A stretch of 64,000 nt of DNA from Rhizobium sp. N324 (GTDB lineage Bacteria > Pseudomonadota > Alphaproteobacteria > Rhizobiales > Rhizobiaceae): positions 3,413,001 through 3,477,000 of the forward strand of contig NZ_CP013630.1 of NCBI RefSeq assembly GCF_001664485.1. The letters run 5' to 3'. Positions 1-64,000 of this stretch are shown here, piece by piece. A model generated the notes under the pieces. That model ran no database searches. It was not told where the DNA came from and saw only the letters and a list, made by a program, of their open reading frames with translations. How positions within the stretch are numbered: position 1 is the stretch's first letter; the number at the start of each line of letters is the position of its first letter. Position numbers and translations under genes: made by a program.

Positions 1-2
1 TC

Positions 3-644
3 GTCTTCCTGCCGAACCGCGTGCGCGTCGGCGAGATCGAAATCCCCTTCGCCGATTTCATCAAGCAGGCCTATTTCGCCCGCGTCCAGCTGTCGGCCGC
101 CGGCTTCTACAAGACGCCGAAGATCCACTGGGACCGCAAGGCCGGCCGTGGTACGCCCTTTTACTATTTCGCCTATGGCGCCGCCTGCACCGAGGTCTCG
201 ATCGACACGCTGACCGGCGAATATCTAATCGACCGCACCGATATCCTCCACGATGTCGGCCGCTCGCTGAACCCGGCAATCGACATCGGCCAGGTCGAGG
301 GCGCTTTCGTACAGGGCATGGGCTGGCTGACGACGGAAGAACTCTGGTGGGATGACAAGGGACGGCTGCGCACCCATGCGCCCTCGACCTACAAGATCCC
401 GCTCGCCTCCGACCGCCCGAAGATCTTCAACGTCCGCCTTGCCGAATGGTCGGAGAGCGCAGAGGCCACCATCGGCCGCTCCAAGGCCGTCGGCGAACCG
501 CCCTTCATGCTGGCGATCTCGGTGCTGGAAGCCTTGTCGATGGCCGTCGCCAGCGTGGCGGACTACAAGGTCTGCCCAAGGCTCGACGCGCCGGCGACGC
601 CGGAGCGGGTGCTGATGGCAGTGGAGCGGATGAAGCGGGTTTAG
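3..644 (+). CDS. xdhB: Xanthine dehydrogenase molybdopterin-binding subunit, 3' part (partial)
   Basis: C-terminal about 214 residues of the large, molybdenum-cofactor-binding subunit of xanthine dehydrogenase, which oxidises hypoxanthine and xanthine to urate in the cytoplasm. The frame is open to the left edge, so the gene begins outside the window. Visible family features are the DVGRSLNPAIDIGQVEGAF segment, GMGWLTTEEL, and the late KAVGEPPFMLAISV stretch, which contains the conserved active-site Glu region of the xanthine oxidase family. The gene is followed at 657 by a DUF559 gene and only then by the maturation factor gene xdhC, so the usual xdhA-B-C order is interrupted. Confidence 0.93.
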   Translation, partial: VFLPNRVRVGEIEIPFADFIKQAYFARVQLSAAGFYKTPKIHWDRKAGRGTPFYYFAYGAACTEVSIDTLTGEYLIDRTDILHDVGRSLNPAIDIGQVEGAFVQGMGWLTTEELWWDDKGRLRTHAPSTYKIPLASDRPKIFNVRLAEWSESAEATIGRSKAVGEPPFMLAISVLEALSMAVASVADYKVCPRLDAPATPERVLMAVERMKRV

Positions 645-656
645 GCGATCCCTCGG

Positions 657-1088
657 ATGTCTGATCTCGAAGACATTAGAAAGAGACGGCCCGGCAAGAC
701 TGCACAGGCCCGCAAACTGCGACAAACAGAAACCGAGGAAGAATATCGACTTTGGAGTAACCTGCGAAATCGGCATTTGAACGGATACAAATTTGCACGA
801 CAGGTTCCCCTGGGGGTCTATATCGTCGATTTTCTATGCCGGGAAGAACGGCTGATTGTCGAGATCGACGGATTTCATCACGCAGACAATCTGTCTGACA
901 TGACTCGGACCTTGTGGCTAAACCGGGCTGGATATTCAATCCTCCGATTTTGGAATCATGAAATAACCCAGGAGCGAAGAGCAGTCCTTGAGACGATCCT
1001 TGCCGCACTTGAAAGGCAAATATTCCAGCGCGATGATATTCTTCGCTTCTATACTGCGATCGTTCGTACGGAGAATTTGAGAACGTAA
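657..1088 (+). CDS. DUF559 domain protein (Vsr-like endonuclease fold)
   Basis: A 143-residue protein of the DUF559 family, related in fold to very-short-patch-repair endonucleases and the PD-(D/E)XK superfamily. Visible features: an N-terminal basic helix with ETEEEYRLWSNLRN (family pattern TxxExxLWxxLR), the core KFARQVPLGVYIVDFLC, and LIVEIDGFHH with the acidic catalytic-type residues Asp and Glu in the expected order, then RFWNHEI. No experimentally defined role is known to me for the family. It lies 12 bp after xdhB and is followed by a palindromic repeat, which suggests it was inserted into the xdh operon. No strong ribosome-binding site is visible before the ATG. Confidence 0.85.
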   Translation: MSDLEDIRKRRPGKTAQARKLRQTETEEEYRLWSNLRNRHLNGYKFARQVPLGVYIVDFLCREERLIVEIDGFHHADNLSDMTRTLWLNRAGYSILRFWNHEITQERRAVLETILAALERQIFQRDDILRFYTAIVRTENLRT

Positions 1089-1102
1089 TGCGCTTGAACC
1101 AA

Positions 1103-1299
1103 GCCCCCTCATCCGACCCTTCGGGCCACCTTCTCCCCGCTGGGGAGAAGAGGGAGCAAGACGTTTGCGCATCGCTCAAGCAAATCGCTGAACCTGTGGG
1201 AACCACATGTAAAAACGTAGATGGGATCAACGAGAGCTCGGCATTCTCCCTCTTCTCCACAGCGGGGAGAAGGTGGCCCGAAGGGTCGGATGAGGGGGT
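1103..1299. repeat. Palindromic intergenic mosaic element (RIME-like)
   Basis: Two arms, 1103-1156 and 1245-1299, are near-perfect inverted copies of each other, separated by about 90 bp. Each arm starts or ends with a CCCCTCATCCGACCCTTCGG-type block and carries its own inner hairpin, CTTCTCCCCGC followed by GGGGAGAAG. The same CCTCATCCG...CCTTCTCCCCG wording recurs at 61919-62063, so this is a dispersed family. It resembles the rhizobial intergenic mosaic elements known from the literature; assignment to a named subtype is not possible by eye. It fills the gap between the DUF559 gene and xdhC. Confidence 0.85.
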
Positions 1300-1335
1300 C
1301 TTCGCGACATACTCCATAGGTCACGGGGCTATCCC

Positions 1336-2151
1336 ATGACCGACCTCCCCACCTTCCTCACCGCCAACCCCGACAGCATCCTCGTCGACATCACCGGCGC
1401 GCAAGGCTCCACCCCCCGCGAGGCCGGGGCCTACATGCTCGTCTCGAGGACCGCGCTGTGGGGCACGATCGGCGGCGGGCAATTTGAATTCATGGCAATC
1501 GCGAATGCACGGGAGATGCTCGCAGGGACCGGCGGAACCGCCGCCATGGACATCCCGCTCGGCCCCGAAATCGGCCAGTGCTGCGGCGGGCGCACACAGT
1601 TGCGGTTTCGCCGGCTGACGCAGGTGGTAAAAGACGAACTCGAAGCCAGGATTGCCGGCGAGATCGAGCGTCTGCCGGAGGTCTATCTTTTCGGTGCCGG
1701 CCATGTCGGCCGGGCGCTGGCCGCAGCCCTTGCGCCGCTGCCGCTGTCGGTCACGATCGTCGAAACGCGACAGGAAGAACTCGCCAATCTGCCGGCGGAG
1801 ACCAAAACCCGGCTCGTGCCGATGCCGGAGGCGCTGGTGAAGGATATTGCGGACGGTGGCGCGGTCGTCATCCTGACGCACGACCACGCGCTGGATTTCC
1901 TCATCGCCCGCGAGGCGCTTGATAGGAGCGACCTTGCCTACACCGGCATGATCGGCTCGGCGACCAAGCGCGCCACCTTGGCAAGCTGGCTTTCCCGCGA
2001 AGGCGGTGGAGAACGCGGTTGGATGGAGCGGCTGACGCTGCCGATCGGCGGTTCCTCGGTCAAGGACAAGCGCCCCGAAGTGATCGCCGCCATGACCGCC
2101 GCCGAGATCCTGACGGCACTTTCAGCCTACCGCATGCGCTCGTCCTCGTAA
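1336..2151 (+). CDS. xdhC: Xanthine dehydrogenase accessory protein XdhC
   Basis: A 271-residue XdhC-family protein, which binds molybdenum cofactor, helps its sulfuration and inserts it into XdhB. The N-terminal XdhC/CoxI domain shows DITGAQGSTPREAGAYMLV and GTIGGGQFEF; the C-terminal Rossmann-type domain has VYLFGAGHVGRAL, then YTGMIGSATKRA and the C-terminal PIGGSSVKDKRPEVIA block. Length is normal. It is the partner of the xdhB fragment at the left edge even though a DUF559 gene and a repeat separate them. Confidence 0.93.
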   Translation: MTDLPTFLTANPDSILVDITGAQGSTPREAGAYMLVSRTALWGTIGGGQFEFMAIANAREMLAGTGGTAAMDIPLGPEIGQCCGGRTQLRFRRLTQVVKDELEARIAGEIERLPEVYLFGAGHVGRALAAALAPLPLSVTIVETRQEELANLPAETKTRLVPMPEALVKDIADGGAVVILTHDHALDFLIAREALDRSDLAYTGMIGSATKRATLASWLSREGGGERGWMERLTLPIGGSSVKDKRPEVIAAMTAAEILTALSAYRMRSSS

Positions 2152-2330
2152 AAAGGCTCGCGCCCGTCGAGGAAACCGAGATCGCGCTTGACGCGGTCCG
2201 GTGCAGCGGAAAGATCGAGCCGAGGCAGACGGCAGAAAAGGTCGGCGCTGCCCGCCAGCCAGCCGGCAAGGCCCCGGAAAGCACCGATTCTATGTTGCGG
2301 CCTGTTCTCTTCGATAGTCGAGCAATCCAT
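2127..2330 (-). CDS. Small DUF1127-like protein
   Basis: A 67-residue basic protein read divergently from the LysR gene at 2432. The start at 2330 is chosen because a GAGGTGA ribosome-binding site lies 4 bp upstream. The C-terminal half (LPRLDLSAAPDRVKRDLGFLDGR) follows the DUF1127 pattern of a short helix, then a conserved RDLG(L/F)xDGR-like turn; the rest has no recognisable domain. DUF1127 proteins are small, often arginine-rich and in some alphaproteobacteria bind RNA or affect phosphate and stress physiology, but a role here cannot be stated. The 3' end overlaps the xdhC 3' end convergently. Confidence 0.6.
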   Translation of the reverse strand: MDCSTIEENRPQHRIGAFRGLAGWLAGSADLFCRLPRLDLSAAPDRVKRDLGFLDGREPFYEDERMR

Positions 2331-2431
2331 GACATCACCTCGGTACATTGATGGGATGAGTTGCAGTTTGCCGCCAAAAATGCTGCAATTCCAATCGAAC
2401 GACCGTCTGCCTGCATCAAGAGAACTTATCC

Positions 2432-3328
2432 ATGAAACTGTCGAAGCAATTCCCGCTGAATGCGCTGCGCGTCTTCGAAGCCGCTGCCCGGCTCGGCAGT
2501 TTCACCAAGGCGGGCGACGAACTCGGCATGACGCAGACGGCCGTCAGCTACCAGATCAAGCTGCTGGAGGAGAATGTCGGCGAGCCGCTCTTCCTGCGCC
2601 GTCCCCGCCAAATCGCGCTGACGCAAACCGGCGAACGGCTGGCGCCGAAGGTGACCGAAGCCTTTGCCATGCTGCACGATGCAATGGCGACGGCGCGCGA
2701 CAGTGTCGAAGGCACGCTCGCCATCAGCTCGACTCATACTTTCGCCTCGAAATGGCTAGCGCCGCGCCTCGGCTCTTTCCATTTGAAGCACCCGGCGATC
2801 GCGGTGCGCTTTCAGGCGACCTCCGACATTATCGATTTTGCCCGCGAGCAGATCGATGTCGGCATCCGCTGGGGTGACGGCAATTGGCCGGGGCTAAGCC
2901 TGCACCGGCTGATGGGCCTGGAATTCACCCCGATGCTGAGCCCGAAGCTGGCGGAATCGGCAGGCGGCATCAAGGAGCCGCGCGATCTCCTGAAGTTCGA
3001 TCTCTTCGACGCCGGCGATATCTGGTGGAAACAGTGGTTCGAGGCAGCCGGCGTCACCGAGACGGATCTCGACCGCCGCCCGCGCAACCAGCTCGGCTCC
3101 CAGGCGGTGGAAGCCGATGCGGCGATCGCGGGACATGGCGTCGCCATTCTCAACCCGGCCTTCTATGCCGCCGAGATCGCACTCGGCCGGCTCTACCAGC
3201 CCTTCGAGCTGACCCGCAGCGACGGCAAGGCCTACTGGCTCGTCTATCCCGAAAACCGCCGCAACGTGCCGAAGATCAAGGCCTTCCGCAACTGGATCCT
3301 CGCAGAGATGCAGGCAGCCGGGAATTAG
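2432..3328 (+). CDS. LysR-family transcriptional regulator, GcvA-like
   Basis: A 298-residue LysR regulator. The N-terminal winged helix-turn-helix covers roughly residues 5-65 (PLNALRVFEAAARLGSFTKA, then MTQTAVSYQIKLLEE), and the rest is the type-2 periplasmic-binding-like effector domain. The opening NALRVFEAAAR and the FLRRPRQIALTQTGE segment are typical of the GcvA/AmpR-like branch. It is divergent from the DUF1127-like gene, which is the most obvious target. The effector is unknown; a link to purine or one-carbon metabolism is inferred only from position. Confidence 0.88.
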   Translation: MKLSKQFPLNALRVFEAAARLGSFTKAGDELGMTQTAVSYQIKLLEENVGEPLFLRRPRQIALTQTGERLAPKVTEAFAMLHDAMATARDSVEGTLAISSTHTFASKWLAPRLGSFHLKHPAIAVRFQATSDIIDFAREQIDVGIRWGDGNWPGLSLHRLMGLEFTPMLSPKLAESAGGIKEPRDLLKFDLFDAGDIWWKQWFEAAGVTETDLDRRPRNQLGSQAVEADAAIAGHGVAILNPAFYAAEIALGRLYQPFELTRSDGKAYWLVYPENRRNVPKIKAFRNWILAEMQAAGN

Positions 3329-3376
3329 ATGATCGGGCGTCGGACGGTCTGACCCGGTCCGATCTTTCGTTCGGCC

Positions 3377-3709
3377 TCAGTATCCCATCTCCGGCGCATA
3401 GAAACAGCGCGGCGTATCCTCGTTCGGGAACAGACAGAGATGATAGTCGTTGTCGCCCGATTGCATCGCCTTCGTCATTGGCAGCAGGAAGACATGCGCA
3501 TGCGTGACCAGCCGATGGTCGCCCGGCAAGAGCGTCACACGATATCCGCCCGGCGTCACCGCCACGCTTTTCGAAGGGATCATCTGGCAGTCGCCATTGT
3601 GACTGTCGCCGTTGCAACAATAGGGATCATAACTCCACCCCGAGGGTGCGTCGTGAGCCGTCGCCAACGACGCGTACGCAATCATCACACACGTCAGAAT
3701 GCTGCGCAT
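3377..3709 (-). CDS. Small exported protein of unknown function
   Basis: A protein of about 110 residues with a short signal peptide (RSILTCVMIAYASLATA, cleavage expected before HDAPSGW). The mature part begins with GWSYDPYCCNGDSHNGDC, so it has a Cys-rich N-terminal patch, and two later Cys residues (HLCLF and PRCFY) that could form disulfides in the periplasm. The start at 3709 gives a 9-bp spacing to a GGAG motif; an ATG two codons earlier (3715) is possible but too close to it. I do not recognise a named family. It is convergent with the LysR gene. Confidence 0.72.
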   Translation of the reverse strand: MRSILTCVMIAYASLATAHDAPSGWSYDPYCCNGDSHNGDCQMIPSKSVAVTPGGYRVTLLPGDHRLVTHAHVFLLPMTKAMQSGDNDYHLCLFPNEDTPRCFYAPEMGY

Positions 3710-3872
3710 GGGCATCTTCTCCGTCGATGAATGCGCCGCCGATGATCTAAAGGTTCTTATTTTATGCCGGCGGCCTGCAAAGTAACTGTAATCCACTTGC
3801 CATAGTTCAAGGCGTGCCGAATTAGCACATCATGTATAAGCCAGAGATAATGCACAGTCATCTCGGCAGCTT

Positions 3873-4559
3873 TTAGGCACGAGACAGCAGATCTGCGATG
3901 CGACCGCGCTCGGCGACTTCGGCAAAACCGCCGGAAATCATCAGTGGGGCGCCGAAGATCTCGACAAGTCCATCGCCGAGGATGACACCTTCGCCGTCCC
4001 GGCACGCAAGAATAGGATTTGCCGTCGTCTCGCTGTAGCGCAGCAGCGCGGGGAGATAGCCAAGATCGTCGTTCAGATGCGGGAAGAATTCGAAAGGCAC
4101 CAGATCGAGAGCCGCGCCATCCCGCACCGCATCCGGCGAGCCGCCGGAAAAGAGTGCGTCAACGGCGATCGTCGGCGTCATCAAGATCGCCCCGGCGCTG
4201 GTTCCGACGAGAATGCCGTCGTCACGCGCCCATGCGCGCAGCCTCTCCAGCATACCGCTTTGGCGCAGCCGCCTCAGAAAATCGCCGGTGTGGCCGCCTG
4301 TGAGATGGATGGCGTTACAGGCAAACAGCCGGCCGATCTCCTCGTCGCTGGAAAGCGCGTCGAGATCGACGAAGAGATCGAGAGAAAGCCCGTATCTGAG
4401 ATAATACTGTCGTTTCTCATCGAAGAACTCCCGCTGCGGCTCCGGGGCGGAGGCGATATAGCCGATGCTGCTCCCGCGCGACAGAATGAGCGCCGCAAGC
4501 CGCCGGTCCATCGGCGCGTTTTCGGCGATGAGCTGATCGCTGTAGAGCGCGGTGATCAT
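3873..4559 (-). CDS. Peptidase S51 family protein (dipeptidase E / cyanophycinase-like)
   Basis: A 228-residue protein of the S51 serine peptidase family, which includes aspartyl dipeptidase PepE and cyanophycinase. The nucleophile elbow is GTSAGAI with the catalytic Ser, preceded by the HLTGGHTGDFLRRL segment. The start at 4559 is supported by an AGGAG motif 7 bp upstream; the frame extends further upstream but that part does not look like protein. It is divergent from puuD, separated by 115 bp. Substrate is unknown; peptides with N-terminal Asp are the family precedent. Confidence 0.85.
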   Translation of the reverse strand: MITALYSDQLIAENAPMDRRLAALILSRGSSIGYIASAPEPQREFFDEKRQYYLRYGLSLDLFVDLDALSSDEEIGRLFACNAIHLTGGHTGDFLRRLRQSGMLERLRAWARDDGILVGTSAGAILMTPTIAVDALFSGGSPDAVRDGAALDLVPFEFFPHLNDDLGYLPALLRYSETTANPILACRDGEGVILGDGLVEIFGAPLMISGGFAEVAERGRIADLLSRA

Positions 4560-4674
4560 GCCATTGCTCCTTTTGCCACACCGGCCGCTATGCGGACGCC
4601 ATCTTTCAATCTCCTCTTCCCTCCCCGCCAAAATTTCCGCAATGTCACGAGTCGGAGGAAGATAGGGGAACTCG

Positions 4675-5913
4675 ATGTATGAATATGCCATTGCATGGGA
4701 ATGGCTCGCTTTCGCGGCGCGCTGGTTCCATGTCGTCACCGCGATCGCCTGGATCGGATCGTCCTTCTATTTCATCGCGCTCGATCTCGGACTGGTGAAA
4801 CGCCCGCATCTGCCGCCCGGCGCCTATGGCGAGGAATGGCAGGTCCATGGCGGCGGTTTCTATCATATCCAGAAATATCTGGTGGCGCCCGCGCAAATGC
4901 CGGAGCACCTGACCTGGTTCAAATATGAGAGTTATTTCACCTGGATTTCCGGCTTCCTGATGCTGTGCATCGTCTATTATGGCGGCGCCGACCTCTTCCT
5001 CATCGACCGCCACGTGCTCGATATTTCGAAGCCGGTGGCGATCCTGATCTCGCTGGCATCACTCGCCGGCGGCTGGATCATCTACGACCTGCTCTGCAAA
5101 TCCCCGCTCGGCAAAAATACCTGGGGCCTGATGGCGGTCCTCTATGTCGTGCTGGTCCTCATGGCCTGGGGCTATACGCAGCTTTTCAGCGGCCGCGCCG
5201 CTTTCCTGCATCTCGGCGCCTTCACCGCGACGATCATGTCGGCCAACGTTTTCATGATCATCATCCCGAACCAGAAGATCGTCGTCGCCGATCTCATCGC
5301 CGGCCGCACGCCCGATCCGAAATACGGGCAGATCGCCAAGCAGCGTTCGCTGCACAACAACTACCTGACCCTGCCCGTCATCTTTTTCATGCTGTCGAAC
5401 CACTATCCGCTCTCCTTCGGAACGCAGTTCAACTGGGTGATCGCCGCTTTGGTCTTTCTGATGGGCGTCACCATCCGCCACTGGTTCAACACCACCCATG
5501 CTCGGAAAGGCCGGCCGACCTGGACCTGGATCGTCACCCTCGTCCTTTTCATCCTGATCATGTGGCTTTCGACGGTGCCGAAACTGCTGACCGGCGATAA
5601 GGATACGGCGGCGGCGGCGCCCGCCTTCCAGCAATTTGCCGGCGATCCGCATTTTCCCGCCGTCAAGCAACTGGTCGCGACGCGCTGTTCGATGTGCCAC
5701 GCCGCCGAGCCCGTCTATGAGGGCATCGTGCGGCCGCCGAAGGGGGTGATGTTCGAAAACGACGCGGAAATTGCCGCCCATGCCCGCGAGATCTATATAC
5801 AAGCGGGCCGCAGCCATGCCATGCCGCCCGGCAATATCACCGATATCACGCCGGACGAACGCAAGCTGCTCGTCGCCTGGTTCGAAAGCGCAGTCGAAGG
5901 CAAGAAACAATGA
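4675..5913 (+). CDS. puuD: Urate hydroxylase PuuD (membrane urate oxidase with cytochrome c domain)
   Basis: A 412-residue protein of the PuuD family: an N-terminal membrane part with about eight hydrophobic segments (first WLAFAARWFHVVTAIAWIGS) and a C-terminal c-type cytochrome domain with the haem motif CSMCH at residues 338-342 and an axial Met candidate in HAMPPGN. The family converts urate to 5-hydroxyisourate and passes electrons to the respiratory chain instead of making hydrogen peroxide. The stop overlaps the guaD start (ATGA at 5910), so the two are translationally coupled. The later steps are encoded at 17.7-20.4 kb. Confidence 0.93.
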   Translation: MYEYAIAWEWLAFAARWFHVVTAIAWIGSSFYFIALDLGLVKRPHLPPGAYGEEWQVHGGGFYHIQKYLVAPAQMPEHLTWFKYESYFTWISGFLMLCIVYYGGADLFLIDRHVLDISKPVAILISLASLAGGWIIYDLLCKSPLGKNTWGLMAVLYVVLVLMAWGYTQLFSGRAAFLHLGAFTATIMSANVFMIIIPNQKIVVADLIAGRTPDPKYGQIAKQRSLHNNYLTLPVIFFMLSNHYPLSFGTQFNWVIAALVFLMGVTIRHWFNTTHARKGRPTWTWIVTLVLFILIMWLSTVPKLLTGDKDTAAAAPAFQQFAGDPHFPAVKQLVATRCSMCHAAEPVYEGIVRPPKGVMFENDAEIAAHAREIYIQAGRSHAMPPGNITDITPDERKLLVAWFESAVEGKKQ

Positions 5914-7220
5914 CGACGACACTCCTGCGCGGCCGCCTGCTGTCCTTTCATCGGGCGCCGCTCAGTCTAGCCGACAGCCAGAGCTATCTCTACGAAGAAG
6001 ATGGCGGCCTGCTGATCGAAGACGGGTTGATCGCAGCAGCCGGCCCCTATGCCGACGTCAAGGCGAAGGCCGCCGAAGGCACGATCGAGATCGATCACCG
6101 GCCGCATCTGATCCTGCCCGGGCTCATCGACATGCATCTGCATTTTCCGCAGATGCAGGTGATCGCCTCCTATGCCGCCAATCTGCTCGAATGGCTGAAC
6201 ACCTATACCTTTCCCGAGGAATGCCGTTTCGTCGAAAGCGCGCATGCTGAGAGGATCGCCACGCATTTCTACGACGAGCTGATCCGCCACGGCACGACCA
6301 CGGCTGTCGCCTATTGCTCCGTGCACAAGACCTCCGCCGACGCCTTCTTCGCTGAGGCGATGAAGCGCAATATGCGCATGGTCGGCGGCAAGGTGATGAT
6401 GGACCGCAACGCCCCGCAGGGCCTGCTCGACACGCCCGAGATGGGTTATGACGAGACCCGCCAGGTGATCGCGGACTGGCACGGCAAGGGCCGCAATCAC
6501 GTCGCCATCACCCCGCGCTTCGCCATCACCTCGACCCCGGCGCAGATGGAAGCGACGGCAGCGCTCGCTCGCGAATTTCCCGACCTGCACATCCAGACGC
6601 ATCTGTCGGAAAATCACGACGAGATCAAATTCACCTGCGAGCTCTATCCCGACGCGATCGACTATACCGACATCTACGCGCGCTACGGCCTGCTCGGGCC
6701 GAAAAGCCTGTTCGGCCACGCCATTCACCTGTCCGAGCGTGAAGCCGATGTGATGAGCGAGACGGGCGCCGTCGCCGTCCACTGCCCGACCTCGAACCTC
6801 TTCCTCGGCTCCGGCCTGTTCCCGTTGAAGGCGCTGGCGCGGCGCGAAAAGCCGGTGCGCATCGGGGTGGCGACCGATATCGGCGGCGGCTCCAGCTATT
6901 CGATGCTGAAGACGATGGACGAGGCCTACAAGATCCAGCAATTGCTCGGCGAACGGCTGAACCCGCTGGAAAGCTATTACCTGATGACGCGCGGCAATGC
7001 CGAGGCGCTGTCACTGGCAGATCGGATCGGCACGCTGGACCCCGGCACCGAAGCCGACCTCATCGTCCTCGACGCGGCGGCGACCCCGGCCATGGCGCTG
7101 AAACTGGAAGCGGTGAAGACCTTGCCCGAAGAACTCTTCCTCTTGCAGACGATGGGCGACGACCGGGCGGTCGCCGAAACCTATGTGGCGGGCGTCGCTT
7201 TGAAAACGGGGCTTCGATGA
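5910..7220 (+). CDS. guaD: Guanine deaminase
   Basis: A 436-residue amidohydrolase that deaminates guanine to xanthine and feeds xanthine dehydrogenase. Metal-site features are visible: LPGLIDMHLHFPQM (the HxH pair), HIQTHLSENHDE, FGHAIHLSE and VATDIGGGSS (the metal Asp). Length is that of the family. The start overlaps the puuD stop and its own stop overlaps the start of the higA remnant at 7217 (ATGA). Confidence 0.93.
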   Translation: MTTTLLRGRLLSFHRAPLSLADSQSYLYEEDGGLLIEDGLIAAAGPYADVKAKAAEGTIEIDHRPHLILPGLIDMHLHFPQMQVIASYAANLLEWLNTYTFPEECRFVESAHAERIATHFYDELIRHGTTTAVAYCSVHKTSADAFFAEAMKRNMRMVGGKVMMDRNAPQGLLDTPEMGYDETRQVIADWHGKGRNHVAITPRFAITSTPAQMEATAALAREFPDLHIQTHLSENHDEIKFTCELYPDAIDYTDIYARYGLLGPKSLFGHAIHLSEREADVMSETGAVAVHCPTSNLFLGSGLFPLKALARREKPVRIGVATDIGGGSSYSMLKTMDEAYKIQQLLGERLNPLESYYLMTRGNAEALSLADRIGTLDPGTEADLIVLDAAATPAMALKLEAVKTLPEELFLLQTMGDDRAVAETYVAGVALKTGLR

Positions 7221-7569
7221 TGCCACTGAAGCCCATCCGCAATGACGATGACTACGAAGACGCGCTCTTGCTGTTGAAGCAGCCCGAAGCCGACAAACTC
7301 GACATTCTGGCGACGCTGATCGACGCCTATGAAGCAGGTCGATACCCATCGATCTGCCGGATCCGATCGATGCGATCCTCTTCCGGATGGAACAGCAGGG
7401 ACTGGCACGGAAGGACCTGGAACCTCTCCTCGGCAGCCGCGGGCAGGTGGCCGAAATTCTCAACAGAAAGCGTGCACTTTCACTCGATATGATCCGGCGA
7501 TAGCACGAACATCTCGACATTCCGTTGGATATTCTCATTCAACCGATCCGCGGACGAAAAGCCGCCTGA
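7217..7569 (+). pseudogene. Broken HigA-type antitoxin gene
   Basis: Reading the first frame gives an N-terminal part with KPIRNDDDYEDALLLL and DKLDILATLIDAYEAGRYP, which matches the start of COG5499/HigA-type antitoxins. After the CCC run at 7345-7347 the continuation is in the -1 frame: PIDLPDPIDAILFRMEQQGL, then KDLEPLLGSRGQVAEILNRK and ALSLDMIRR, which is the helix-turn-helix half. One C appears to be missing. An in-frame TAG at 7501 then interrupts the frame before HEHLDIPLDILIQPIRG. The spacer between the first two motifs is also shorter than usual. No HigB toxin gene is adjacent. I infer a decayed toxin-antitoxin locus. Confidence 0.82.
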
Positions 7570-7647
7570 CGCGGCCGATTTCCCGTAACACTCCCGCGAA
7601 ATCCATGTTACGCCGGATCGCCGAATTCAGATGTGAAGGTTTAATTC

Positions 7648-8790
7648 ATGGCCACTCCGCTCACTATCGCCGATCTGAAACAGCGCGCGCAGCGCCGTGT
7701 GCCGAAAATGTTTTTCGACTATGCGGATTCGGGCGCCTGGACGGAATCCACATATCAGGCGAACGAGAGCGATTTCAGCCGGATCAAGCTGCGCCAGCGG
7801 GTGATGGTGGACATGAGCGACCGCACGCTGGAAACGACGATGATCGGCCAGAAAGTGTCGATGCCGGTGGCCTTGGCGCCGACCGGCCTGACCGGCATGC
7901 AGCATGCCGATGGCGAGATGCTGGCGGCGCGCGCGGCGGAAGAATTCGGCGTTCCCTTCACGCTGTCGACGATGAGCATCTGCTCGATCGAGGATGTCGC
8001 ATCGGTGACGACGCGCCCCTTCTGGTTCCAGCTCTACGTCATGCGGGACAAGGATTTCGTCCTTGGCCTGATCAACCGTGCCAAGGCCGCCAAATGTTCG
8101 GCACTGGTGCTGACGGCTGATCTGCAGATCCTTGGCCAGCGCCACAAGGATCTGCGCAACGGCCTGTCGGCGCCGCCGCGATTCACGCCAAAACATGTCT
8201 GGCAGATGGCGAGTAGGCCGTTCTGGTGCCTGGATATGCTGAAGACCAAGCGCCGCACCTTCGGCAACATTATCGGCCACGCGAAAAATGTCACCAACAT
8301 CACATCGCTTGCCGCATGGACGCACGAGCAGTTCGATCCGCGGCTCTCCTGGGCCGACGTCGCCTGGATCAAGGAGCAATGGGGCGGCCCGCTGATCATC
8401 AAGGGCGTGCTCGACCCGGAGGATGCGAAGGCTGCCGCCGATACCGGCGCCGATGCGATCGTCGTCTCCAATCATGGCGGCCGCCAGCTGGACGGCGCCC
8501 CGTCCTCGATCAGCATGCTGCCCGCGATCGTCGATGCCGTCGGCGACCGCATCGAGGTCCATCTCGACGGCGGCATCCGCTCCGGCCAGGACGTGCTGAA
8601 AGCCGTGGCCCTCGGCGCCAAAGGCACCTATATCGGCCGTCCCTTCCTCTACGGCCTCGGTGCCATGGGCAAGGAAGGCGTCACGCTGGCGCTCGGCATC
8701 ATCCGCAAGGAGATGGACATCACCATGGCGCTCTGCGGCAAACGCGATATCAACGACGTGAACGCGTCGATCATATCGCCGCAAGGCTGA
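7648..8790 (+). CDS. lldD: L-lactate dehydrogenase (FMN, quinone/cytochrome-linked)
   Basis: A 380-residue member of the FMN-dependent alpha-hydroxy-acid dehydrogenase family; LldD oxidises L-lactate to pyruvate at the inner membrane. FMN and substrate features seen: DYADSGAWTE near the N-terminus, VALAPTGLTGMQHADGE, the STMSICSIE loop, the catalytic His in VVSNHGGRQLDG, and the phosphate-binding HLDGGIRSGQD and GRPFLYGLGAMG. A GAAGG motif 10 bp before the ATG serves as ribosome-binding site. It appears to be a single-gene unit, ending in a convergent arrangement with the lipid cluster. Confidence 0.93.
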   Translation: MATPLTIADLKQRAQRRVPKMFFDYADSGAWTESTYQANESDFSRIKLRQRVMVDMSDRTLETTMIGQKVSMPVALAPTGLTGMQHADGEMLAARAAEEFGVPFTLSTMSICSIEDVASVTTRPFWFQLYVMRDKDFVLGLINRAKAAKCSALVLTADLQILGQRHKDLRNGLSAPPRFTPKHVWQMASRPFWCLDMLKTKRRTFGNIIGHAKNVTNITSLAAWTHEQFDPRLSWADVAWIKEQWGGPLIIKGVLDPEDAKAAADTGADAIVVSNHGGRQLDGAPSSISMLPAIVDAVGDRIEVHLDGGIRSGQDVLKAVALGAKGTYIGRPFLYGLGAMGKEGVTLALGIIRKEMDITMALCGKRDINDVNASIISPQG

Positions 8791-8799
8791 AGCAGAGAG

Positions 8800-8824
8800 A
8801 TCGGCGTCAGCTGAACGCGCCGAT
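8800..8824 (+). terminator. Weak hairpin downstream of lldD
   Basis: A 7-bp perfect stem (ATCGGCG and CGCCGAT) lies 10 bp after the lldD stop, with an 11-nt loop. There is no T run after it, so it may act only as an mRNA 3' end stabiliser or not at all. Confidence 0.3.
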
Positions 8825-8861
8825 GGCGGGCAATCCATGCCGGACGGGAACGGCGTGCTAT

Positions 8862-9302
8862 TCAGGCTGGCGGCTGGCCGGCGCTCGCATTGAGCTGAAG
8901 GATCGCGAAAATCACGAGACAGACGGCGAGCGCAAAACGCTGGTGCCAGACGATGCGGCGCGATCCGGCAATCCGCCTCTCGAGGCCAGGCGGTGCCCTG
9001 TCAGGCTTGCGCAGTTGCATGCGGAACAACAGGTCGTCGACGGCAGCAAGACCGGCCGTCTCGGTCTCGTAGCTCGACGCGAGGCGAAACAACAGCGCAT
9101 CGAAAAGCAGATGGATCGCCAGCGCAAGAACAACCACGCAGAAAATAAGCATCAAGAGCCAGCCGAGCGGCGAAGCGAAGCCTCGATATCCCGCGGTGAT
9201 CGGGCCGACGATCAGTGGCAGCAACGCCGTCAGCCCGCAGAAGATTGCATTGCGGCCGAGACTGCGCGCAACCGCCGAGGCTGTGGCATTCCACTGCGTC
9301 AT
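8862..9302 (-). CDS. Small integral membrane protein of the lipid-type cluster
   Basis: A 146-residue protein with three to four hydrophobic segments (IFCGLTALLPLIVGPITAGY, then GWLLMLIFCVVVLALAIHLL, and near the C-terminus FALAVCLVIFAILQL). A charged stretch after the second hairpin (ETAGLAAVDDLLFRMQLRKP) probably faces the cytoplasm. I do not recognise a family. The start overlaps the stop of the upstream PAP2 phosphatase gene by 4 bp, so it is the last gene of a three-gene operon and probably works with it. Confidence 0.8.
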   Translation of the reverse strand: MTQWNATASAVARSLGRNAIFCGLTALLPLIVGPITAGYRGFASPLGWLLMLIFCVVVLALAIHLLFDALLFRLASSYETETAGLAAVDDLLFRMQLRKPDRAPPGLERRIAGSRRIVWHQRFALAVCLVIFAILQLNASAGQPPA

Positions 9303-10627
9303 TGCAAGCCCTCCATTGCGGCATGGATACTTCTAGCCGGCAGATGAACGCGCCGCCCCACCCGTTCGAGTAACCGCAGTGCCTCGGCTGGATTTTCGCA
9401 ACGCCGGCTGATGAGCAGCCAACGCAGGATGACGCAGGCGCTCCGCTGGAAACCGAGCGCGCAGCAGACGAGGACCGGTCCCTGCTGGCGCGCAGCCTCA
9501 ACGTGGTTCGCCGCAGCGAACGTCTGGATCTTGTCGAGGGCTGCAAGATCAAGAGTGGGAAAGCTGCACCAGCGCGCGAGTGTTCCGCCGGGGCGTTGAA
9601 GTTCGCCGGTCATGTCGATCACCGTGGCAAAACGGTCGGCCTCGTGGCGACGCGGAAAACGACCGAAATGGACGCCGTCAGCGATCACCACCGATGCCGG
9701 CATTGTGCGTGTCCAGAGCCAAACGTTGATGAGAGCGCCGAGCCGGTAGGGCGCCAGTAGCCAGCGGCTGGCAAGCGTGGCCCGGCCATCGGCGCGTTTC
9801 TGGAATATCTGCGGGCCGGCGCCGAAATATCCGACTGCGACGATCGCCAGCGCAACAGCCGGCCAGAGCAACAGAAGTGCCGCGGCCGTTAGAGAGGTAC
9901 CGAGCGCTGAAAGGACGAGACATACGACGGCACCGCACAGATAATAGACGCCGAGACGGCGCGACTTTGGATCGCCGCTCATCGCAAACTTCGCGAGAGG
10001 CGAACCGGCATCGCGCGGAAAAAGCCAGGCGGCGAACAGACCGAGCAGCATGCCGGTCGGTATGTCCATGACGTGATGCTGCCACGTCGTCAGCACGGAG
10101 GCTCCGATCAGAAAACACCAGAAGTGCCAGAGAAGCCGTGCCCTGCGCGGCAACCGGCCGCGGAGGTGGTCCCAGATCACCACCAGGAGCGCGACATGCA
10201 GCGACGGCGCCTGATTGAACGGTTTATCGAAACTACCGAGGACGGCGAACATGAAGCCGGGCAGGCCGCTCGTTGCCGGCCGCACGAAGGTCGCTTCGAG
10301 CGGAAACGCGACAAAGCAGGCGACGGCCACTATCTGGATCGTCAGATAACGTCGCGCGAGCCTATCCACATCGCGCGGCGTCGTGTTGATGAACAGGCAG
10401 AGTGCATAGAACAGATTGATCGACCAATATGGTATGATCGTCCATCCGAGGAACGGAATGGCGCTTTCCCATGCGAAGGCGACGTTCGGCACATGCGCGC
10501 GTTGCGATGCCAGCCAATTGGCGCCGCCATAACTGAGATAGAAGAACGGCGCCAGGAACATGAGCCAGAGCGCCGCCCGCTTGGGAACCGGTGCTGCCCG
10601 GGAAAAAGTGGAACGTGCCTTCTCCAC
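9299..10627 (-). CDS. PAP2 phosphatase fused to a dual-specificity/tyrosine-phosphatase-like domain
   Basis: A 442-residue protein with two phosphatase modules. The N-terminal membrane part (about residues 15-270, multiple hydrophobic helices) contains PAP2-like motifs: QAPSLHVALLVVIWDHL (PSxH) and TWQHHVMDIPTG (HHxxD). The C-terminal part (about 300-442) ends in VLVCCALGFQRSACVILRWL, a Cys-x5-Arg signature of protein-tyrosine/dual-specificity phosphatases, though Cys rather than the usual His precedes the catalytic Cys. PAP2 enzymes usually dephosphorylate phosphatidate or isoprenoid phosphates. It sits 9 bp after the hydrolase/methyltransferase gene and close to a CDP-alcohol phosphatidyltransferase, which points to lipid headgroup metabolism. 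Confidence 0.88.
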   Translation of the reverse strand: MEKARSTFSRAAPVPKRAALWLMFLAPFFYLSYGGANWLASQRAHVPNVAFAWESAIPFLGWTIIPYWSINLFYALCLFINTTPRDVDRLARRYLTIQIVAVACFVAFPLEATFVRPATSGLPGFMFAVLGSFDKPFNQAPSLHVALLVVIWDHLRGRLPRRARLLWHFWCFLIGASVLTTWQHHVMDIPTGMLLGLFAAWLFPRDAGSPLAKFAMSGDPKSRRLGVYYLCGAVVCLVLSALGTSLTAAALLLLWPAVALAIVAVGYFGAGPQIFQKRADGRATLASRWLLAPYRLGALINVWLWTRTMPASVVIADGVHFGRFPRRHEADRFATVIDMTGELQRPGGTLARWCSFPTLDLAALDKIQTFAAANHVEAARQQGPVLVCCALGFQRSACVILRWLLISRRCENPAEALRLLERVGRRVHLPARSIHAAMEGLQ

Positions 10628-10636
10628 GTTTTATCC

Positions 10637-12487
10637 TCAGACTCTCTCGGCCAGCGAGACGGTGAAAATGCCCCATTGATCGATGCGCTGTTCGATCTTG
10701 CGGAAACCGGCTGCGGCGACCAGTTGGTCCATTTCCTCTTGCGTCCGCCGCCGCATCACCCACGCCTCGCCGCCGCGGTGGGAAGTCAGCGCGCGGGCGA
10801 TCATCTCCAGTTGGGGATGCCATGGCTGGTTGGTGTAGACAAGCAGACCACCCGGCCGCATCGCGCGGGCAATCCCGTCGAGCGAAGCGGCGATCATCGC
10901 ATTGTCGGAAAACAGCTCGTAAAGGCCGGAGACGATCGCCAGATCCGGAGCCGGCGTGATGGCTGCCAGCCCCTCACCGTCGAAAGCATCCTGCTGGCGG
11001 AAATTGACGAAATCACCCAGTCCACGCGCGGCAATGCTGGCACGGCCGGCGTCGACATTGATGGGGGAATAATCCTGCAATCGCGCACTATCGGGACGCA
11101 CGGCAGCCGTCTCGATCGCATCAAGGACATAACGGCCATGCCCGGCCGCTATGTCGAGCATATGGGTGCTGCGGCCGGCTGCTTTCAGGCGCTGCAGCGC
11201 GCGATCGATCAGTTCCTGCAAATGCAGTTTGCGCTGCCGGATGCCGCGCCAGCCGATCGCCTCGAGGAACACCTTGTCGATCGCACGCCCGCCGGGACCG
11301 AGCCCGCGGGGCTCGTTTTCGTAGACGTAGTCGAGTGTCGAGCCGGAATCAAAACCGGTCTTGATCCCCGTCCTTATGCCTTCGGAGACGAGGGCGCCAA
11401 GCTTGATGTTGAGGCGGCTGAGCGCCCAGTAGATGCCGCGTGGAGATGTGGCGTCCAGTGGGCTCGCGAGCCGGTCGGCCTCGTCCTTGGTATAGCCCTG
11501 AATATGGGCGGTGCGAAGATCGGCAGGCGCCCGGGGCTCGGCGAAACGCGCATCGATGAAACGGCGGACCTCGGCGAGCGCCATCGCGCGGTCCTTTTCG
11601 CCAAGTGTGTCATGATAGAAGCCGGCAAGCACGTGCCGTTCCTTGATCCGGCTGCCGAGGTTTTCGTAAAACCGGTGCTGCGGCGCGTGTCGCACCACCC
11701 AGTCGCTGCCGGAGATCAGCAGCTGGGTCGGGACGGTGATGGCGCGGGCGTCGCCGACGACGCGGGCTGCCGCCTCATAGAGCTGCAACAAAATGTTGGA
11801 GGCAATCGGCCGGGTGATCAATGGATCGGTTTCATAAGAGGCGATGCGCTCGGGATCATGCGTCAGAAACTTCGCCTTGACATAGGAATTGACGAAGAAT
11901 GTCCCCTTGAGCTTTTCCCAAAGCGCAATGCCTTCCCTGGCAAAAGGCACGTAGAGCTTGACGCTGAAGGCCGGCGAGGCCAGCACGAGCGCTCGGATCG
12001 GCGGTGCATAGTCGTGCACCCAGGTGCTGGCCAGTACCGCGCCGACGCTCTGTGCAATGACGGCGATGTCTTCGACTGGAGTACCGCTTGTCTCGCTGAC
12101 ATGGCGGACAAAGCAGTCGAGATCGTGCGCCGAGGCCGCAAAGGATGGCGAATAGCCGCGCTCTCCAGGCGAACGCCCGTGGCCGCGTGCGTCCCAGGCG
12201 TAGAAAGCAAAATCATCGAGGCCGAGCTCGGTGGCGAGATGGGCGACGCGGCCGCTGTGCTCGTGGCCGCGATGGAGAAGAATGATTGCGCCCTTCGGCG
12301 AAGCACCGATCACAGGCCACGTCCGATAAAACAGTCGAGTGCCGTCATGCGATGCGAATTCGGATTCATGCATAGGTCTGGTCGTCGAGGACGGTTGCTC
12401 GCTATCGGCAGTCTGCAGCACGGTCGTCTCCAATTCTGATCGGTGGATAGGTTGCATCCATTGGCGGCAACAGTGAGTTGCTTTCAT
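10637..12487 (-). CDS. Bifunctional alpha/beta hydrolase and SAM-dependent methyltransferase
   Basis: A 616-residue fusion. Residues about 45-320 are an alpha/beta hydrolase of the monoacylglycerol-lipase type (Serine_hydrolase 4): GAIILLHRGHEHSGR, FAYAWDARGHG-like FYAWDARGHGRSPG, the nucleophile elbow at VIAQSVGAVLAS (S in QSVG), LLISGSDWVV (Asp) and AGFYHDTLGE (His). Residues about 400-616 are a class I methyltransferase with the SAM motif LDIAAGHGRYVLDAIE. The start is uncertain: in-frame ATGs at 12487, 12457 and 12373 all lack a clear ribosome-binding site. It is the first gene of the operon continuing to 8862. The two halves could remove an acyl group and methylate the product, but the substrate is unknown. 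Confidence 0.88.
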   Translation of the reverse strand: MKATHCCRQWMQPIHRSELETTVLQTADSEQPSSTTRPMHESEFASHDGTRLFYRTWPVIGASPKGAIILLHRGHEHSGRVAHLATELGLDDFAFYAWDARGHGRSPGERGYSPSFAASAHDLDCFVRHVSETSGTPVEDIAVIAQSVGAVLASTWVHDYAPPIRALVLASPAFSVKLYVPFAREGIALWEKLKGTFFVNSYVKAKFLTHDPERIASYETDPLITRPIASNILLQLYEAAARVVGDARAITVPTQLLISGSDWVVRHAPQHRFYENLGSRIKERHVLAGFYHDTLGEKDRAMALAEVRRFIDARFAEPRAPADLRTAHIQGYTKDEADRLASPLDATSPRGIYWALSRLNIKLGALVSEGIRTGIKTGFDSGSTLDYVYENEPRGLGPGGRAIDKVFLEAIGWRGIRQRKLHLQELIDRALQRLKAAGRSTHMLDIAAGHGRYVLDAIETAAVRPDSARLQDYSPINVDAGRASIAARGLGDFVNFRQQDAFDGEGLAAITPAPDLAIVSGLYELFSDNAMIAASLDGIARAMRPGGLLVYTNQPWHPQLEMIARALTSHRGGEAWVMRRRTQEEMDQLVAAAGFRKIEQRIDQWGIFTVSLAERV

Positions 12488-12623
12488 TGCAAAAGTCTAG
12501 CTGCAAATGATAAGTCCTTTGGGTGAGCCGATATGAAGTGCGGGCTTTCCCACAGCTAGGACGATCCGCACTGCCCGAGCCGGGATAGACTGTTCAAATG
12601 CCGTAAAATTCCACTGAGGTCGC

Positions 12624-13235
12624 ATGTCTATTTATCAATTGAAGTCCCGGTTTCAGAATATTCTTCGCCCTCTGGTGCGCTCGCTTGCGGCACGAGGCGT
12701 CACCGCCAATCAGGTGACGTCAGTTGCCGCCGCCGTCTCGGTTGTCTTGGGCCTTTTTTTGAGCGTCGTCCCGCTTCCGCATTGGTTCCTGCTCGTGCCT
12801 GTATGGTTTCTGCTGCGCATGGGCCTCAATGCCATTGACGGCATGCTCGCGCGCGAACATGGGCAGAAGAGCATTTTAGGCGCCTATCTGAACGAGATCG
12901 GTGATGTCGTGTCGGATGTCGCCCTGTATTTGCCGTTTGCGCTCATCGATCCGAACGGTGTGGCGCCGGCAATATCAGTCATATTCCTCTCGGCACTGAC
13001 GGAATTTACCGGTGTTCTGGGTCAAACGGTCGGGGCGAGCCGGCGTTACGACGGGCCGATGGGCAAGAGCGACCGTGCGGTGGTTTTCGGGGCGCTCGGC
13101 ATCTTTGTCGCGGTCGGTGGGACGTTTGCGGCCTGGACGTTGTGGCTCTGGGCGGTGGTGGCTTTCCTTCTGATATGGACCATCATCAACCGTATCAGCG
13201 CCGGCATTCGTGAGGCGCAGACGACCGCCCGATAG
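12624..13235 (+). CDS. CDP-alcohol phosphatidyltransferase family protein (variant motif)
   Basis: A 203-residue membrane protein of the CDP-alcohol phosphatidyltransferase family, with about six hydrophobic segments. The signature region NAIDGMLAREHGQKSILG then AYLNEIGDVVSD aligns with the family consensus D-x2-D-G-x2-A-R-x8-G-x3-D-x3-D, but the first Asp is Asn (NAID) and the third Asp is Asn (AYLN). The second and last Asp are present. The family transfers a phosphatidyl group from CDP-diacylglycerol to an alcohol at the inner membrane. The gene is divergent from the hydrolase/methyltransferase operon, 136 bp apart, and probably belongs to the same pathway. Confidence 0.88.
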   Translation: MSIYQLKSRFQNILRPLVRSLAARGVTANQVTSVAAAVSVVLGLFLSVVPLPHWFLLVPVWFLLRMGLNAIDGMLAREHGQKSILGAYLNEIGDVVSDVALYLPFALIDPNGVAPAISVIFLSALTEFTGVLGQTVGASRRYDGPMGKSDRAVVFGALGIFVAVGGTFAAWTLWLWAVVAFLLIWTIINRISAGIREAQTTAR

Positions 13236-13383
13236 GAACGGATCGGCCTGCCGTCTGTGCTTCCATCGGCAATGCGATCCACAATCGACGCTGCCCTCTT
13301 TGCTCCTAACGGCACATTAAGCTTAGGTTGTATTTTTAGCGCGACCCCTTGAAAGCACAAAAGCGGTGCTTTATGTTTTATCC

Positions 13384-14523
13384 ATGGCAAACCCAGGCAG
13401 AACACCGCATCCGTCCCTGCTGCGCTACACGCTGGCACCCGATGCCAATGCCCGGCAAGCGCTGGATGACACCATTGCCGCCTATATCAGGATGATCGAA
13501 ATCCTGACCGACCTCGTCCCTGATGGAGCAGGCGCCAACCTCGTCGTACTGCATGACATTGCCTATGAAACCGTCCGCGAGCAGACGGGCTTGCCGGCAA
13601 GGCTGGTGACACTCGGCCTTCGCGATTTTGCCGCCAATCGCGGCGCCACTGCCGATCCGCCGCATCTGCCGCTCGACGACAAGCTCTTCGCCATAAAGGG
13701 CCCCTCGGACCTGACCATCGCCACGGTACACGGCCGCGTTGCCGTGCCCTTCGATGTCGCGGGTTATTCCAAGGGATGGGAGAGTAATTTTCCGGCCTAT
13801 CTCGTTGCAGGCGCCGACCGCTACGAGATCCACATCGGCGTCACGCCGAATTCCGCTCGGATGGAGGAAAACATGACGAACGAAGGCATTCTCTCACGCA
13901 TGGGCCGCCTGATCGCCGGCATCGCCAATGCGGCGATCGACAAGGCGGAAGGCGTCAACAAGATCGCCGTCATCGAACAGGCGATCCGCGAAATCGATGC
14001 GGCGGCGGATGATGCCCGCACCGATCTTGGCAAGGCGCGCGCGGAGGAGTTCCGCATCCAGAGCCGCAGGGACGAAATCGTCGAAGACATGAACGCGCTC
14101 GACGCAAAGATCCGCCTTGCCGTCTCCTCCGGGCGGGATGACCTGGCAAAGGCCGGCGTCGCCCGCCAGATCGACCTCGAATCCCAGATCGCGGCGCTCG
14201 ACAAGGCGCTGGCCGATGCCAGGGAACAGGTGGATGAAGGCCAAAAAGCCCTGCAGGCCGTGCTCGCCACACGCCGCGAGGCGGATGCGCGTCTTGCCGA
14301 TTTCAAGCGCAGCATCGCCCAGCATCCCGAACAGGCGGCAACCGGCCATGGCCAGCCCTCGCCCGGCGCAGGTGCGGCTCGCGCGGCCGCAGCGGTCTCG
14401 CGGCTGACCGGCGTTCCATCAGCCGAGCATGCCAATAGTTCCGAGTTGGACGAGCTCGACCGGTTGCACCGCGAACGGGCGATCGAGGCACGCCTTGCAC
14501 GCTTCAAGACGGATAACCGGTAA
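13384..14523 (+). CDS. PspA/IM30 family protein with N-terminal transposase (OrfB/TnpB)-like domain
   Basis: About 379 residues. Residues 164-379 are a PspA/IM30 coiled coil (GILSRMGRLIAGIANAAIDK, then VIEQAIREIDAAADDARTDL and long Arg/Glu/Ala heptads), a peripheral membrane-stress protein family. Residues 1-163 are a different domain; HDIAYETVREQTGLPARLV, TIATVHGRVAVPFDVAGY and GADRYEIHIGV resemble the N-terminal part of IS200/IS605 OrfB/TnpB proteins. The junction is a single open frame. The upstream start (13384, or GTG 13366) has no clear ribosome-binding site, while an internal ATG at 13873 is preceded by GGAGG at 5 bp spacing, so a PspA-only form is likely also made. Followed by the YqiJ-like and flotillin genes. 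Confidence 0.83.
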   Translation: MANPGRTPHPSLLRYTLAPDANARQALDDTIAAYIRMIEILTDLVPDGAGANLVVLHDIAYETVREQTGLPARLVTLGLRDFAANRGATADPPHLPLDDKLFAIKGPSDLTIATVHGRVAVPFDVAGYSKGWESNFPAYLVAGADRYEIHIGVTPNSARMEENMTNEGILSRMGRLIAGIANAAIDKAEGVNKIAVIEQAIREIDAAADDARTDLGKARAEEFRIQSRRDEIVEDMNALDAKIRLAVSSGRDDLAKAGVARQIDLESQIAALDKALADAREQVDEGQKALQAVLATRREADARLADFKRSIAQHPEQAATGHGQPSPGAGAARAAAAVSRLTGVPSAEHANSSELDELDRLHRERAIEARLARFKTDNR

Positions 14524-14528
14524 CGCCG

Positions 14529-15176
14529 ATGGCACTTTTCTTCGCGCCCGAATGTGCTCCCTTTGCCATCGCCGCCGCCGTGCTTGCCGGCCTGACGGCG
14601 ATCGAGATGCTGGCCACCGTCATGGGTTTTTCGATAACGGAGCTTCTCGGAAAACCGGATTTCCATGGCCATGACGGCATTGCCGGCTACCTCTCCTGGC
14701 TTAATCTCGGCGGCGTTCCCTTGCTCATTCTGCTGATGATGACGCTCGGCTTCTTCGCCATTTCAGGTTTTGCCATCCAGGCTGTCGCCAACACCTTCTG
14801 GGCGCCGCTGCCCTCCGTCATCGCCGCCATTCCGGCCCTGTTGATCACCGTCCCCATGGTCAGGGCATCGAGCAGGACCGTGGCGCGGATCGTGCCGCAC
14901 GACGAGACCTATGCGGTCGATCTCGACACCTTCGTCGGCCGGACTGCGGAAGTGTCCATCGGCCCGCTCGATCAGGGACTGCCGGGACGCGTGCGCGTCA
15001 AGGACCAGCATGGAAACTGGCATGTGCTGAGAGCCCGGGCCGCCAAGGATCAGCAGCCTCTCGGCATCGGCACGCAGGTTCTCTTGGTCGATCGCAACGC
15101 AGATGTATTTATCGCCATTCCCGCCCTGGTGGACCCCACCGGATCGGACAATCAATCTTTCAGGGAGCCGTCATGA
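14529..15176 (+). CDS. YqiJ-like membrane protein (OB-fold, NfeD-like partner of flotillin)
   Basis: A 215-residue protein with an N-terminal membrane half (helices around APFAIAAAVLAGLTAIEMLA, LGGVPLLILLMMTLGFFAIS and PSVIAAIPALLITVPMV) and a C-terminal soluble domain (YAVDLDTFVGRTAEVSIGP to VLLVDRNADVFIAIPAL) of the OB-fold type found in YqiJ/NfeD proteins. NfeD-like proteins are obligate neighbours of flotillins and act with them in membrane microdomains. The gene starts 5 bp after the PspA-type gene and its stop overlaps the flotillin start by 4 bp. Confidence 0.87.
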   Translation: MALFFAPECAPFAIAAAVLAGLTAIEMLATVMGFSITELLGKPDFHGHDGIAGYLSWLNLGGVPLLILLMMTLGFFAISGFAIQAVANTFWAPLPSVIAAIPALLITVPMVRASSRTVARIVPHDETYAVDLDTFVGRTAEVSIGPLDQGLPGRVRVKDQHGNWHVLRARAAKDQQPLGIGTQVLLVDRNADVFIAIPALVDPTGSDNQSFREPS

Positions 15177-16948
15177 TGTATGACATTATTCTACCGGCCG
15201 CTATCGCGATCGTTCTGATCTTCGGCATCGGTTTTGTCCTCGCCTCTCTCTACACGCGCTCCAGCCGCGACGAGGCCTATGTCCGCACCGGTCTTGGCGG
15301 CCAGAAGGTCGTGCTCGACGGCGGCTCCGTGGTTCTGCCGATCTTTCACTCGATCGCCCGGGTCAACCTAAAGACGCTGCGCCTCGAAGTCCGCCGCGGC
15401 GAAGGCGATGCGCTGATCACCAAGGACCGCATGCGCGTCGATATCGGCGCCGAGTTCTATGTGCGCGTCAAACCCGACGCCTCCTCGATCGCGCTGGCCG
15501 CCCAGACGCTCGGCAGCCGCACCAACGATGCCGAGGCGCTTCGTATCCTGATCGAAGCAAAATTCGTCGACGGCCTTCGCTCGGTGGCCGCGACTATGAA
15601 TCTCGACGCGCTGCAGGAACAGCGCATGGACTTCGTCAAGGCCGTGCAGGAAGCCGTCGGCGCCGATCTTCAGTCGAACGGCCTCGAGCTCGAATCCGTG
15701 TCGCTGACGCGCCTCGACCAGACCGATATCAAACACTTCAACGCCAACAACTTCTTCGATGCGCAAGGTCTTGCGGCATTGACCCGCATCACCGAGGGCC
15801 GCAAGAAGGAGCGAAACGAGATCGTTCGCGACACCGAAGTCGCTATCGCCCAGAAGGATCTCGAGGCCCGCCAGCAATCGCTGACCATCGAGCGGACCAA
15901 GCGGGAGGCCGAACTCAGCCAGGAACGCGACATCGCCAACAAATCCGCGGCGACGCGCGCTGAAACTGCCCAACAGGAGCAGGCGGCAAAACGCGCCGAG
16001 GAAGAAGCCCGCATCGCCTCCGAACAGGCGGTCGCCGAACGCGAGGCAGCCGCCAAGCAGGCCCGCGAAAGCGCCAACATCGATTCCGCCCGCGCCGTGC
16101 AGCAGCGCGACACCGAAGCCAAGCGCGACCTGCAGATCGTCGCGCAGGAAAGCGCGATCGCCGTTGCCAACAAAAGCCGTGAAGAATCCGAGGCGAAGGC
16201 GGCTGCGGAAGCGGCCCGGGCGCTGGCGATTGCGGCAGAGGAAAAAGTCGGCACCGCCAAGGCGATCGAGATTGCCGAACGCGAAAGGCAGATTGCCGTG
16301 ATCGATGCGCGCAAGAAAGCCGAGACGGAAGCAACCGCCGTCACCGTCGGCGCCGAAGCCGAAAAACAGGCCGCAAGCGACCAGGCCGAAGCCATCAAGA
16401 CGCTGGCGACCGCCGAAGCGGATGCGGCGATCATCAAGGCCAAGGGTATTCTCGAAACCGGCAAGGCCGCAGCCGAGAGTGAAGCCTTGCTCAACGACGC
16501 GCGTAACAAACTGAGCGCTGCCATCATCGAGTTCGAGATCACCCGCGAACGTATCCGCATCATTCCCGAGGCGCTCGCCGAGGCGGTCAAGCCGATCGAA
16601 AAGATCTCTGATATCAGGATTTTCGACACCGGCGGCATGCTTGGCCGCGGAAACGGCGCGACCGGCGGAAACGGCATCGGGCTTGGCGAAGGACTGGCCG
16701 GCCAGCTTCTGTCCTATCAGGCCAACAAACCGATCCTCGACAGGTTGATGAAGGAAGCCGGCTTCGACGGCGACGATGCTATCTCGTCGCTCCTTGGAAA
16801 TCTCAATGGCGCAACACCAGCCGCAGCTCCGGCAAAGCCGGCACTACCGCCCACGGCGCCGGTAAGGCCGGCAACATCGGCTGCTCCGGCAACACCGGCC
16901 GCAGCCCCGGCAAAGACGATCGCCCCCTCGCCGCCAAAGAAGGACTGA
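15173..16948 (+). CDS. Flotillin family protein (YqiK-like)
   Basis: A 591-residue flotillin. An N-terminal membrane anchor (IILPAAIAIVLIFGIGFVLA) is followed by an SPFH/PHB domain (about 50-220, with RVDIGAEFYVRVKP and LESVSLTRLDQTD), a long Glu/Ala/Lys/Arg-rich coiled coil (about 225-480) and a low-complexity Ala/Pro tail at the C-terminus (many PAAAPAKP-like units). Flotillins oligomerise at the inner face of the membrane and scaffold microdomains. The operon PspA-like / YqiJ-like / flotillin suggests an envelope-integrity function. The antisense strand carries long open frames only because of the Ala-rich coiled-coil coding. Confidence 0.92.
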   Translation: MMYDIILPAAIAIVLIFGIGFVLASLYTRSSRDEAYVRTGLGGQKVVLDGGSVVLPIFHSIARVNLKTLRLEVRRGEGDALITKDRMRVDIGAEFYVRVKPDASSIALAAQTLGSRTNDAEALRILIEAKFVDGLRSVAATMNLDALQEQRMDFVKAVQEAVGADLQSNGLELESVSLTRLDQTDIKHFNANNFFDAQGLAALTRITEGRKKERNEIVRDTEVAIAQKDLEARQQSLTIERTKREAELSQERDIANKSAATRAETAQQEQAAKRAEEEARIASEQAVAEREAAAKQARESANIDSARAVQQRDTEAKRDLQIVAQESAIAVANKSREESEAKAAAEAARALAIAAEEKVGTAKAIEIAERERQIAVIDARKKAETEATAVTVGAEAEKQAASDQAEAIKTLATAEADAAIIKAKGILETGKAAAESEALLNDARNKLSAAIIEFEITRERIRIIPEALAEAVKPIEKISDIRIFDTGGMLGRGNGATGGNGIGLGEGLAGQLLSYQANKPILDRLMKEAGFDGDDAISSLLGNLNGATPAAAPAKPALPPTAPVRPATSAAPATPAAAPAKTIAPSPPKKD

Positions 16949-16970
16949 TCGCAGCGCAGGCGGGTCTGGG

Positions 16971-17711
16971 CTATCTCACCCAACCCGCCGCCAATGCACT
17001 CGCCCAGTCGGCACGGCCCCTTTCGGCGGCCAGTGCCGACATCGCCATATGGTCGTAGGCGACGGTTCGGAACTGCCATATCCATCCGGCCGCCGTCTTT
17101 TCCAGAATAGCGTAACTCGCCAGCGGGTGGCCGGCTTCGACCTTATGGTCATAAGGCAGCACGTCGTCATAGGCGGGGCAGCCGACGCTGCCGGGATTGA
17201 CGATCAGCCGGCCGTCGGAGAGCCGGACGGCGCGGGGAAGATGGCTGTGGCCGCAGAGGATCAGTGGCAGGTCGATACCCTCAGCCAGCGCCTCGATCGC
17301 TTCGATCGGCTTCAGGAAAACGAATCCTTCGGGCGAAACCGATTCCAGCCAATAGAGATTGTCGTTCTTTGGGGTCGCATGGCAGAGATAAGCCTCGCCG
17401 CGATAGACGGTGTCGAACGGCAGGCTGCGGATCCAGTCGAGATGGGCCGGCGTCAGCTGCCGATAGGCCGAGGCATCCGAAACATGCATCGCCGCCGGAT
17501 CCTGCTCGATCAGGTAGCGGTCATGATTGCCGCAAACCGAGGTCAGGCCGAGCGGCATCAGCAGCTCCGCCGTCCGGCCGGCCTCCAGCGGACCACTGAA
17601 GAAATCGCCGAGATTGACGATTTCCTCGATACCTTCAGCGCGAATATCCGCAAGCACCGCCTCAAGCGCCAGATGGTTGCCATGAATGTCGGCGATCGCG
17701 GCAAAACGCAT
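16971..17711 (-). CDS. Metallophosphoesterase (YfcE/MPP superfamily)
   Basis: A 246-residue calcineurin-like phosphoesterase with all expected metal motifs in order: AIADIHGNHLAL, NLGDFFSGP, VCGNHDRYL, YLCHATP, LILCGHSHLPRAV and IVNPGSVG. Such enzymes hydrolyse phosphodiesters or nucleotides with two metal ions; the substrate cannot be told from sequence. It is 2 bp downstream of uraH and so may be co-transcribed with the ureide genes. Confidence 0.88.
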   Translation of the reverse strand: MRFAAIADIHGNHLALEAVLADIRAEGIEEIVNLGDFFSGPLEAGRTAELLMPLGLTSVCGNHDRYLIEQDPAAMHVSDASAYRQLTPAHLDWIRSLPFDTVYRGEAYLCHATPKNDNLYWLESVSPEGFVFLKPIEAIEALAEGIDLPLILCGHSHLPRAVRLSDGRLIVNPGSVGCPAYDDVLPYDHKVEAGHPLASYAILEKTAAGWIWQFRTVAYDHMAMSALAAERGRADWASALAAGWVR

Positions 17712-17713
17712 TT

Positions 17714-18070
17714 TTAGCTGCCCCTGTAGGTAGAATAACCGTAGGGCGAGATCAGCAGCGGCACATGGTAGTGCGCCGTGACATCGGCAATGCCGAAGCG
17801 GATCGGCACGAGATCGAGGAAGGCCGGGTGCGGCAACGGCGTGCCGCAGGCCCTCAGATAATCGCCGGCGTGGAAGACCAATTCATAGGTGCCGGCCCGG
17901 AAATTTTCGCCGGATAGAATCGGGCCGCCGTCGACCCGGCCGTCGGCATTGGTCTCGACCGTCTTCACATGCCTGCGGATCTCGCCATCGAGCTGGAAAA
18001 GATCGATCCTGAGCCGCTCGGCCGGTTTGCCCAAGGCGGTATCGAGAACATGTGTGGTCAGTCCGGTCAT
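17714..18070 (-). CDS. uraH: 5-hydroxyisourate hydrolase
   Basis: A 118-residue transthyretin-like protein that hydrolyses 5-hydroxyisourate (the PuuD product) to OHCU. Diagnostic features are the N-terminal [13 protein letters not shown], the internal [25 protein letters not shown] and the C-terminal YSTYRGS tetrapeptide that distinguishes HIU hydrolases from transthyretins. The start overlaps the allA stop by 4 bp. Confidence 0.95.
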
Positions 18071-18567
18071 GGGGCTGGCTCTCTGATGACGAAGGGGGTT
18101 TCGAAGAAGAATTCCTCCAGATTGTTGCCTGGCCCGTCGCGATCGACGACCAGGAAATCGGAGACTTGGCCAAGCGCCATCAGCGGATGATGCCAGACAT
18201 TGCGGCGGTAGTTCACGCCTTGGTCCCCGCGCGCCAGAAACACCTGCGGCCGGCCCGGGCGTCCGCTCTCGTCCTCGGCGACGACGACCAGAAAAGGACG
18301 GCCGGAAACCGGTGAGAAGCTCTGGCTGCCGAAAGGATGGCGCTCCATCATGTCGATATCATAGGGGAAACTGCGCGGCTGGCCGCGAAACAGATTGATG
18401 ATGACGCGCGCGCCCTCGCCCGCCGCCTCCGCCGCGGCCAGCGCATGAAAACGTTCCGTCGTGCCGCCATTGATCAGCCGCATCGAGGCCGGATCGGCTT
18501 CGATGACCTCACCGAAGGGAGCGAAGGCGGCGCTGGTGAGCGGGCGAATGTCGAGAAATTCGGGCAT
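18067..18567 (-). CDS. allA: Ureidoglycolate lyase
   Basis: A 166-residue AllA-family protein, which cleaves ureidoglycolate to glyoxylate and urea. Recognisable segments are [62 protein letters not shown] and [18 protein letters not shown]. The start at 18567 gives the usual length and is preceded by an AAGGTGAG motif. It overlaps the uraH start and follows the HepT-like gene directly (start within 5 bp of that gene's stop). Confidence 0.94.
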
Positions 18568-18571
18568 GGCC

Positions 18572-18934
18572 TCACTCACCTTGGGCATGCCAGTTACGGA
18601 CGGCATCGATCTCGCGAAGAAGCTCCGGCAGCGTCCGATACGTCGCCTCCCAGATATCCGAGGGATCGAGATCGAAGACGTCGTCGAGGATGCGATTGCC
18701 CGTGCCGCAGATCTTCGTCCACGGCAGGCCGGGATGCTCGGTGGCAAATTCCGGATGCGTCACCAGCAGGCGGGATGCCGCGGCACCGATGGTGAAGTGG
18801 CAGAAGGCGACAGCCTTGAAAGTGAGCTGGTCCTCGACGAAAGCTGCCTCATCCATTCCGCCGATGAAGGACAGCGCTTCGGATGCCGCCTTTTGCATGT
18901 CGTTGAGATAGTCGATGGCACGCCTCTCCTTCAT
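18572..18934 (-). CDS. HepT-like (DUF86) protein with a degenerate active site
   Basis: A 120-residue all-helical protein of the DUF86/HepT fold. The order of blocks fits: [39 protein letters not shown], then [20 protein letters not shown] and [17 protein letters not shown]. In active HepT toxins the third block reads (M)RN-x-L-x-H-x-Y with the RX4-6HXY RNase motif; here the Arg is Gly and the His is Asp, so ribonuclease activity is unlikely. No MntA-type nucleotidyltransferase partner is nearby. It is embedded between uraD and allA, overlapping uraD by 4 bp, so it is part of the ureide operon. Confidence 0.78.
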
Positions 18935-19431
18935 TCCGCCTCCGGCAGCATCGAGGTCAGACGCAGCAGCGCGATCTTTTCGACCTGCGCAGTCGCGGTC
19001 GAAAATTCCTCGTCCCGGCCGTTGCCGATCCGTGTTTCGAAAGCTTCCACAATATCCTCCTTGCCGAGCCCTTTGACGGCGATGATGAAGGGAAAGCCAT
19101 ATTTTTCGACATAGGCCGAATTGAGTTCGGTGAAGCGGGCGTGTTCGGCAGGGCTCAGGCGGTCGAGACCGGCGCCGGACTGCTCCTTGCGGCTGTCCTC
19201 GGTAAGTTCGCCGGATATGGCAAGACGCCCGGCAAGATCGGGGTGGGCTCGAAGCACGCCGAGACGTTCCTGCGGGCTTGCCGCGCGGAAGACGGCCGCG
19301 AGCGCGGCATGCACGCCTGATGCCGTCAGCGGCTCGGTCAGGCCGCCGGCGTCATAGGCGCGCTCGGCGATGAAAGGCGAATGTTCGAAGACGCCGCCGA
19401 AGCGGGAAACGAAATCCTCGCGCGACAGCAT
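18931..19431 (-). CDS. uraD: OHCU decarboxylase
   Basis: A 166-residue 2-oxo-4-hydroxy-4-carboxy-5-ureidoimidazoline decarboxylase, giving S-allantoin. The catalytic-site block LRAHPDLAGRLA is present, then EQSGAGLDRLSPAEHARF and FNSAY-like LNSAYVEKYGFPFIIAVKG, all diagnostic for UraD. The ATG at 19431 overlaps the puuE stop (TGATG), so translation is coupled. Confidence 0.95.
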   Translation of the reverse strand: MLSREDFVSRFGGVFEHSPFIAERAYDAGGLTEPLTASGVHAALAAVFRAASPQERLGVLRAHPDLAGRLAISGELTEDSRKEQSGAGLDRLSPAEHARFTELNSAYVEKYGFPFIIAVKGLGKEDIVEAFETRIGNGRDEEFSTATAQVEKIALLRLTSMLPEAE

Positions 19432-20354
19432 CAGATCGCGTCCGGCTGATGGTGCTTGTGCCAATGCTCGGCAATCTCGATGCGGCGCGGAATCCAGACC
19501 TTGTCATGCTTCAGCACATATTCGATGAAGCGCTTCAGCGCCGCCGCCCGGCCGGGGCGCCCGACGAGACGGCAATGCAGGCCGACCGACATCATCTTGG
19601 GGCTGCCCGCCTTGCCTTCCTCATAGAGCGTATCGAAGGCATCCTTGAGATAGGTGAAGAACTGATCGCCGGTGTTGAAGCCCTGCGGCGTGGCAAAACG
19701 CATGTCGTTGGTTTCGAGCGTGTAGGGAATGATCAGGAAAGGTTTCCCGTCGACGCCCTTCACCCAGAAAGGCAGGTCGTCGGCATAGGAATCGGAGGAA
19801 TAGAGGAAGCCGCCCTCCTCCTGCACCAGCCGCAGCGTATTGTCGGAGGGCTTGCCCTGGTACATGCCGTAAGGCCGCTCGCCGGTCAGTTCGGTGTGCA
19901 GGCGCACGGCTTCGAGGATGTGCTTGCGCTCCAAATCTTCCGGAAAATCCTTATATTCCAGCCAGCGGTAACCGTGGCTGGCGATTTCCCAGCCGGCCTC
20001 CTTCATCGCCGCGACCGCTTCCGGGTTGCGCGCCATGGCCAGCGTCACGCCGTAGACGGTCGCCTGCACCTTGAGATCGGTGAACATCCGCCAGAGCCGC
20101 CAGAAACCGGCGCGCGACCCGTATTCATAGATCGATTCCATGTTGAGATTGCGCTGCCCCGGCCAGGCGGCCGCGCCGACGATCTCGGACAGCAGATTTT
20201 CCGACGCCGCATCGCCGTCGAGGATCGAGCTTTCGCCGCCCTCCTCATAATTGATGACGAACTGCACGGCGACATGTGCCTCTTCAGGCCATTTCGGATC
20301 GGGCGTCTGACGCCCGTAGCCGACCAGATTGCGCGGATAAGTCTCGGATACCAT
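19431..20354 (-). CDS. puuE: Allantoinase PuuE (polysaccharide deacetylase-like)
   Basis: A 307-residue metal-independent allantoinase of the carbohydrate esterase 4 fold, converting allantoin to allantoate. Features: GYGRQTPDPKWPEEAHVAVQ, NYEEGGESS, ESIYEYGSRAGFWRL, WEIASHGYRWLEY and SVGLHCRLVGRPGR. The start at 20354 is supported by AAGGTGA 4 bp upstream and gives the family length. It is the first gene of the ureide operon puuE-uraD-hepT-like-allA-uraH. Confidence 0.95.
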   Translation of the reverse strand: MVSETYPRNLVGYGRQTPDPKWPEEAHVAVQFVINYEEGGESSILDGDAASENLLSEIVGAAAWPGQRNLNMESIYEYGSRAGFWRLWRMFTDLKVQATVYGVTLAMARNPEAVAAMKEAGWEIASHGYRWLEYKDFPEDLERKHILEAVRLHTELTGERPYGMYQGKPSDNTLRLVQEEGGFLYSSDSYADDLPFWVKGVDGKPFLIIPYTLETNDMRFATPQGFNTGDQFFTYLKDAFDTLYEEGKAGSPKMMSVGLHCRLVGRPGRAAALKRFIEYVLKHDKVWIPRRIEIAEHWHKHHQPDAI

Positions 20355-20417
20355 CAAATCACCTTCTGAAAAGACGGAGAACGGTAGCATCCGCAGCCGG
20401 AATGTCGAGACGGAAAC

Positions 20418-20447
20418 TGCGCAGCGGAATTTTATCGTTCCTGCGCA
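20418..20447. promoter_or_regulatory. Dyad symmetry upstream of the ureide operon
   Basis: TGCGCAG (20418-20424) and CTGCGCA (20441-20447) are perfect inverted arms, and inner GGAA/TTCC extends the dyad. It lies about 65-95 bp upstream of puuE, between puuE and the stop of the DUF1045 gene, where an operator for the purine-catabolic operon would be expected. The binding protein is unknown. Confidence 0.4.
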
Positions 20448-20467
20448 ATAGCTTAGCTTATCGCATG

Positions 20468-21175
20468 TCAGGCGGTCTTGCGGGCGCTGACCTTGCCCAT
20501 CGGATGCAGCGAATGAACCCGAAAAGGACCGCCGGTGCCCTCCTCGAACATCAGCGCCACGTTCGAAACCAGGACCGGTTCGCCGAGCACAGCCTCGAAA
20601 ACCGTCCGCAGCGCCGGCTCGATGCGCGGCATGTCGAGCGCGTTGACCGGGCCCGTCACCGGCATATGGAAGCGGAACTCCTCCATCACGTAAGGATTGC
20701 CCCAGCGATGCAGATTGGAAAACTGCGCCGCCGACAGTCCGTCCGGATCGCTGCGTTCGATGTCGGCTTCGCTCAGCGGCGCGCGGAAACGATCGAATTC
20801 CTGCACGATCGCCGAAGCGAGGTACTGGATCTGCTCGCAGGGAACGCTCGGCAGCAGGCTGTAGAAATTGCCGAGCCGGGCGACTTCGAGACGCGGAATC
20901 TGGAAGGGAAGGACAGTGCCGGAAAAGCGCATGAGATCGCGCAGGAGTTGCGATTCGGACAGGTCCGGACACAGATGGAACGGCGCCTTCAAAACGCCGT
21001 GAAAACCGTAGCGCCGCGGCACGGCCGTATGGAAGGCGATCTCGTGAATGCCGAGGCCGCGCACGGCCGGAGGCTCCAGCATATCACCGGAGAACACGTT
21101 TCGGCCGAGCCAATGGGCGGCCATGAGCGATAGCGGGTCGCTTGCCGGGGGCGTGAAGCAAATGGCATAGCGCAC
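20468..21175 (-). CDS. DUF1045 protein (2H phosphoesterase-like)
   Basis: A 235-residue protein of the DUF1045 family, members of the 2H phosphoesterase superfamily often found near phosphonate genes. The two expected H-x-T/S positions read RYGFHGVLKAPFHL (H-G-V) and EEFRFHMPVTGPV (H-M-P), so the His residues are kept but the Thr/Ser partners are missing at the simple alignment. Length is typical. It lies upstream of the ureide operon on the same strand with about 110 bp between. Function unknown; no phn genes are in the window. Confidence 0.83.
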   Translation of the reverse strand: MRYAICFTPPASDPLSLMAAHWLGRNVFSGDMLEPPAVRGLGIHEIAFHTAVPRRYGFHGVLKAPFHLCPDLSESQLLRDLMRFSGTVLPFQIPRLEVARLGNFYSLLPSVPCEQIQYLASAIVQEFDRFRAPLSEADIERSDPDGLSAAQFSNLHRWGNPYVMEEFRFHMPVTGPVNALDMPRIEPALRTVFEAVLGEPVLVSNVALMFEEGTGGPFRVHSLHPMGKVSARKTA

Positions 21176-21289
21176 GCGATTTCCTCCATCAGGAAAAGGA
21201 GCGCCGACGATCTCAGGCGCTGTCGATGCGCAAGCAGATAGGTGATTTGCATGACAGAATAACGAAACGAGGCGGCGCAGAATTCACGT

Positions 21290-22468
21290 TTAACGTGAAG
21301 CCGCCGCGATATGGCTTGATATCGTGAAGCTTTCCGGCAGCAAAAATCCGCAGTCTGTATCGCCTGCGATACATATTGCCGCCTCCGCCAGCCGGTGGGC
21401 CAGGCCGAAGCTGACCTTGAAGCCCCCGGTCAGAGCGATCAGGCGCGGGTGATCGGGATGGCGGCCGATCATCGGATCGCGGTCGATCGCCTTCGGGCGA
21501 AGCCCGGCCCAGCGTTCGACGACGGCAGCGTCGCGCAGCGCCGGCACGATCCCCCGCGCCGCGGCGATCAGCGCGTCGAGCTGGCCATCGGTCGAAGCGG
21601 GATCGTCGAAACGGTTCTCGCTGGTACTGCCGATCGCCGCATGGCCGCCCTCATGCGCCACGACATAGAGCCCGTCGAGAAAGATCGTCGGCAGCGCCGG
21701 GTCGAGATCGGCTTTCAACAGCGCCGCCTGCCCCTTGACCGGCTGGCCGAGCGGCTGTTTCAACCCCGGCGTCAGGCCCTGCAGCAACGGAAAGGATTGA
21801 TGGCCGGCGGCCAGGATGCAGTGGTCGAAAGCAACGCTGTCGCCGCCTATCTCGGCCGTGCCGCGATCCGGATCAAGGCCGGCAACCGCTGCATGCTCCC
21901 GAATGCGTACATGTTTGGCCTGCCGCAGCAAGGTGACAAGTGCCGCGATCAGCGAACGGGGCGCGACGCGGGCGGCGAGCGTGTCATGCACGAAGCCGCT
22001 CTCGCCGGCCGACGCCTCGATCCAGCCGCCGACCGGCGGGCCGTCGAGCACATGCCAGTGGAACCGGCGCGCGCCGGCCTGCCAATGGCGTTCGGCGTCC
22101 TCGCAGTGGCGGCGCGCGATTTTCTCGAGATGCGGCTTCGGCAACGGAATCAACCGTCCCGAACGACGATAACCGGCCGAAAGCCCGGTTGCCGCTTCGA
22201 GCGTGTCGATCTCGTCTTCGAGCGAGACCAGCGCATCGAATTGGAACTGCTTCTTCTCAGACCACCGATCCGGCATATGCGGCATCAGCGCGCCGAGCAG
22301 GCCGCCGCTTGCGCCTCCGCCCAATTGGCCGGCGTCGGCAATGATCGTATCGATGCCGCGGCGCTCGGCATGGACAGCTGCCCAGAGACCCATGATTCCG
22401 CCGCCGACGATCAGCAATTCGCAGGATGATTGACCTGAGACCGGCCGAGGATTATCGGCTTTTTCCAT
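21290..22468 (-). CDS. FAD-dependent oxidoreductase, MnmC2 (DAO)-like
   Basis: A 392-residue DAO-family flavoprotein. The FAD-binding Rossmann motif is ELLIVGGGIMGLWAAVHAE, followed by ADAGQLGGGASGGLLGALMP, and the C-terminal nucleotide-contact part is LIALTGGFKVSFGLAHRLAE. The neighbour on the other strand is the MnmD methyltransferase, and in enterobacteria these two activities are one protein, MnmC, that finishes mnm5s2U34 in tRNA; this suggests it is the MnmC oxidase half as a separate protein. Its ATG (22468-22466) shares two bases with the divergent mnmD ATG (22467-22469). Confidence 0.85.
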   Translation of the reverse strand: MEKADNPRPVSGQSSCELLIVGGGIMGLWAAVHAERRGIDTIIADAGQLGGGASGGLLGALMPHMPDRWSEKKQFQFDALVSLEDEIDTLEAATGLSAGYRRSGRLIPLPKPHLEKIARRHCEDAERHWQAGARRFHWHVLDGPPVGGWIEASAGESGFVHDTLAARVAPRSLIAALVTLLRQAKHVRIREHAAVAGLDPDRGTAEIGGDSVAFDHCILAAGHQSFPLLQGLTPGLKQPLGQPVKGQAALLKADLDPALPTIFLDGLYVVAHEGGHAAIGSTSENRFDDPASTDGQLDALIAAARGIVPALRDAAVVERWAGLRPKAIDRDPMIGRHPDHPRLIALTGGFKVSFGLAHRLAEAAICIAGDTDCGFLLPESFTISSHIAAASR

Positions 22469-23195
22469 GACAGACGTGAACCCCGATCAGATTGGCGCGG
22501 GCGCGCCGCAGCCGCTCGAATGGCGCGACGGCGATATGCCTTATTCCACCGCCTTTGGCGATCATTTTTATTGCCAGACCGACGGCCGGCTGGAATGCGG
22601 CCATGTCTTCCTCGCCGGCAACGGCCTACCGGAGCGCTGGAACGGCCGGCAGGAATTCGTGATCGGCGAGCTCGGCTTCGGAACCGGCCTGAACTTCGCC
22701 GAGACCTGGCGGCAATGGAAGCAGCATCGCGCTGCCGGCCAGCATCTGCATTTCATCTCCTTCGAACTCCACCCGATGCGCGTCGACGAGATCGGCCGGG
22801 CGCTCTCGCACTGGCCGGAGATCGATGCCGAACGCGAGGCGCTGACGGCGGCCTGGCCGCAAACGCCTGCCAATACCGTCTCCCTCGACCTCGACGATCA
22901 GACGAGGCTCAGCGTCGTCTGCGGCGCAGCGCTCGACGGCGTAACAGCGGCAAAGCCCGGCTTCGACGCCTGGTATCTCGATGGCTTCGCTCCGTCGCGC
23001 AATGGCAACATGTGGTCTGAAGAACTGATGCGGCGCGTCCACGAAAAAACCACGAGCGGCGGCACCTTCGCCACCTATGCCGCGGCCGGCTTCGTGCGCC
23101 GCAACCTCATCGCGGCAGGTTTCGCCGTCGAACGCCGCCAGGGCTTCGCCGGCAAACGCGAAATGCTCTGCGGCATCAAGGCGCCCGGCAAATAA
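22467..23195 (+). CDS. mnmD: tRNA 5-methylaminomethyl-2-thiouridine methyltransferase MnmD
   Basis: A 242-residue SAM-dependent methyltransferase matching the N-terminal half of MnmC, which methylates nm5U34 in tRNA. Visible: LEWRDGDMPYSTAFGDHFYC, the SAM-binding IGELGFGTGLNFAETW, FISFELHPM and the substrate-site YLDGFAPSRNGNMWSEEL, followed by GTFATYAAAGFVRRNL. Divergent from the FAD oxidoreductase gene with overlapping start codons, so each promoter must lie inside the other gene. No good ribosome-binding site is visible; a GAGG 16 bp upstream is rather far. Confidence 0.9.
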   Translation: MTDVNPDQIGAGAPQPLEWRDGDMPYSTAFGDHFYCQTDGRLECGHVFLAGNGLPERWNGRQEFVIGELGFGTGLNFAETWRQWKQHRAAGQHLHFISFELHPMRVDEIGRALSHWPEIDAEREALTAAWPQTPANTVSLDLDDQTRLSVVCGAALDGVTAAKPGFDAWYLDGFAPSRNGNMWSEELMRRVHEKTTSGGTFATYAAAGFVRRNLIAAGFAVERRQGFAGKREMLCGIKAPGK

Positions 23196-23266
23196 GCATT
23201 CCGGATTCGATCGCCAATATTGCCAACAGTTACCGCTTTGCCGATGATCTCCGAAAAGGAATGGAT

Positions 23267-23461
23267 ATGGCAAACAACGCGAACTCTGGCCCGCAACTCC
23301 AAAACCACATGGACGAACGTGTGAAATCGGAACGGGCAAAACGACTGATGACACTCGATCTGGCAATCGGCCGGGGGATCGCCGACGCGGAAGCGGGCCG
23401 CCTCAAGCCTATCGGCGATGTCGCAGCGCGCCTGACGGCCAGATACGACGACCGTTCGTGA
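23267..23461 (+). CDS. Solitary ParD-like antitoxin-type small protein
   Basis: A 64-residue protein. The C-terminal two thirds (RLMTLDLAIGRGIADAEAGR then KPIGDVAARLTARYDD) follow the pattern of ParD/CC2985-type antitoxins (xLxxxIxxGxADxExGRxxxxxDVxxRLxxRY). The start at 23267 has AAAGGA 6 bp upstream; an ATG at 23261 lies too close to it. No toxin-like gene is next to it on either strand, so it may be an orphan antitoxin or a regulator. Confidence 0.62.
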   Translation: MANNANSGPQLQNHMDERVKSERAKRLMTLDLAIGRGIADAEAGRLKPIGDVAARLTARYDDRS

Positions 23462-23596
23462 TCGTCCTGTCCCGCAAAGACCCGCAACTAGGTAGCATTG
23501 CTGGTTTCCGCCTATAACTAATCTTATCGCGAAGATTGCATTCGGCGTCGGGACCGTCTATCGACGGGTGGAACTCAAAAGGCCCGACATACCGAC

Positions 23597-23635
23597 ATGG
23601 AGAATATCGTTCCAAAGACTGTCCGACGACGCTGA
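23597..23635 (+). CDS. Candidate leader peptide with three Arg codons before argS paralogue
   Basis: A 12-codon frame, MENIVPKTVRRR, ends with CGA CGA CGC immediately before TGA and stops 51 bp upstream of the arginyl-tRNA synthetase start. A run of the cognate codons at the end of a short upstream frame is the layout of classic attenuation leaders. An AAAAGG motif ends 14 bp before the ATG, which is a weak ribosome-binding site. Coding is inferred, not proven. Confidence 0.4.
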   Translation: MENIVPKTVRRR

Positions 23636-23686
23636 AGCTCTCAAGCTTCCGCGAACCTTTAGTCATGCAGTCAAAGGGAATGATCC
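23612..23686 (+). promoter_or_regulatory. Possible translational attenuator of the argS paralogue
   Basis: Three possible pairings are visible: GAAGCT (23634-23639) with AGCTTC (23644-23649); CCTTT (23656-23660) with AAAGG (23673-23677), which covers the AAGGGA ribosome-binding site of the synthetase gene; and GACTG (23617-23621, inside the leader peptide) with CAGTC (23668-23672), flanked by CC/GG. The last two compete for the sequence beside the ribosome-binding site. A ribosome stalled on the Arg codons would cover the 23617-23621 strand. No T run is present, so control at translation rather than transcription would be expected. Confidence 0.35.
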
Positions 23687-25390
23687 ATGTCCGTGAAATC
23701 GGCAGCGCTCGCCGCGCTCGCATCCGCATATAAACTGAACGGCCTTGAAGCCGCTCCTTCCGTCGTCCGGTCAACGAAGCCGGAATTCGGTGACCTCCAG
23801 TGCAACGATATGATGCCGCTCGCCAAGGCAGGCGGGAAGAACGCGCGCGAGTTGGCCGCCTCCGTCGCCACAGCGGCGCACCATGACGTCTTCGAAGACG
23901 TGTCCGTCGCAGGTCCTGGCTTCCTGAATTTCCGGTTGTCGAACGAGACCATTGCCGCGGAGGCGACAGCTATGCTGGGAGATCCCACGCTAAGCGTCGG
24001 GAAAGAGTCCCCCGTCCGCACCGTCATCGACTTCGGCGGCCCCAACGTCGCGAAAGCCCTGCATGTCGGCCACCTCCGGTCATTCGTCATCGGTGAGAGT
24101 CTCCGGCGCATCTTGGCCGAGATCGGACACGACGTGATCTCGGACATTCACCTCGGCGACTGGGGTCTGCAGATGGGCAAGCTCTTGCACGGCGCTGCTA
24201 TCGCCTCCGGCTGGCGGCACGGAGATCCCATGCCTTTCATCAAAGACTTCTCTTTCGACGAAATGTCGGTCGAGGAGCTCGGGATACTCTACAAGTCCGG
24301 CAATGCGGCGAGCGAGGACGATACCGCGCTTGCGGTTGCCCGGTCACTTACGAACCTGCTCCAGGACGGCCACCCCATCCTCACGGCCGCATGGAAGCGG
24401 ATGCGGGAGATCTCCCTCGAGGCAGTGTCAGCCACCGCCGGACAGCTGGGGGCGCATTTCGACTTATTTTTCGGCGAAAGCGACGCCCACTCCGAGGTCG
24501 CCCCTATGCTTGACGACCTCGTGTCACGCGGGCTTGCCCGGGAGAGCGACGGAGCGCTGATCATCGACGTCTCCGGCGAGGGACTACCTGACAACGTCCC
24601 GCCGCTTTTACTGCGGAAGAGCGATGGTGCCGCGCTATACAGTACCACGGATCTGGCGACGTTGCGGCGGCGGGTGCGGGACATCGGTGCGCAACGGATC
24701 ATCTACTGCACCGACGATCGCCAAGCGCTCCACATCGGGAGCGTTTTCTCGGCTGCGCGCTCGGCAGGATATGCCCACGGTGTTGAGCTGCGGCATGCAA
24801 CTTTCGGCACCGTCCGGGGATGGAATGGGAAGCCGTTTAAGACCCGGGACGGCTCCACGGCGTCGCTCAGCGACATGATCGAGCTGGCGCTTGCGAAGGC
24901 CGCCGAGAAAGTGAAGGACAAGGATTCGGCGACTGCGGTTGGCCTCGGTGCACTGAAGTTCGCCGACCTCTCCACCCCAAGGAAGACCGGATACGTCTTC
25001 GATATCGACAAGATGACCTCTTTCGAGGGACGAACGGGACCGTATCTGCAGTACGCCTACGCGAGAATCTGTTCGATCCTTAACAAGGCAGCCTCGGCAG
25101 GCATCGTTCCGGGCGTCACGGTCTCTGTCAGCCATCCGTCAGAACGGGCGGTGCTGGTCGAATGCCTATGGTATCCGCATTCGCTGTCCGAAGCCGCCCG
25201 GCAGCTTGAACCGTTCGAGATCGCCGAACGGGCATATCAAGTGGCGGACACCTTCAATCGCTTCTACGCGGACTGCGCAGTGCTGAATGGAGAAGATCCA
25301 CCCGGACGTCTCGCCACCTGCAAGCTGGTAGCGCAAGTGATCGGCAAGTGTCTTGAGCTTCTCGGAATGGAAACAGTGCGAAGGATGTGA
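23687..25390 (+). CDS. Arginyl-tRNA synthetase, divergent (probably second) copy
   Basis: A 567-residue class I arginyl-tRNA synthetase. The N-terminal additional domain (residues about 1-90) ends in VAGPGFLNFRLS; the HIGH motif is NVAKALHVGHLRS; later blocks are DIHLGDWGLQMGKL, STTDLATLRRRV, IYCTDDRQALHIG, the KMSK-equivalent PFKTRDGSTASLSDM, and the anticodon-binding domain ending LLGMETVRRM. It differs clearly from the housekeeping rhizobial ArgS as I remember it (about 585 residues, beginning MNLF), so I infer a paralogue. Codon use is less biased than in the neighbours, suggesting acquisition. The ribosome-binding site AAGGGA lies 7 bp before the ATG. Confidence 0.88.
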   Translation: MSVKSAALAALASAYKLNGLEAAPSVVRSTKPEFGDLQCNDMMPLAKAGGKNARELAASVATAAHHDVFEDVSVAGPGFLNFRLSNETIAAEATAMLGDPTLSVGKESPVRTVIDFGGPNVAKALHVGHLRSFVIGESLRRILAEIGHDVISDIHLGDWGLQMGKLLHGAAIASGWRHGDPMPFIKDFSFDEMSVEELGILYKSGNAASEDDTALAVARSLTNLLQDGHPILTAAWKRMREISLEAVSATAGQLGAHFDLFFGESDAHSEVAPMLDDLVSRGLARESDGALIIDVSGEGLPDNVPPLLLRKSDGAALYSTTDLATLRRRVRDIGAQRIIYCTDDRQALHIGSVFSAARSAGYAHGVELRHATFGTVRGWNGKPFKTRDGSTASLSDMIELALAKAAEKVKDKDSATAVGLGALKFADLSTPRKTGYVFDIDKMTSFEGRTGPYLQYAYARICSILNKAASAGIVPGVTVSVSHPSERAVLVECLWYPHSLSEAARQLEPFEIAERAYQVADTFNRFYADCAVLNGEDPPGRLATCKLVAQVIGKCLELLGMETVRRM

Positions 25391-25510
25391 CCCTTTCCTT
25401 TTGCACCGATGTTTCTTATCAGGTGGAGGCATCCGACGCAGCGGTCGAATGGTTTACATCCACGAGAAATCGGATCTCAAAGCCGGTGGCAGCTTCCAAT
25501 TGCGCAAAGA

Positions 25511-28500
25511 TCAATAGCTGCTACGCCCCGGCTGCTGCTCGTCCTTGCCGAGCCATTGCCGGATCTTCTCTTCCAGCAGTTCCGGGCTGATCGGCTTCGA
25601 CATATAGTCGTCCATACCGGCATCGAGGCAGAGCTCGCGATCGCTTTCGAGTGCATGGGCGGTGACGCCGATGATCGGCACGCGGTGGCCCTGCCCCTTT
25701 TCCCGTTCGCGGATCGTCTGGGTCGCCTGATGGCCGTTCATGACCGGCATCGACACGTCCATCATGATGATCCGCGGCGTGTGCCGCTCCCAGGCGGCGA
25801 CCGCTTCCTCGCCATTTTCGACGACGAGGAAGGAAAGGCCGGTTCCCTGCAGGATCTGCGTGAAGACGATCTGGTTGACTTCGTTGTCCTCGGCGACGAG
25901 CACATCGACGAATTCGGCAGCCCGCTGCGGCGGCACCGGCGCAGGCGCCGGGACAGGCGCGGCCGCCTCCGCCTGCAGCCGGGCGATCTCGGCCTCTGAA
26001 GCCTGCTTGACGCGGCTGGCGCGCACCACTTCGACGACGGTGTTGCGCAGCACGTTGGCGCGCGCCGGCTTCATCAGATGCGCGTGGCCGTTCAGCGCCG
26101 CGAATTCCTTTTCCGTGCCCGAAATATCCATCGACGTCAGGAAGATGATCGGCAGATCGGCGAAGCGGCGATCGGCGCGCAGCCGGCGCGCGACATCGGC
26201 GCCGTTCATATCGGGCATGTGATAGTCGAGCACGACGGCATCGACGGTGACGCCGAGTTCGGCCGCCGCTTCCAGGATCGCAAGGCCGGTGCCGCCGCCT
26301 TCGGCGGCGACGCCGTCGAAGCCCCAGAGCGACAGCTGCTCGGTCAGGATGCGCCGGTTGACGTCATTGTCGTCGACGACGAGGATGCGCGCGCCCTGCA
26401 CGTTGATCGGCAGCGGCTTCGGCTCGAGACGGGCGGCCGCCACCGCAAACGGCAGGTTGACGGTGAAGACCGAGCCCTTGCCCCATTCGCTCTCGACATT
26501 GAGATAGCCGCCGAAGAGGTCGACGAGGCCGGCGGTGATCGCAAGCCCGAGACCCGTACCCTCATGCCGCCGGGTCGAAGAGGCGTCGACCTGCGAGAAC
26601 TTGTCGAACACCGACTCGAGCTTTTCGGCCGGGATGCCGATCCCGGTATCCTCGATGCGGATGCTCGCCATGATCTCGCCGCCGCCGGCCGCCTGGAAGC
26701 CGACATCGACGAAGACATGGCCGCGCTCGGTGAATTTGACGGCGTTGCCGACGAGATTGGTGACGATCTGGCGGAAACGCCCGGCGTCGCCGATCACGGC
26801 AGCCGGCAGATCGGGGGCCGCCCGCACCAGCAATTCGATGTTCTTCTCGGCGGCATGCGAGGAGAGGAGCGTGGCCACATCCTCCACCGCTTCGGTGATG
26901 TCGAAGGCGGCTCTGCGCAGCTTCATCTGCCCGGCGTCGATCTTCGAGAAGTCGAGGATGTCGTTGATGATCGTCAGCAGCGCATTGCCTGACTTGACGA
27001 TGATGTCGACGAACGTCTTCTGGCGTGTGTCGAGATTGCTCTTGGCGAGCAGCTCCGCCATCCCCAGCACGCCGTTCATCGGCGTGCGGATCTCGTGGCT
27101 CATATTGGCGAGGAATTCGGATTTGGCGCGGTCGGCGGCTTCGGCGCGCGATAGAAGCTGGCGCAACTCCTCCTCGCGGCTCTTCAGATCGGTGACATCG
27201 GTGAACAGCGCCACCCAATGCTGCCCCTCGCTGACCGTCGCGTCCATGTTCACCCAGCGCTCGCCGCCGACATGGAAAACGGTGGAGATCGGCTGCCTGG
27301 CGGCGATATTGGCGCGCCACTCCTGCAGGATCTCGTCCGCCGCATCGTGAAAATCGCCGCGCGCCGCGCAGAATTCGAACATGCCGAGCCAGCCTTGCCC
27401 GGCCGCGATGTAAGAAGCCGGAATCTGCAGGATATCGGCCATCGCCTCGTTGGACATCTTGATGATGCCGTCCTGAACGATGGCAAGCCCCTGTGACATC
27501 GCATGCGTGGCATCGCGCATCATTTCACCGACCCGCTCCAGCGCGGCGCGGGTCTCGTGAATTTCCTTCTCCCGCTCGCGCACCGCCGAAATATCGGCGT
27601 AGGTCAGCAGAATGCGGTCGTTGGAGATGCGCCGGCTGTCGAAGATGACGGATTTTCCGCCCGCCCAGCCGAGTTCGATCGGCTCCGGCTCGTCGGTTTC
27701 GAACAGGTGTTTGCGGAAGGCGTAGATCTCTTCCGGCGTCTGCGTGCCGTCGTAACGGCCGAGTTCCTCATTGCGGCGAATGACGTCGATGAAAGGGCGG
27801 CCGTCGAAGCGGTCGTCGAGCGGCAGCTCCCAGATGCTGTAGAATTCGTCGTTGACGGAAAGAATCCGGTGGTCGTTATCGAGGATCAGCACGCCGATCG
27901 GCAGCAAGCGCAGGATGCTCTCGATATCCCGATGCAGCACTTCTTCCTGCTTCTTCGCCTCGATCAGTGCCTTCTCGCGCTCCTTGAGCGGCGAAATGTC
28001 GGAAAAGGAGCCGACGACATAGGTCCGCCCATCCGCGGTGATCACGCGATTGACGCGCGAAATGACGGGATAGACGTGGTCGCCTGTGCTCGGCATCTCG
28101 CTCTCGAGCTCCACCGAAATGCCGTCCCGGAGCGCCAGCAGGTTTTCCTGGTAGATCGGCTCGGCACCTTCCGGCCCGAACATCTCGTGTTCGGTCATTC
28201 CCAGATATTCGGAGCGGGCGCGGCCGCTGAAGGTCTCGTAATATTTGTTGGCATAGATCAGGCGATGCTGGTCATCGCGTACGAAGACGGCAACCGGCAG
28301 ATCTTCGAGCACGGTGCGCAGGGCGTCGAGTTCGTTGACGCTGTCGCCCCAGGCCGAATCCCCGGCGGGCGAAGGATGCCCGCCTTTGCGGTGGGCGGCG
28401 TTGACAACCAGCGGGCGGCCGTCCGCGGCGAAGATGCCGATCGGATGATCGAGCTTTTCCAGCGCCTCGCGCACCCAGGCAAGATCGGCGGCAGGCCCGA

Positions 28501-28906
28501 AATCGTTTACAGTCTGAGAGCTGCCGCCAATTTCCCTCTTGCCGACGGCGCGGCGCTCGCGGGCTTCGAAGATGCCGAGCACGTAGATGCGCTCCGGTGA
28601 CGGCGAGAAGCTTTCGATCTGAATGCGCTCATGCTGAAGGTTCGCCGCGTCGAAGCAGATGGCGTTCTCCTCGCTGCCGAACACCAGCGCGCGGCGCTCC
28701 TTGTCCTCGCGATCCTCCTCCTCGGGGCGGTCGAAGAGTTCGCGGCTGCGCCTGCCGATGAAATCGGAAATCTCGCGGCCCAGGAAGTCCGCATAGGCCT
28801 CGTTGACGGCGACATAGCGCAACTCGCTGTTCTTGACATAGGCCGGGGTGTCCAGATCGGCGATCCGGCGGCAAGCCAATTCCAGTATGTCCCCGGCTGA
28901 TTTCAA
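25511..28906 (-). CDS. Hybrid sensor histidine kinase: four PAS, HisKA-HATPase, two receiver domains
   Basis: A 1131-residue soluble hybrid kinase without an obvious membrane segment. PAS-like domains lie at roughly 13-125, 200-315, 335-450 and 475-590 (for example LPVAVFVRDDQHRLIYANKY and LPIGVLILDNDHRILSVND). HisKA has the phospho-accepting His604 in ANMSHEIRTPMNGVLGM; the ATPase domain has the N box NLVGNAVKFTERGH, DTGIGIPAEKL and HEGTGLGLAI. Receiver 1 has Asp894 (VVLDYHMPDMNG), receiver 2 has Asp1050 (IMMDVSMPVMNG), separated by an Ala/Pro linker. No cognate regulator gene adjoins it, so output may go through an Hpt protein elsewhere. Confidence 0.93.
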   Translation of the reverse strand: MKSAGDILELACRRIADLDTPAYVKNSELRYVAVNEAYADFLGREISDFIGRRSRELFDRPEEEDREDKERRALVFGSEENAICFDAANLQHERIQIESFSPSPERIYVLGIFEARERRAVGKREIGGSSQTVNDFGPAADLAWVREALEKLDHPIGIFAADGRPLVVNAAHRKGGHPSPAGDSAWGDSVNELDALRTVLEDLPVAVFVRDDQHRLIYANKYYETFSGRARSEYLGMTEHEMFGPEGAEPIYQENLLALRDGISVELESEMPSTGDHVYPVISRVNRVITADGRTYVVGSFSDISPLKEREKALIEAKKQEEVLHRDIESILRLLPIGVLILDNDHRILSVNDEFYSIWELPLDDRFDGRPFIDVIRRNEELGRYDGTQTPEEIYAFRKHLFETDEPEPIELGWAGGKSVIFDSRRISNDRILLTYADISAVREREKEIHETRAALERVGEMMRDATHAMSQGLAIVQDGIIKMSNEAMADILQIPASYIAAGQGWLGMFEFCAARGDFHDAADEILQEWRANIAARQPISTVFHVGGERWVNMDATVSEGQHWVALFTDVTDLKSREEELRQLLSRAEAADRAKSEFLANMSHEIRTPMNGVLGMAELLAKSNLDTRQKTFVDIIVKSGNALLTIINDILDFSKIDAGQMKLRRAAFDITEAVEDVATLLSSHAAEKNIELLVRAAPDLPAAVIGDAGRFRQIVTNLVGNAVKFTERGHVFVDVGFQAAGGGEIMASIRIEDTGIGIPAEKLESVFDKFSQVDASSTRRHEGTGLGLAITAGLVDLFGGYLNVESEWGKGSVFTVNLPFAVAAARLEPKPLPINVQGARILVVDDNDVNRRILTEQLSLWGFDGVAAEGGGTGLAILEAAAELGVTVDAVVLDYHMPDMNGADVARRLRADRRFADLPIIFLTSMDISGTEKEFAALNGHAHLMKPARANVLRNTVVEVVRASRVKQASEAEIARLQAEAAAPVPAPAPVPPQRAAEFVDVLVAEDNEVNQIVFTQILQGTGLSFLVVENGEEAVAAWERHTPRIIMMDVSMPVMNGHQATQTIREREKGQGHRVPIIGVTAHALESDRELCLDAGMDDYMSKPISPELLEEKIRQWLGKDEQQPGRSSY

Positions 28907-29239
28907 GAAATTGTCGCTCCCGCAATGAATGAAATATCAACGACAAAGATTATAACGCCAAGGCTTTTAACAAGGTTTTAACCATAAATTTCAGCAGGCC
29001 ATTTTTACAGGCCGGCCCGACGAGTTGAACGTGCCTCCCATTGGCGGCACGAGACGGACAGACCGCCGTCGCCAACGTCAGTCCCACGAACTGAATCACT
29101 CGTCCTGCCATGCCGCGATCCGTTGAAATCATGACAAAAATTTAATGCTGAGGACGCTTGGACGGCCATCGCGCCGCCGTGATCCGGGCGGAGTCTGAAC
29201 ACGGCTTTATGGAAGCCAGTTTAGATCAAGGAAAATAGC
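28907..29239. other. Intergenic region without a recognised gene
   Basis: About 330 bp between the divergently read kinase gene and the small exported protein gene. It is AT-richer near 28930-29000 and probably holds both promoters, but no convincing -35/-10 pair, repeat or RNA structure stands out. Short open frames here show no coding pattern. Confidence 0.4.
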
Positions 29240-29539
29240 ATGTCCGTTTTTCATAAGACCATGGCGACGGGCCTGATTGCGCTGACCTTTGCCGGCGCCT
29301 CGCTCGCCACTGCCACCACCGCCGATGCCCGTCCACGCGATGCCTTCTGGGGCGGCCTCGCCGCCGGCGTCGTCGGCGGCGCACTGCTGTCCGAGGCCGC
29401 CCGCCCGGCCTATCCCGCCTACCCTTATTATCGCCCTTATCCGGTCTACCGGACCTATTATCGGCCATCTTACTGCCACCTCGAATGGCGGCACGACGAT
29501 TGGGGCAACCCCTACCGCGTCAAAGTCTGCCCGGAATAG
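29240..29539 (+). CDS. Small exported Tyr/Pro-rich protein
   Basis: A 99-residue protein with a signal peptide (MATGLIALTFAGASLATATT, cleavage expected near ADA-RPRD), a Gly-rich hydrophobic stretch (WGGLAAGVVGGALLSEA) and a Tyr/Pro-rich segment of PxYPYYRPY-like repeats ending CHLEWRHDDWGNPYRVKVCPE with two Cys. Such small proteins are common in rhizobia and have no assigned role. An AAGGA ribosome-binding site lies 7 bp before the ATG. Confidence 0.82.
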   Translation: MSVFHKTMATGLIALTFAGASLATATTADARPRDAFWGGLAAGVVGGALLSEAARPAYPAYPYYRPYPVYRTYYRPSYCHLEWRHDDWGNPYRVKVCPE

Positions 29540-29612
29540 TTGAAAGCGCCATCCGGCGCCGCTTGACCTCCCAGCGGCGCCGGTCCAATCCTCCCATAGA
29601 GGGAGGATCAGC

Positions 29613-30728
29613 ATGCCGGAACCGCTCAAGAATCTGCTGCATCAGGCGCTGGTCGCCGACATGGCCGATCGTATCGCCGCCCATGCGCCCGCCTTCGACA
29701 GGGATCGTTTCGCAGCGCTGGCAACCCGCGGTCTTGATGCCCTGGAGCTGATGGAACGCGCGGCGCTGATCCGGGACGCGCTGTTTGCCACGCTTCCCGA
29801 AGATTTCCCGCAAGCCGCGGCCATCCTGAAGGCGAGCCTGCCTGCCTCAGGCAGGCTTGGTCTATCAGGGTGGATGCTGCTGCCGGTCAACCAGTTCATC
29901 GCCGCCCGCGGCCCCGATCATTTCGAGCTCGGCCTCGATCTGCTGAAGGCGCTGACGCCGCATTTCACCGCCGAATACGGCATCCGCCGCTTTATTCATC
30001 GTGAGCAGCAACGGGCGCTCGCTATCATTTCCGGCTGGCTCGGTGATCCCGACCGGCATGTGCGCCGGCTGGCGAGCGAGGGAACGCGGCCGCGCCTGCC
30101 CTGGGCCATGCGCCTGCCGCAACTTGTGAAAGACCCGGCGCCGATCCTGCCGATCCTGTCAGCACTGATCGATGATCCCGAGGACTATGTCCGCCGATCC
30201 GTCGCCAACAGCCTGAATGACATCGCCAAGGATCATCCGGATCTGGTCGCCACCTTTATCTCCGGCCATATCGAAGGTGCTTCTGAAGACCGCCGCCGGC
30301 TGTTGAAACATGCCTCGCGGACGCTTCTCAAGAAAGGCCACGCGCAGGCGCTCGCTAATTTCGGTTTTGGCGCGGCCGCATCGCTTGCATGCGAACTGCG
30401 GCTTCAGCATGCGGAGGTCATGTTCGGCGAAGGGCTGGATTTCGAAATCCGCGTCACGAATGCCGGCGAGACCGCGCAATCGCTGATGATCGACTACGCC
30501 ATCCACCATATGAAGAGCGATGGCTCGCTCTCGCCCAAGGTGTTCAAGTGCAGGATGATCATGCTCGCGCCCGGGCAGAGCCAGTCGATCGAGCGCCGTC
30601 ACCCCATGCGGCCGATCACCACCCGGCGTTACTATCCCGGCCAACACCGCATCGTCATCCTCGTCAACGGCGCGGAAATCGCATCGCAAAGCTTCCTTCT
30701 CACCATGCCTTCGGCTGACCTTGGTTGA
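29613..30728 (+). CDS. DNA alkylation repair protein (AlkC/AlkD-like HEAT-repeat glycosylase family)
   Basis: A 371-residue protein. The central helical-repeat region (about 40-240) carries YGIRRFIHREQQRALAIISG, then DPDRHVRRLASEGTRPRLPW and DPEDYVRRSVANSLNDIAKD, the pattern of AlkC-type members of the AlkD superfamily that remove alkylated bases. A C-terminal beta-rich part (about 255-371, RLQHAEVMFGEGLDFEIRVT to GAEIASQSFLLTMP) resembles the Ig-like extension of AlkC. A GGAGG motif lies just upstream of the ATG. It is monocistronic as far as can be seen. Confidence 0.87.
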   Translation: MPEPLKNLLHQALVADMADRIAAHAPAFDRDRFAALATRGLDALELMERAALIRDALFATLPEDFPQAAAILKASLPASGRLGLSGWMLLPVNQFIAARGPDHFELGLDLLKALTPHFTAEYGIRRFIHREQQRALAIISGWLGDPDRHVRRLASEGTRPRLPWAMRLPQLVKDPAPILPILSALIDDPEDYVRRSVANSLNDIAKDHPDLVATFISGHIEGASEDRRRLLKHASRTLLKKGHAQALANFGFGAAASLACELRLQHAEVMFGEGLDFEIRVTNAGETAQSLMIDYAIHHMKSDGSLSPKVFKCRMIMLAPGQSQSIERRHPMRPITTRRYYPGQHRIVILVNGAEIASQSFLLTMPSADLG

Positions 30729-31020
30729 GGCTTTTTGTGCACTGCACTTGACTTTGTGAGCGAACTGGGCCACATGCAGCTCAGCTTTCACCCTTCCGGC
30801 CGCCGCGTGAGCGTGCCCCTGCTCAAAAATACGGACGCAGGAAGAAGGGACAAAAGCGCATTTCGATAGAGGCCGCACTCCCATCCGCGGCCAGAAGCGC
30901 TGGAAAGCTTTTTCCAACTCACAAGTTCCCACTTCACGCGGGGTTCTTGACGCCAGAATGAAACCGGATCGCATGGTGCGTTCCGGCCATAGTCGTTGTG
31001 GCGCCCCGAAAGGTTATGCC
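30729..31020. other. Leader region of the DEAD-box helicase gene
   Basis: 292 bp without a gene between the AlkC-like stop and the helicase start. A TTGACT at about 30748 is a possible -35 element. Long leaders are common for RNA-helicase genes that respond to cold or control themselves, but I see no decisive structure. In-frame sequence just upstream of the helicase (from 30958) is open but starts without a better ribosome-binding site. Confidence 0.35.
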
Positions 31021-32664
31021 TTGACTAATTTTGAATCGCTTGGTGTCTCCAAGCCGATCGTCGCCACCTTGTTCCAGCTCGGCATCGAAACGCCGACGCC
31101 GATCCAGGAACAGGCCATCCCTCTCCTGCTCGAAGGCCGCGACCTGATCGGCCTCGCCCAGACCGGCACCGGCAAGACCGCTGCCTTCGGCCTGCCGCTC
31201 ATTGAAAAGCTGCTCGCCGACGAGCGTCGCCCCGACAACCGCACGACGCGGACGCTGATCCTGGCGCCGACCCGCGAGCTGGTGAACCAGATCGCCGACA
31301 ACCTGAAGAAGTTCATCCGCAAGTCGCATCTGCGCGTCAACGTCGTCGTCGGCGGTGTCTCGATCAACAAGCAGCAGTTGCAGCTCGAGAAGGGCACCGA
31401 TGTGCTGGTCGCCACCCCCGGCCGCCTGCTCGATCTCGTCAATCGCCGCGCCATCACCCTGACCACCGTGCGCTATCTCGTGCTCGATGAGGCCGACCAG
31501 ATGCTCGATCTCGGCTTCGTGCACGATCTACGCAAGATCGCCAAGTTGGTGCCGAAGAAGCGCCAGACCATGCTGTTTTCGGCGACCATGCCGAAGATGA
31601 TTGCCGATCTCGCCGGCGAATACCTCGTCGATCCGGTCAAGGTCGAAGTCACGCCGCCCGGCAAGGCTGCCGACAAGGTCGAGCAGTATGTCCATTTCGT
31701 CGCCGGCAAGAACGACAAGACCGAACTGCTGCGCAAGTCGCTGACCGAAAACCCCGATGGCCGCGCCATCGTCTTCCTGCGCACCAAGCACGGTGCGGAG
31801 AAGCTGATGAAGCATCTCGACAATATCGGCTACTCCGTCGCCTCGATCCACGGCAACAAGAGCCAGGGCCAGCGCGAGCGGGCGCTGAAGGCCTTCCGTG
31901 ACGGCAGCATCAAGACGCTGATCGCCACCGACGTTGCCGCCCGCGGCATCGACATCCCGGCCGTCAGCCACGTCTATAACTACGACCTGCCCGAAGTGCC
32001 CGACGCCTATGTCCATCGCATCGGCCGCACGGCGCGCGCCGGCCGCGACGGCATCGCAATCGCCTTCTGCGCCCCCGACGAGGCCAAGCTGCTGCGCGAC
32101 ATCGAGCGCCTGATGGGCATCGACATCTCAGTCGCAAGCGGCGAAGCGCCGGCCAATATCAGCAATGCCGGCCCCCGCCGCGGCAACGGCAATGGCAACA
32201 ACCGCAACCGCGGTGGCGGCCAGGGCCAGGGTCGCGAAGCTCAGGGTCGCGGTGAAGGCCGTGGCGATCAGAACCGCTCGGAGCATCGCGGCAGCCGTCA
32301 GGAGCGCCGTCCGCGTCCCGAGCGCACAAGCCGCAACGAGGATTTCCGCGGCCAGCGCCGCGGTGAAGCCACCCCCAATCTCGGCCCCGACAACGATCTG
32401 GTCTCGACCTCCGACTTCCGCCCCTCGGCAAAGCCGCAGCGTCCTGCCCATGGCGGCCCCAATAGCCATCATGCCAATGGCGAGCCGAGCGGTCATCACC
32501 GCGGCAACGGCCGCCACGCCCATGGCCGCCCGGCCCGCAAGCATGGCGAAGACCGCGGCCCGCAGCAGGCCCAGGGCGGCGAACCCCGCCGCGAGGGCAA
32601 TGGCGGCAACCGCCGCGGTGGCTCCGGCTCCCGCAATGGCGGCCAGCGCCGCGAACGCGCCTGA
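31021..32664 (+). CDS. DEAD-box ATP-dependent RNA helicase
   Basis: About 547 residues from a TTG start at 31021, preceded by GAAAGG at 7 bp spacing; an ATG at 30958 is less likely. All helicase motifs are present: Q motif (FQLGIETPTPIQEQAI), AQTGTGKT, PTRELVNQI, TPGRLLDL, DEAD (VLDEADQML), SAT (LFSATMP), VFLRTKHG, ATDVAARGIDI and HRIGRTARAG. The C-terminal 150 residues are a low-complexity Arg/Gly/Asn/His-rich tail expected to bind RNA. It belongs to the RhlE-like group acting in ribosome assembly or mRNA turnover; the paralogue cannot be named. A strong terminator follows. Confidence 0.93.
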   Translation: MTNFESLGVSKPIVATLFQLGIETPTPIQEQAIPLLLEGRDLIGLAQTGTGKTAAFGLPLIEKLLADERRPDNRTTRTLILAPTRELVNQIADNLKKFIRKSHLRVNVVVGGVSINKQQLQLEKGTDVLVATPGRLLDLVNRRAITLTTVRYLVLDEADQMLDLGFVHDLRKIAKLVPKKRQTMLFSATMPKMIADLAGEYLVDPVKVEVTPPGKAADKVEQYVHFVAGKNDKTELLRKSLTENPDGRAIVFLRTKHGAEKLMKHLDNIGYSVASIHGNKSQGQRERALKAFRDGSIKTLIATDVAARGIDIPAVSHVYNYDLPEVPDAYVHRIGRTARAGRDGIAIAFCAPDEAKLLRDIERLMGIDISVASGEAPANISNAGPRRGNGNGNNRNRGGGQGQGREAQGRGEGRGDQNRSEHRGSRQERRPRPERTSRNEDFRGQRRGEATPNLGPDNDLVSTSDFRPSAKPQRPAHGGPNSHHANGEPSGHHRGNGRHAHGRPARKHGEDRGPQQAQGGEPRREGNGGNRRGGSGSRNGGQRRERA

Positions 32665-32684
32665 GCGTTGATTGAACCAAAGGA

Positions 32685-32712
32685 AAAAGGCCGGATTGAA
32701 CCGGCCTTTTTT
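32685..32712 (+). terminator. Rho-independent terminator of the helicase gene
   Basis: A perfect stem AAAGGCCGG / CCGGCCTTT with a 6-nt loop (ATTGAA) followed directly by a T run, 20 bp after the helicase stop. It may serve in both directions because the convergent transporter gene ends at 32739 and the other strand also has a run of T after the hairpin. Confidence 0.92.
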
Positions 32713-32738
32713 CGTTCAAGCATGTCGCAGCCCTCGGC

Positions 32739-33638
32739 CTAGGCTCTGGCCGGCACCTGCGGAACGACCCTGCGGTTTGTCAGATAGACACCGACGACCA
32801 CGATCACTGTGCCCAGAATCAACGGCACGGTCAGCGGTTCTCCAAAAGCGATGAAGGCTTCGAAAGCGACGGCTGGCGGCATCAGATAGATCAGCGAGGC
32901 CGCGCGGGAGACCTGACCGCGGCGGATTAGATAAAGCAGCAGCCCGACGCCGCCCATCGAAAGACCGAAGACCGACCAGACGAGCGCGGCAAAGGCCTGC
33001 GTTGTGCCATCGAAATGCTGATGCTCGAAGATCAGCGACAGCGGCAGGGTGAGCAGCAGCGCCCCGACATATTGCAGCGTCGCGATCGACCTGAGATCGC
33101 CGGATTGCAGGTGTTTCTTCTGATAGAGCGTGCCGTAGGTGACCGAGCCCATGGCGATGAGGTTGATCGCCAGCGGCAGGGCGGCATGCGTGAGATCCGA
33201 TGTCGCCGGATCGAGCAGTTTCGGCGAAATGGCGATGGCAATGCCGATGAAGCCGAAAAAAAGGCCGAGCTTCTGTGTCTGCTGCAACCGCTCGCCGACC
33301 AGAAAGGGAGCGGCCATCGCCGTCAACAACGGCTGCAGCGCCGCGATGATGCCCGATATGCCGGCCGGCACGCCATTGGCGATCGCCCACCACAGGCCGG
33401 CGAGATAAAAACCGTGCAGGAAGAACCCGGAATAGACCGCCCGCAGCGTCGTCGCCCGGCTTTTCGGCCATTGCGCCCCGGTCACCAGGCAAAAGCCCAG
33501 AAACGCCAGGGCCGATAGCGCATAACGTATCGAAAGAAAGGTGAAGGGCTCGGAATGCACCGCCGCATATTTCGCCACCACCCAGCCCGTGGACCAGAGC
33601 AGAACGAAAACGGCGGGGGCAAAGCGGTCGAGGGACAT
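32739..33638 (-). CDS. DMT superfamily (EamA) transporter
   Basis: A 299-residue inner-membrane protein with ten predicted helices in two EamA repeats. The N-terminus starts PAVFVLLWSTGWVVAKYAA, typical of EamA; the second repeat includes SVFGLSMGGVGLLLYLIRRG and AFEAFIAFGEPLTVPLILG. These proteins export amino acids or other small metabolites; the substrate is unknown. The start at 33638 is chosen because upstream sequence in the same frame reads into a palindromic repeat. Confidence 0.9.
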   Translation of the reverse strand: MSLDRFAPAVFVLLWSTGWVVAKYAAVHSEPFTFLSIRYALSALAFLGFCLVTGAQWPKSRATTLRAVYSGFFLHGFYLAGLWWAIANGVPAGISGIIAALQPLLTAMAAPFLVGERLQQTQKLGLFFGFIGIAIAISPKLLDPATSDLTHAALPLAINLIAMGSVTYGTLYQKKHLQSGDLRSIATLQYVGALLLTLPLSLIFEHQHFDGTTQAFAALVWSVFGLSMGGVGLLLYLIRRGQVSRAASLIYLMPPAVAFEAFIAFGEPLTVPLILGTVIVVVGVYLTNRRVVPQVPARA

Positions 33639-33743
33639 GAGGCTGCTCGGCAGAAAAGGGTTCGCCCGTGCTGATAGCTGCACCGGGCAGTCACAGTCAA
33701 AGGCGAAGCGTTGATGCTTATTTGAAATTTCGCTGATGATAAC

Positions 33744-33846
33744 CCCACTCTCCGTCATCCTCGGCCTTGAGCCGAGGATCCATGCCACGACTCCGGAGGA
33801 TGCCGTATGGATGCTCGGCTCAAGGCCGAGCATGACGGAGAGTGGG
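33744..33846. repeat. Long palindromic intergenic repeat
   Basis: CCCACTCTCCGTCAT and ATGACGGAGAGTGGG are outer inverted arms. Each arm contains an inner hairpin: CTCGGCCTTGAGCCGAG on the left and CTCGGCTCAAGGCCGAG on the right. The pattern matches a dispersed repeat common in Rhizobiales intergenic regions. It lies upstream of the EamA gene, on the far side of its promoter. Confidence 0.85.
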
Positions 33847-34169
33847 AGGGCACAAAGAGCTATTCACGGCACAGAGCCGGCCCTGGAATTACCATCCACC
33901 AACTGAACCAAACAGTGCCGGCACCTCGGTCGAACTGACTTGATGAGGGGACAAGCGGGAAGGCTGTGCCCCCACAAACCTGCAGAACGAAAAACCATCA
34001 CCTGCTCATATTTTACGCAGTCTCTGGCGGACGACCATCCGCCACGCCGCTTCCAACCCCCAATTCCCCCAGTTTCCCGCAACGCAAAATCTTTTCCTCG
34101 AACTGCGCATGGTTCTTGCATTGCAATTTGCGTTGTATTCAAATGAACAAAAAAGGGGAGCACGCACCT
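33847..34169. other. Intergenic region upstream of the ATP-grasp gene
   Basis: About 320 bp with no recognised gene. A TTGCATTGCAATTTGCG stretch near 34117 and TATTCA near 34136 could be part of a promoter but the spacing is short. Open frames crossing it lack coding character and a ribosome-binding site. Confidence 0.35.
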
Positions 34170-35579
34170 TTGGCATTTGATGAAATGATTACCGGGGATG
34201 AAAGTCCTCGCCCGCCTTATGAAAAATATTTTGAGTGGTACAACAGCCAAGACCGGTCGCATCTGATTGCCAAGTCCCGCGATGCGGAAAACATCTTCCG
34301 GAAGACCGGCATCACCTTCGCGGTCTACGGCCATGCCGATAGCTCCGAAAAGCTGATCCCCTTCGACATCATTCCGCGCATCATTTCCGCCCGCGAATGG
34401 CGCAAGCTTGCTCAGGGCATCGAGCAGCGGGTGATCGCGCTCAACGCCTTCTTGGACGATATCTACCACAAGCAGGAGATCATCCGCGCCGGCCGTGTCC
34501 CGCGCGAGCTGATCGAAAACAATGTCGCCTTTCTGTCCGAGATGATCGGCTTCCGCCCGCCCGGCGGCGTCTACACCCATATCGTCGGCACCGATATCGT
34601 GCGCACCGGCGAGGACCAGTTCTACGTGCTGGAGGACAACGCCCGCACGCCGTCCGGCGTCAGCTACATGCTGGAAAACCGGGAAACCATGATGCAGATG
34701 TTCCCGGAACTCTTCCATGAGAACAAGGTGCAGCGCGTCGAGGACTATCCCTATCTGCTGCGCCAGAGCCTTGCGTCGCTCGCCCCTCCCGGCTGCACCG
34801 GCAAGCCGCGCGTCGCGGTGCTGACCCCCGGCATCTACAATTCGGCCTATTACGAACATTCCTTCCTCGCCGACATGATGGGCGTCGAACTGGTCGAAGG
34901 CTCGGATCTGCGCGTCATCGACGGCAAGGTAAAGATGCGGACGACCCGCGGTTACGAGGCGATCGACGTGCTCTACCGCCGCGTCGACGACGACTTCCTC
35001 GATCCGCTGACCTTCCGTGCCGATTCGGCGCTCGGCATTCCGGGCATCATGGATGTCTACCGCTCCGGCAACATCACCATCGCCAATGCGCCGGGCACCG
35101 GCATTTGCGACGACAAGGCGATCTATTCCTATATGCCGGAAATCGTCGAATTCTACACCGGCAGCAAGGCGCTGCTCGAAAACGTACCGACCTGGCGCTG
35201 TTCGGAAGCATCAAGCCTGAAATACGTGCTGGAGCATCTGGAAGAGCTGGTCGTCAAGGAAGTGCACGGCTCCGGCGGCTACGGCATGCTTGTGGGACCG
35301 ACGGCCTCGAAGAAGGAGCGCGCCGATTTCGCCGAGAAGCTGAAGGCCAAGCCGAACAATTATATCGCCCAGCCGACGCTGTCGCTCTCCACCGTGCCGA
35401 TCCTCGTCAACAAAGGCATTGCGCCGCGCCATGTCGACCTGCGCCCCTATGTGCTCGTGTCCGACAAGGTTCAGATCATTCCGGGCGGGCTCACCCGCGT
35501 GGCGCTGAAGCAGGGCTCGCTGGTGGTCAATTCCAGCCAGGGCGGCGGCACCAAAGACACCTGGGTATTGGAGGACTGA
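34170..35579 (+). CDS. Circularly permuted ATP-grasp family protein
   Basis: About 469 residues from a TTG at 34170, chosen because AGGGGAG lies 9 bp upstream; an ATG at 34143 has none. The family (CP_ATPgrasp, DUF404/407 type) is predicted to ligate amino acids or peptides using ATP. Characteristic blocks are GGVYTHIVGTDIVRTGEDQF, VLEDNARTPSGVSYMLENR, GSDLRVIDGKVKMRTTRG, IANAPGTGICDDKAIYSYMP, VVKEVHGSGGYGMLVGP and HVDLRPYVLV. The stop overlaps the next start (TGATG). Together with the alpha-E and transglutaminase genes it forms a widely conserved trio. Confidence 0.9.
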   Translation: MAFDEMITGDESPRPPYEKYFEWYNSQDRSHLIAKSRDAENIFRKTGITFAVYGHADSSEKLIPFDIIPRIISAREWRKLAQGIEQRVIALNAFLDDIYHKQEIIRAGRVPRELIENNVAFLSEMIGFRPPGGVYTHIVGTDIVRTGEDQFYVLEDNARTPSGVSYMLENRETMMQMFPELFHENKVQRVEDYPYLLRQSLASLAPPGCTGKPRVAVLTPGIYNSAYYEHSFLADMMGVELVEGSDLRVIDGKVKMRTTRGYEAIDVLYRRVDDDFLDPLTFRADSALGIPGIMDVYRSGNITIANAPGTGICDDKAIYSYMPEIVEFYTGSKALLENVPTWRCSEASSLKYVLEHLEELVVKEVHGSGGYGMLVGPTASKKERADFAEKLKAKPNNYIAQPTLSLSTVPILVNKGIAPRHVDLRPYVLVSDKVQIIPGGLTRVALKQGSLVVNSSQGGGTKDTWVLED

Positions 35580-36520
35580 TGCTCGGAAGAACTGCAAACG
35601 GCCTCTACTGGATGTTCCGTTACATCGAGCGCGCCGAAAATATCGCCCGCCTGGTCGATGCCGGGCTGCGCATGTCGCTGACCCGCAGCAGCGCTGGCGA
35701 CGACAACTGGGATGGCGTGCTGCAAAGTGCCGGCGTGCGTGAGGCTTATGACGAGGGCCACACGAAGCTGACGAATGCCGATGCGATCGACTATCTGCTG
35801 CGCGATCGCGCCAACCCGTCGAGCGTCATGTCCTGCATCGAGTCCGGCCGCAACAATGCCCGCATGGTGCGCACGGCGCTGACGCGGGAGACCTGGGAAG
35901 CGACCAACGAATGCTGGATCGAGCTGAAAGCGCTGCTCGAAAAGCGCGTGAAGGCCGCCGACCTGCCTGAGGTGATCGACGTCATCAAGCGCCGCGCCGG
36001 CCTCATCCGCGGCGCCTTCCACGGCTCGACGCTGCGCAACGAACTCTATAATTTCGCCCGCATCGGCACCTTCATCGAGCGGGCCGACAATACCAGCCGC
36101 ATTCTCGACGTGAAATATTACGTGCTGCTGCCCTCGGTCTCGGCGGTCGGCTCCTCGCTCGACAATGTCCAGTGGGAATCGATCCTCCGCTCAGTCTCGG
36201 CGCACCGCGCCTATAGCTGGGCCTATGACGGCGAATACCGGGCGATGAACATTGCCGACTTCCTGACGCTGAATGTGCAGATGCCGCGTTCGCTGGCCTA
36301 TTGCTACGAGAAGATCGTCAGCAATCTCGGCTATCTCGCCCAGGATTACGAGGCGCGCCTACCTGCCCACGATACCGCCGATGCGATCCGCACCACGCTG
36401 CAGACCAGAGCGATCCGCGACATCATGGATCAGGGCCTGCACGAATTCCTGGAGGATTTCGTCTCGCGCAACAACCAGCTCGGCGCGGAGATTTCCGACG
36501 GCTACCGGTTCTACGTTTAA
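35579..36520 (+). CDS. Alpha-E domain protein
   Basis: A 313-residue all-helical protein of the alpha-E family (DUF403). It begins MLGRTANGLYWMFRYIERAE, has ERADNTSRILDVKYYVLLP in the middle and ends in a helical bundle (SNLGYLAQDYEARLPAHDTA). The family is always linked to circularly permuted ATP-grasp and transglutaminase-like proteins and was predicted from genome context to take part in making or trimming a small peptide; no biochemical activity is known to me. The start overlaps the ATP-grasp stop. Confidence 0.92.
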   Translation: MLGRTANGLYWMFRYIERAENIARLVDAGLRMSLTRSSAGDDNWDGVLQSAGVREAYDEGHTKLTNADAIDYLLRDRANPSSVMSCIESGRNNARMVRTALTRETWEATNECWIELKALLEKRVKAADLPEVIDVIKRRAGLIRGAFHGSTLRNELYNFARIGTFIERADNTSRILDVKYYVLLPSVSAVGSSLDNVQWESILRSVSAHRAYSWAYDGEYRAMNIADFLTLNVQMPRSLAYCYEKIVSNLGYLAQDYEARLPAHDTADAIRTTLQTRAIRDIMDQGLHEFLEDFVSRNNQLGAEISDGYRFYV

Positions 36521-36532
36521 GCGGATCAGAAC

Positions 36533-37357
36533 ATGAGACTGAAAATCAGCCACCTCACCGAATACCGCTACGACGAACCGGCGCAGTTCTCGCTGCAGCG
36601 GCTCAGGCTGACGCCGCCGACATCCGCTGCCCAGAAGGTGCTCGGCTGGTCGCTGAATGTCGAGGGCGCCACGCCCGAGGTGGAATATGACGATCAATAC
36701 GGCAATCACGTCAATCTGGTGTCGCTGGAGGGCGCGCAGCACCTGACGCGCATCCTCGCCGAAGGCGAGGTCGAGACCGCGGATAATAACGGCGTCACCG
36801 GCCCGCATACCGGCTTCTGCCCGCTTTGGCTCTTCCTGCGCGAAACACCGCTGACCAAGGGCGGCAAGCTGGTCAAGGAGCTGATCAAAGGTGTGGCTGG
36901 CGACAACGATCTTGCCCGCATGCATGCGCTGATGGAAGCAATCCACCAGACGGTCGATTATAAGCCCGGCACCAGCAACACCGCGACGACGGCCGAACAG
37001 GCGCTGGAAAAGAAGAGCGGCGTCTGCCAGGACCATGCCCACATCTTCATTGCCGCCGCCCGTGCCTTGCAAGTGCCGGCCCGTTATGTCTCGGGCTATC
37101 TGATGATGGCGGAAAAGGTCGAGCAGGCGGCGACCCACGCCTGGGCCGAAGCCCATATTCCCGGCCTCGGCTGGGTCGGCTTCGATCCCGCCAACGAGAT
37201 CTGCCCCGATGCGCGTTATGTCCGCGTCGCCTCCGGCCTCTGCTACCGCGACGCCGCGCCGATTTCGGGCATGCGCATCGGCACGCCGGGAGAAACGCTG
37301 TCGGTGACCGTCAAGGTCGAGGACGGCGGCCAGATGCAAAGCCAGAGCCAGAACTGA
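36533..37357 (+). CDS. Transglutaminase-like cysteine protease family protein
   Basis: A 274-residue protein with an N-terminal beta domain (about 1-95, ISHLTEYRYDEPAQFSLQRL) and a transglutaminase-like core. The catalytic triad is visible as Cys in KKSGVCQDHAH, His in AATHAWAEAHIPG and Asp in WVGFDPANE. Bacterial members are usually peptidases or amide-bond remodelling enzymes. It follows the alpha-E gene after 12 bp and completes the conserved three-gene unit. Confidence 0.92.
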   Translation: MRLKISHLTEYRYDEPAQFSLQRLRLTPPTSAAQKVLGWSLNVEGATPEVEYDDQYGNHVNLVSLEGAQHLTRILAEGEVETADNNGVTGPHTGFCPLWLFLRETPLTKGGKLVKELIKGVAGDNDLARMHALMEAIHQTVDYKPGTSNTATTAEQALEKKSGVCQDHAHIFIAAARALQVPARYVSGYLMMAEKVEQAATHAWAEAHIPGLGWVGFDPANEICPDARYVRVASGLCYRDAAPISGMRIGTPGETLSVTVKVEDGGQMQSQSQN

Positions 37358-37479
37358 ACGGCATCAGCCGCTCGAAAAAGAAAATGCTCTGCCCTCCGCG
37401 GCATGCGCGCCCCGGAGTTCGATCTTTTCTCACAAAAGCGTCAGTCCTGCTTTTCCGCTCGCCGTATTAGCGGCGCAAC

Positions 37480-37730
37480 GGCCGTGCCGGAAGAACTTTT
37501 CGGGCGGCTTCGTCGGTATCGGCAACGAAGCCCATCGCGTGCACACCGACTCGTTCCTTCCCGGGAGGATGGCCGGCGCTCACCCATGCCCGCCGATAGA
37601 GGTCGACAAGAGGCCCGAAGCGTTCGAAAATGGCCGCCAATGATGGCCACCATCAGCGGCAGGCCGAGCGTGCCGGCGCGGACGAAGGATTCCGGCGTTC
37701 CGCCGACCCCGAGCCAGATGTCATCATCGC
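37480..37730 (-). pseudogene. Fragment of an LLM-class flavin-dependent oxidoreductase
   Basis: On the minus strand the block [20 protein letters not shown] then [12 protein letters not shown] matches the C-terminal half of luciferase-like monooxygenases. After one extra base it continues in another frame as [20 protein letters not shown], then [20 protein letters not shown], again as in that family, before similarity ends. The N-terminal two thirds are missing and the upstream end runs into the LysR gene. It is a truncated, frameshifted remnant. Confidence 0.78.
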
Positions 37731-38591
37731 GACAAATGCAGAGACCTTCGGAGGCCGGAAGCGGGCAGCAGGATAAACCACATGGATCCCGCCAGCCGGC
37801 AGGCTCCAGTCCGGCAAGAGTTTGATCAATCGACCGGCCTCGACATGCTCGCCGGCCAGGAAGTCCGGCAACACCGAAACACCGCCTCCCGCCAACGTCG
37901 CCGTCAGAACCGCTGGCGTCGAATTGCTCATGATGCTCTGCTGCATTCGCACTGTCCGGGGTTCGAAATCGTCGCGGGTGAACCGCCAAACCAGTGGCTC
38001 CTTGAGGGACAAGTTGGCAATGAACGGGAGAGCTAGGACATCTTCCGGTCTACTCAGCGCAAGAGAGGCGGAGAGGCTGGGAGCCGCGACGAGAAACTGC
38101 CGGAACCTGCCGACGCGCCTCGTTTGATGGCTGGAATCGTCAAGCCAGCCGACACGGATGGATAGATCGATCTGGTCCGCCACCAGATCCAGGCGTGCGT
38201 CGGATAAAAGCAGTTCGACCTTGCAGGCAGGGTATTTGCGGACGAAGGCTGCGGCAAGTGGCGCGATCGTACTGGCACCATAATCGTTGGATGCTGCAAT
38301 ACGGAGTATACCGGTCGGCATAGCATTGGCTCGCGTGACTTCATCCACGGCATCTTCGGCCTCGCGGAAGATCATGACGCATCGAGCATAAAGCAGCCGT
38401 CCCGATTCCGTCGGCTCGACGCGCCGTGTCGTTCGAAAAAGCAGGCTCGTCTTCAGTTCATTCTCTAGCCGGGCCACCTGCTGGCTGACGACCGTCTTAG
38501 TAATGCCGAGCCGCTTTGCCGCCTTGGTGAACGAACCGGCATCGACGACAGCTGTGAAATAGGCAAACCGATTGAGATTGACGGGCTCCAT
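37653..38591 (-). CDS. LysR-family regulator with a replaced C-terminus
   Basis: About 312 residues from the ATG at 38591 (GAGG 8 bp upstream). The helix-turn-helix is [20 protein letters not shown] and [20 protein letters not shown], followed by a normal effector domain to [18 protein letters not shown]. The last 20 or so residues ([17 protein letters not shown]) are read from the LLM remnant in another frame, so the natural end was lost at about 37720-37735. It may still be functional. It is divergent from the MBL-fold gene at 38772, a common LysR/target arrangement. Confidence 0.8.
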
Positions 38592-38771
38592 ATCAATGGC
38601 CTCATTGTAAGCTTTAAGCACACATTCTGTAGCATATCACGGTATTTTTCGTCCATTCAAAGCAGGGTATTCCCTGACAACATCAGGCGACTTCATCCAC
38701 CGGACCACTTCACCAATAGCCGTTACCTAAGCAACCGGTGAAGGCATCCTCGACAGCCATCGGAGACAACA

Positions 38772-39674
38772 ATGTATTCAAGGAGAGATGTCATGAAAAC
38801 AACGCTTGCAACCGGCCTTGTCGCCGCTTTCGCCCCAGCCGGCCTTGGCAACGCTGCCGGATCGAAATTGACCTGGAACCACTTCCCCGCTGGGCAAGAC
38901 GGTTTCTTCCGCGCTCCGGTACTGCTTTCCGGTCCGAATGAAGCGCTGCTTCTCGATGGGGGCTTCAGCTATCGCGATGGTCGTGCGCTGGCCGACGCCA
39001 TTAAGGCAACCGGCAAGAAGTTAATCGCGATCTACGTCAGCCAGTCAGACCCGGATTACTATTTCAGCCTCAAGCCCGTCGTTGAAGCTTTCCCGGGCAC
39101 GAAGGTGCTGGCGGCCTCCGACACGATTGTCGCCATCAAGGGCAATGTTGAGAAGAAACTCGCCGCCTGGGGACCGCAGCTGAAGGAGAATGGCCCGCAG
39201 ACGCTTGGCGATATCGTGATGCCGGAGGCTTTCGACGGGCAACGCCTTACGGTCGACGGCGAGACGGTGGAAATCGTAGCGGCAGACGCCGGGCTGCCCA
39301 ATCGCCGCTACCTGTTCGTTCCCTCGCTCAACGCGGTCTTCGGCGGCGTCATGATCTTCTCAGGCGTGCATGTCTGGACTGCCGATACACAGGCAAAGGA
39401 GCAGCGCGCCGCTTGGGTGGCAACCCTCGACAAGATCAGCGCCCGCATGCCCTCGATAGTCGTCGCTGGTCATATGGATCCCGGCGCGGCCACTGATGCT
39501 TCCGGCGTCGAGCACACCAAGACCTATTTGCTTGCTTTCGAGGAAGAACTTGCCAAAGCTGCCGATGCTACCGCGCTCAAGGCCGCCATGGAAGCCCGCT
39601 TCCCCGGCCTCGGCATGGGTATCGCTCTCGATATCGGTTCCAAGGTCGCCAAAGGCGAGATGAAGTGGGGCTGA
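38772..39674 (+). CDS. Tat-exported MBL-fold protein lacking the canonical metal motif
   Basis: A 300-residue protein. The start at 38772 gives a Tat-type signal (SRRDVMK, then TTLATGLVAAFAPAGLGNAA); ATG 38793 also has a ribosome-binding site but would cut off the twin arginines. The metallo-beta-lactamase fold is suggested by LLSGPNEALLLDGGFSYRDG, KKLIAIYVSQSDPDYYFSL and IVVAGHMDPG, but the HxHxDH motif reads SQSDPDY, so most metal ligands are absent. Homologues of this type exist and are annotated as MBL-fold hydrolases. Function is unknown; regulation by the divergent LysR is likely. Confidence 0.8.
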   Translation: MYSRRDVMKTTLATGLVAAFAPAGLGNAAGSKLTWNHFPAGQDGFFRAPVLLSGPNEALLLDGGFSYRDGRALADAIKATGKKLIAIYVSQSDPDYYFSLKPVVEAFPGTKVLAASDTIVAIKGNVEKKLAAWGPQLKENGPQTLGDIVMPEAFDGQRLTVDGETVEIVAADAGLPNRRYLFVPSLNAVFGGVMIFSGVHVWTADTQAKEQRAAWVATLDKISARMPSIVVAGHMDPGAATDASGVEHTKTYLLAFEEELAKAADATALKAAMEARFPGLGMGIALDIGSKVAKGEMKWG

Positions 39675-39700
39675 GATGAGCATCGCTCCCGAAGTCGGAC

Positions 39701-39723
39701 GGAGGACCTATGAAAGGTCCTCC
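39701..39723. terminator. Hairpin after the MBL-fold gene
   Basis: GGAGGACCT and AGGTCCTCC form a perfect 9-bp stem with a 5-nt loop, 26 bp after the MBL gene stop. No T run follows on either strand, so termination efficiency is uncertain. Confidence 0.5.
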
Positions 39724-39937
39724 GAGAAAAATAAGCGCAACATGTTGGCAACCCCCGCGAATTGACGGTGGCCTATGCTGCAGCCGGCAGCCGGTGGGGT
39801 GACACACCCGGCGGCTTCCGCGGATGACCATCGTCTAAAGCTTGTCGAAGAGCCGACATGCGCATGCGAGTGGCGCCGCCGGCGGACGGAAGCAATCAGC
39901 ATACGCCATGCCGAGCGGGATAATCAGTGCTGACGCT

Positions 39938-40774
39938 TTACAAGCACGAGTGATCGCGAAAGAAATCGCGGAGAATGATCGAGACCTTTTCAGAATCCTC
40001 CCAGTGCGGATTATGCCCAAAACCCTCCATGAGGACCGATTGTGCTTTGGGGAGTGCGTCTTCAAGCGCCAGCCGGTGAGTTGCATCGAAGAGCGCATCC
40101 TCGCTACCACCGATGCAGAGTGCGGGGGCTGTGACCTGCACCCCGGTCTCCGTCAGGTCAAGTGTGGAAAAGCAGGCAAGAATGCCATGCCAGATCTCTG
40201 CGGGGATAGCGGCTGCCTCGCGGCTAACGGCGGCGAGGAAACAAGGATCGACCGTATGCGGACAGCTGTGCCAGAGCTCGAAGAATGGATCGCCGGGATC
40301 GATCGGATCACAAAGCTCGAGAATTCCGTTCGTAACCGGGTCGTGCCGCGGAAAGGCCGGGCGCACCGAGCCGGAAATCGTGATGAGCGCGGTGACGACG
40401 TCGGGCAGGCGGGCAGTAAGGGCGATACTGATCATGGCCCCCATCGAATGGCCGATAACTGCGAAGCGCTCCATCGAGAGTGCCGTCACCAGCGCAACGA
40501 TGTCGTCGGTGAAATGCGGGACGGTCAAGCCCCTCCCGACCCCCGATCCTCCATGGCCCGGCAAATCCGGGATGATAAGACGGTAGCCAGCGAGCCACGG
40601 CTCCAATGGCGAAAAGCTCCGACTGGAGTCCGAATAGCCGTGTAGCAACAGAAGCGTTGGACCGGGGCCACCGGTATCGATGTATACAAGCGAGCGGCCA
40701 TCGACCAAGCGTAACGTGCGCTTGCGGGTCGTCCATCCATCCTGATCTAGGATGCTCATCAAAACAGTGGTCAC
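39938..40774 (-). CDS. Alpha/beta-fold hydrolase
   Basis: A 278-residue hydrolase with the oxyanion segment LLLLHGYSDSSRSF, the nucleophile elbow VIGHSMGAMISI, an acid at GGSEDALFD and the catalytic His in EGFGHNPHWED. The GTG at 40774 shares bases with the TGA stop of choX (GTGA), so it is translationally coupled; ATG 40759 is an alternative. Co-transcription with a choline-type binding protein suggests a substrate such as a choline ester, but that is inference. Confidence 0.85.
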   Translation of the reverse strand: MTTVLMSILDQDGWTTRKRTLRLVDGRSLVYIDTGGPGPTLLLLHGYSDSSRSFSPLEPWLAGYRLIIPDLPGHGGSGVGRGLTVPHFTDDIVALVTALSMERFAVIGHSMGAMISIALTARLPDVVTALITISGSVRPAFPRHDPVTNGILELCDPIDPGDPFFELWHSCPHTVDPCFLAAVSREAAAIPAEIWHGILACFSTLDLTETGVQVTAPALCIGGSEDALFDATHRLALEDALPKAQSVLMEGFGHNPHWEDSEKVSIILRDFFRDHSCL

Positions 40775-41709
40775 GGCGCAAGCTTCGCCTTCACGGCCTC
40801 AAGCCCCGGCTTGCCGTCGAGGGTCGTTACGCCGTTTAGCCATGCATTGAGACGTTGCGGTTCGCTGGCGATGGCTTTCCGGCCAGCCTCTTCCGGAGCC
40901 AAACCGTCCGTCATCAGATAACCCATGCCCTTGTTTTCGAAATCGATATCGAAGGTCAGGTTTTTCAGCAGCTTTGCGACGTTAGGGCATTCCTGAAGAT
41001 AGCCCTTGCGCACCTGTGTCGAAACCGTCGCTGCGCCGAAATCCGGTCCGTAGAATTTGTCGCCGCCGGTCAAATACTTGATATCAAACGCGGTGTTCAT
41101 CGGGTGTGGCGCCCAGCCCTGGAAGACGATGAATGCTTTGCTCTTTATACGGCGCTGCACTTCGGCCAGCATACCCTGTTCGCTGGATTCCACGACGTTC
41201 CAGCCGGCAAGACCGAGTGCTGGATCCTTGACTGCGTCGAGCATCAACTGGTTCGAGCCAGGCTCGATGCCGTAGAGCTTCTTGTCGAACTGATCGGGGA
41301 ACTTCTGCAGGTCGGCGAAATCCTTGACACCGGCGTCCCAGACGTAGGTCGGGACAACGAAGGTGTATTTCGCCCCCTTCAGGTTGGTCACGACGTTCTC
41401 AACGGAACCGTCCTCCTTGTAGGGCTTGTAGTAATTCACCATGGCGGGATCCCAATAGCCAAGAAAGACGTCGAGATCCTTGTTCTTCAAGCTCAGATAG
41501 ATGACGTCGATGCCGAGCAGCGAGCTTCGCGGCTCGTATCCCAGCGCCTTCAAAAGTGTGACGCCAATGCCGGTGGTGAAGGCAAGATCATTCCAACCGG
41601 GCTCGGCCATGCGGATCACCTTGCAGCTTTCCGGATCGCCAGCGAAAGCCGGCACGGTCACGGCACCTAAAAGTATGGAAAGCGCGCCTATTTTCAGATG
41701 CTGATTCAC
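40771..41709 (-). CDS. choX: Choline/glycine-betaine ABC transporter substrate-binding protein (ChoX-like)
   Basis: A 312-residue periplasmic binding protein of the OpuAC family. The GTG start at 41709 is chosen because GAGGGG lies 7 bp upstream and a signal peptide follows directly (LKIGALSILLGAVTVPAFAG). Ligand-box residues are visible in MAEPGWNDLAFTTG, DVFLGYWDPAMVNYYKPY, YGIEPGSNQLMLDA and AFIVFQGWAPHPMN; the aromatic residues are as in rhizobial ChoX. No permease or ATPase genes (choW, choV) are adjacent. The divergent gene is a BetI-type regulator. Confidence 0.88.
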   Translation of the reverse strand: MNQHLKIGALSILLGAVTVPAFAGDPESCKVIRMAEPGWNDLAFTTGIGVTLLKALGYEPRSSLLGIDVIYLSLKNKDLDVFLGYWDPAMVNYYKPYKEDGSVENVVTNLKGAKYTFVVPTYVWDAGVKDFADLQKFPDQFDKKLYGIEPGSNQLMLDAVKDPALGLAGWNVVESSEQGMLAEVQRRIKSKAFIVFQGWAPHPMNTAFDIKYLTGGDKFYGPDFGAATVSTQVRKGYLQECPNVAKLLKNLTFDIDFENKGMGYLMTDGLAPEEAGRKAIASEPQRLNAWLNGVTTLDGKPGLEAVKAKLAP

Positions 41710-41742
41710 AATATTTCCCCTCTGTTTTGTCCATTCGGTTAT

Positions 41743-41797
41743 AAAATTGTCCCGCCGGTCAACAATTGATCTTTGCGGAAGAATTGTCAATAGTGGA
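41743..41797. promoter_or_regulatory. Possible BetI operator region
   Basis: The 110 bp between choX and the betI-like gene contains repeated ATTG/CAAT units in opposite orientation (AAATTGTC, CAACAATTGATC, GAATTGTCAATAG). TetR-type regulators of the BetI group bind such dyads between divergent genes. This is inferred from position and symmetry only. Confidence 0.35.
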
Positions 41798-41819
41798 GAC
41801 AAGACAAACGGGTACGAGT

Positions 41820-42398
41820 ATGAAACTGACCAAAATCAGCGCCATCCGGCGCAAGGAGTTACGACAGGCTGCCTTCGCGGTGCTGCAACAGGAAGGCATG
41901 GCGGGTGCAACCCTGGAAAAGGTGGCCGCCTATGCCGGCGCTTCCAAAGGTATCGTGCTGCATTATTTCCGCAGCAAGCAGGAGCTGTTCGAGCATGCGA
42001 TGCGCGAGGCGAACCTTTCGCTTAGTGTAGCGGTGCGCACCCGGCTGAAGCAGGCGACGACGCCTCGCGAGCGACTGGAGGCGATCATAGAGGTCAACTT
42101 CGAAGAGCGTTTCTTTCAGCCCTCTATCTGCCACGCGTGGCTTTCGCTTTGCGCCGAAGTGCCACGCGAGCCGCAGCTCGCCCGCATCCAGAAAGTGATC
42201 CATGCCCGCATGCGTTCCAACCTGATGTCGGCGCTGGTGCATCTGCTACCACGTGCCGAATGCGAGACCGTGGCGCTGACGATCACAGCGTTGATCGACG
42301 GGCTTTGGCTGCGGGCCGGCCTGCAATCGGAAGGCCTGACGCGAGAAGTAGCCATCAACCAGACGCGCGAATACTTAAAATACCGAATCCCGGACTGA
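41820..42398 (+). CDS. betI: TetR-family regulator, BetI-like
   Basis: A 192-residue TetR regulator closely following BetI: ISAIRRKELRQAAFAVLQQE, helix-turn-helix GATLEKVAAYAGASKGIVLHYF, and the C-terminal SICHAWLSLCAEVPREPQLA, then LTITALIDGLWLRAGL. BetI represses choline-to-betaine genes and is relieved by choline. The betCBA genes that usually accompany it are not here; the divergent choX is the probable target. No strong ribosome-binding site precedes the ATG. Confidence 0.87.
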   Translation: MKLTKISAIRRKELRQAAFAVLQQEGMAGATLEKVAAYAGASKGIVLHYFRSKQELFEHAMREANLSLSVAVRTRLKQATTPRERLEAIIEVNFEERFFQPSICHAWLSLCAEVPREPQLARIQKVIHARMRSNLMSALVHLLPRAECETVALTITALIDGLWLRAGLQSEGLTREVAINQTREYLKYRIPD

Positions 42399-42443
42399 GG
42401 ATCGGCGAAGCAGTACAATTTGATGTAGCGCCTGGGTCTTTTA

Positions 42444-42590
42444 TCAATGTGCGCGGCGAGACATCTCAGCGACAATCTGATGCTTCTCCTCGTCGCTCCA
42501 ATCAGGACGGCGACCCGCATCAGTGAAAACCTCAGACCGCTGCACCGCCTCGTCGGCCTTGGTGCTATGCGTAAACCCTGTAATCGTCAT
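42444..42590 (-). pseudogene. Remnant of an IS66-family orfA (TnpA)
   Basis: A 48-codon minus-strand frame starting MTITGFTHSTKADEAVQRSE and continuing VFTDAGRRPDWSDEEKHQIV matches the N-terminus of the IS66 accessory protein TnpA as found in rhizobial copies. It stops after AEMSRRAH, before the helix-turn-helix region is complete. No tnpB, tnpC or terminal repeats are visible, so it is a scar of an old insertion. The rest of the 42399-42713 gap shows no gene. Confidence 0.72.
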
Positions 42591-42713
42591 ATGTCGAAGC
42601 CCTGTTCGGGCACAACATCAACGATCAACTGCCGATCTGCTCTAGAAAGAGCGGTCGGACCTTTGCGCAGCCATTCTTCAAGGTCTCGCTCATTGCGTCC
42701 CCGGAGTTCGGCC

Positions 42714-43583
42714 TCACTGCAGGCTTCGCCACTCTCCCGGCGGCACACCGGTGGCAGCTTTAAAAGCTTTGGAAAAATGGCTCTGTGAACCGAAGCCGCA
42801 GGCGGAGGCAACGGCTGCAAGGCCGTTTTCCCGGTCGCGAAGAAGGCTGGCTGCCTGCTCGATCCGTCGCGCCGCCACATAGCGATGCGGCGGCATTCCG
42901 AAGCTGACGCGAAACATCTTTGCAAAATGAAAGGTGCTCAAGCCGGCTTCCCGTGCCAGCCGATCGAGCGTCAGCGCCTGGTCGAGGTTGGCGTCGATGT
43001 AATCAGCAGTACGGCGACGCACGGAGGGCGAAAGCCCTCCGCGCACGGTCTCTTGCCGCGCCTGCCGATTGTGCGATTTCAAGATACGATGAATGAGGAG
43101 CTTACAAACCGCATCCAGGGCGACACGGTCGCTCTTTTCCTGCCAGTTCAGAGGCAAAACCCCTCCCCGGACGATCATCGCCATTGCCGGGTCATCACAA
43201 AACGTCAGATCCATCAGATCGATATGTCTCGGGTCAATGTCAAACGATGTCAGCGCTTCGTAAGCGAGGAGCTCGGGATCAACGTAAAGATGAAACATCC
43301 TCAACGGCCCGCCGATATGCCATTGGCTTTTGTGTTCGGCCGGCAATAGGCAAAGCTTGCCTGGCGCTCCGCCCGATAGCCGCTTGTCCTCGCGGATGAC
43401 CCTTTCGCCGCCATCAAGATAGATGCTCAGCGTGTGATGGTCGGGACGCTCATAGAAGGCCTGTCCTGCGCGGTTGGTCCACTCCGCAAGCGACAGCCCC
43501 CGGTCGACCGAACCGGAGCGCTGAAGGCAGGCGCCGGATCTTGAGAGGGCTTCTTTAACTGTCAGACGGTGTTGCTGTTCCAT
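42714..43583 (-). CDS. AraC-family transcriptional regulator
   Basis: A 289-residue regulator. The N-terminal part has a cupin-like sensing region (DHHTLSIYLDGGERVIRED); the C-terminal 100 residues contain two helix-turn-helix motifs, LDRLAREAGLSTFHFAKMFR and LAAVASACGFGSQSHFSKAF, as in AraC/XylS proteins. It is divergent from a DMT exporter (168 bp apart), which is its probable target. The effector is unknown. Confidence 0.9.
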   Translation of the reverse strand: MEQQHRLTVKEALSRSGACLQRSGSVDRGLSLAEWTNRAGQAFYERPDHHTLSIYLDGGERVIREDKRLSGGAPGKLCLLPAEHKSQWHIGGPLRMFHLYVDPELLAYEALTSFDIDPRHIDLMDLTFCDDPAMAMIVRGGVLPLNWQEKSDRVALDAVCKLLIHRILKSHNRQARQETVRGGLSPSVRRRTADYIDANLDQALTLDRLAREAGLSTFHFAKMFRVSFGMPPHRYVAARRIEQAASLLRDRENGLAAVASACGFGSQSHFSKAFKAATGVPPGEWRSLQ

Positions 43584-43750
43584 GATCTATCGAGGCCTCG
43601 TCTGAAGAGCTTGAATGGGACGGCGCAGCTGATCAATATGGTCAAAGGCAAAAAACCCAAGAATATACAATGCCTCCACGGTTCCCGGCATAGACCTGGC
43701 TGTTCGGCCCGGTATCGATCCTCCCATTGTCGTTGACGGAGTGAAAGACC

Positions 43751-44653
43751 ATGACCGGCCTCTGCTATGCTTTAACCGTCCTGATCTGGGGCACCACCTG
43801 GATCGCCATCAAGAACCAGCTTGGCGTCGTTCCGATTGAAGCGTCGATCGCCTACCGCTTTGCCCTCGCCGGCGTGATATTATTTGTAGGCCTGAAGATC
43901 GCGAAGAGGCTTCAGCCCATCCCCTTGCCTCACCATCCCTACGTTTTCCTCCAGGCGATCTGTCTCTTTTCCTGTAATTTTCTTTGCTTCTATATCGCTG
44001 AAACCTTGGTCCCGAGCGGCATTGTTTCGGTGATCTTCTCAGCTGCGACAATCTTCAATCTTGCCAATGGCATGGTCGCATTTGGCCAGAGGCCGGCGGC
44101 GCGCATTCTGGTCGGCGCGGCCTTCGGTGTTGCCGGCATTGTCTGCCTTTTTTGGAACGAGGCTGCCGCCGCCGCGTTCGACCGCGACGTTGTGATCGGT
44201 GTGATGCTTGCCCTCCTCGGGACATGGTTCTTTTCGGTTGGCAACCTCGTGTCTGTGCGCAACAGGAAGCACGGACTATCTGTGACCTCGGTAAACGCAT
44301 ACGGCATGCTCTACGGTGCCGGAATCGTCTCGGCATTCGCCGCCGTTCGGGGTGTCGAATTTACCTTCGATCCTTCAGCGTCCTATGTCGCCTCTCTCCT
44401 TTATCTCGCGATTTTCGGCTCGGTGATTGGTTTTACCACCTACCTCACCGTCGTTAACCGACTGGGAGCAGAGAAAGCCGCTTATATGACGGTCCTTTTT
44501 CCCATCGTTGCCCTGACGATTTCGATGTTTTTCGAAGGTTATCAGCTCGGTCCATTGGCAGCGCTCGGGCTCTGCGCCGTGCTGGTTGGAAACGTGCTGG
44601 TTTTTTCACCAGTGCCTCGTCTGGCCGTTTTTATCAGGCGCTTTCGACCCTGA
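43751..44653 (+). CDS. DMT superfamily (EamA) transporter
   Basis: A 300-residue inner-membrane protein with ten helices in two EamA repeats, starting TGLCYALTVLIWGTTWIAIK and, in the second half, LYLAIFGSVIGFTTYLTVVN and AAYMTVLFPIVALTISMFFE. The family exports amino acids, nucleosides or drugs. A divergent AraC regulator suggests inducible expression. Weak GACGGAG ribosome-binding site upstream of the ATG. Confidence 0.9.
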   Translation: MTGLCYALTVLIWGTTWIAIKNQLGVVPIEASIAYRFALAGVILFVGLKIAKRLQPIPLPHHPYVFLQAICLFSCNFLCFYIAETLVPSGIVSVIFSAATIFNLANGMVAFGQRPAARILVGAAFGVAGIVCLFWNEAAAAAFDRDVVIGVMLALLGTWFFSVGNLVSVRNRKHGLSVTSVNAYGMLYGAGIVSAFAAVRGVEFTFDPSASYVASLLYLAIFGSVIGFTTYLTVVNRLGAEKAAYMTVLFPIVALTISMFFEGYQLGPLAALGLCAVLVGNVLVFSPVPRLAVFIRRFRP

Positions 44654-44960
44654 TGTCAGAGCGAATTCCGGAGGATTAGCCTTTCGGTCGCGCCGTTTCC
44701 CTTTGGGGCGTGGCGACGTCGTCGATCAGTTCGACCATCCGGTCGATCTTGCGGAAGCGTTCGACGCTGAGCTCGCCCAGCCGCAGCGCCGAGGGAGAAA
44801 GGCCGGCATAGGCGGAATAGATTCTGGATTCCAGTGACCTTGTCGGCTGGGAGTCGCTGCGAGTGTTACGGCAAAAGCGGCATTTGGCAGGGCTCGACAT
44901 TGGCGACGGCCCCCTGCCTCTGACCTTTCTCGGCATGCGACAAAATCGCGCAATACCCGC
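44654..44960. other. Region with an unrecognised minus-strand reading frame
   Basis: About 300 bp between the transporter and the permease operon. A minus-strand frame at 44676-44987 (103 codons) has a helix-like C-terminal half (ESRIYSAYAGLSPSALRLGE, then FRKIDRMVELIDDVATP) that could be the remnant of a gene, while its N-terminal half looks random. I cannot assign it and do not call it a gene. Confidence 0.35.
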
Positions 44961-44990
44961 TTGACTTCCGCGAAGGCAAGGGCTCATATT
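44961..44990 (+). promoter_or_regulatory. Candidate promoter of the APC permease operon
   Basis: TTGACT (44961-44966) and CATATT (44985-44990) are separated by 18 bp and match the sigma-70 consensus at five and four of six positions. They lie 55 bp upstream of the first gene of the operon. A small hairpin, TTGCCT-GAA-AGGCAA (45008-45022), follows in the leader. Confidence 0.5.
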
Positions 44991-45044
44991 CCTCCTGCGA
45001 AACTAAATTGCCTGAAAGGCAAAATTCGTTCGAGGAGGGAATGG

Positions 45045-45377
45045 ATGGTATCGCATAGCGAAGGTGCCGAGATGCACCTCGCGCGGCGCATCGACCAGAT
45101 GCATGCGCGCGACCGGGCAGGCCTTATCATATTCGTGGTCGTGCTCTGGTGCACGATGCTTTTTGCACTTTTGAACGTGTGGCCGTTCATTCCCGTGCCG
45201 GCCATTCGCATCATTCTGACCGTCTTCTGCGGGCTGGTGCTGCTCTTCAACACGGCGGCGATCGTCGCCATGCTGCGGCACTATGTCGAGGACAAGGAAT
45301 TCATTTACGGCCTCGACCTCAAGCATCTCGACGAGATGCGGGCCCGCCGGCGCGGAGGCGAACGTCATGGCCTATAA
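45045..45377 (+). CDS. Small two-helix membrane protein (first gene of permease operon)
   Basis: A 110-residue protein with a charged N-terminus (EMHLARRIDQMHARDRAG) and two membrane helices (LIIFVVVLWCTMLFALLNVW and IILTVFCGLVLLFNTAAIVA), then a charged tail (HLDEMRARRRGGER). The start at 45045 has AGGAGGG 5 bp upstream. It overlaps the next gene by 11 bp. I do not recognise a family; its constant place before the permease suggests an accessory subunit. Confidence 0.82.
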   Translation: MVSHSEGAEMHLARRIDQMHARDRAGLIIFVVVLWCTMLFALLNVWPFIPVPAIRIILTVFCGLVLLFNTAAIVAMLRHYVEDKEFIYGLDLKHLDEMRARRRGGERHGL

Positions 45378-45750
45378 GCCCCCGGAACAAAGCCTCGGCG
45401 CGCAGATCTTCGACGTGCTCACACTTCTGGCGCTGACCGTCGGCGCCCTTTACATCCCGCTCTATCTCGGCCTGGCGGGGGCGGCCAAGACGCCGGCCCC
45501 GATCGCAAACCCGACCTGGGAAGCACTCGGCCAGAACCCCGGCGAACAGGCCCAATGGGCCGCGCTTGGATATAGCGATCCGGCCGCCGTCAACGACATG
45601 ATTACCGCCCGCTTCGACTATTCATTCAGCTGGTCGGCCCTCGTTGTCATGGCAGTCCTCGTCATCGGCTACTTCATTCTCGTCGTCAGGCTCTCCGACA
45701 GAGAGTACCGCGACGTGATCGAAGAGCGTTTCGGCCCGAAAGAGAAATAG
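45367..45750 (+). CDS. Small two-helix membrane protein (second gene of permease operon)
   Basis: A 127-residue protein with helices IFDVLTLLALTVGALYIPLY and SALVVMAVLVIGYFILVVRL joined by a loop of about 60 residues that probably lies in the periplasm (APIANPTWEALGQNPGEQAQ), and a charged C-terminus (REYRDVIEERFGPKEK) in the cytoplasm. The ATG at 45367 lies inside the preceding gene; GGAGG is 6 bp upstream. No known family. Confidence 0.82.
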   Translation: MAYKPPEQSLGAQIFDVLTLLALTVGALYIPLYLGLAGAAKTPAPIANPTWEALGQNPGEQAQWAALGYSDPAAVNDMITARFDYSFSWSALVVMAVLVIGYFILVVRLSDREYRDVIEERFGPKEK

Positions 45751-45758
45751 GCGACGAT

Positions 45759-45926
45759 ATGGATATCTGGAACATCCTGGAATACGCCGCATGGGCGCTC
45801 TCGGCACTCTTCGCCGTCTTGATGCTTTACGATATGGGGCGCATCGACACCACCTATGACAACGCTCTGCTGACCTCATCCCGCGAAGGCGAGATCGAGG
45901 CCGCCGCCGAGCGGCACGTGATCTGA
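45759..45926 (+). CDS. 55-residue single-helix membrane protein (third gene of permease operon)
   Basis: MDIWNILEYAAWALSALFAV then LMLYDMGRIDTTYDNALL, i.e. one membrane helix near the N-terminus followed by a soluble, acidic tail ending ERHVI. It starts 8 bp after the preceding stop and ends 12 bp before the permease, so it is tightly spaced in the operon. Coding is supported by this spacing and by the clean membrane-segment pattern. Confidence 0.75.
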   Translation: MDIWNILEYAAWALSALFAVLMLYDMGRIDTTYDNALLTSSREGEIEAAAERHVI

Positions 45927-45938
45927 GGGGCCACGGCA

Positions 45939-47336
45939 ATGTCGAACAGCAATGTGAAAGCCGGGCAGCCGGAAAGACTGCAGCTTCTGCGCGTTCTTGG
46001 CCCCGCCCATATCTGGGCGCTTGGCGTCGGCATCGTTCTCGTCGGCGAATACATGGGCTGGAATTTCTCGGTGGGCAAGGGCGGCATGATCGCCGGCCTC
46101 GTCGCCTGCTGGGTTGCCGGCCTGCTCTACACCTGCGTCGCCATGATCGATTCCGAGGTAACCTCGACGGTTGCGGCCGCCGGTGGCCAATATGCGCAGG
46201 CCAAACACATTGTCGGCCCGCTGATGGCCTTCAATGTGGGCCTGTTTCTGGTTATGGCCTACACGATGCTGGAGGCCGGCAACGCGATCACGATCGGCTT
46301 CCTGCTCGATACCGTCGCTGGATTGCAGGGCCACAGCGGCCTCAATCAGCAGCCCTTTATCGTGCTCTCGATCATGTTCCTTGCCTGGCTGAATTACCGG
46401 GGCGTGCTGGCCACGCTGACCTTCAACCTGGTCATCACGGCAATTGCATTTATTGCCATCATCGCGCTGTTTCTCGTCGTGCAACTCGGCGGCTCGGCCG
46501 TCCAGCTCGACTTTTCCGCCGTGACCACAGACCCGATGCCCTATGGCTGGGTCGGCATCATCGCGGCGCTGCATTTCGGCCTCTGGTTTTATCTTGGCAT
46601 CGAGGGCACATGCCAGGCGGCCGAAGAAGTGCGCTCGCCGGCCCGTTCGCTGCCTTACGGCACAATGGCGGGGATCATGACGCTGCTGATCGCCGCGACC
46701 ATGACCTGGTACGTATGTTCCGGCCTCATTCCCTGGGAATATCTCGGCCAGGCGGGCACACCGCTTTTCGACGCCGCCCGGGTGACCGGGAATACGGGCC
46801 TCATGGTTCTGCTCTTCGTCGGCACGCTGTTTTCGACGCTGGCTTCGGCCAATGGCTGCATCAACGATGCGTCTCGCGCATGGTTTTCCATGGGCCGCGA
46901 CCGCTATCTGCCGATCTGGTTCGGCGCGGTCCATCCCGTTTACCGCACGCCTTATCGCTCCATCGTCTTTCTCGTGCCGATCGCATTGATCTTTGCGCTG
47001 GGCGCGCCGCTCGACCAGGTCGTGACCTTCTCGATCTTGTCCGGCCTGCTTGGTTATACCTTCATGACCTTCAACATGGTGATGTTCCGCAACAAGTGGC
47101 CGCTGGGAAGCATCAAGCGCGGATACGTCCATCCGTTCCATCCGCTGCCGACCATCGTGCTGCTCCTGCTCTGCGGCGCCGCCTACTTCGCGGTGTTCCT
47201 CGGCTACGGAACGCAGCTCATCGCCATGACCGGCTTTTATATCGTGGCGTCGCTGTGGTTCCACTTCCGCCGCTACCGCTATGTCCGGCGCGGCGACCAG
47301 TTTACCATGCCGTGGCCGAGGCCAGAGGGCTACTGA
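45939..47336 (+). CDS. APC-superfamily permease, ethanolamine-permease-like
   Basis: A 465-residue transporter with about twelve membrane helices. The first helix region GVGIVLVGEYMGWNFSVGKG is the substrate-binding unwound helix as in the ethanolamine/amino-acid permease branch; further blocks are VTSTVAAAGGQYAQAKHIVG, GLWFYLGIEGTCQAAEEVRS and TLFSTLASANGCINDASRAW. It probably imports an amino acid or amine by cation symport. Unlike usual APC permeases it is encoded behind three small membrane proteins and before two more. Confidence 0.9.
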   Translation: MSNSNVKAGQPERLQLLRVLGPAHIWALGVGIVLVGEYMGWNFSVGKGGMIAGLVACWVAGLLYTCVAMIDSEVTSTVAAAGGQYAQAKHIVGPLMAFNVGLFLVMAYTMLEAGNAITIGFLLDTVAGLQGHSGLNQQPFIVLSIMFLAWLNYRGVLATLTFNLVITAIAFIAIIALFLVVQLGGSAVQLDFSAVTTDPMPYGWVGIIAALHFGLWFYLGIEGTCQAAEEVRSPARSLPYGTMAGIMTLLIAATMTWYVCSGLIPWEYLGQAGTPLFDAARVTGNTGLMVLLFVGTLFSTLASANGCINDASRAWFSMGRDRYLPIWFGAVHPVYRTPYRSIVFLVPIALIFALGAPLDQVVTFSILSGLLGYTFMTFNMVMFRNKWPLGSIKRGYVHPFHPLPTIVLLLLCGAAYFAVFLGYGTQLIAMTGFYIVASLWFHFRRYRYVRRGDQFTMPWPRPEGY

Positions 47337-47387
47337 CCATGCCTGTCCTTCCTGCTGTGAGGTGACGCGATCGTTTCCCTTGGCCTA

Positions 47388-48062
47388 TTGATCCTGTCGC
47401 TGGCCGCCTGCCTTTTGCTCGCGATGCTCGCGCTCGGAGAGCATCGCAAGATGATGACGCAGCGCCATAGGCTGCTGGATGAAGCGGCGGCTGTCCTGAC
47501 GTCCCCCCGCTTCGGGCTTTCCGCCGATCAGCATCCGGTCGTCAGCGGCAGCCTGGCGGACGGCACGGCGGTCACGCTCGATGTTTTCACCGATACGATG
47601 GTGACGCGCCGGCTGCCGCAGCTCTGGCTGCGGGTCACGTTGCAGGACGGCATTGCCCAGCCGTGGCCCTCGGTCGGCATCCTCGCGCGGCCGACGGGTT
47701 CGGAATATTATTCGGCGGTTCACGGCCTGAACGAGTGGTTGACCCCGCCGGCCACTGAGGTTCCGGTGCTGATGCGCGGCACTGCTGGTGCAATAGACCG
47801 CCAATGGCATTCCCTGCGGCACGGTCTTGCCGGCCTGGTTGCCGATCCCAGCGTCAAGGAGGCGGTCGTTACGCCGCGAATGGTTCGCGTGGTGGTCCAA
47901 GCCGCAGAAGGCGAGCGATCGGCCCATCTTCTGCTGAGGCAAGCGCGCTTTTCGGTCGACACCCTGCCCCGGCCGACGATACGTCAAACGCTGGATATGG
48001 CACTGGAACTCCGTTCGCTTGCCGCCAGAGCTGCGCAACGCGCAGCCGTCGATGCCATTTAA
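47388..48062 (+). CDS. Membrane-anchored protein of unknown function
   Basis: About 224 residues with an N-terminal membrane anchor (ILSLAACLLLAMLALG) and a soluble domain (VVSGSLADGTAVTLDVFTDT, LPQLWLRVTLQDG, ARPTGSEYYSAVHGLNEWLT, and VVVQAAEGERSAHLLLRQA) with no family I recognise. The start is uncertain: TTG 47388 is the only normal start codon in frame, but the ribosome-binding site GAGGTGA (47355-47365 region) lies 4 bp before an ATC at 47370 that would give a longer membrane anchor (VSLGLLILSLAACLLLAMLA). It follows the permease after about 50 bp. Confidence 0.75.
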   Translation: MILSLAACLLLAMLALGEHRKMMTQRHRLLDEAAAVLTSPRFGLSADQHPVVSGSLADGTAVTLDVFTDTMVTRRLPQLWLRVTLQDGIAQPWPSVGILARPTGSEYYSAVHGLNEWLTPPATEVPVLMRGTAGAIDRQWHSLRHGLAGLVADPSVKEAVVTPRMVRVVVQAAEGERSAHLLLRQARFSVDTLPRPTIRQTLDMALELRSLAARAAQRAAVDAI

Positions 48063-48072
48063 GGAGCGTGCG

Positions 48073-48321
48073 ATGGAAAAAGGGCCCAATCCATATCTTG
48101 TCCTCGCACTCGCGATCGTATTGCCAGGCGCGGGTCACGTAGCGATAGGAGAGCCGCGCCGCGGCCTGACCTTCGTCCTCTTTGTCATGCTCTTTTCCAT
48201 CCTCACCTTCATGACGACGACATCCGATCAATCCTTCATCGGCCGGCACGCAGGCGGGCTTTTCATCTGGGCGCTGTCCATTCCGGATGCCTACCGCCGG
48301 GCGAGGCTGGCGCGCCTTTAG
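48073..48321 (+). CDS. Small membrane protein (last gene of permease operon)
   Basis: An 82-residue protein with two to three membrane helices (YLVLALAIVLPGAGHVAIGE, LTFVLFVMLFSILTFMTTT, GGLFIWALSIPDAYRRARLA). The GAGHVAIGEPRRGL turn resembles TM2-like proteins. AAGGAG lies 6 bp before the ATG and the gene starts 10 bp after the preceding stop. Function unknown. Confidence 0.8.
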   Translation: MEKGPNPYLVLALAIVLPGAGHVAIGEPRRGLTFVLFVMLFSILTFMTTTSDQSFIGRHAGGLFIWALSIPDAYRRARLARL

Positions 48322-48353
48322 AGCATGTCGCGCAAACTGTGCCGCGGTTTTAG
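48320..48353. repeat. Dispersed rhizobial repeat, copy 1 (left of the TadG-like gene)
   Basis: A short unit with the wording AGAGCATGTCGCGCAAA, then GTGCCGCGGTTTT. It is almost identical to 49921-49954 and shares its core (AGCA...AAG-GTG...GCGGTTTT) with 59763-59822 and, inverted, with 63887-63940. The rest of the gap to 48585 (including an imperfect GAAATCC inverted repeat near 48425-48460) shows no gene. Confidence 0.7.
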
Positions 48354-48585
48354 GTCCGCACACTCTTCAAGACCAGTTTCGACTGCACCGCTTCGCTAGC
48401 GGGGCGTGATGACCGGGCGGATTTCCGGGCCCCGAGTTCGCGCGAAATCCGGGATTTCGGCGATTTAATTAGAACACAACCATACGTGTTTTCCTTTGGT
48501 TTATGCTCCACTGTTAGTGATCGCCTCGTAGATATGCGGTTGTGGCGGCTACGCTCACACTGCTACCGGGAAGGGCGGCCCTTAT

Positions 48586-49923
48586 ATGTTGCATCGTTTT
48601 ATTGTTGACCGGTCCGGCAATTTTGGAATTATGACGGCGCTGCTGGCCATTCCGCTGCTGGGTGCGGCGGGAACGGCCATTGATTTTGGCAGCGCCCTGT
48701 CGCTTCGCACAGAATTGTACGCCGCTGCGGATGCGGCAGCCGTGGGATCCATAACGAAAACCTCGGATGCGGCAAAGCAGGCAGCCACGCTGTCAGGCGA
48801 CGGGTCGCTGACGCTCGGCAAATCCGAAGCCCAGAAGATCTTCTTTTCACAAATGTCCAAAAAACAGGGCGATGTTCCCGTTGCCGTCGACATCAGCGTT
48901 CAAAAACAGGGCGGCACGCTCAGCTCGACTGTATCCTTCAGCGCGCAGATGCCGACGACATTCATGCAGGTGTTGGGATTTCATCAAATCCCCGTTTCCG
49001 GAACGGCAACAGCGCAGTATGAGACCCCGTCTTACATGGATTTCTTCATGCTGCTGGATAACACCCCATCAATGGGTGTTGCCGCCACCACCGATGATAT
49101 AACCGCCATGAAAAAAGCGACGGTGAACGGCCACGATGGCGGCAAAGATAAAAACTGCGCCTTCGCATGCCACATCGTTTCTGAGAAAGGCGTTGAGGAT
49201 AAGAAGAGCTACTACAATGTCGCGCGCGACAATGGCGTGACCATCCGCATCGACGTGGTGGCCGCTGCCATCAAAGCCCTGATGGCCAAGGCGAAGGACA
49301 CACAGTCCATGCCGAGCCAATTCCGGGTCGCCGCATACACCTTCGGCAAGACTGCCCAGGACGCTAAAAACGCGAAGCTCTTCAAGGTTTCCGATCTGGA
49401 TTATGATCTGAGCGCTGTGGCAGCCGCCACCAACATGATCGGTCTTATGAGCATTCCCTATCAGAACTACTACAGCGACCAGCAAACCAGTTTTGACGAA
49501 GCGCTGAAAGGGATTGAAGGCGAAATCAAGGGCAACATCGGCATGGGCACCAGCAATGCCGATCGTCAGAAGATCGTGTTTTTTGTCGCTGACGGTGTTG
49601 GCGATAGCTATAAGCCGGCCGGATGCACCAGCCCGAAAGGCGCAAACGGCGGACGATGCATCGAACCCATCGACACGGCTTATTGCAAGAAGCTCAAAGA
49701 TCGCGGCATCAAGGTCGCCGTCCTCTATACGACCTATTTGCCCCTGCCCGACAACAGCTTTTACAACGACTGGGTCAAGCCCTTTGAGAGCAAGATCGCC
49801 ACGAAAATGGAAGAGTGCGCCACCCCCGGCTTTTACTTCGCAGTCAGTCCAACGGACGGCATTGAAGAGGCCATGGAGGCCCTGTTCCTGAAGATTGTCA
49901 GCGCGCCTCGGATAACCAGCTAA
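48586..49923 (+). CDS. TadG-like pilus assembly protein with von Willebrand A domain
   Basis: A 445-residue protein of the TadE/TadG group. The N-terminus carries the pilin-like segment RSGNFGIMTALLAIPLLGAA and GTAIDFGSALSLRTELYAAA typical of TadE/F/G proteins; residues about 150-440 are a VWA-like domain with the metal-site start MLLDNTPSMG and later IVFFVADGVGDSYKPAGCTS. Such proteins are exported and act in Flp-type pili or adhesion. No other tad/cpa gene is in the window, so it is a solitary copy. It is bracketed by two copies of a short repeat. Confidence 0.87.
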   Translation: MLHRFIVDRSGNFGIMTALLAIPLLGAAGTAIDFGSALSLRTELYAAADAAAVGSITKTSDAAKQAATLSGDGSLTLGKSEAQKIFFSQMSKKQGDVPVAVDISVQKQGGTLSSTVSFSAQMPTTFMQVLGFHQIPVSGTATAQYETPSYMDFFMLLDNTPSMGVAATTDDITAMKKATVNGHDGGKDKNCAFACHIVSEKGVEDKKSYYNVARDNGVTIRIDVVAAAIKALMAKAKDTQSMPSQFRVAAYTFGKTAQDAKNAKLFKVSDLDYDLSAVAAATNMIGLMSIPYQNYYSDQQTSFDEALKGIEGEIKGNIGMGTSNADRQKIVFFVADGVGDSYKPAGCTSPKGANGGRCIEPIDTAYCKKLKDRGIKVAVLYTTYLPLPDNSFYNDWVKPFESKIATKMEECATPGFYFAVSPTDGIEEAMEALFLKIVSAPRITS

Positions 49924-49954
49924 AGCATGTCGCGCAAAAGTGTGCCGCGGTTTT
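49921..49954. repeat. Dispersed rhizobial repeat, copy 2 (right of the TadG-like gene)
   Basis: TAAAGCATGTCGCGCAAAAG and GTGCCGCGGTTTT, a direct repeat of the copy at 48320. Its first bases overlap the TAA stop of the TadG-like gene. Confidence 0.7.
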
Positions 49955-50004
49955 CCCAGGCAAAGCACGAAGCGCTTTTGCCGCAGCGAATGCCTGAAAA
50001 CAAA

Positions 50005-50053
50005 GAGCTAAAGCGCGGCGCATGAATCAAGTTTGATGCGACGCGCTTTAGAG
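50005..50053. repeat. Inverted repeat in the TadG-dehydratase gap
   Basis: AGCTAAAGCGCG and CGCGCTTTAGAGC are inverted arms separated by about 24 bp, followed by a second weak dyad (AGAGCACGATGCG with CGCATCATGCTCT, 50051-50085). Both belong to the palindromic intergenic repeats of rhizobia. Confidence 0.6.
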
Positions 50054-50095
50054 CACGATGCGGTTCTCGGGCGCATCATGCTCTAACTCTCTTAT

Positions 50096-50142
50096 ACAGA
50101 ACGATTCAGATTTTAGGCCGATCCGGCCTAGAACATTCTGTT
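50096..50142 (-). terminator. Hairpin at the 3' end of the pentose operon
   Basis: ACAGAA/TTCTGT outer arms and a perfect inner TAGGCCG-ATC-CGGCCTA stem (50114-50130) lie directly after the arabinonate dehydratase stop. No T run follows on the minus strand, so it may be a processed 3' end rather than a classical terminator. Confidence 0.45.
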
Positions 50143-51882
50143 TTAGTGGCTGTCCTTGCCAACCGCGTTGCCGCGACATCCTTTGAGGAAGTCGAGGTCG
50201 GCGCCGGTGTCGGCCCCTTCGACATGCTGCTGATGCAGGAAGGCATAACCCGACGTCGGCAGATCATGGTTCGGTTGCCATTCGGCCAGCCGGCGCGCCA
50301 ATTCCTCGTCGGAAATGTCGAGATGCAGACGACGGTTCGGCACATCGAGCTCGATCATGTCGCCATTCTTCACGACCGCCAGCGGTCCGCCGACCGCGGC
50401 TTCCGGAGAGGTGTGCAGCACGACGGTGCCGTAGGCCGTTCCCGACATGCGGGCATCGGAAATGCGCACCATATCGAGGATGCCCTTCTTCAGCACCTTG
50501 GGTGGCAACCCCATGTTGCCGACCTCGGCCATCCCCGGATAACCCTTCGGTCCACAGTTCTTCATGACCATGATGCAGGTCTCGTCGATATCGAGATTGT
50601 CGTCGTTGATCTTGGCCTTGTAGTCGTCGATGTCCTCGAACACCACAGCCCTGCCCCGGTGCACCAGAAGATGCGGCGAGGCGGCCGAAGGCTTCAGCAC
50701 CGCGCCCTTCGGCGCCAGATTGCCGCGGAGCACAACGATGCCGCCCGAAGACGTCAGCGCCTTTTCGGCGGGCAGGATGACGTCCTCGTTCCAGTTGACG
50801 ACGTCCTTGACCTCGTCCCAAACCGTTTCGCCGGAGACCGTCAACGCATCCCTGTGCAGAAGACCCGCCTCGCCGAGGCGCTTCAGCACCACCGGCAGGC
50901 CGCCGGCATAGAAGAACTCTTCCATCAGGTACTTGCCCGACGGCATCAGGTTGACGATGGTCGGGACGTCGCGGCCGCAGCGGTCCCAATCCTCGAGCGA
51001 CAGATCGATGCCGACGCGGCCGGCGATGGCAAGCAGATGGATGACGGCATTGGTCGATCCGCCGATCGCCGCATTGGTGCGGATAGCGTTCTCGAAGGCC
51101 TGTTTCGTCATGATCTCGGACGGCTTCAGATCGTCCTTGACCATCTGCACGATGCGGCGGCCGGTCAGCTGCGCCATCACCTTGCGGCGGGAATCGACGC
51201 CCGGGATCGCGGCATTGCCGGACAGTGCCATGCCGAGCGCTTCGGCCATCGAGGCCATGGTCGAGGCCGTGCCCATGGTGTTGCAGGTGCCCGACGAACG
51301 GCTCATCGAGGCCTCAGCCTCGAGGAACTCGGCCTGCGTCATCTCGCCGGCCTTCACCATTTCGGAGAACTTCCACAGATGCGTGCCGGACCCGACACGC
51401 TCGCCGCGGAAATAGCCGTTCAGCATCGGCCCGCCGGTGACGACGATCGACGGCAGGTCGCAGGAGGCAGCCCCCATCAGCAGCGACGGCGTGGTCTTGT
51501 CGCAACCGACGAGCAGCACGCAGCCGTCCATCGGCTGGCCGCGGATCGCTTCCTCAACCGCGAGCGCGGCGAGGTTGCGATACATCATCGCGGTCGGGCG
51601 GAAGGTGTTTTCGGAGGCCGAGAATACCGGCACCTCGAGCGGGAAGCCGCCGGCTTCCCAGACGCCCGCCTTGACCTTCTCGGCGAGCTCTCTGAGATGA
51701 CCGTTGCACGGGGTCATATCCGACCAGGTGTTGAGGATGCCGATCACCGGCCTTCCGTCGAACAGGTCGTGGGGATATCCCTGGTTCTTAAGCCAGCCGC
51801 GGTGATAGATCACGTCGCGGCTCGTGCCGCCGTACCATTCCTGCGATCTCAGCCTGCGCGGCCATTCTGCTTTTTTCTTCAT
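50143..51882 (-). CDS. L-arabinonate dehydratase (IlvD/Edd family)
   Basis: A 579-residue IlvD/Edd dehydratase, the length of the structurally characterised L-arabinonate dehydratase of R. leguminosarum. The three Cys of the [2Fe-2S] cluster are at Cys59 (SDMTPCNGH), Cys127 (LVGCDKTTPS) and near 200 (SGTCNTMGTAS), and the catalytic Ser lies in ARMSGTAYGTVVLH. The enzyme dehydrates an aldonate to the 2-keto-3-deoxy acid. It is the last gene of the chvE-ggu operon and follows the semialdehyde dehydrogenase by 62 bp. Related enzymes also take D-fuconate and D-galactonate, so substrate range is uncertain. Confidence 0.92.
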   Translation of the reverse strand: MKKKAEWPRRLRSQEWYGGTSRDVIYHRGWLKNQGYPHDLFDGRPVIGILNTWSDMTPCNGHLRELAEKVKAGVWEAGGFPLEVPVFSASENTFRPTAMMYRNLAALAVEEAIRGQPMDGCVLLVGCDKTTPSLLMGAASCDLPSIVVTGGPMLNGYFRGERVGSGTHLWKFSEMVKAGEMTQAEFLEAEASMSRSSGTCNTMGTASTMASMAEALGMALSGNAAIPGVDSRRKVMAQLTGRRIVQMVKDDLKPSEIMTKQAFENAIRTNAAIGGSTNAVIHLLAIAGRVGIDLSLEDWDRCGRDVPTIVNLMPSGKYLMEEFFYAGGLPVVLKRLGEAGLLHRDALTVSGETVWDEVKDVVNWNEDVILPAEKALTSSGGIVVLRGNLAPKGAVLKPSAASPHLLVHRGRAVVFEDIDDYKAKINDDNLDIDETCIMVMKNCGPKGYPGMAEVGNMGLPPKVLKKGILDMVRISDARMSGTAYGTVVLHTSPEAAVGGPLAVVKNGDMIELDVPNRRLHLDISDEELARRLAEWQPNHDLPTSGYAFLHQQHVEGADTGADLDFLKGCRGNAVGKDSH

Positions 51883-51944
51883 AGTCTCTGTCCTTCAGGA
51901 TACCCCCTGATCGCCTCGTACGATCAGGGTTATCGCCCTTCGTC

Positions 51945-53378
51945 TCAAGCCAGCGTGTAGGCGGTCTTGACGGTTGTGTAGAATTCGGCGGCGTACTTGC
52001 CCTGCTCGCGCGGGCCGTAGGACGAGCCCTTGCGGCCGCCGAACGGCACGTGGAAATCGACGCCGGCGGTCGGCAGGTTGACCATGACCATGCCGGCTTC
52101 CGAATTGCGCTTGAAGTGCGTCGCATGTTTCAGGCTGGTCGTGGCGATACCGGCCGAAAGCCCGAACGGCGTGTCGTTGGCGATGGCAAGCGCCTCGTCG
52201 TAGTCCTTCGCCCGGATCACCGAGACCACAGGTCCGAAGATCTCTTCGCGCGAAATGCGCATCTGGTTGGTCGCTTCGGTGAACAGCGTCGGCTGCAGGT
52301 AGAAGCCGGGCGTGTCGCGGGAAATCACCTCGCCGCCGAAGGCGAGTTTGGCGCCTTCCTTTTTGCCGATCTCGATATAGTCCGTATCAGTCTTCAACTG
52401 CCGCTCGTCGACGACGGGGCCGATATGAGTGCCGGCCTTCAGCGCATTGTCGACGACCAGCGTCTTCAGCTTGTCGGTCAGAGCTGCGACGAACTTGTCG
52501 TGAATGCCTTCGGTGACGATCAGTCGCGAGGAAGCGGTGCAGCGCTGACCGGTGGAGAAAAAGCCGGAATTGGCGGCTGCTTCCACTGCAACGTTGAGGT
52601 CGGCATCGTCGAGCACGACCATCGGGTTTTTGCCGCCCATCTCCAGCTGGAACTTGCGGTTATGCTCGATCGAGGCGGCGGCGACGCGGCGGCCGGTACC
52701 GGTCGAACCGGTAAAGGTGATGCCGTGAACGTCGGGGCTTTCGAGCATGGCCTGGCCGACGACCGAGCCCTTGCCCATGACCAGGTTCAACACGCCCTTC
52801 GGCAGCCCGGCGCGGTTGAGGATGTCGACGATCGCCCAGGAGCAGGCGGGCACCAGCTCGGCCGGCTTGAAGACGATGGTGTTGCCGTAGCAGAGCGCCG
52901 GCGCGATCTTCCAGGCCGGGATGGCGATCGGGAAGTTCCACGGCGTGATGATGCCGATGACGCCGAGACCCTCGCGGGTTATTTCGACACCGATGTTCGG
53001 GCGCACCGACGGGATGACCTCGCCGGCCAGCCGCAAGGCTTCGCCTGCGAAGAATTCGAAGATCTGCGAAGCGCGGATGACTTCGCCGGTCGCCTCAGGC
53101 AGGGTCTTGCCTTCCTCGCGGGCAAGCAGCGCGCCGAGTTCGTCCTTGCGCGCCATGATCTCGTCGCCGGCCTTCTTCAGGATGACGTGGCGTTCCCAGA
53201 TGCCGGAGCGCGACCAGGCGGGAAAGGCAGCCTTGGCGGCGGCGATGGCGTTCTTGGTGTCTTCGGCGCTGCCGTCGGCATAGAGGCCGACGACTTCGTT
53301 GGTATCGGACGGATTGATGTTCTTCGTCGCGTTGGTGCCGACCCATTCGCCGGCGATCAGGTTTTGATAAATGGTCAT
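51945..53378 (-). CDS. Aldehyde dehydrogenase, probably 2-oxoglutarate semialdehyde dehydrogenase
   Basis: A 477-residue NAD(P)-dependent aldehyde dehydrogenase. Seen: TPWNFPIAIPAWKIAPALCY, KPAELVPA, FTGSTGTGRRVAAA, the Glu in FQLEMGGKNPMVVLDD, the catalytic Cys in FFSTGQRCTASSRL and EEIFGPVVSVIR. The operon context (aldonate dehydratase, GguC) points to the last step of the non-phosphorylative pentose pathway, 2,5-dioxopentanoate to 2-oxoglutarate. A related role on another semialdehyde cannot be excluded. Confidence 0.88.
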   Translation of the reverse strand: MTIYQNLIAGEWVGTNATKNINPSDTNEVVGLYADGSAEDTKNAIAAAKAAFPAWSRSGIWERHVILKKAGDEIMARKDELGALLAREEGKTLPEATGEVIRASQIFEFFAGEALRLAGEVIPSVRPNIGVEITREGLGVIGIITPWNFPIAIPAWKIAPALCYGNTIVFKPAELVPACSWAIVDILNRAGLPKGVLNLVMGKGSVVGQAMLESPDVHGITFTGSTGTGRRVAAASIEHNRKFQLEMGGKNPMVVLDDADLNVAVEAAANSGFFSTGQRCTASSRLIVTEGIHDKFVAALTDKLKTLVVDNALKAGTHIGPVVDERQLKTDTDYIEIGKKEGAKLAFGGEVISRDTPGFYLQPTLFTEATNQMRISREEIFGPVVSVIRAKDYDEALAIANDTPFGLSAGIATTSLKHATHFKRNSEAGMVMVNLPTAGVDFHVPFGGRKGSSYGPREQGKYAAEFYTTVKTAYTLA

Positions 53379-53413
53379 GGGCTGAACAAGCCTCCTTTAC
53401 CGCTTATTGAAAA

Positions 53414-54409
53414 TCAGAGCTGCTTGACGGCGATCTCTTCTTCGGCGGCCACCTTCAGCGGATTGCGCAGCGGCAGGCCGAATTCGGCGACTTCGATTTC
53501 GAAGACATCGCCTTCTTCCGCCTTGATGCCGTCGGCAAAAGACAGGGTCGCCGTGCCGAACATATGGACATGGACATCGCCGGGTGCACGGAAGAGGCCG
53601 TATTTGAAATGGTGATATTCGAGATTGGCGAAGGTGTGCGACATGTTGGCTTCACCCGACAGGAAGGGCTTTTCGAAGATCACCTTGTCGCCGCGCTTGA
53701 TGCGCGAGGTGCCGCGGATGTCGTCGGGGGCGGCGCCGATGCGGATTTCCGGACCATAGGCGGCGGGGCGCAGTTTCGAGTGGGCCAGATAGAGATAGTT
53801 GATCCGCTCGGTGACGTGGTCCGAAAACTCGTTCGACAGCGCAAAGCCGATGCGGAACGGCGAGCCGTCGCTGGCGATGACGTAAATGCCAGCCATTTCA
53901 GGCTCTTCGCCGCCATCGAGCGCGAAGGAGGGCGAGACCAGCGGGGCGCCGGGGGCAGCCGTGCCATGGCCGTTGCCCTTGTAGAACCATTCGGGCTGCA
54001 CGCCCTTTTCGCCAGCCTTCGGCTTGCCGTTCTCCAGGCCCATCTTGAACATCTTCATCGAGTCGGTCAGCGTTTCCTCGGCCGCCTCGCTGGTCTTCTT
54101 GTGCATGGAATCGCGGGTGGCGGCGGAGCCGAGATGCGTGAGACCGGTGCCGGTCAGATGCAGGTGGGCGGCGTCCGGATGGGTGATCGGCGGCAGGAAG
54201 CGGCCGTCCGCATAGGCTTTTTCGAGATCGACGGCAGCGCCGTAACCATGCGCCTCGATGACTGAGGCCAGCGACTTGCCGCCGTCGGCGGCTTCCATCG
54301 CCAGCGCATAGACGCTGGCGGCATTGTTGACCGACCTAGCCGCGCCGCCCTGCTCGCGCACGGCGACGACGATCTCTCCGTTGGCACCCTTGATCTGGGA
54401 AATAAGCAC
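53414..54409 (-). CDS. gguC: Fumarylacetoacetate hydrolase family protein GguC (AraD1-type)
   Basis: A 331-residue protein matching Agrobacterium GguC: LISQIKGANGEIVVAVREQG, HLTGTGLTHLGSAATRDSMH, PEWFYKGNGHGTAAPG, GGEEPEMAGIYVI and VHVHMFGTATLSFADGIK, with the FAH-type acidic metal ligands in EEPEMAG. GTG start with GAAGGAT 7 bp upstream. In this operon it is placed where the 2-keto-3-deoxy-pentonate dehydratase is needed, so that activity (as proposed for AraD1 proteins) is the best guess; the family alone does not prove it. Confidence 0.88.
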   Translation of the reverse strand: MLISQIKGANGEIVVAVREQGGAARSVNNAASVYALAMEAADGGKSLASVIEAHGYGAAVDLEKAYADGRFLPPITHPDAAHLHLTGTGLTHLGSAATRDSMHKKTSEAAEETLTDSMKMFKMGLENGKPKAGEKGVQPEWFYKGNGHGTAAPGAPLVSPSFALDGGEEPEMAGIYVIASDGSPFRIGFALSNEFSDHVTERINYLYLAHSKLRPAAYGPEIRIGAAPDDIRGTSRIKRGDKVIFEKPFLSGEANMSHTFANLEYHHFKYGLFRAPGDVHVHMFGTATLSFADGIKAEEGDVFEIEVAEFGLPLRNPLKVAAEEEIAVKQL

Positions 54410-54524
54410 GACTTCGATCCTTCTCGTTCCGGCGAAGACCAGGAAAAGCTCCGCCTGTCCGGCTCCATCAGGAGCCGGAATTGATCACTCATATGACTGC
54501 GAATGCGAGGCTGCGCTTGAGCGC

Positions 54525-55736
54525 TCAGCCCTTGTTCTTGTTGTAGACGTCGAAGAACACGGCGGCGAGAAGCACCGCACCCTTGACCATCTGCTGCGAG
54601 TCGGTGCCGAGACCGTGGATCGACATGCCGTTGTTCATGATGCCCATGATCAAGGCGCCGATGACCGCACCCGTCACCTTGCCGACGCCGCCCTGGGCCG
54701 ACGCGCCGCCGATGAAGCAGGCCGCGATGACGTCGAGCTCGAGGCCGAAGCCGCCCTTGGCCGTCGCCGAGTTGAGGCGCAGCGCCACGATCAGGCCGGC
54801 GAGACCGGCGAGCAGACCCATATTGGCGAAGGTCAGGAAGGTCAGCCGCTCGGTGTTGATACCGGAAAGCTTGGTCGCCTTCTCATTGCCGCCCATGGCG
54901 TAGATGCGGCGGCCGATCGTCGTGCGACGGGTGATGAAGGCGTAGGCGGCGACCAGGGCGAGCATGACGACCAGCACGTTCGGGAAGCCGCGATAGATCG
55001 ACAGCTGGTAGCCGAGCGCCAGAATGGCGACGGCAACAACGATGTTCTGGACGAGGAAGAAGCCCATCGGCTCGACGTCATTGCCATGCCGCTCGTTCGA
55101 CAGCCGCTTGCGCCACGCCATATAGAAGAGGGTAACGGCACCGACGACGGTCAGGATCATCGAGGTCGAGTTGAGGCCGCCCGTATCGAGCAGGTTCGGC
55201 AGGAAGCCGATGCTGATCAGCTGGAACTCCGGCGGGAACGGACCGATGCTGGTGCCCGTGCCCGACGCCGTCATCACGAACAGCGTCAGGCCGCGGAAGA
55301 CCAGCATGCCGGCCAGCGTGACGATGAAGGACGGGATCTTGTGATAGGCGACGAAATAGCCCTGCAGACCGCCGACCAGCGCGCCGAGAGCCAGACAGAC
55401 GACACCCGCCAGCACGTAATTCATGTGCCATTGCACCGTCATCACGCCGGCGATGGCGCCGATGAAACCGACGACGGAGCCGACCGAAAGATCGATATGG
55501 CCGGCGACGATGACCAGCAGCATGCCGAGCGCCATGATGACGATGAACGAGTTCTGCAGGATGATGTTGGTCAGGTTGAGCGGCCTGAAGAGAACGCCGC
55601 CGGTCGAAATCTGGAAGAACACCATGATCGCGATCAGCGCGATGAACATGCCGTATTCCCGGATGTTGCCGCGAACGTAGTCTCCGATCGAGACGACGCG
55701 CCCTTGCTCAGCGATGGGTTGATTGATCGGCGTCAT
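54525..55736 (-). CDS. gguB: Sugar ABC transporter permease GguB
   Basis: A 403-residue permease of the ribose/xylose/multiple-monosaccharide (BPD_transp_2) type with about ten helices. Seen: [60 protein letters not shown], the [18 protein letters not shown] loop that contacts the ATPase, and [20 protein letters not shown]. Start overlaps the gguA stop (ATGA). Works with ChvE and GguA. Confidence 0.94.
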
Positions 55737-57271
55737 TGTTTCTTCTCTCCTGAGCGCATGATGGCGCGCATGATGGTTTCCTGGCTCGCTTCTCCCTTCG
55801 GCAGTTCCGCAACGATACGCCCTTCATTCATGACGTAGATGCGGTCGCAGGTGCCCAGAAGTTCCGGCATTTCCGACGAGATCATCAGAACGGCTTTGCC
55901 GTCAGCCGCGAGCTGATTGATGATAGTATAGATTTCGTATTTTGCACCCACGTCGATGCCGCGCGTCGGCTCGTCGAGGATCAAAACATCGGGATTGGAG
56001 AACAGCCACTTCGACAGCACCACCTTCTGCTGGTTGCCGCCGGAAAGATTGACCGTTTCCTGGAAGATGCTGGAAGAGCGGATGCGCAGCTTCGAGCGAT
56101 AATCGGTCGCAACCCGGGATTCCTTGACGCTGTCGATGACCGATGCGTTCGACACCGCCTTCAGATTGACCAGCGTCGTATTGTGCAGGATCGTGTCGTT
56201 GAGCACGAGGCCGAGTTGCTTGCGGTCTTCGGTGACATAGGCGAGACCGGAGTCGATCGCCCGGCGCACAGTGCTGACATCGACCGGCTTGCCGTGCATC
56301 AGCACTTCGCCGGACACCTTGTGGCCGTAGGATTTGCCGAACAGGCTCATGGCGAACTCGGTACGCCCCGCCCCCATCAGGCCGGCGATGCCGACGACCT
56401 CGCCCTTGCGGACGGTGACGTTGATATTGTGCAGGACCTGGCGGTCGCGGTGATGCTGGTGATAGGCGTTCCAGTTCTTCACTTCGAGAATGGTTTCGCC
56501 GATCGGCACCGAACGCGGCGGATAGCGGTCTTCGAGATCGCGACCGACCATGTTGCGGATGATGATGTCTTCGCTGATCTCGTCCGCGTGACAGTCGAGC
56601 GTCTTGACCGTCATGCCGTCGCGCAGCACGGTGATCTGGTCGGCGACCTTGCGGATTTCGTTCAGCTTGTGGGAAATGATGATCGAGGTGATGCCCTGCT
56701 TGCGGAATTCCATCAGCAGCGTCAGCAGCGCGTCGGAATCGCTTTCATTGAGCGAGGCGGTGGGCTCGTCGAGGATGAGCAGCTTGACGCTCTTCGACAG
56801 CGCCTTGGCGATCTCGACCAGTTGCTGCTTGCCGACGCCGATGTCGGTCACCAGCGTGTTCGGAGATTCCGACAGGCCGACCTTCTTGAGCAGCTGCTTG
56901 GTGCGGTTGAACGTCTCGTCCCAGCTGATGACGCCGCTCTTGGCATTTTCGTTGCCGAGGAAGATGTTCTCGCCGATCGACAGCAACGGCACGAGCGCCA
57001 GTTCCTGGTGGATGATGACGATGCCGATTTCTTCGGAATCCTTCAGGACCTTGAAGTTGCGCGTCTCGCCTTCATAGACGATGTCGCCGTCATAACTTCC
57101 GGTGGGGTAGACGCCCGATAGGACTTTCATCAGGGTCGATTTGCCGGCTCCGTTTTCGCCGACCAATGCGTGAATTTCACCCTTGCGAACCTTGAGGTTC
57201 ACGTTCTCCAGCGCTTTGACGCCCGGGAACGTCTTGGTGATGCTCCGCATTTCGAGGATGGTGTTGTCCAT
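55733..57271 (-). CDS. gguA: Sugar ABC transporter ATPase GguA
   Basis: A 512-residue duplicated ABC ATPase. First domain: Walker [12 protein letters not shown], signature (degenerate, [15 protein letters not shown]) and Walker [12 protein letters not shown]; second domain: [12 protein letters not shown] in place of a classical Walker A, signature [15 protein letters not shown] and Walker [13 protein letters not shown]. The degenerate second nucleotide site is normal for sugar ABC ATPases of this class. ATG 57271 gives the family length. Confidence 0.94.
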
Positions 57272-57328
57272 AGTCAAAGTTCCAGCGCCTTGGGCCGCCA
57301 AGCGGCTTGGCGATCATAAAATCGAAGA

Positions 57329-57354
57329 CCGGAACCCGCAAGCGCGGGTTCCGG
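57329..57354 (-). terminator. Intercistronic hairpin between chvE and gguA
   Basis: A perfect 11-bp stem CCGGAACCCGC / GCGGGTTCCGG with a 4-nt loop, 17 bp after the chvE stop on the minus strand, followed by TCTTCGATTTT. Such hairpins often stabilise the mRNA of the binding protein or partly terminate it, giving more ChvE than transporter. Confidence 0.7.
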
Positions 57355-57370
57355 CCTCCTGCTTAACGTC

Positions 57371-58435
57371 TTACTTCAGCTTGTCTTCAGAGTAGTAACC
57401 GCTGTCGACGAGGATCTGCTTGTAGTTGGTCTTGTCGACGGCAACCGGCTTCAGCAGGTAGGACGGAACGACCTTGACGCCGTTGTCGTAGGTCTTGGTG
57501 TCGTTGACCTCAGGCTCCTTGCCGGACATGACGGCATCGACCATGGCAACCGTGACCTTGGCGAGTTCGCGGGTGTCCTTGAAGATCGTCGAGTGCTGTT
57601 CGCCAGCGATGATCGACTTGACCGACGGGATTTCAGCGTCCTGGCCGGTGACGATCGGCAGCGGCTGAGCAGCCGTACCGTAACCAACGCCCTTCAGCGA
57701 GGAGATGATACCGATCGACAGACCGTCGTAAGGCGACAGAACGGCGTCGACCTTGGCGTCGGTGTAGTTAGCCGAGAGCAGGTTGTCCATGCGGGCCTGG
57801 GCCGTTGCCGGATCCCAACGCAGGGTGCCGACCTTGTCCATGCCGGTCTGGCCGGACTTCACGACGAGCTTGCCCGAGTCGATGTAGGGCTGCAGGACGG
57901 ACATGGCGCCATCATAGAAGAAGAAGGCGTTGTTGTCGTCAGGCGAACCGCCGAACAGTTCGATGTTGAACGGGCCCTTGCCATCCTTGAGGCCGAGGCC
58001 GTCAACGATGGAGCCGGCCTGCAGAACGCCGACCTGGAAGTTGTCGAAGGTCGCGTAGTAATCGACATTGCCCGAATCGCGGATCAGACGGTCATAAGCG
58101 ATGACCTTGATGCCGGCATCGTGCGCCTTCTGCAGAACGTCGGAAAGCGTCGTGCCGTCGATCGAAGCGATGACCAGAACCTTGGCACCCTTGGTGACCA
58201 TGTTTTCGATCTGCGAAAGCTGGTTCGGAATATCGTCGTCGCCATACTGCAGGTCCGTGGCGTAACCGGCAGCTTCGAGCTGCTTGACGATGTTGTTGCC
58301 GTCGTCGATCCAGCGAGCCGAAGCCTTGGTCGGCATGGCAATGCCGACGGTGCCCTTGTCGGCAGCAATTGCCGGTGCAACGAACGAAGCGACGCCGAAG
58401 GCAGCCGCAGCCATCAATGAGATAATGGACTTCAT
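57371..58435 (-). CDS. chvE: Periplasmic multiple-sugar-binding protein ChvE
   Basis: A 354-residue binding protein matching Agrobacterium ChvE in length and sequence: signal peptide ([20 protein letters not shown]), then [59 protein letters not shown] and [16 protein letters not shown]. ChvE binds galactose, glucose, arabinose, fucose and xylose; in Agrobacterium it also signals to VirA. First gene of the sugar operon, divergent from gbpR. Confidence 0.95.
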
Positions 58436-58609
58436 TTCTCTCTCCCTTGTTAATAGTGCAGCGGACGAAAAATCGCCCGCCCCCGAAACTGTGGCAGGTT
58501 CCGTATTGGATAGTTACTTCAGATGGTGAGAAACGAAGTAGGTCTCCTCCACGATCTCACACGTGTTGAGTGCCAACCAGCACACGGCGGCAAACTGGTA
58601 TGGATTCCT

Positions 58610-58657
58610 ATAACTGTCAAATAGAATAACTGGTAAAGTGCATAACAATTTTGGTAT
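58610..58657. promoter_or_regulatory. Three ATAAC direct repeats at 16-bp spacing in the chvE-gbpR gap
   Basis: ATAACTG at 58610 and 58626 and ATAAC at 58642 recur with exactly 16 bp between starts. They lie in the AT-rich part of the 272-bp gap between chvE and gbpR, upstream of both genes. This is a good candidate for the binding region of the LysR protein GbpR, which controls chvE in Agrobacterium. Confidence 0.5.
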
Positions 58658-58707
58658 ATCGTTAAAAAGTATTACTTTTGATGGAGCGCAGCGAGGAGGC
58701 TGCAACC

Positions 58708-59715
58708 ATGACGATTGTTTCAGAGCCCATTTCCATGGACCATGTCGATATCCACAGCGATAGTTTCGGCAATGACAGCCTTTTAAGGGCAGGACTTAAG
58801 CTGAATCACCTGCGGATGATCGTCGCAATCGAAGATAGCGGACAGATTTCCGCAGCTGCGGAAGTCCTGAACATTTCCCAGCCCGCCGCGTCGCGCATGC
58901 TGTCCGAAATGGAATCGATCACCAAGACTCAGCTCTATGAGCGCGTCGCCCGCGGCGTGGTGCTGACGACCTTCGGCGCGGCGCTTGCGAGGCGGGCGCG
59001 CAAGATCCTGCTGGAGCTGCGCGAGGCAAGCCGCGAGATCGGCGAACTGAAGAGCGGCAAGGGCGGTTCGGTCTTCATCGGCGCGGTGACGGCGCCAGCC
59101 ATGAGCCTCGTCGTGCCGGCGATCAACAGGGTGCGCAAGGCTTATCCCGGCATCGAGATCAACATCCAGGTGGAGACCAGCAACGTGCTCGCCCGCGAGC
59201 TGCTGGCCGCCCGCCACGACTTCATCATCAGCCGCATTCCCGACGATCTCAACCCGCGCCTGTTCGAGGTGACGGAGATCGGCATCGAGCGCGCCTGCCT
59301 GATCGTGCGCAACCGCCATCCGCTGCTGAAAAAGAAAAAGACCAGCAGTCTTGCCGATATCAGGGATTACGACTGGGTGTTCCAGCCGCCGGGCACGCTG
59401 CTGCGCCGGACGATCGAGGATATTTTCCTGTCGCGCGGCGTGGCGCTGCCGGAGAATATCGTCAACACATCGTCGCTGCTTTTGACCTGCGCCATCGTCT
59501 GCGGAACCGATGCGATTGCACCGGTTGCCACCGACGTCGCCCAGTTCCTCTCCAGCCAGAGCGCCAGGGCCTCCGACGTGCGCATGCTGCCGATCGATTT
59601 CGACATCAACGTCAAACCCTACAGCCTGATCACCGCCAGGGAACGGGCGCTGCCGCCGAGCGCCAGGCTGCTCTACGACATCATTCTGGAGGAAAGCCAG
59701 AAGCAGGCGGGCTGA
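58708..59715 (+). CDS. gbpR: LysR-family regulator GbpR
   Basis: A 335-residue LysR regulator matching GbpR (galactose-binding-protein regulator) of Agrobacterium in place and sequence. The helix-turn-helix lies about residues 30-90: LKLNHLRMIVAIEDSGQISA and ISQPAASRMLSEMESITKTQ. The extra N-terminal stretch before it is as expected. ATG 58708 is chosen because GAGGAGG lies 8 bp upstream; ATG 58681 is possible. It controls the divergent chvE operon in response to sugars. Confidence 0.9.
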   Translation: MTIVSEPISMDHVDIHSDSFGNDSLLRAGLKLNHLRMIVAIEDSGQISAAAEVLNISQPAASRMLSEMESITKTQLYERVARGVVLTTFGAALARRARKILLELREASREIGELKSGKGGSVFIGAVTAPAMSLVVPAINRVRKAYPGIEINIQVETSNVLARELLAARHDFIISRIPDDLNPRLFEVTEIGIERACLIVRNRHPLLKKKKTSSLADIRDYDWVFQPPGTLLRRTIEDIFLSRGVALPENIVNTSSLLLTCAIVCGTDAIAPVATDVAQFLSSQSARASDVRMLPIDFDINVKPYSLITARERALPPSARLLYDIILEESQKQAG

Positions 59716-59762
59716 CGAGATCCGCAAGCCCGGCGCCATCTTGCCCATCTTTAATGCGCGCC

Positions 59763-59822
59763 GGAGCAATTCCAGCACAAGGCGTAGCGGTTTTTGCGTC
59801 CGGAAATTGCGTGAAAAAATTT
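59763..59822. repeat. Dispersed rhizobial repeat, copy 3
   Basis: GGAGCAATTCCAGCACAAGG, GTAGCGGTTTTTGCGTCCGG and AAATTGCG form an imperfect palindrome (GCAATTCC with GGAAATTGC). It shares its core with the units at 48320, 49921 and 63887 and lies between gbpR and the J-domain-like gene. Confidence 0.65.
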
Positions 59823-59869
59823 GAGCACGTCGGTCAATCGACGAAGACGAATGGTCTTGAGGATGCGGG

Positions 59870-60340
59870 ATGCTGTTCGGACAGTCGGTATTTCAATCAG
59901 TGCTGGAGCGGCTGAAGGAAGAGGACGAGACGGCTGAAGAGGCCGAAGCGCCCGCCGCCCATCGTGTCGCCGGCCTCGGCACCGGCTTTGCCTTCGATGT
60001 CATGGAGGGAGTCTCGGTCGCCTCGCAGCGGATCGGCGAAGCCTATTTCGACAATCTGGATCTCGACGCCGCCGCCGGATCTGCAGAGAAACCGGCGCCT
60101 TTGCCGGACCCGGAGCCCGCCATGCCGGACCATCTCACCCGCACGGCGCCGCAGGAGGTTGCGGCCGAACTGGCGATCTCGGCCGCCGATACGCCGCTGA
60201 CGCTCAACGAGAAGCGCCGCGCCTTCGCCCGCGCCAATCATCCCGACGGCGTCGCCCTGCCCTTCCGCGACAATGCGACGAAACGGATGATGCTGGCCAA
60301 TCTGTTGATCGACGAGGCGCTGCGGCGATTGGGCCGCTGA
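59870..60340 (+). CDS. Protein with C-terminal J-domain-like motif
   Basis: A 156-residue acidic protein. The N-terminal part (LERLKEEDETAEEAEAPAAH) and the middle (AFDVMEGVSVASQRIGEAYF) match no domain I know. The last 50 residues (LTLNEKRRAFARANHPDGVA, RDNATKRMMLANLLIDEAL) resemble helix II, the HPD loop and helix III of a J domain, so it may stimulate a DnaK-type chaperone. It lacks the Gly/Phe and zinc regions of DnaJ. Convergent with the next gene. Confidence 0.72.
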   Translation: MLFGQSVFQSVLERLKEEDETAEEAEAPAAHRVAGLGTGFAFDVMEGVSVASQRIGEAYFDNLDLDAAAGSAEKPAPLPDPEPAMPDHLTRTAPQEVAAELAISAADTPLTLNEKRRAFARANHPDGVALPFRDNATKRMMLANLLIDEALRRLGR

Positions 60341-60346
60341 CCGATT

Positions 60347-60637
60347 TCAGTCTGCCTGCCCGTCTTTGGCGGGCTTTTCCGCGGATATCTCCGCGGGCTC
60401 TTCCTCTTCCTCGTCATCGGCGTCAGGCTCGGCCGCCGGTGCGGCGACCTCAGGCTGCGGATTGAAGGTCCAGAACAGCATATAGAAGGAATAGGCGCCG
60501 GCCGCGGCCGAGAGCACCGCCCAGAAGGGATCGCCGCCGACGATCTCGAACGCCGCCCAGCCGAAGCAGACGGCAACGATGGCGACACGCACCCAAAGGC
60601 GCCGGTATGCCGGATGGTTCGGATCAATCAGTTGCAT
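60347..60637 (-). CDS. Small membrane protein with acidic C-terminal tail
   Basis: A 96-residue protein starting MQLIDPNHPAYRRLWVRVAI, with two membrane helices (VRVAIVAVCFGWAAFEIVGG and PFWAVLSAAAGAYSFYMLFW) and a Glu/Asp/Ala-rich tail (PDADDEEEEEPAEISAEKPA). The start at 60637 is chosen because the upstream in-frame sequence looks non-coding. Function unknown. Confidence 0.78.
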   Translation of the reverse strand: MQLIDPNHPAYRRLWVRVAIVAVCFGWAAFEIVGGDPFWAVLSAAAGAYSFYMLFWTFNPQPEVAAPAAEPDADDEEEEEPAEISAEKPAKDGQAD

Positions 60638-60834
60638 CTCAGCCCCGCGGTCGCATATGTCACCATGCCCATGGCTTGTGTCGCACCGGCCATGGCATTT
60701 GTCGCGCTTGTCTTTAGTTTGAATCTTGCAAATGTGAAAGAGCCGCGGGCTTGACGCGGCGCAGAGAAGATGGAATGAAAATTCCAGATTTATGGCAATT
60801 CGGTTTATTTGTTCCGAATTCAAGGGAGGTTGCT

Positions 60835-61827
60835 ATGACAGTGAGATTTGGTCTTCTCGGCGCCGGCCGCATCGGCAAGGTTCATGCGAAAGCCGTCAGC
60901 GGCGACGCCAATGCGACGCTGGTCGCGGTCGCCGACGCCTTTCCGCAGGCGGCCGACGCCATCGCCTCGGCCTATGGCTGCGAGGTCCGCACCATCGAGG
61001 CGATCGAGGCATCCAAGGATATCGACGCGGTCGTCATCTGCACGCCGACCGACACCCATGCCGACCTGATCGAGCGCTTCGCCCGCGCCGGCAAGGCGAT
61101 CTTCTGCGAAAAGCCGATCGATCTCGACGTCGCCCGCGTCAAGGCCTGCATCAAGGTGGTGGAAGAAACCGGCGCCAAGCTGATGGTCGGCTTCAACCGC
61201 CGCTTCGACCCGCATTTCATGGCGGTGCGCAAGGTCATCGACGACGGCAAGATCGGCGATGTCGAAATGGTGACGATCACCTCGCGCGATCCCGGCGCCC
61301 CGCCGGTCGATTACATCAAGCGCTCGGGCGGCATCTTCCGCGACATGACGATCCACGACTTCGACATGGCTCGCTTCCTGCTCGGCGAAGAGCCGGTCTC
61401 GGTGCTGGCGACCGCTGCCGTGCTGGTCGACAAGGCGATCGGCGAAGCCGGCGACTATGACAGCGTCTCGGTGATCCTGCAGACCAAGTCCGGCAGGCAG
61501 GCCGTCATCTCCAACTCCCGCCGCGCCACCTATGGCTACGACCAGCGCATCGAAGTGCATGGCGCCAAGGGCATGGCGGCGGCCGAAAACCAGCGCCCGG
61601 TCTCGATCGAAGTGGCAAACGGCGACGGTTACACCCGCCCGCCGCTGCATGATTTCTTCATGACCCGCTACACCGAAGCCTACGCCAACGAAATCGCCGC
61701 CTTCATCGCCGCGATCGAAAAGGGCACGAAGATCTCGCCGTCGGGCGCCGATGGCCTGGCGGCGCTGGCGCTCGCCGATGCGGCGGTGCAGTCGGTCAAG
61801 GAAGGCAAGTTGATTAAGGTTGGCTGA
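60835..61827 (+). CDS. iolG: Inositol 2-dehydrogenase
   Basis: A 330-residue GFO/IDH/MocA-family NAD-dependent dehydrogenase that oxidises myo-inositol (and some related sugars). Seen: Rossmann motif RFGLLGAGRIGKVHAKAV, CTPTDTHADLIERFA, the EKP motif IFCEKPIDL, VGFNRRFDPHF and GGIFRDMTIHDFDMARFL with the catalytic His. GGGAGG lies 5-7 bp upstream. In rhizobia the other iol genes are elsewhere; an iol regulator of the ROK type is not implied by position. Confidence 0.92.
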   Translation: MTVRFGLLGAGRIGKVHAKAVSGDANATLVAVADAFPQAADAIASAYGCEVRTIEAIEASKDIDAVVICTPTDTHADLIERFARAGKAIFCEKPIDLDVARVKACIKVVEETGAKLMVGFNRRFDPHFMAVRKVIDDGKIGDVEMVTITSRDPGAPPVDYIKRSGGIFRDMTIHDFDMARFLLGEEPVSVLATAAVLVDKAIGEAGDYDSVSVILQTKSGRQAVISNSRRATYGYDQRIEVHGAKGMAAAENQRPVSIEVANGDGYTRPPLHDFFMTRYTEAYANEIAAFIAAIEKGTKISPSGADGLAALALADAAVQSVKEGKLIKVG

Positions 61828-61859
61828 CGGCTGTCGTTCGGTTGGCAGATAGGTTTGGG

Positions 61860-61893
61860 ATGGCCGGGTGTTTGCCCGGCCATTTTGCTTTTG
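61860..61893 (+). terminator. Rho-independent terminator of iolG
   Basis: Perfect stem ATGGCCGGG / CCCGGCCAT with a 6-nt loop, followed by TTTTGCTTTT, 33 bp after the iolG stop. Confidence 0.88.
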
Positions 61894-61918
61894 AGGGCGG
61901 GCTGCGGAGCCGGCTAGA

Positions 61919-62063
61919 CCAGCCCCTCATCCGCCTGCCGGCACCTTCTCCCCGTAAACGGGGCGAAGGAGGTATGCCGCCACCTCTCCGTTCCTCAAAA
62001 GCGTCTCGTGGGGCACGTCCCCTCTCCCCGTAAAACGGGGAGAGGGCTAGAGTGAGGGGCAAG
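61919..62063. repeat. Palindromic intergenic mosaic element (RIME-like), second copy
   Basis: CCCCTCATCCGCCTGCCGG, CACCTTCTCCCCGTAAACGG on the left and CCTCTCCCCGTAAAACGGGG, AGAGGGCTAGAGTGAGGGGC on the right. The outer CCCCTCA/TGAGGGG arms are inverted and each half has its own CCCCGT(A)ACGGGG hairpin. Related to the element at 1103-1299. Confidence 0.8.
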
Positions 62064-62084
62064 CGTCTGGCGCGAAGTGGGCGG

Positions 62085-62290
62085 CTGTGCGGCGGTTCGG
62101 AGCGTTTGCGAGCCCCCTCCCCAACCCCTCCCCACAGGTGGGAGGGGCTAACCTGCCGCACTGTTTGCGATAACTCACCGAAACAATTTGTGGGACGGTC
62201 TCAGCCAGTGAGACCTCCCCTTTTCCGTCGCCGTCGGAGCAACGGGTTAAGCCCCGCGCCCTTGTGGGGAGGGGTTGGGGAGGGGTTTTG
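62085..62290. repeat. Direct-repeat element, copy A
   Basis: About 205 bp with inverted ends (CCCCAACCCCTCCCCACAGG and GTGGGGAGGGGTTGGGGAGG) and an inner conserved core (GTGGGACGGTCTCAGCCAGT, CAACGGGTTAAGCCCCGC). Nearly the same sequence recurs at 62430-62637 in the same orientation. Confidence 0.82.
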
Positions 62291-62429
62291 GCACCTACTC
62301 CCCGCCCTCCTGTGCTCGTCACAGGAATGAAGGAGCAAGAGGAGGTGCGACCTGCCCATTGTTGCTGAAGGATGTGGTGTGGATGGGCGGCTCAAGGCTG
62401 AGAGCCGCAGCGTACTGGGGCGGCTTGGA

Positions 62430-62637
62430 CTGAAGCGGTTCGGAGGGTTTGGAAGACCCCACCCCAACCCCTCCCCACAGGTGGGAGGAGCTAACCTGCC
62501 GCGGCGCTTGCGATAACTTTGACCGAACAATTTATGGGACGGTCTCAGCCAGTGAGGCCTCTCCGGTTGGTCGCCGTCGGGGCAACGGGTTAAGCCCCGC
62601 CCCCTTGTGGGGAGGGGTTGGGGAGGGGCTTTGGCGC
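62430..62637. repeat. Direct-repeat element, copy B
   Basis: Second copy of the element at 62085-62290, with scattered substitutions (for example CGTCGGAGC versus CGTCGGGGC). It ends exactly at the stop codon of the ROK gene at 62637. The 140 bp between the copies (62291-62429) has no gene. Confidence 0.82.
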
Positions 62638-63857
62638 TACTCTCCGCCCTGCACCCCCGAAATCACGATATCCTGGTCGATCACCGACAGTGCCCGGTTG
62701 AGATGCCCCTCGAAGACGAGGATGGGTTCGTCGGCGACGACGCGGATTTCCGGCATGCCTTCCATGCGGACGATATGGGACTGTCCCAGCCCTTCTTCGA
62801 TACCCTGGCGCAACAGGTCGTAATAGCGGGTGCCGGGGCCGGTGATGGCGATGGGCATGCGCTCGGTGAGGCTGAGCATGCGCGACAGGCCGTTGCCGAG
62901 GGCGAGGCCCGCCTGGCGGAAGGCGATGGTGGAGGTGCGGTGGCCCTGGCGGGCTTTGGCGGCGATTTTGTCGAGTTCGGTGACGGGGACGAATTTTGCC
63001 GGGATCGTATCGAGGGGCACTTCGAAGGCGCTGCGCAGGATGGCGTAGAAGCCGGCATAGGCCTCGATGCAGCCGCGGGTGCCGCAGCGACAGAGGCCGC
63101 CACCCGCCATATGCAGCATGTGGCCGAAATTCGGCGCCGAGATCTCCTGTGTCTGGCCGCCGCGCCTGACGATGCCGAGGCCGATGCTGTGGCCGAGCGA
63201 GAGTGCGGCGAGCGAGCGGAAATCGGCGCCCTTGACGATCTCCTCCCGGGCGCCGAGGGCGGCGGCGACCAGCAGGGTTTCGTTGTCGAGGATGACCTTG
63301 GCCTGCCAATCCGGCCGGAGCGCCGATTCGAAATCGATCTGATCGCTGCCGAAGATCGGCGACCACAGAAGGACCGGCTCGGTTGAGTTGACCAGCCCCT
63401 TGCTGCTGATCGAGATCAGCAGCACTTTTTCCTGGGAAATCCTGGAGCGCTCGAGAATGCGCGACAGCCCGGCGCGCACGCCTGCGACGAAACGGGCGGC
63501 CCCTGCGGGATCATGCGAGCGCTCCTCGCTGAAACGGTCGATCAGTTTGCCGGCATAATCCACAAGCGAATATTGCACCGCATCGGACGAGATGATGACG
63601 ACGATGAGATAGCCGCAATCGCGGCGCTGGCGCAGCAGCACGCGCGGCCGGCCGCGGCCGCTGGCCGCCTGCTGCTCGGATTTTTCGATGATATGGGCGC
63701 GTTCCAGATCGGCGGTGATCGCCGAGATGGTGGCCGAGGAAAGGCCGGTGAAATCGGATATTTCGGTATGGGCAAGCGCGCCGTGACGGCGCAGCACGGA
63801 CAGCACGAGCACGCTGTTTCTCTGCCGGACCAGCTCCGTGCTCGACTTGGTCAGCAT
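62637..63857 (-). CDS. ROK-family transcriptional regulator
   Basis: A 406-residue ROK repressor. An N-terminal winged helix (about 10-75, VLVLSVLRRHGALAHTEISD, TGLSSATISAITADLERAHI) precedes a sugar-kinase-like ROK domain with the zinc motif GGGLCRCGTRGCIEAYAG and ALSLGHSIGLGIVRRGG. The ATP-binding DxGxT motif is not obvious, which fits a regulator rather than a kinase. Such proteins sense sugars and control uptake operons; the target probably lies beyond the window, to the right. Confidence 0.9.
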   Translation of the reverse strand: MLTKSSTELVRQRNSVLVLSVLRRHGALAHTEISDFTGLSSATISAITADLERAHIIEKSEQQAASGRGRPRVLLRQRRDCGYLIVVIISSDAVQYSLVDYAGKLIDRFSEERSHDPAGAARFVAGVRAGLSRILERSRISQEKVLLISISSKGLVNSTEPVLLWSPIFGSDQIDFESALRPDWQAKVILDNETLLVAAALGAREEIVKGADFRSLAALSLGHSIGLGIVRRGGQTQEISAPNFGHMLHMAGGGLCRCGTRGCIEAYAGFYAILRSAFEVPLDTIPAKFVPVTELDKIAAKARQGHRTSTIAFRQAGLALGNGLSRMLSLTERMPIAITGPGTRYYDLLRQGIEEGLGQSHIVRMEGMPEIRVVADEPILVFEGHLNRALSVIDQDIVISGVQGGE

Positions 63858-63886
63858 GAATGCCGCCCTCTCCCCTATTCAATCGT

Positions 63887-63940
63887 TAGAGCATGTTGTT
63901 CGCCCGAAAACCGCTCAGACTTTTCGGCATCATGCTTCTC
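63887..63940. repeat. Dispersed rhizobial repeat, copy 4 (inverted)
   Basis: AGAGCATGTTGTTCGCCCG, AAAACCGCTCAGACTTTTCG and GCATCATGCT form an imperfect palindrome (AGAGCATG with CATGCTTCT). Read on the minus strand it has the AGCATG...AAAAGT...GCGGTTTTC core of the units at 48320, 49921 and 59763. It lies upstream of the ROK gene. The remaining bases to 64000 show no gene. Confidence 0.65.
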
Positions 63941-64000
63941 TCCGCCCTCGCTTCCACTGCATCGCCAACCGCCGTTCCGCAAGGAAAAATAAGCTGACGG

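Follow-up and report, generated by a model that had tools for sequence, protein, structure and literature searches.

The argS2 locus

The window, by which we mean the whole 64,000-nucleotide stretch of Rhizobium sp. N324 contig NZ_CP013630.1 that was analysed, contains a gene for an arginyl-tRNA synthetase (ArgRS), here called argS2, which is preceded by a very short open reading frame ending in three arginine codons and a stop codon. The initial annotation had placed the ATG of this frame at 23597, its end at CGA CGA CGC TGA and the start of the argS gene at 23687, and the sequence agrees on all three. Positions 23597-23635 read ATG GAG AAT ATC GTT CCA AAG ACT GTC CGA CGA CGC TGA. The predicted product is MENIVPKTVRRR-stop, and 51 nt separate the frame from argS2. 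The features of the locus are as follows.

23536..23564, + strand: probable promoter, TTGCAT (23536-23541), a 17-nt spacer and TATCGA (23559-23564), placed by the ATTGC and TCTA blocks that alignment A1 shows as conserved
23577..23582, + strand: leader Shine-Dalgarno AAAAGG, from sequence, 14 nt 5' of the leader ATG in the window strain
23589..23596, + strand: 8-nt insertion relative to L046, from comparison of the window and L046 upstream regions
23597..23635, + strand: leader ORF, MENIVPKTVRRR-stop, from sequence; frame kept in 18 of 19 argS2 loci
23624..23632, + strand: putative regulatory Arg codons CGA CGA CGC, from sequence, alignment and codon counts
23633-23635, + strand: leader stop codon TGA, from sequence
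23673..23678, + strand: argS2 Shine-Dalgarno AAAGGG, from sequence
23687..25390, + strand: argS2, auxiliary arginyl-tRNA synthetase, 567 aa, from TIGR00456 and alignment with solved ArgRS

The last AGG or GGG before the leader ATG ends 6-7 nt away from it in 14 of the 18 loci with a leader. The spacing is 10 nt in L054, 11 nt in L005 and 14 nt in the window and L001, and these last two are the loci that both have the 8-nt insertion. A consensus scan found no promoter-like site upstream of the leader; the conserved blocks of alignment A1 suggest the placement given above. Further upstream, the window has a separate gene for a 242-aa MnmC2-type methyltransferase domain (21290-23195; 257.9 bits, cut-off 136). 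Divergent from it is an FAD oxidoreductase that falls below every matched NCBIfam cut-off (best ThiO, 122.9 of 250.8). A 66-aa ORF without an NCBIfam match (23261-23461, +) lies between the MnmC2-like gene and the leader.

Distribution and apparent mobility of argS2

The argS2 product matches the TIGR00456 arginine--tRNA ligase family with 355.1 bits (cut-off 261.65). It aligns with solved bacterial ArgRS over most of its length, the HVGH and FKTR motifs being present, and is a full-length ArgRS. The window's genome contains another argS (G000:C1:1967202) with 36% identity to argS2 over the best stretch. The closest named record to argS2 is from Rhizobium ecuadorense, with 99% protein identity. 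Within the genus 11 of 148 genomes have the gene, and within the family 5 of 394 sampled genomes; the window's own genome is in both counts and G017 in the second. The named genome collection gave 13 loci, and in 11 of these the identity over the entire protein is 77% or higher. Further proteins with 62-64% and 51-52% identity are on record (P0040-P0046, P0051, P0053). Plasmid records gave 93 matches, and among the best 40 there were one more whole argS2 (H2, 62%) and one broken copy (H1). As judged from these comparisons, argS2 is an auxiliary, divergent and patchily distributed second ArgRS gene.

Does this gene move alone or together with its leader? Loci L005 to L011 lie in seven different neighbourhoods, and the DNA common to them extends from between -143 and -255 nt up to between +1681 and +1743 from the argS2 start; the exception beyond this segment is one 78-bp match between L005 and L011. 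Because the common DNA is limited to that segment, the promoter, leader and argS2 seem to move as one unit. One neighbourhood, extending over kilobases, is common to the window, L002, L003 and L004. Outside that neighbourhood no common neighbour was seen when the ORF lists of 12 argS2 loci were compared by eye, and unrelated neighbourhoods were not found to share any gene besides those of the putative cassette. R1, a covariance model of the leader, hit each argS2 genome once and no other genome searched (11/148 and 5/394; E 0.001, stricter filters); as R1 was trained on the same argS2 loci, it refinds them by construction and only its absence elsewhere is informative. The single hit per argS2 genome, with nothing in the other genomes searched, led to the rejection of a repeat-element origin for the leader. 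Carriage of argS2 by phage was likewise rejected, since the 18 phage records matched were all below 60% identity, and viral_contigs held no relative. A motif seen at some cassette ends is absent from the window at up to 3 mismatches, and its degenerate form is absent from the window's genome.

Several loci contain repeats, broken copies or fragments. In L009, direct repeats of about 430 bp that are 91.6% identical flank argS2 (2228-2656 and 4820-5249). In L066 (3971-5646; S. meliloti M270 pSymA) the match begins only at residue 8 and there is a frame change near residue 385; the leader's place is taken by other DNA with a frame that, from its motif, looks like a serine recombinase. The broken argS2 of L056/L057 (G376) is split between two frames, with residues 1-245 in one piece and residues 167-567 in another that overlaps it; its leader is intact. 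A 53-bp piece at L084:2501-2553 is 89% identical to the argS2 promoter region just upstream of the leader; it is found in four R. leguminosarum plasmid records, and the gene is not in the match. A 239-bp argS2 fragment with 84.5% identity (L085:2501-2739) is near IS5 transposase genes in R. leguminosarum pRL3 and is also present in three more records.

Conservation of the leader

The leader was compared across 19 argS2 loci with identities of 62% or more (the window, L001-L011, L046, L053, L054, L055, L057, L066 and L067). L014-L016, L047-L052 and L056 are second fetches of counted loci, and L013, a 25-residue match, was unused. An ATG frame of 10-13 codons ending RRR-stop is present in 18 of the 19, 46-53 nt 5' of argS2. 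The leader peptides are MENIVPKTVRRR, MENIVLKTVRRR, MNMVPKIAERRR, MTMAPKIAERRR, MNMAPKIAERRR, MNKFPKIAERRR, MNNFPKIAERRR, MVPTIAERRR, MAPRIAERRR, MNMVLKIAGRRR and MRNTIPARPRRRR. Many members have PKIAERRR in common. The peptide of L067, MRNTIPARPRRRR, is unlike the others, and RRR-stop alone is common to all 18. The single locus without a leader is L066, where other DNA occupies its place. The initial annotation had raised the question of whether the frame or its Arg codons are lost where the synthetase is kept; both are kept in 18 of the 19 loci, and its reading of the frame as a cognate-codon leader is supported.

The leader is linked to argS2. No leader ending RRR-stop was found at any of 28 housekeeping-type argS loci, nor at any of 11 remoter homologues with 35-47% identity (about 300 nt upstream of each, less in L059). 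The window and the fetched loci together have 295 long ORFs with distinct upstream regions. An RRR-stop ORF is present at 19 of them, namely 17 argS2 loci and two antisense frames inside argS2. Dinucleotide shuffling of 8 of the 18 upstream regions produced such a short ORF in 27 of 8000 sequences, against 8/8 of the real ones. The leader frame is more than chance.

At the codon level, 17 distinct leaders were counted, L001 being left out of this count and of alignment A2, as its leader is identical to that of the window. Arg codon 1 is CGA in 8, CGG in 8 and AGG in 1, thus Arg codons only. Codon 2 is CGA and codon 3 is CGC in 17/17, a constancy that rests on invariant alignment columns, as the leaders in the codon count were located by a string containing those codons. 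CGA is rare: of the 169 Arg codons in four window genes it accounts for 2, and both of these are in argS2. In the window fold CGA is outside the pairs of helices P1, P2 and P3 described below; the CGC of codon 3 is within the P3 stem, and its constancy may be structural. Fourteen of the 17 leaders were used to count variable sites at codon positions 1, 2 and 3; the numbers are 0, 1 and 2 for the window group (five leaders) and 1, 5 and 5 for the other group (nine leaders). There is no clean third-position pattern, yet the Arg run changes silently only, and variation is freer in the N-terminal half of the leader than in the Arg triplet.

Predicted RNA fold

The window RNA from 23570 to 23720 has a predicted fold of -55.2 kcal/mol (z -4.28), and 0 of 200 shuffles were as good. 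The z-scores of the 18 leaders are all negative, from -6.15 to -1.10 (100 shuffles each). L066, where the leader region is replaced, was left out of the alignment, fold and pair counts. The following elements belong to the window minimum-energy fold.

23594..23601, + strand: helix P1a, 5' arm (leader start), pairs with 23684-23691
23684..23691, + strand: helix P1a, 3' arm (argS2 start codon)
23607..23613, + strand: helix P1b, 5' arm, pairs with 23677-23683
23677..23683, + strand: helix P1b, 3' arm (Shine-Dalgarno end and spacer)
23617..23622, + strand: helix P2, 5' arm GACTGT, pairs with 23667-23672
23667..23672, + strand: helix P2, 3' arm GCAGTC
23630..23653, + strand: hairpin P3 at the leader stop codon, third Arg codon included

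In the predicted minimum-energy folds the leader RNA is paired with the argS2 ribosome-binding site (RBS) or start in 18/18 loci. The unpaired probability of the argS2 start codon is at most 0.19 in 16 of the 18 (L046 0.49, L067 0.60), and for the Shine-Dalgarno stretch the mean across the 18 leaders is 0.31-0.78. The predicted fold would thus cover mainly the start codon. The initial annotation had named two pairings as rival states, CCTTT/AAAGG hiding the RBS and GACTG with CAGTC as its competitor. The latter appears in the predicted fold as P2, where it belongs to the same long RBS-covering structure and is no competitor of it. CCTTT/AAAGG is absent from the window minimum-energy fold and was rejected as the main lock; the Shine-Dalgarno is covered instead by 23607-23613 with 23677-23683. 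This Shine-Dalgarno helix and the helix joining the two start regions had not been listed, and both are in the same fold as P2.

The predicted fold is conserved among these loci. On A2, a MAFFT alignment without hand correction, fixed-column P1b, P2 and P3 pair in 95.8% of cells, against 30.2-42.7% when slid; P1a was excluded from the pair counts, as its register differs between clades. P3 is paired in 97.8% of cells, and one pair of P2 is U-A in 11 sequences and C-G in 5. The covariation score is 0.177, compared with 0.142 in shuffles, and 0 of 500 were as high. Both-side changes occur at one pair only, which 448 of 500 shuffles do as well, and there are 9 pair types compared with a shuffled mean of 10.0. 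The RNAalifold consensus is weak (-7.96 kcal/mol, -1.01 of it from covariation). Covariation support for the fold is thin. Between the two main clades the individual folds show a one-base shift of P1b, and P1a is built from another ATG-bearing segment. We take these register shifts as pairing that may be kept with different letters, beyond what fixed-column counting registers. Overall, we regard this as a real and conserved leader of the Arg-codon type, with a conserved predicted fold, on what appears to be a mobile auxiliary argS.

A model ribosome on the leader

A ribosome was modelled as 31 blocked nucleotides, and the energy needed to open the argS2 RBS was computed for each position. With Arg1 in the A site this energy drops in 17/17 distinct sequences, by more than 3 kcal/mol in every one, the mean falling from 14.8 to 7.7 kcal/mol. 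The block at Arg1 lowers it more than a stop codon in the A site (17/17) and more than an equal block after the stop (17/17). The mean opening energies are 7.1 kcal/mol at initiation, 6.0 at codon 4, 8.7 at Arg2, 9.1 at Arg3, 9.3 with the stop in the A site and 12.3 for the equal block after the stop. Because of these means, a ribosome anywhere on the leader would loosen the lock, and most at its beginning. On average the RBS is opened at least as far by a ribosome at initiation or codon 4 as by one at Arg1, and in the model RBS opening is not specific to the Arg position. Slow decoding of the Arg codons would prolong the loose state. In L005, model stalls at Arg2 or Arg3 fail to open the RBS.

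The initial annotation held that a stall would raise synthetase translation. The model favours that sign in 17/17 sequences, but with Arg1 stalled the argS2 start codon is still mostly paired (unpaired 0.50 or less in 18/18). Mean Shine-Dalgarno accessibility in the Arg1-stalled model is up in 11, equal in 1 and down in 6 of 18. P1a is allowed to close around the ribosome in the model, perhaps unrealistically. The tightest lock is that of the window strain, and it stays tight with the Arg1 stall (23.6 to 16.1 kcal/mol). With this lock and a leader Shine-Dalgarno 14 nt from its ATG, the window copy is the least convincing example.

Proposed mechanism and alternatives

The best explanation, to which we give a probability of roughly 0.65, is that the leader is a cis-acting translational attenuator that senses the charging of arginine tRNA and is carried by a spare, horizontally moving synthetase gene. 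We infer that the leader is translated, where its transcript starts, that ribosomes stall on it, and that the outcome, its sign included, is induction. The transcript would begin just 5' of the 10-13-codon leader ORF. Free of ribosomes, the leader RNA would fold onto the argS2 RBS and start codon, and the spare synthetase would stay low. When charged Arg-tRNA is ample, the Arg triplet would be crossed fast, the ribosome would exit at the UGA and the lock would re-form. When charging falls, because arginine is short or the housekeeping ArgRS is poisoned or saturated, a ribosome waiting on the Arg codons would cover the 5' arms of P1b and P2 and the lock would loosen, allowing more ArgRS2 to be made until charging recovers. 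The leader thus probably helps to switch the spare ArgRS on when charged arginine tRNA runs short.

Is the control exerted on translation or on transcription? From the leader stop to the argS2 start the longest T run is 2-4 in 17/17 sequences, as the initial annotation had indicated in reporting no T run, and the + strand of 23400-23760 contains no terminator-like site. Rfam gave no match to the leader, either in the window up to E 5 or in L001, L006, L011 and L067 at the gathering score, and a known riboswitch was rejected for this reason. Because there is no U run, no + strand terminator-like site and no Rfam family, translational control is favoured, and the system looks translational rather than transcriptional, as first proposed. 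An intrinsic or Rho-dependent terminator governed by the leader before argS2 is improbable: the well conserved P3 hairpin at the leader stop speaks for it, but the U tract and the terminator-like site are both missing. Of the initial interpretation, the cognate leader and the translational control stand, the rival pairings do not, and the gene is an auxiliary argS.

The main rival to translational attenuation is an upstream ORF that unfolds the RNA without sensing anything. Any translation of the leader would keep the argS2 RBS open or feed reinitiation, and the Arg codons would not signal charging. The model ribosomes at initiation and codon 4, which open the RBS at least as well as Arg1 on average, fit this reading. 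It is nonetheless unlikely, given an Arg triplet conserved before an ArgRS gene in 18/19 loci, with the rare CGA fixed, and an N-terminal half in which variation is freer. Could the peptide itself act instead, with RRR in the exit tunnel stalling the ribosome at the stop codon or binding free arginine as a ligand? The Arg codons abut the stop codon and PKIAERRR is common to many members, but RRR-stop alone is common to the 18 and the L067 peptide, MRNTIPARPRRRR, differs; we consider such arrest improbable too. Autogenous synthetase operators are known, and the folded leader adjoins a synthetase gene, where ArgRS2 might bind it as a tRNA mimic. Such an operator would leave the conserved ORF and its Arg codons unexplained and is very improbable. 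Least credible of all is a functionless chance ORF: the poorly spaced leader Shine-Dalgarno in the window and R. ecuadorense would suit it, but conservation in 18/19 loci, with 27/8000 shuffles giving such a frame, already contradicts it.

Significance and the canavanine context

If translational attenuation is correct, arginine joins the synthetases behind cognate leader peptides, the control point moves to translation initiation in α-proteobacteria, and the spare synthetase is one that moves horizontally and brings its sensor along to each new place. It would also offer a testable reason for a second ArgRS in some rhizobia, namely arginine analogues or ArgRS inhibitors around legumes. According to PMC10018355, canavanine is poorly discriminated by most ArgRS, and in R. 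leguminosarum a homologue of the canavanyl-tRNA editing protein adjoins canavanine degradation genes. We suppose that such editing would return uncharged tRNA-Arg and could trigger a leader of this kind. A more tentative proposal, possible but doubtful, is that promoter, Arg leader and argS2 form a compact mobile cassette serving soil- and legume-associated bacteria as an inducible back-up ArgRS. Poisoning of the housekeeping enzyme, or a loss of charged tRNA-Arg to canavanyl-tRNA editing, would switch this ArgRS on by translational attenuation, giving a self-sensing protection against arginine analogues.

A second B3/4-domain match is present in 9 of 11 argS2 genomes, compared with 15 of 21 same-genus genomes without argS2, the less complete G003 being left out. 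The link of canavanyl-tRNA editing to argS2 was dropped on this count, which gives no clear association. In the window's genome, outside the window, the second B3/4-domain match is at G000:C1:3229025-3229423 in a short frame (231 aa); comparison with PMC10018355 makes it a candidate canavanyl-tRNA editing protein.

Comparison with known systems

Among the open-licence PMC papers found by searching, none was recognised that describes a leader peptide for argS, which does not establish its absence from print. Leader-peptide attenuators of other synthetase genes are described, in PMC1262725, for pheST in γ-proteobacteria and for trpS and leuS in some Streptomyces, as classical ones with terminators; the same paper mentions arginine T-boxes among the T-box riboswitches. 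The argS2 leader resembles these attenuators in having codons cognate to the downstream synthetase, but differs in that no terminator was found and that the amino acid is arginine. Relative to the trp/phe type of transcriptional attenuator, argS2 has the cognate leader ORF and no intrinsic terminator was found. T-box riboswitches also report tRNA charging for amino-acid and synthetase genes, but bind tRNA directly without a leader ORF, and the argS2 leader has no Rfam match, to the T-box model or any other. Vecchione and Sello reportedly described, in 2010, an auxiliary tryptophanyl-tRNA synthetase gene under ribosome-mediated transcriptional attenuation, with a known drug resistance. There too a spare synthetase would lie behind a cognate leader peptide; in contrast to that system, argS2 has no terminator and no known inhibitor.

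Among systems that act on translation, the erm attenuators induced by macrolides have a leader stall that frees a masked RBS. A stall on the leader would free the RBS of argS2 in the same way, but in erm the stall comes from the drug and the nascent peptide and not from cognate codons. For rbfL-rbf of Staphylococcus aureus, PMC13009471 describes a leader peptide whose Arg codons sense arginine and whose target is translation initiation; the paused ribosome there occludes the RBS and represses. The likeness to argS2 lies in arginine sensing by Arg codons and in action at the level of translation, while the sign is opposite and the gene unrelated.

The argS2 leader would work most like orf34-speF of Salmonella. 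There, according to PMC6386406, a 34-codon upstream ORF with consecutive Arg codons precedes the ornithine decarboxylase gene, its translation helps to unfold an RBS-masking structure, pausing at the Arg codons alters the downstream RNA structure, and Rho and RNase G are also used. The argS2 leader differs in its 10-13 codons, in Arg codons that abut the stop and in a downstream gene that is a synthetase, and it has in common with orf34-speF the consecutive Arg codons and, by prediction, the RBS-masking structure.
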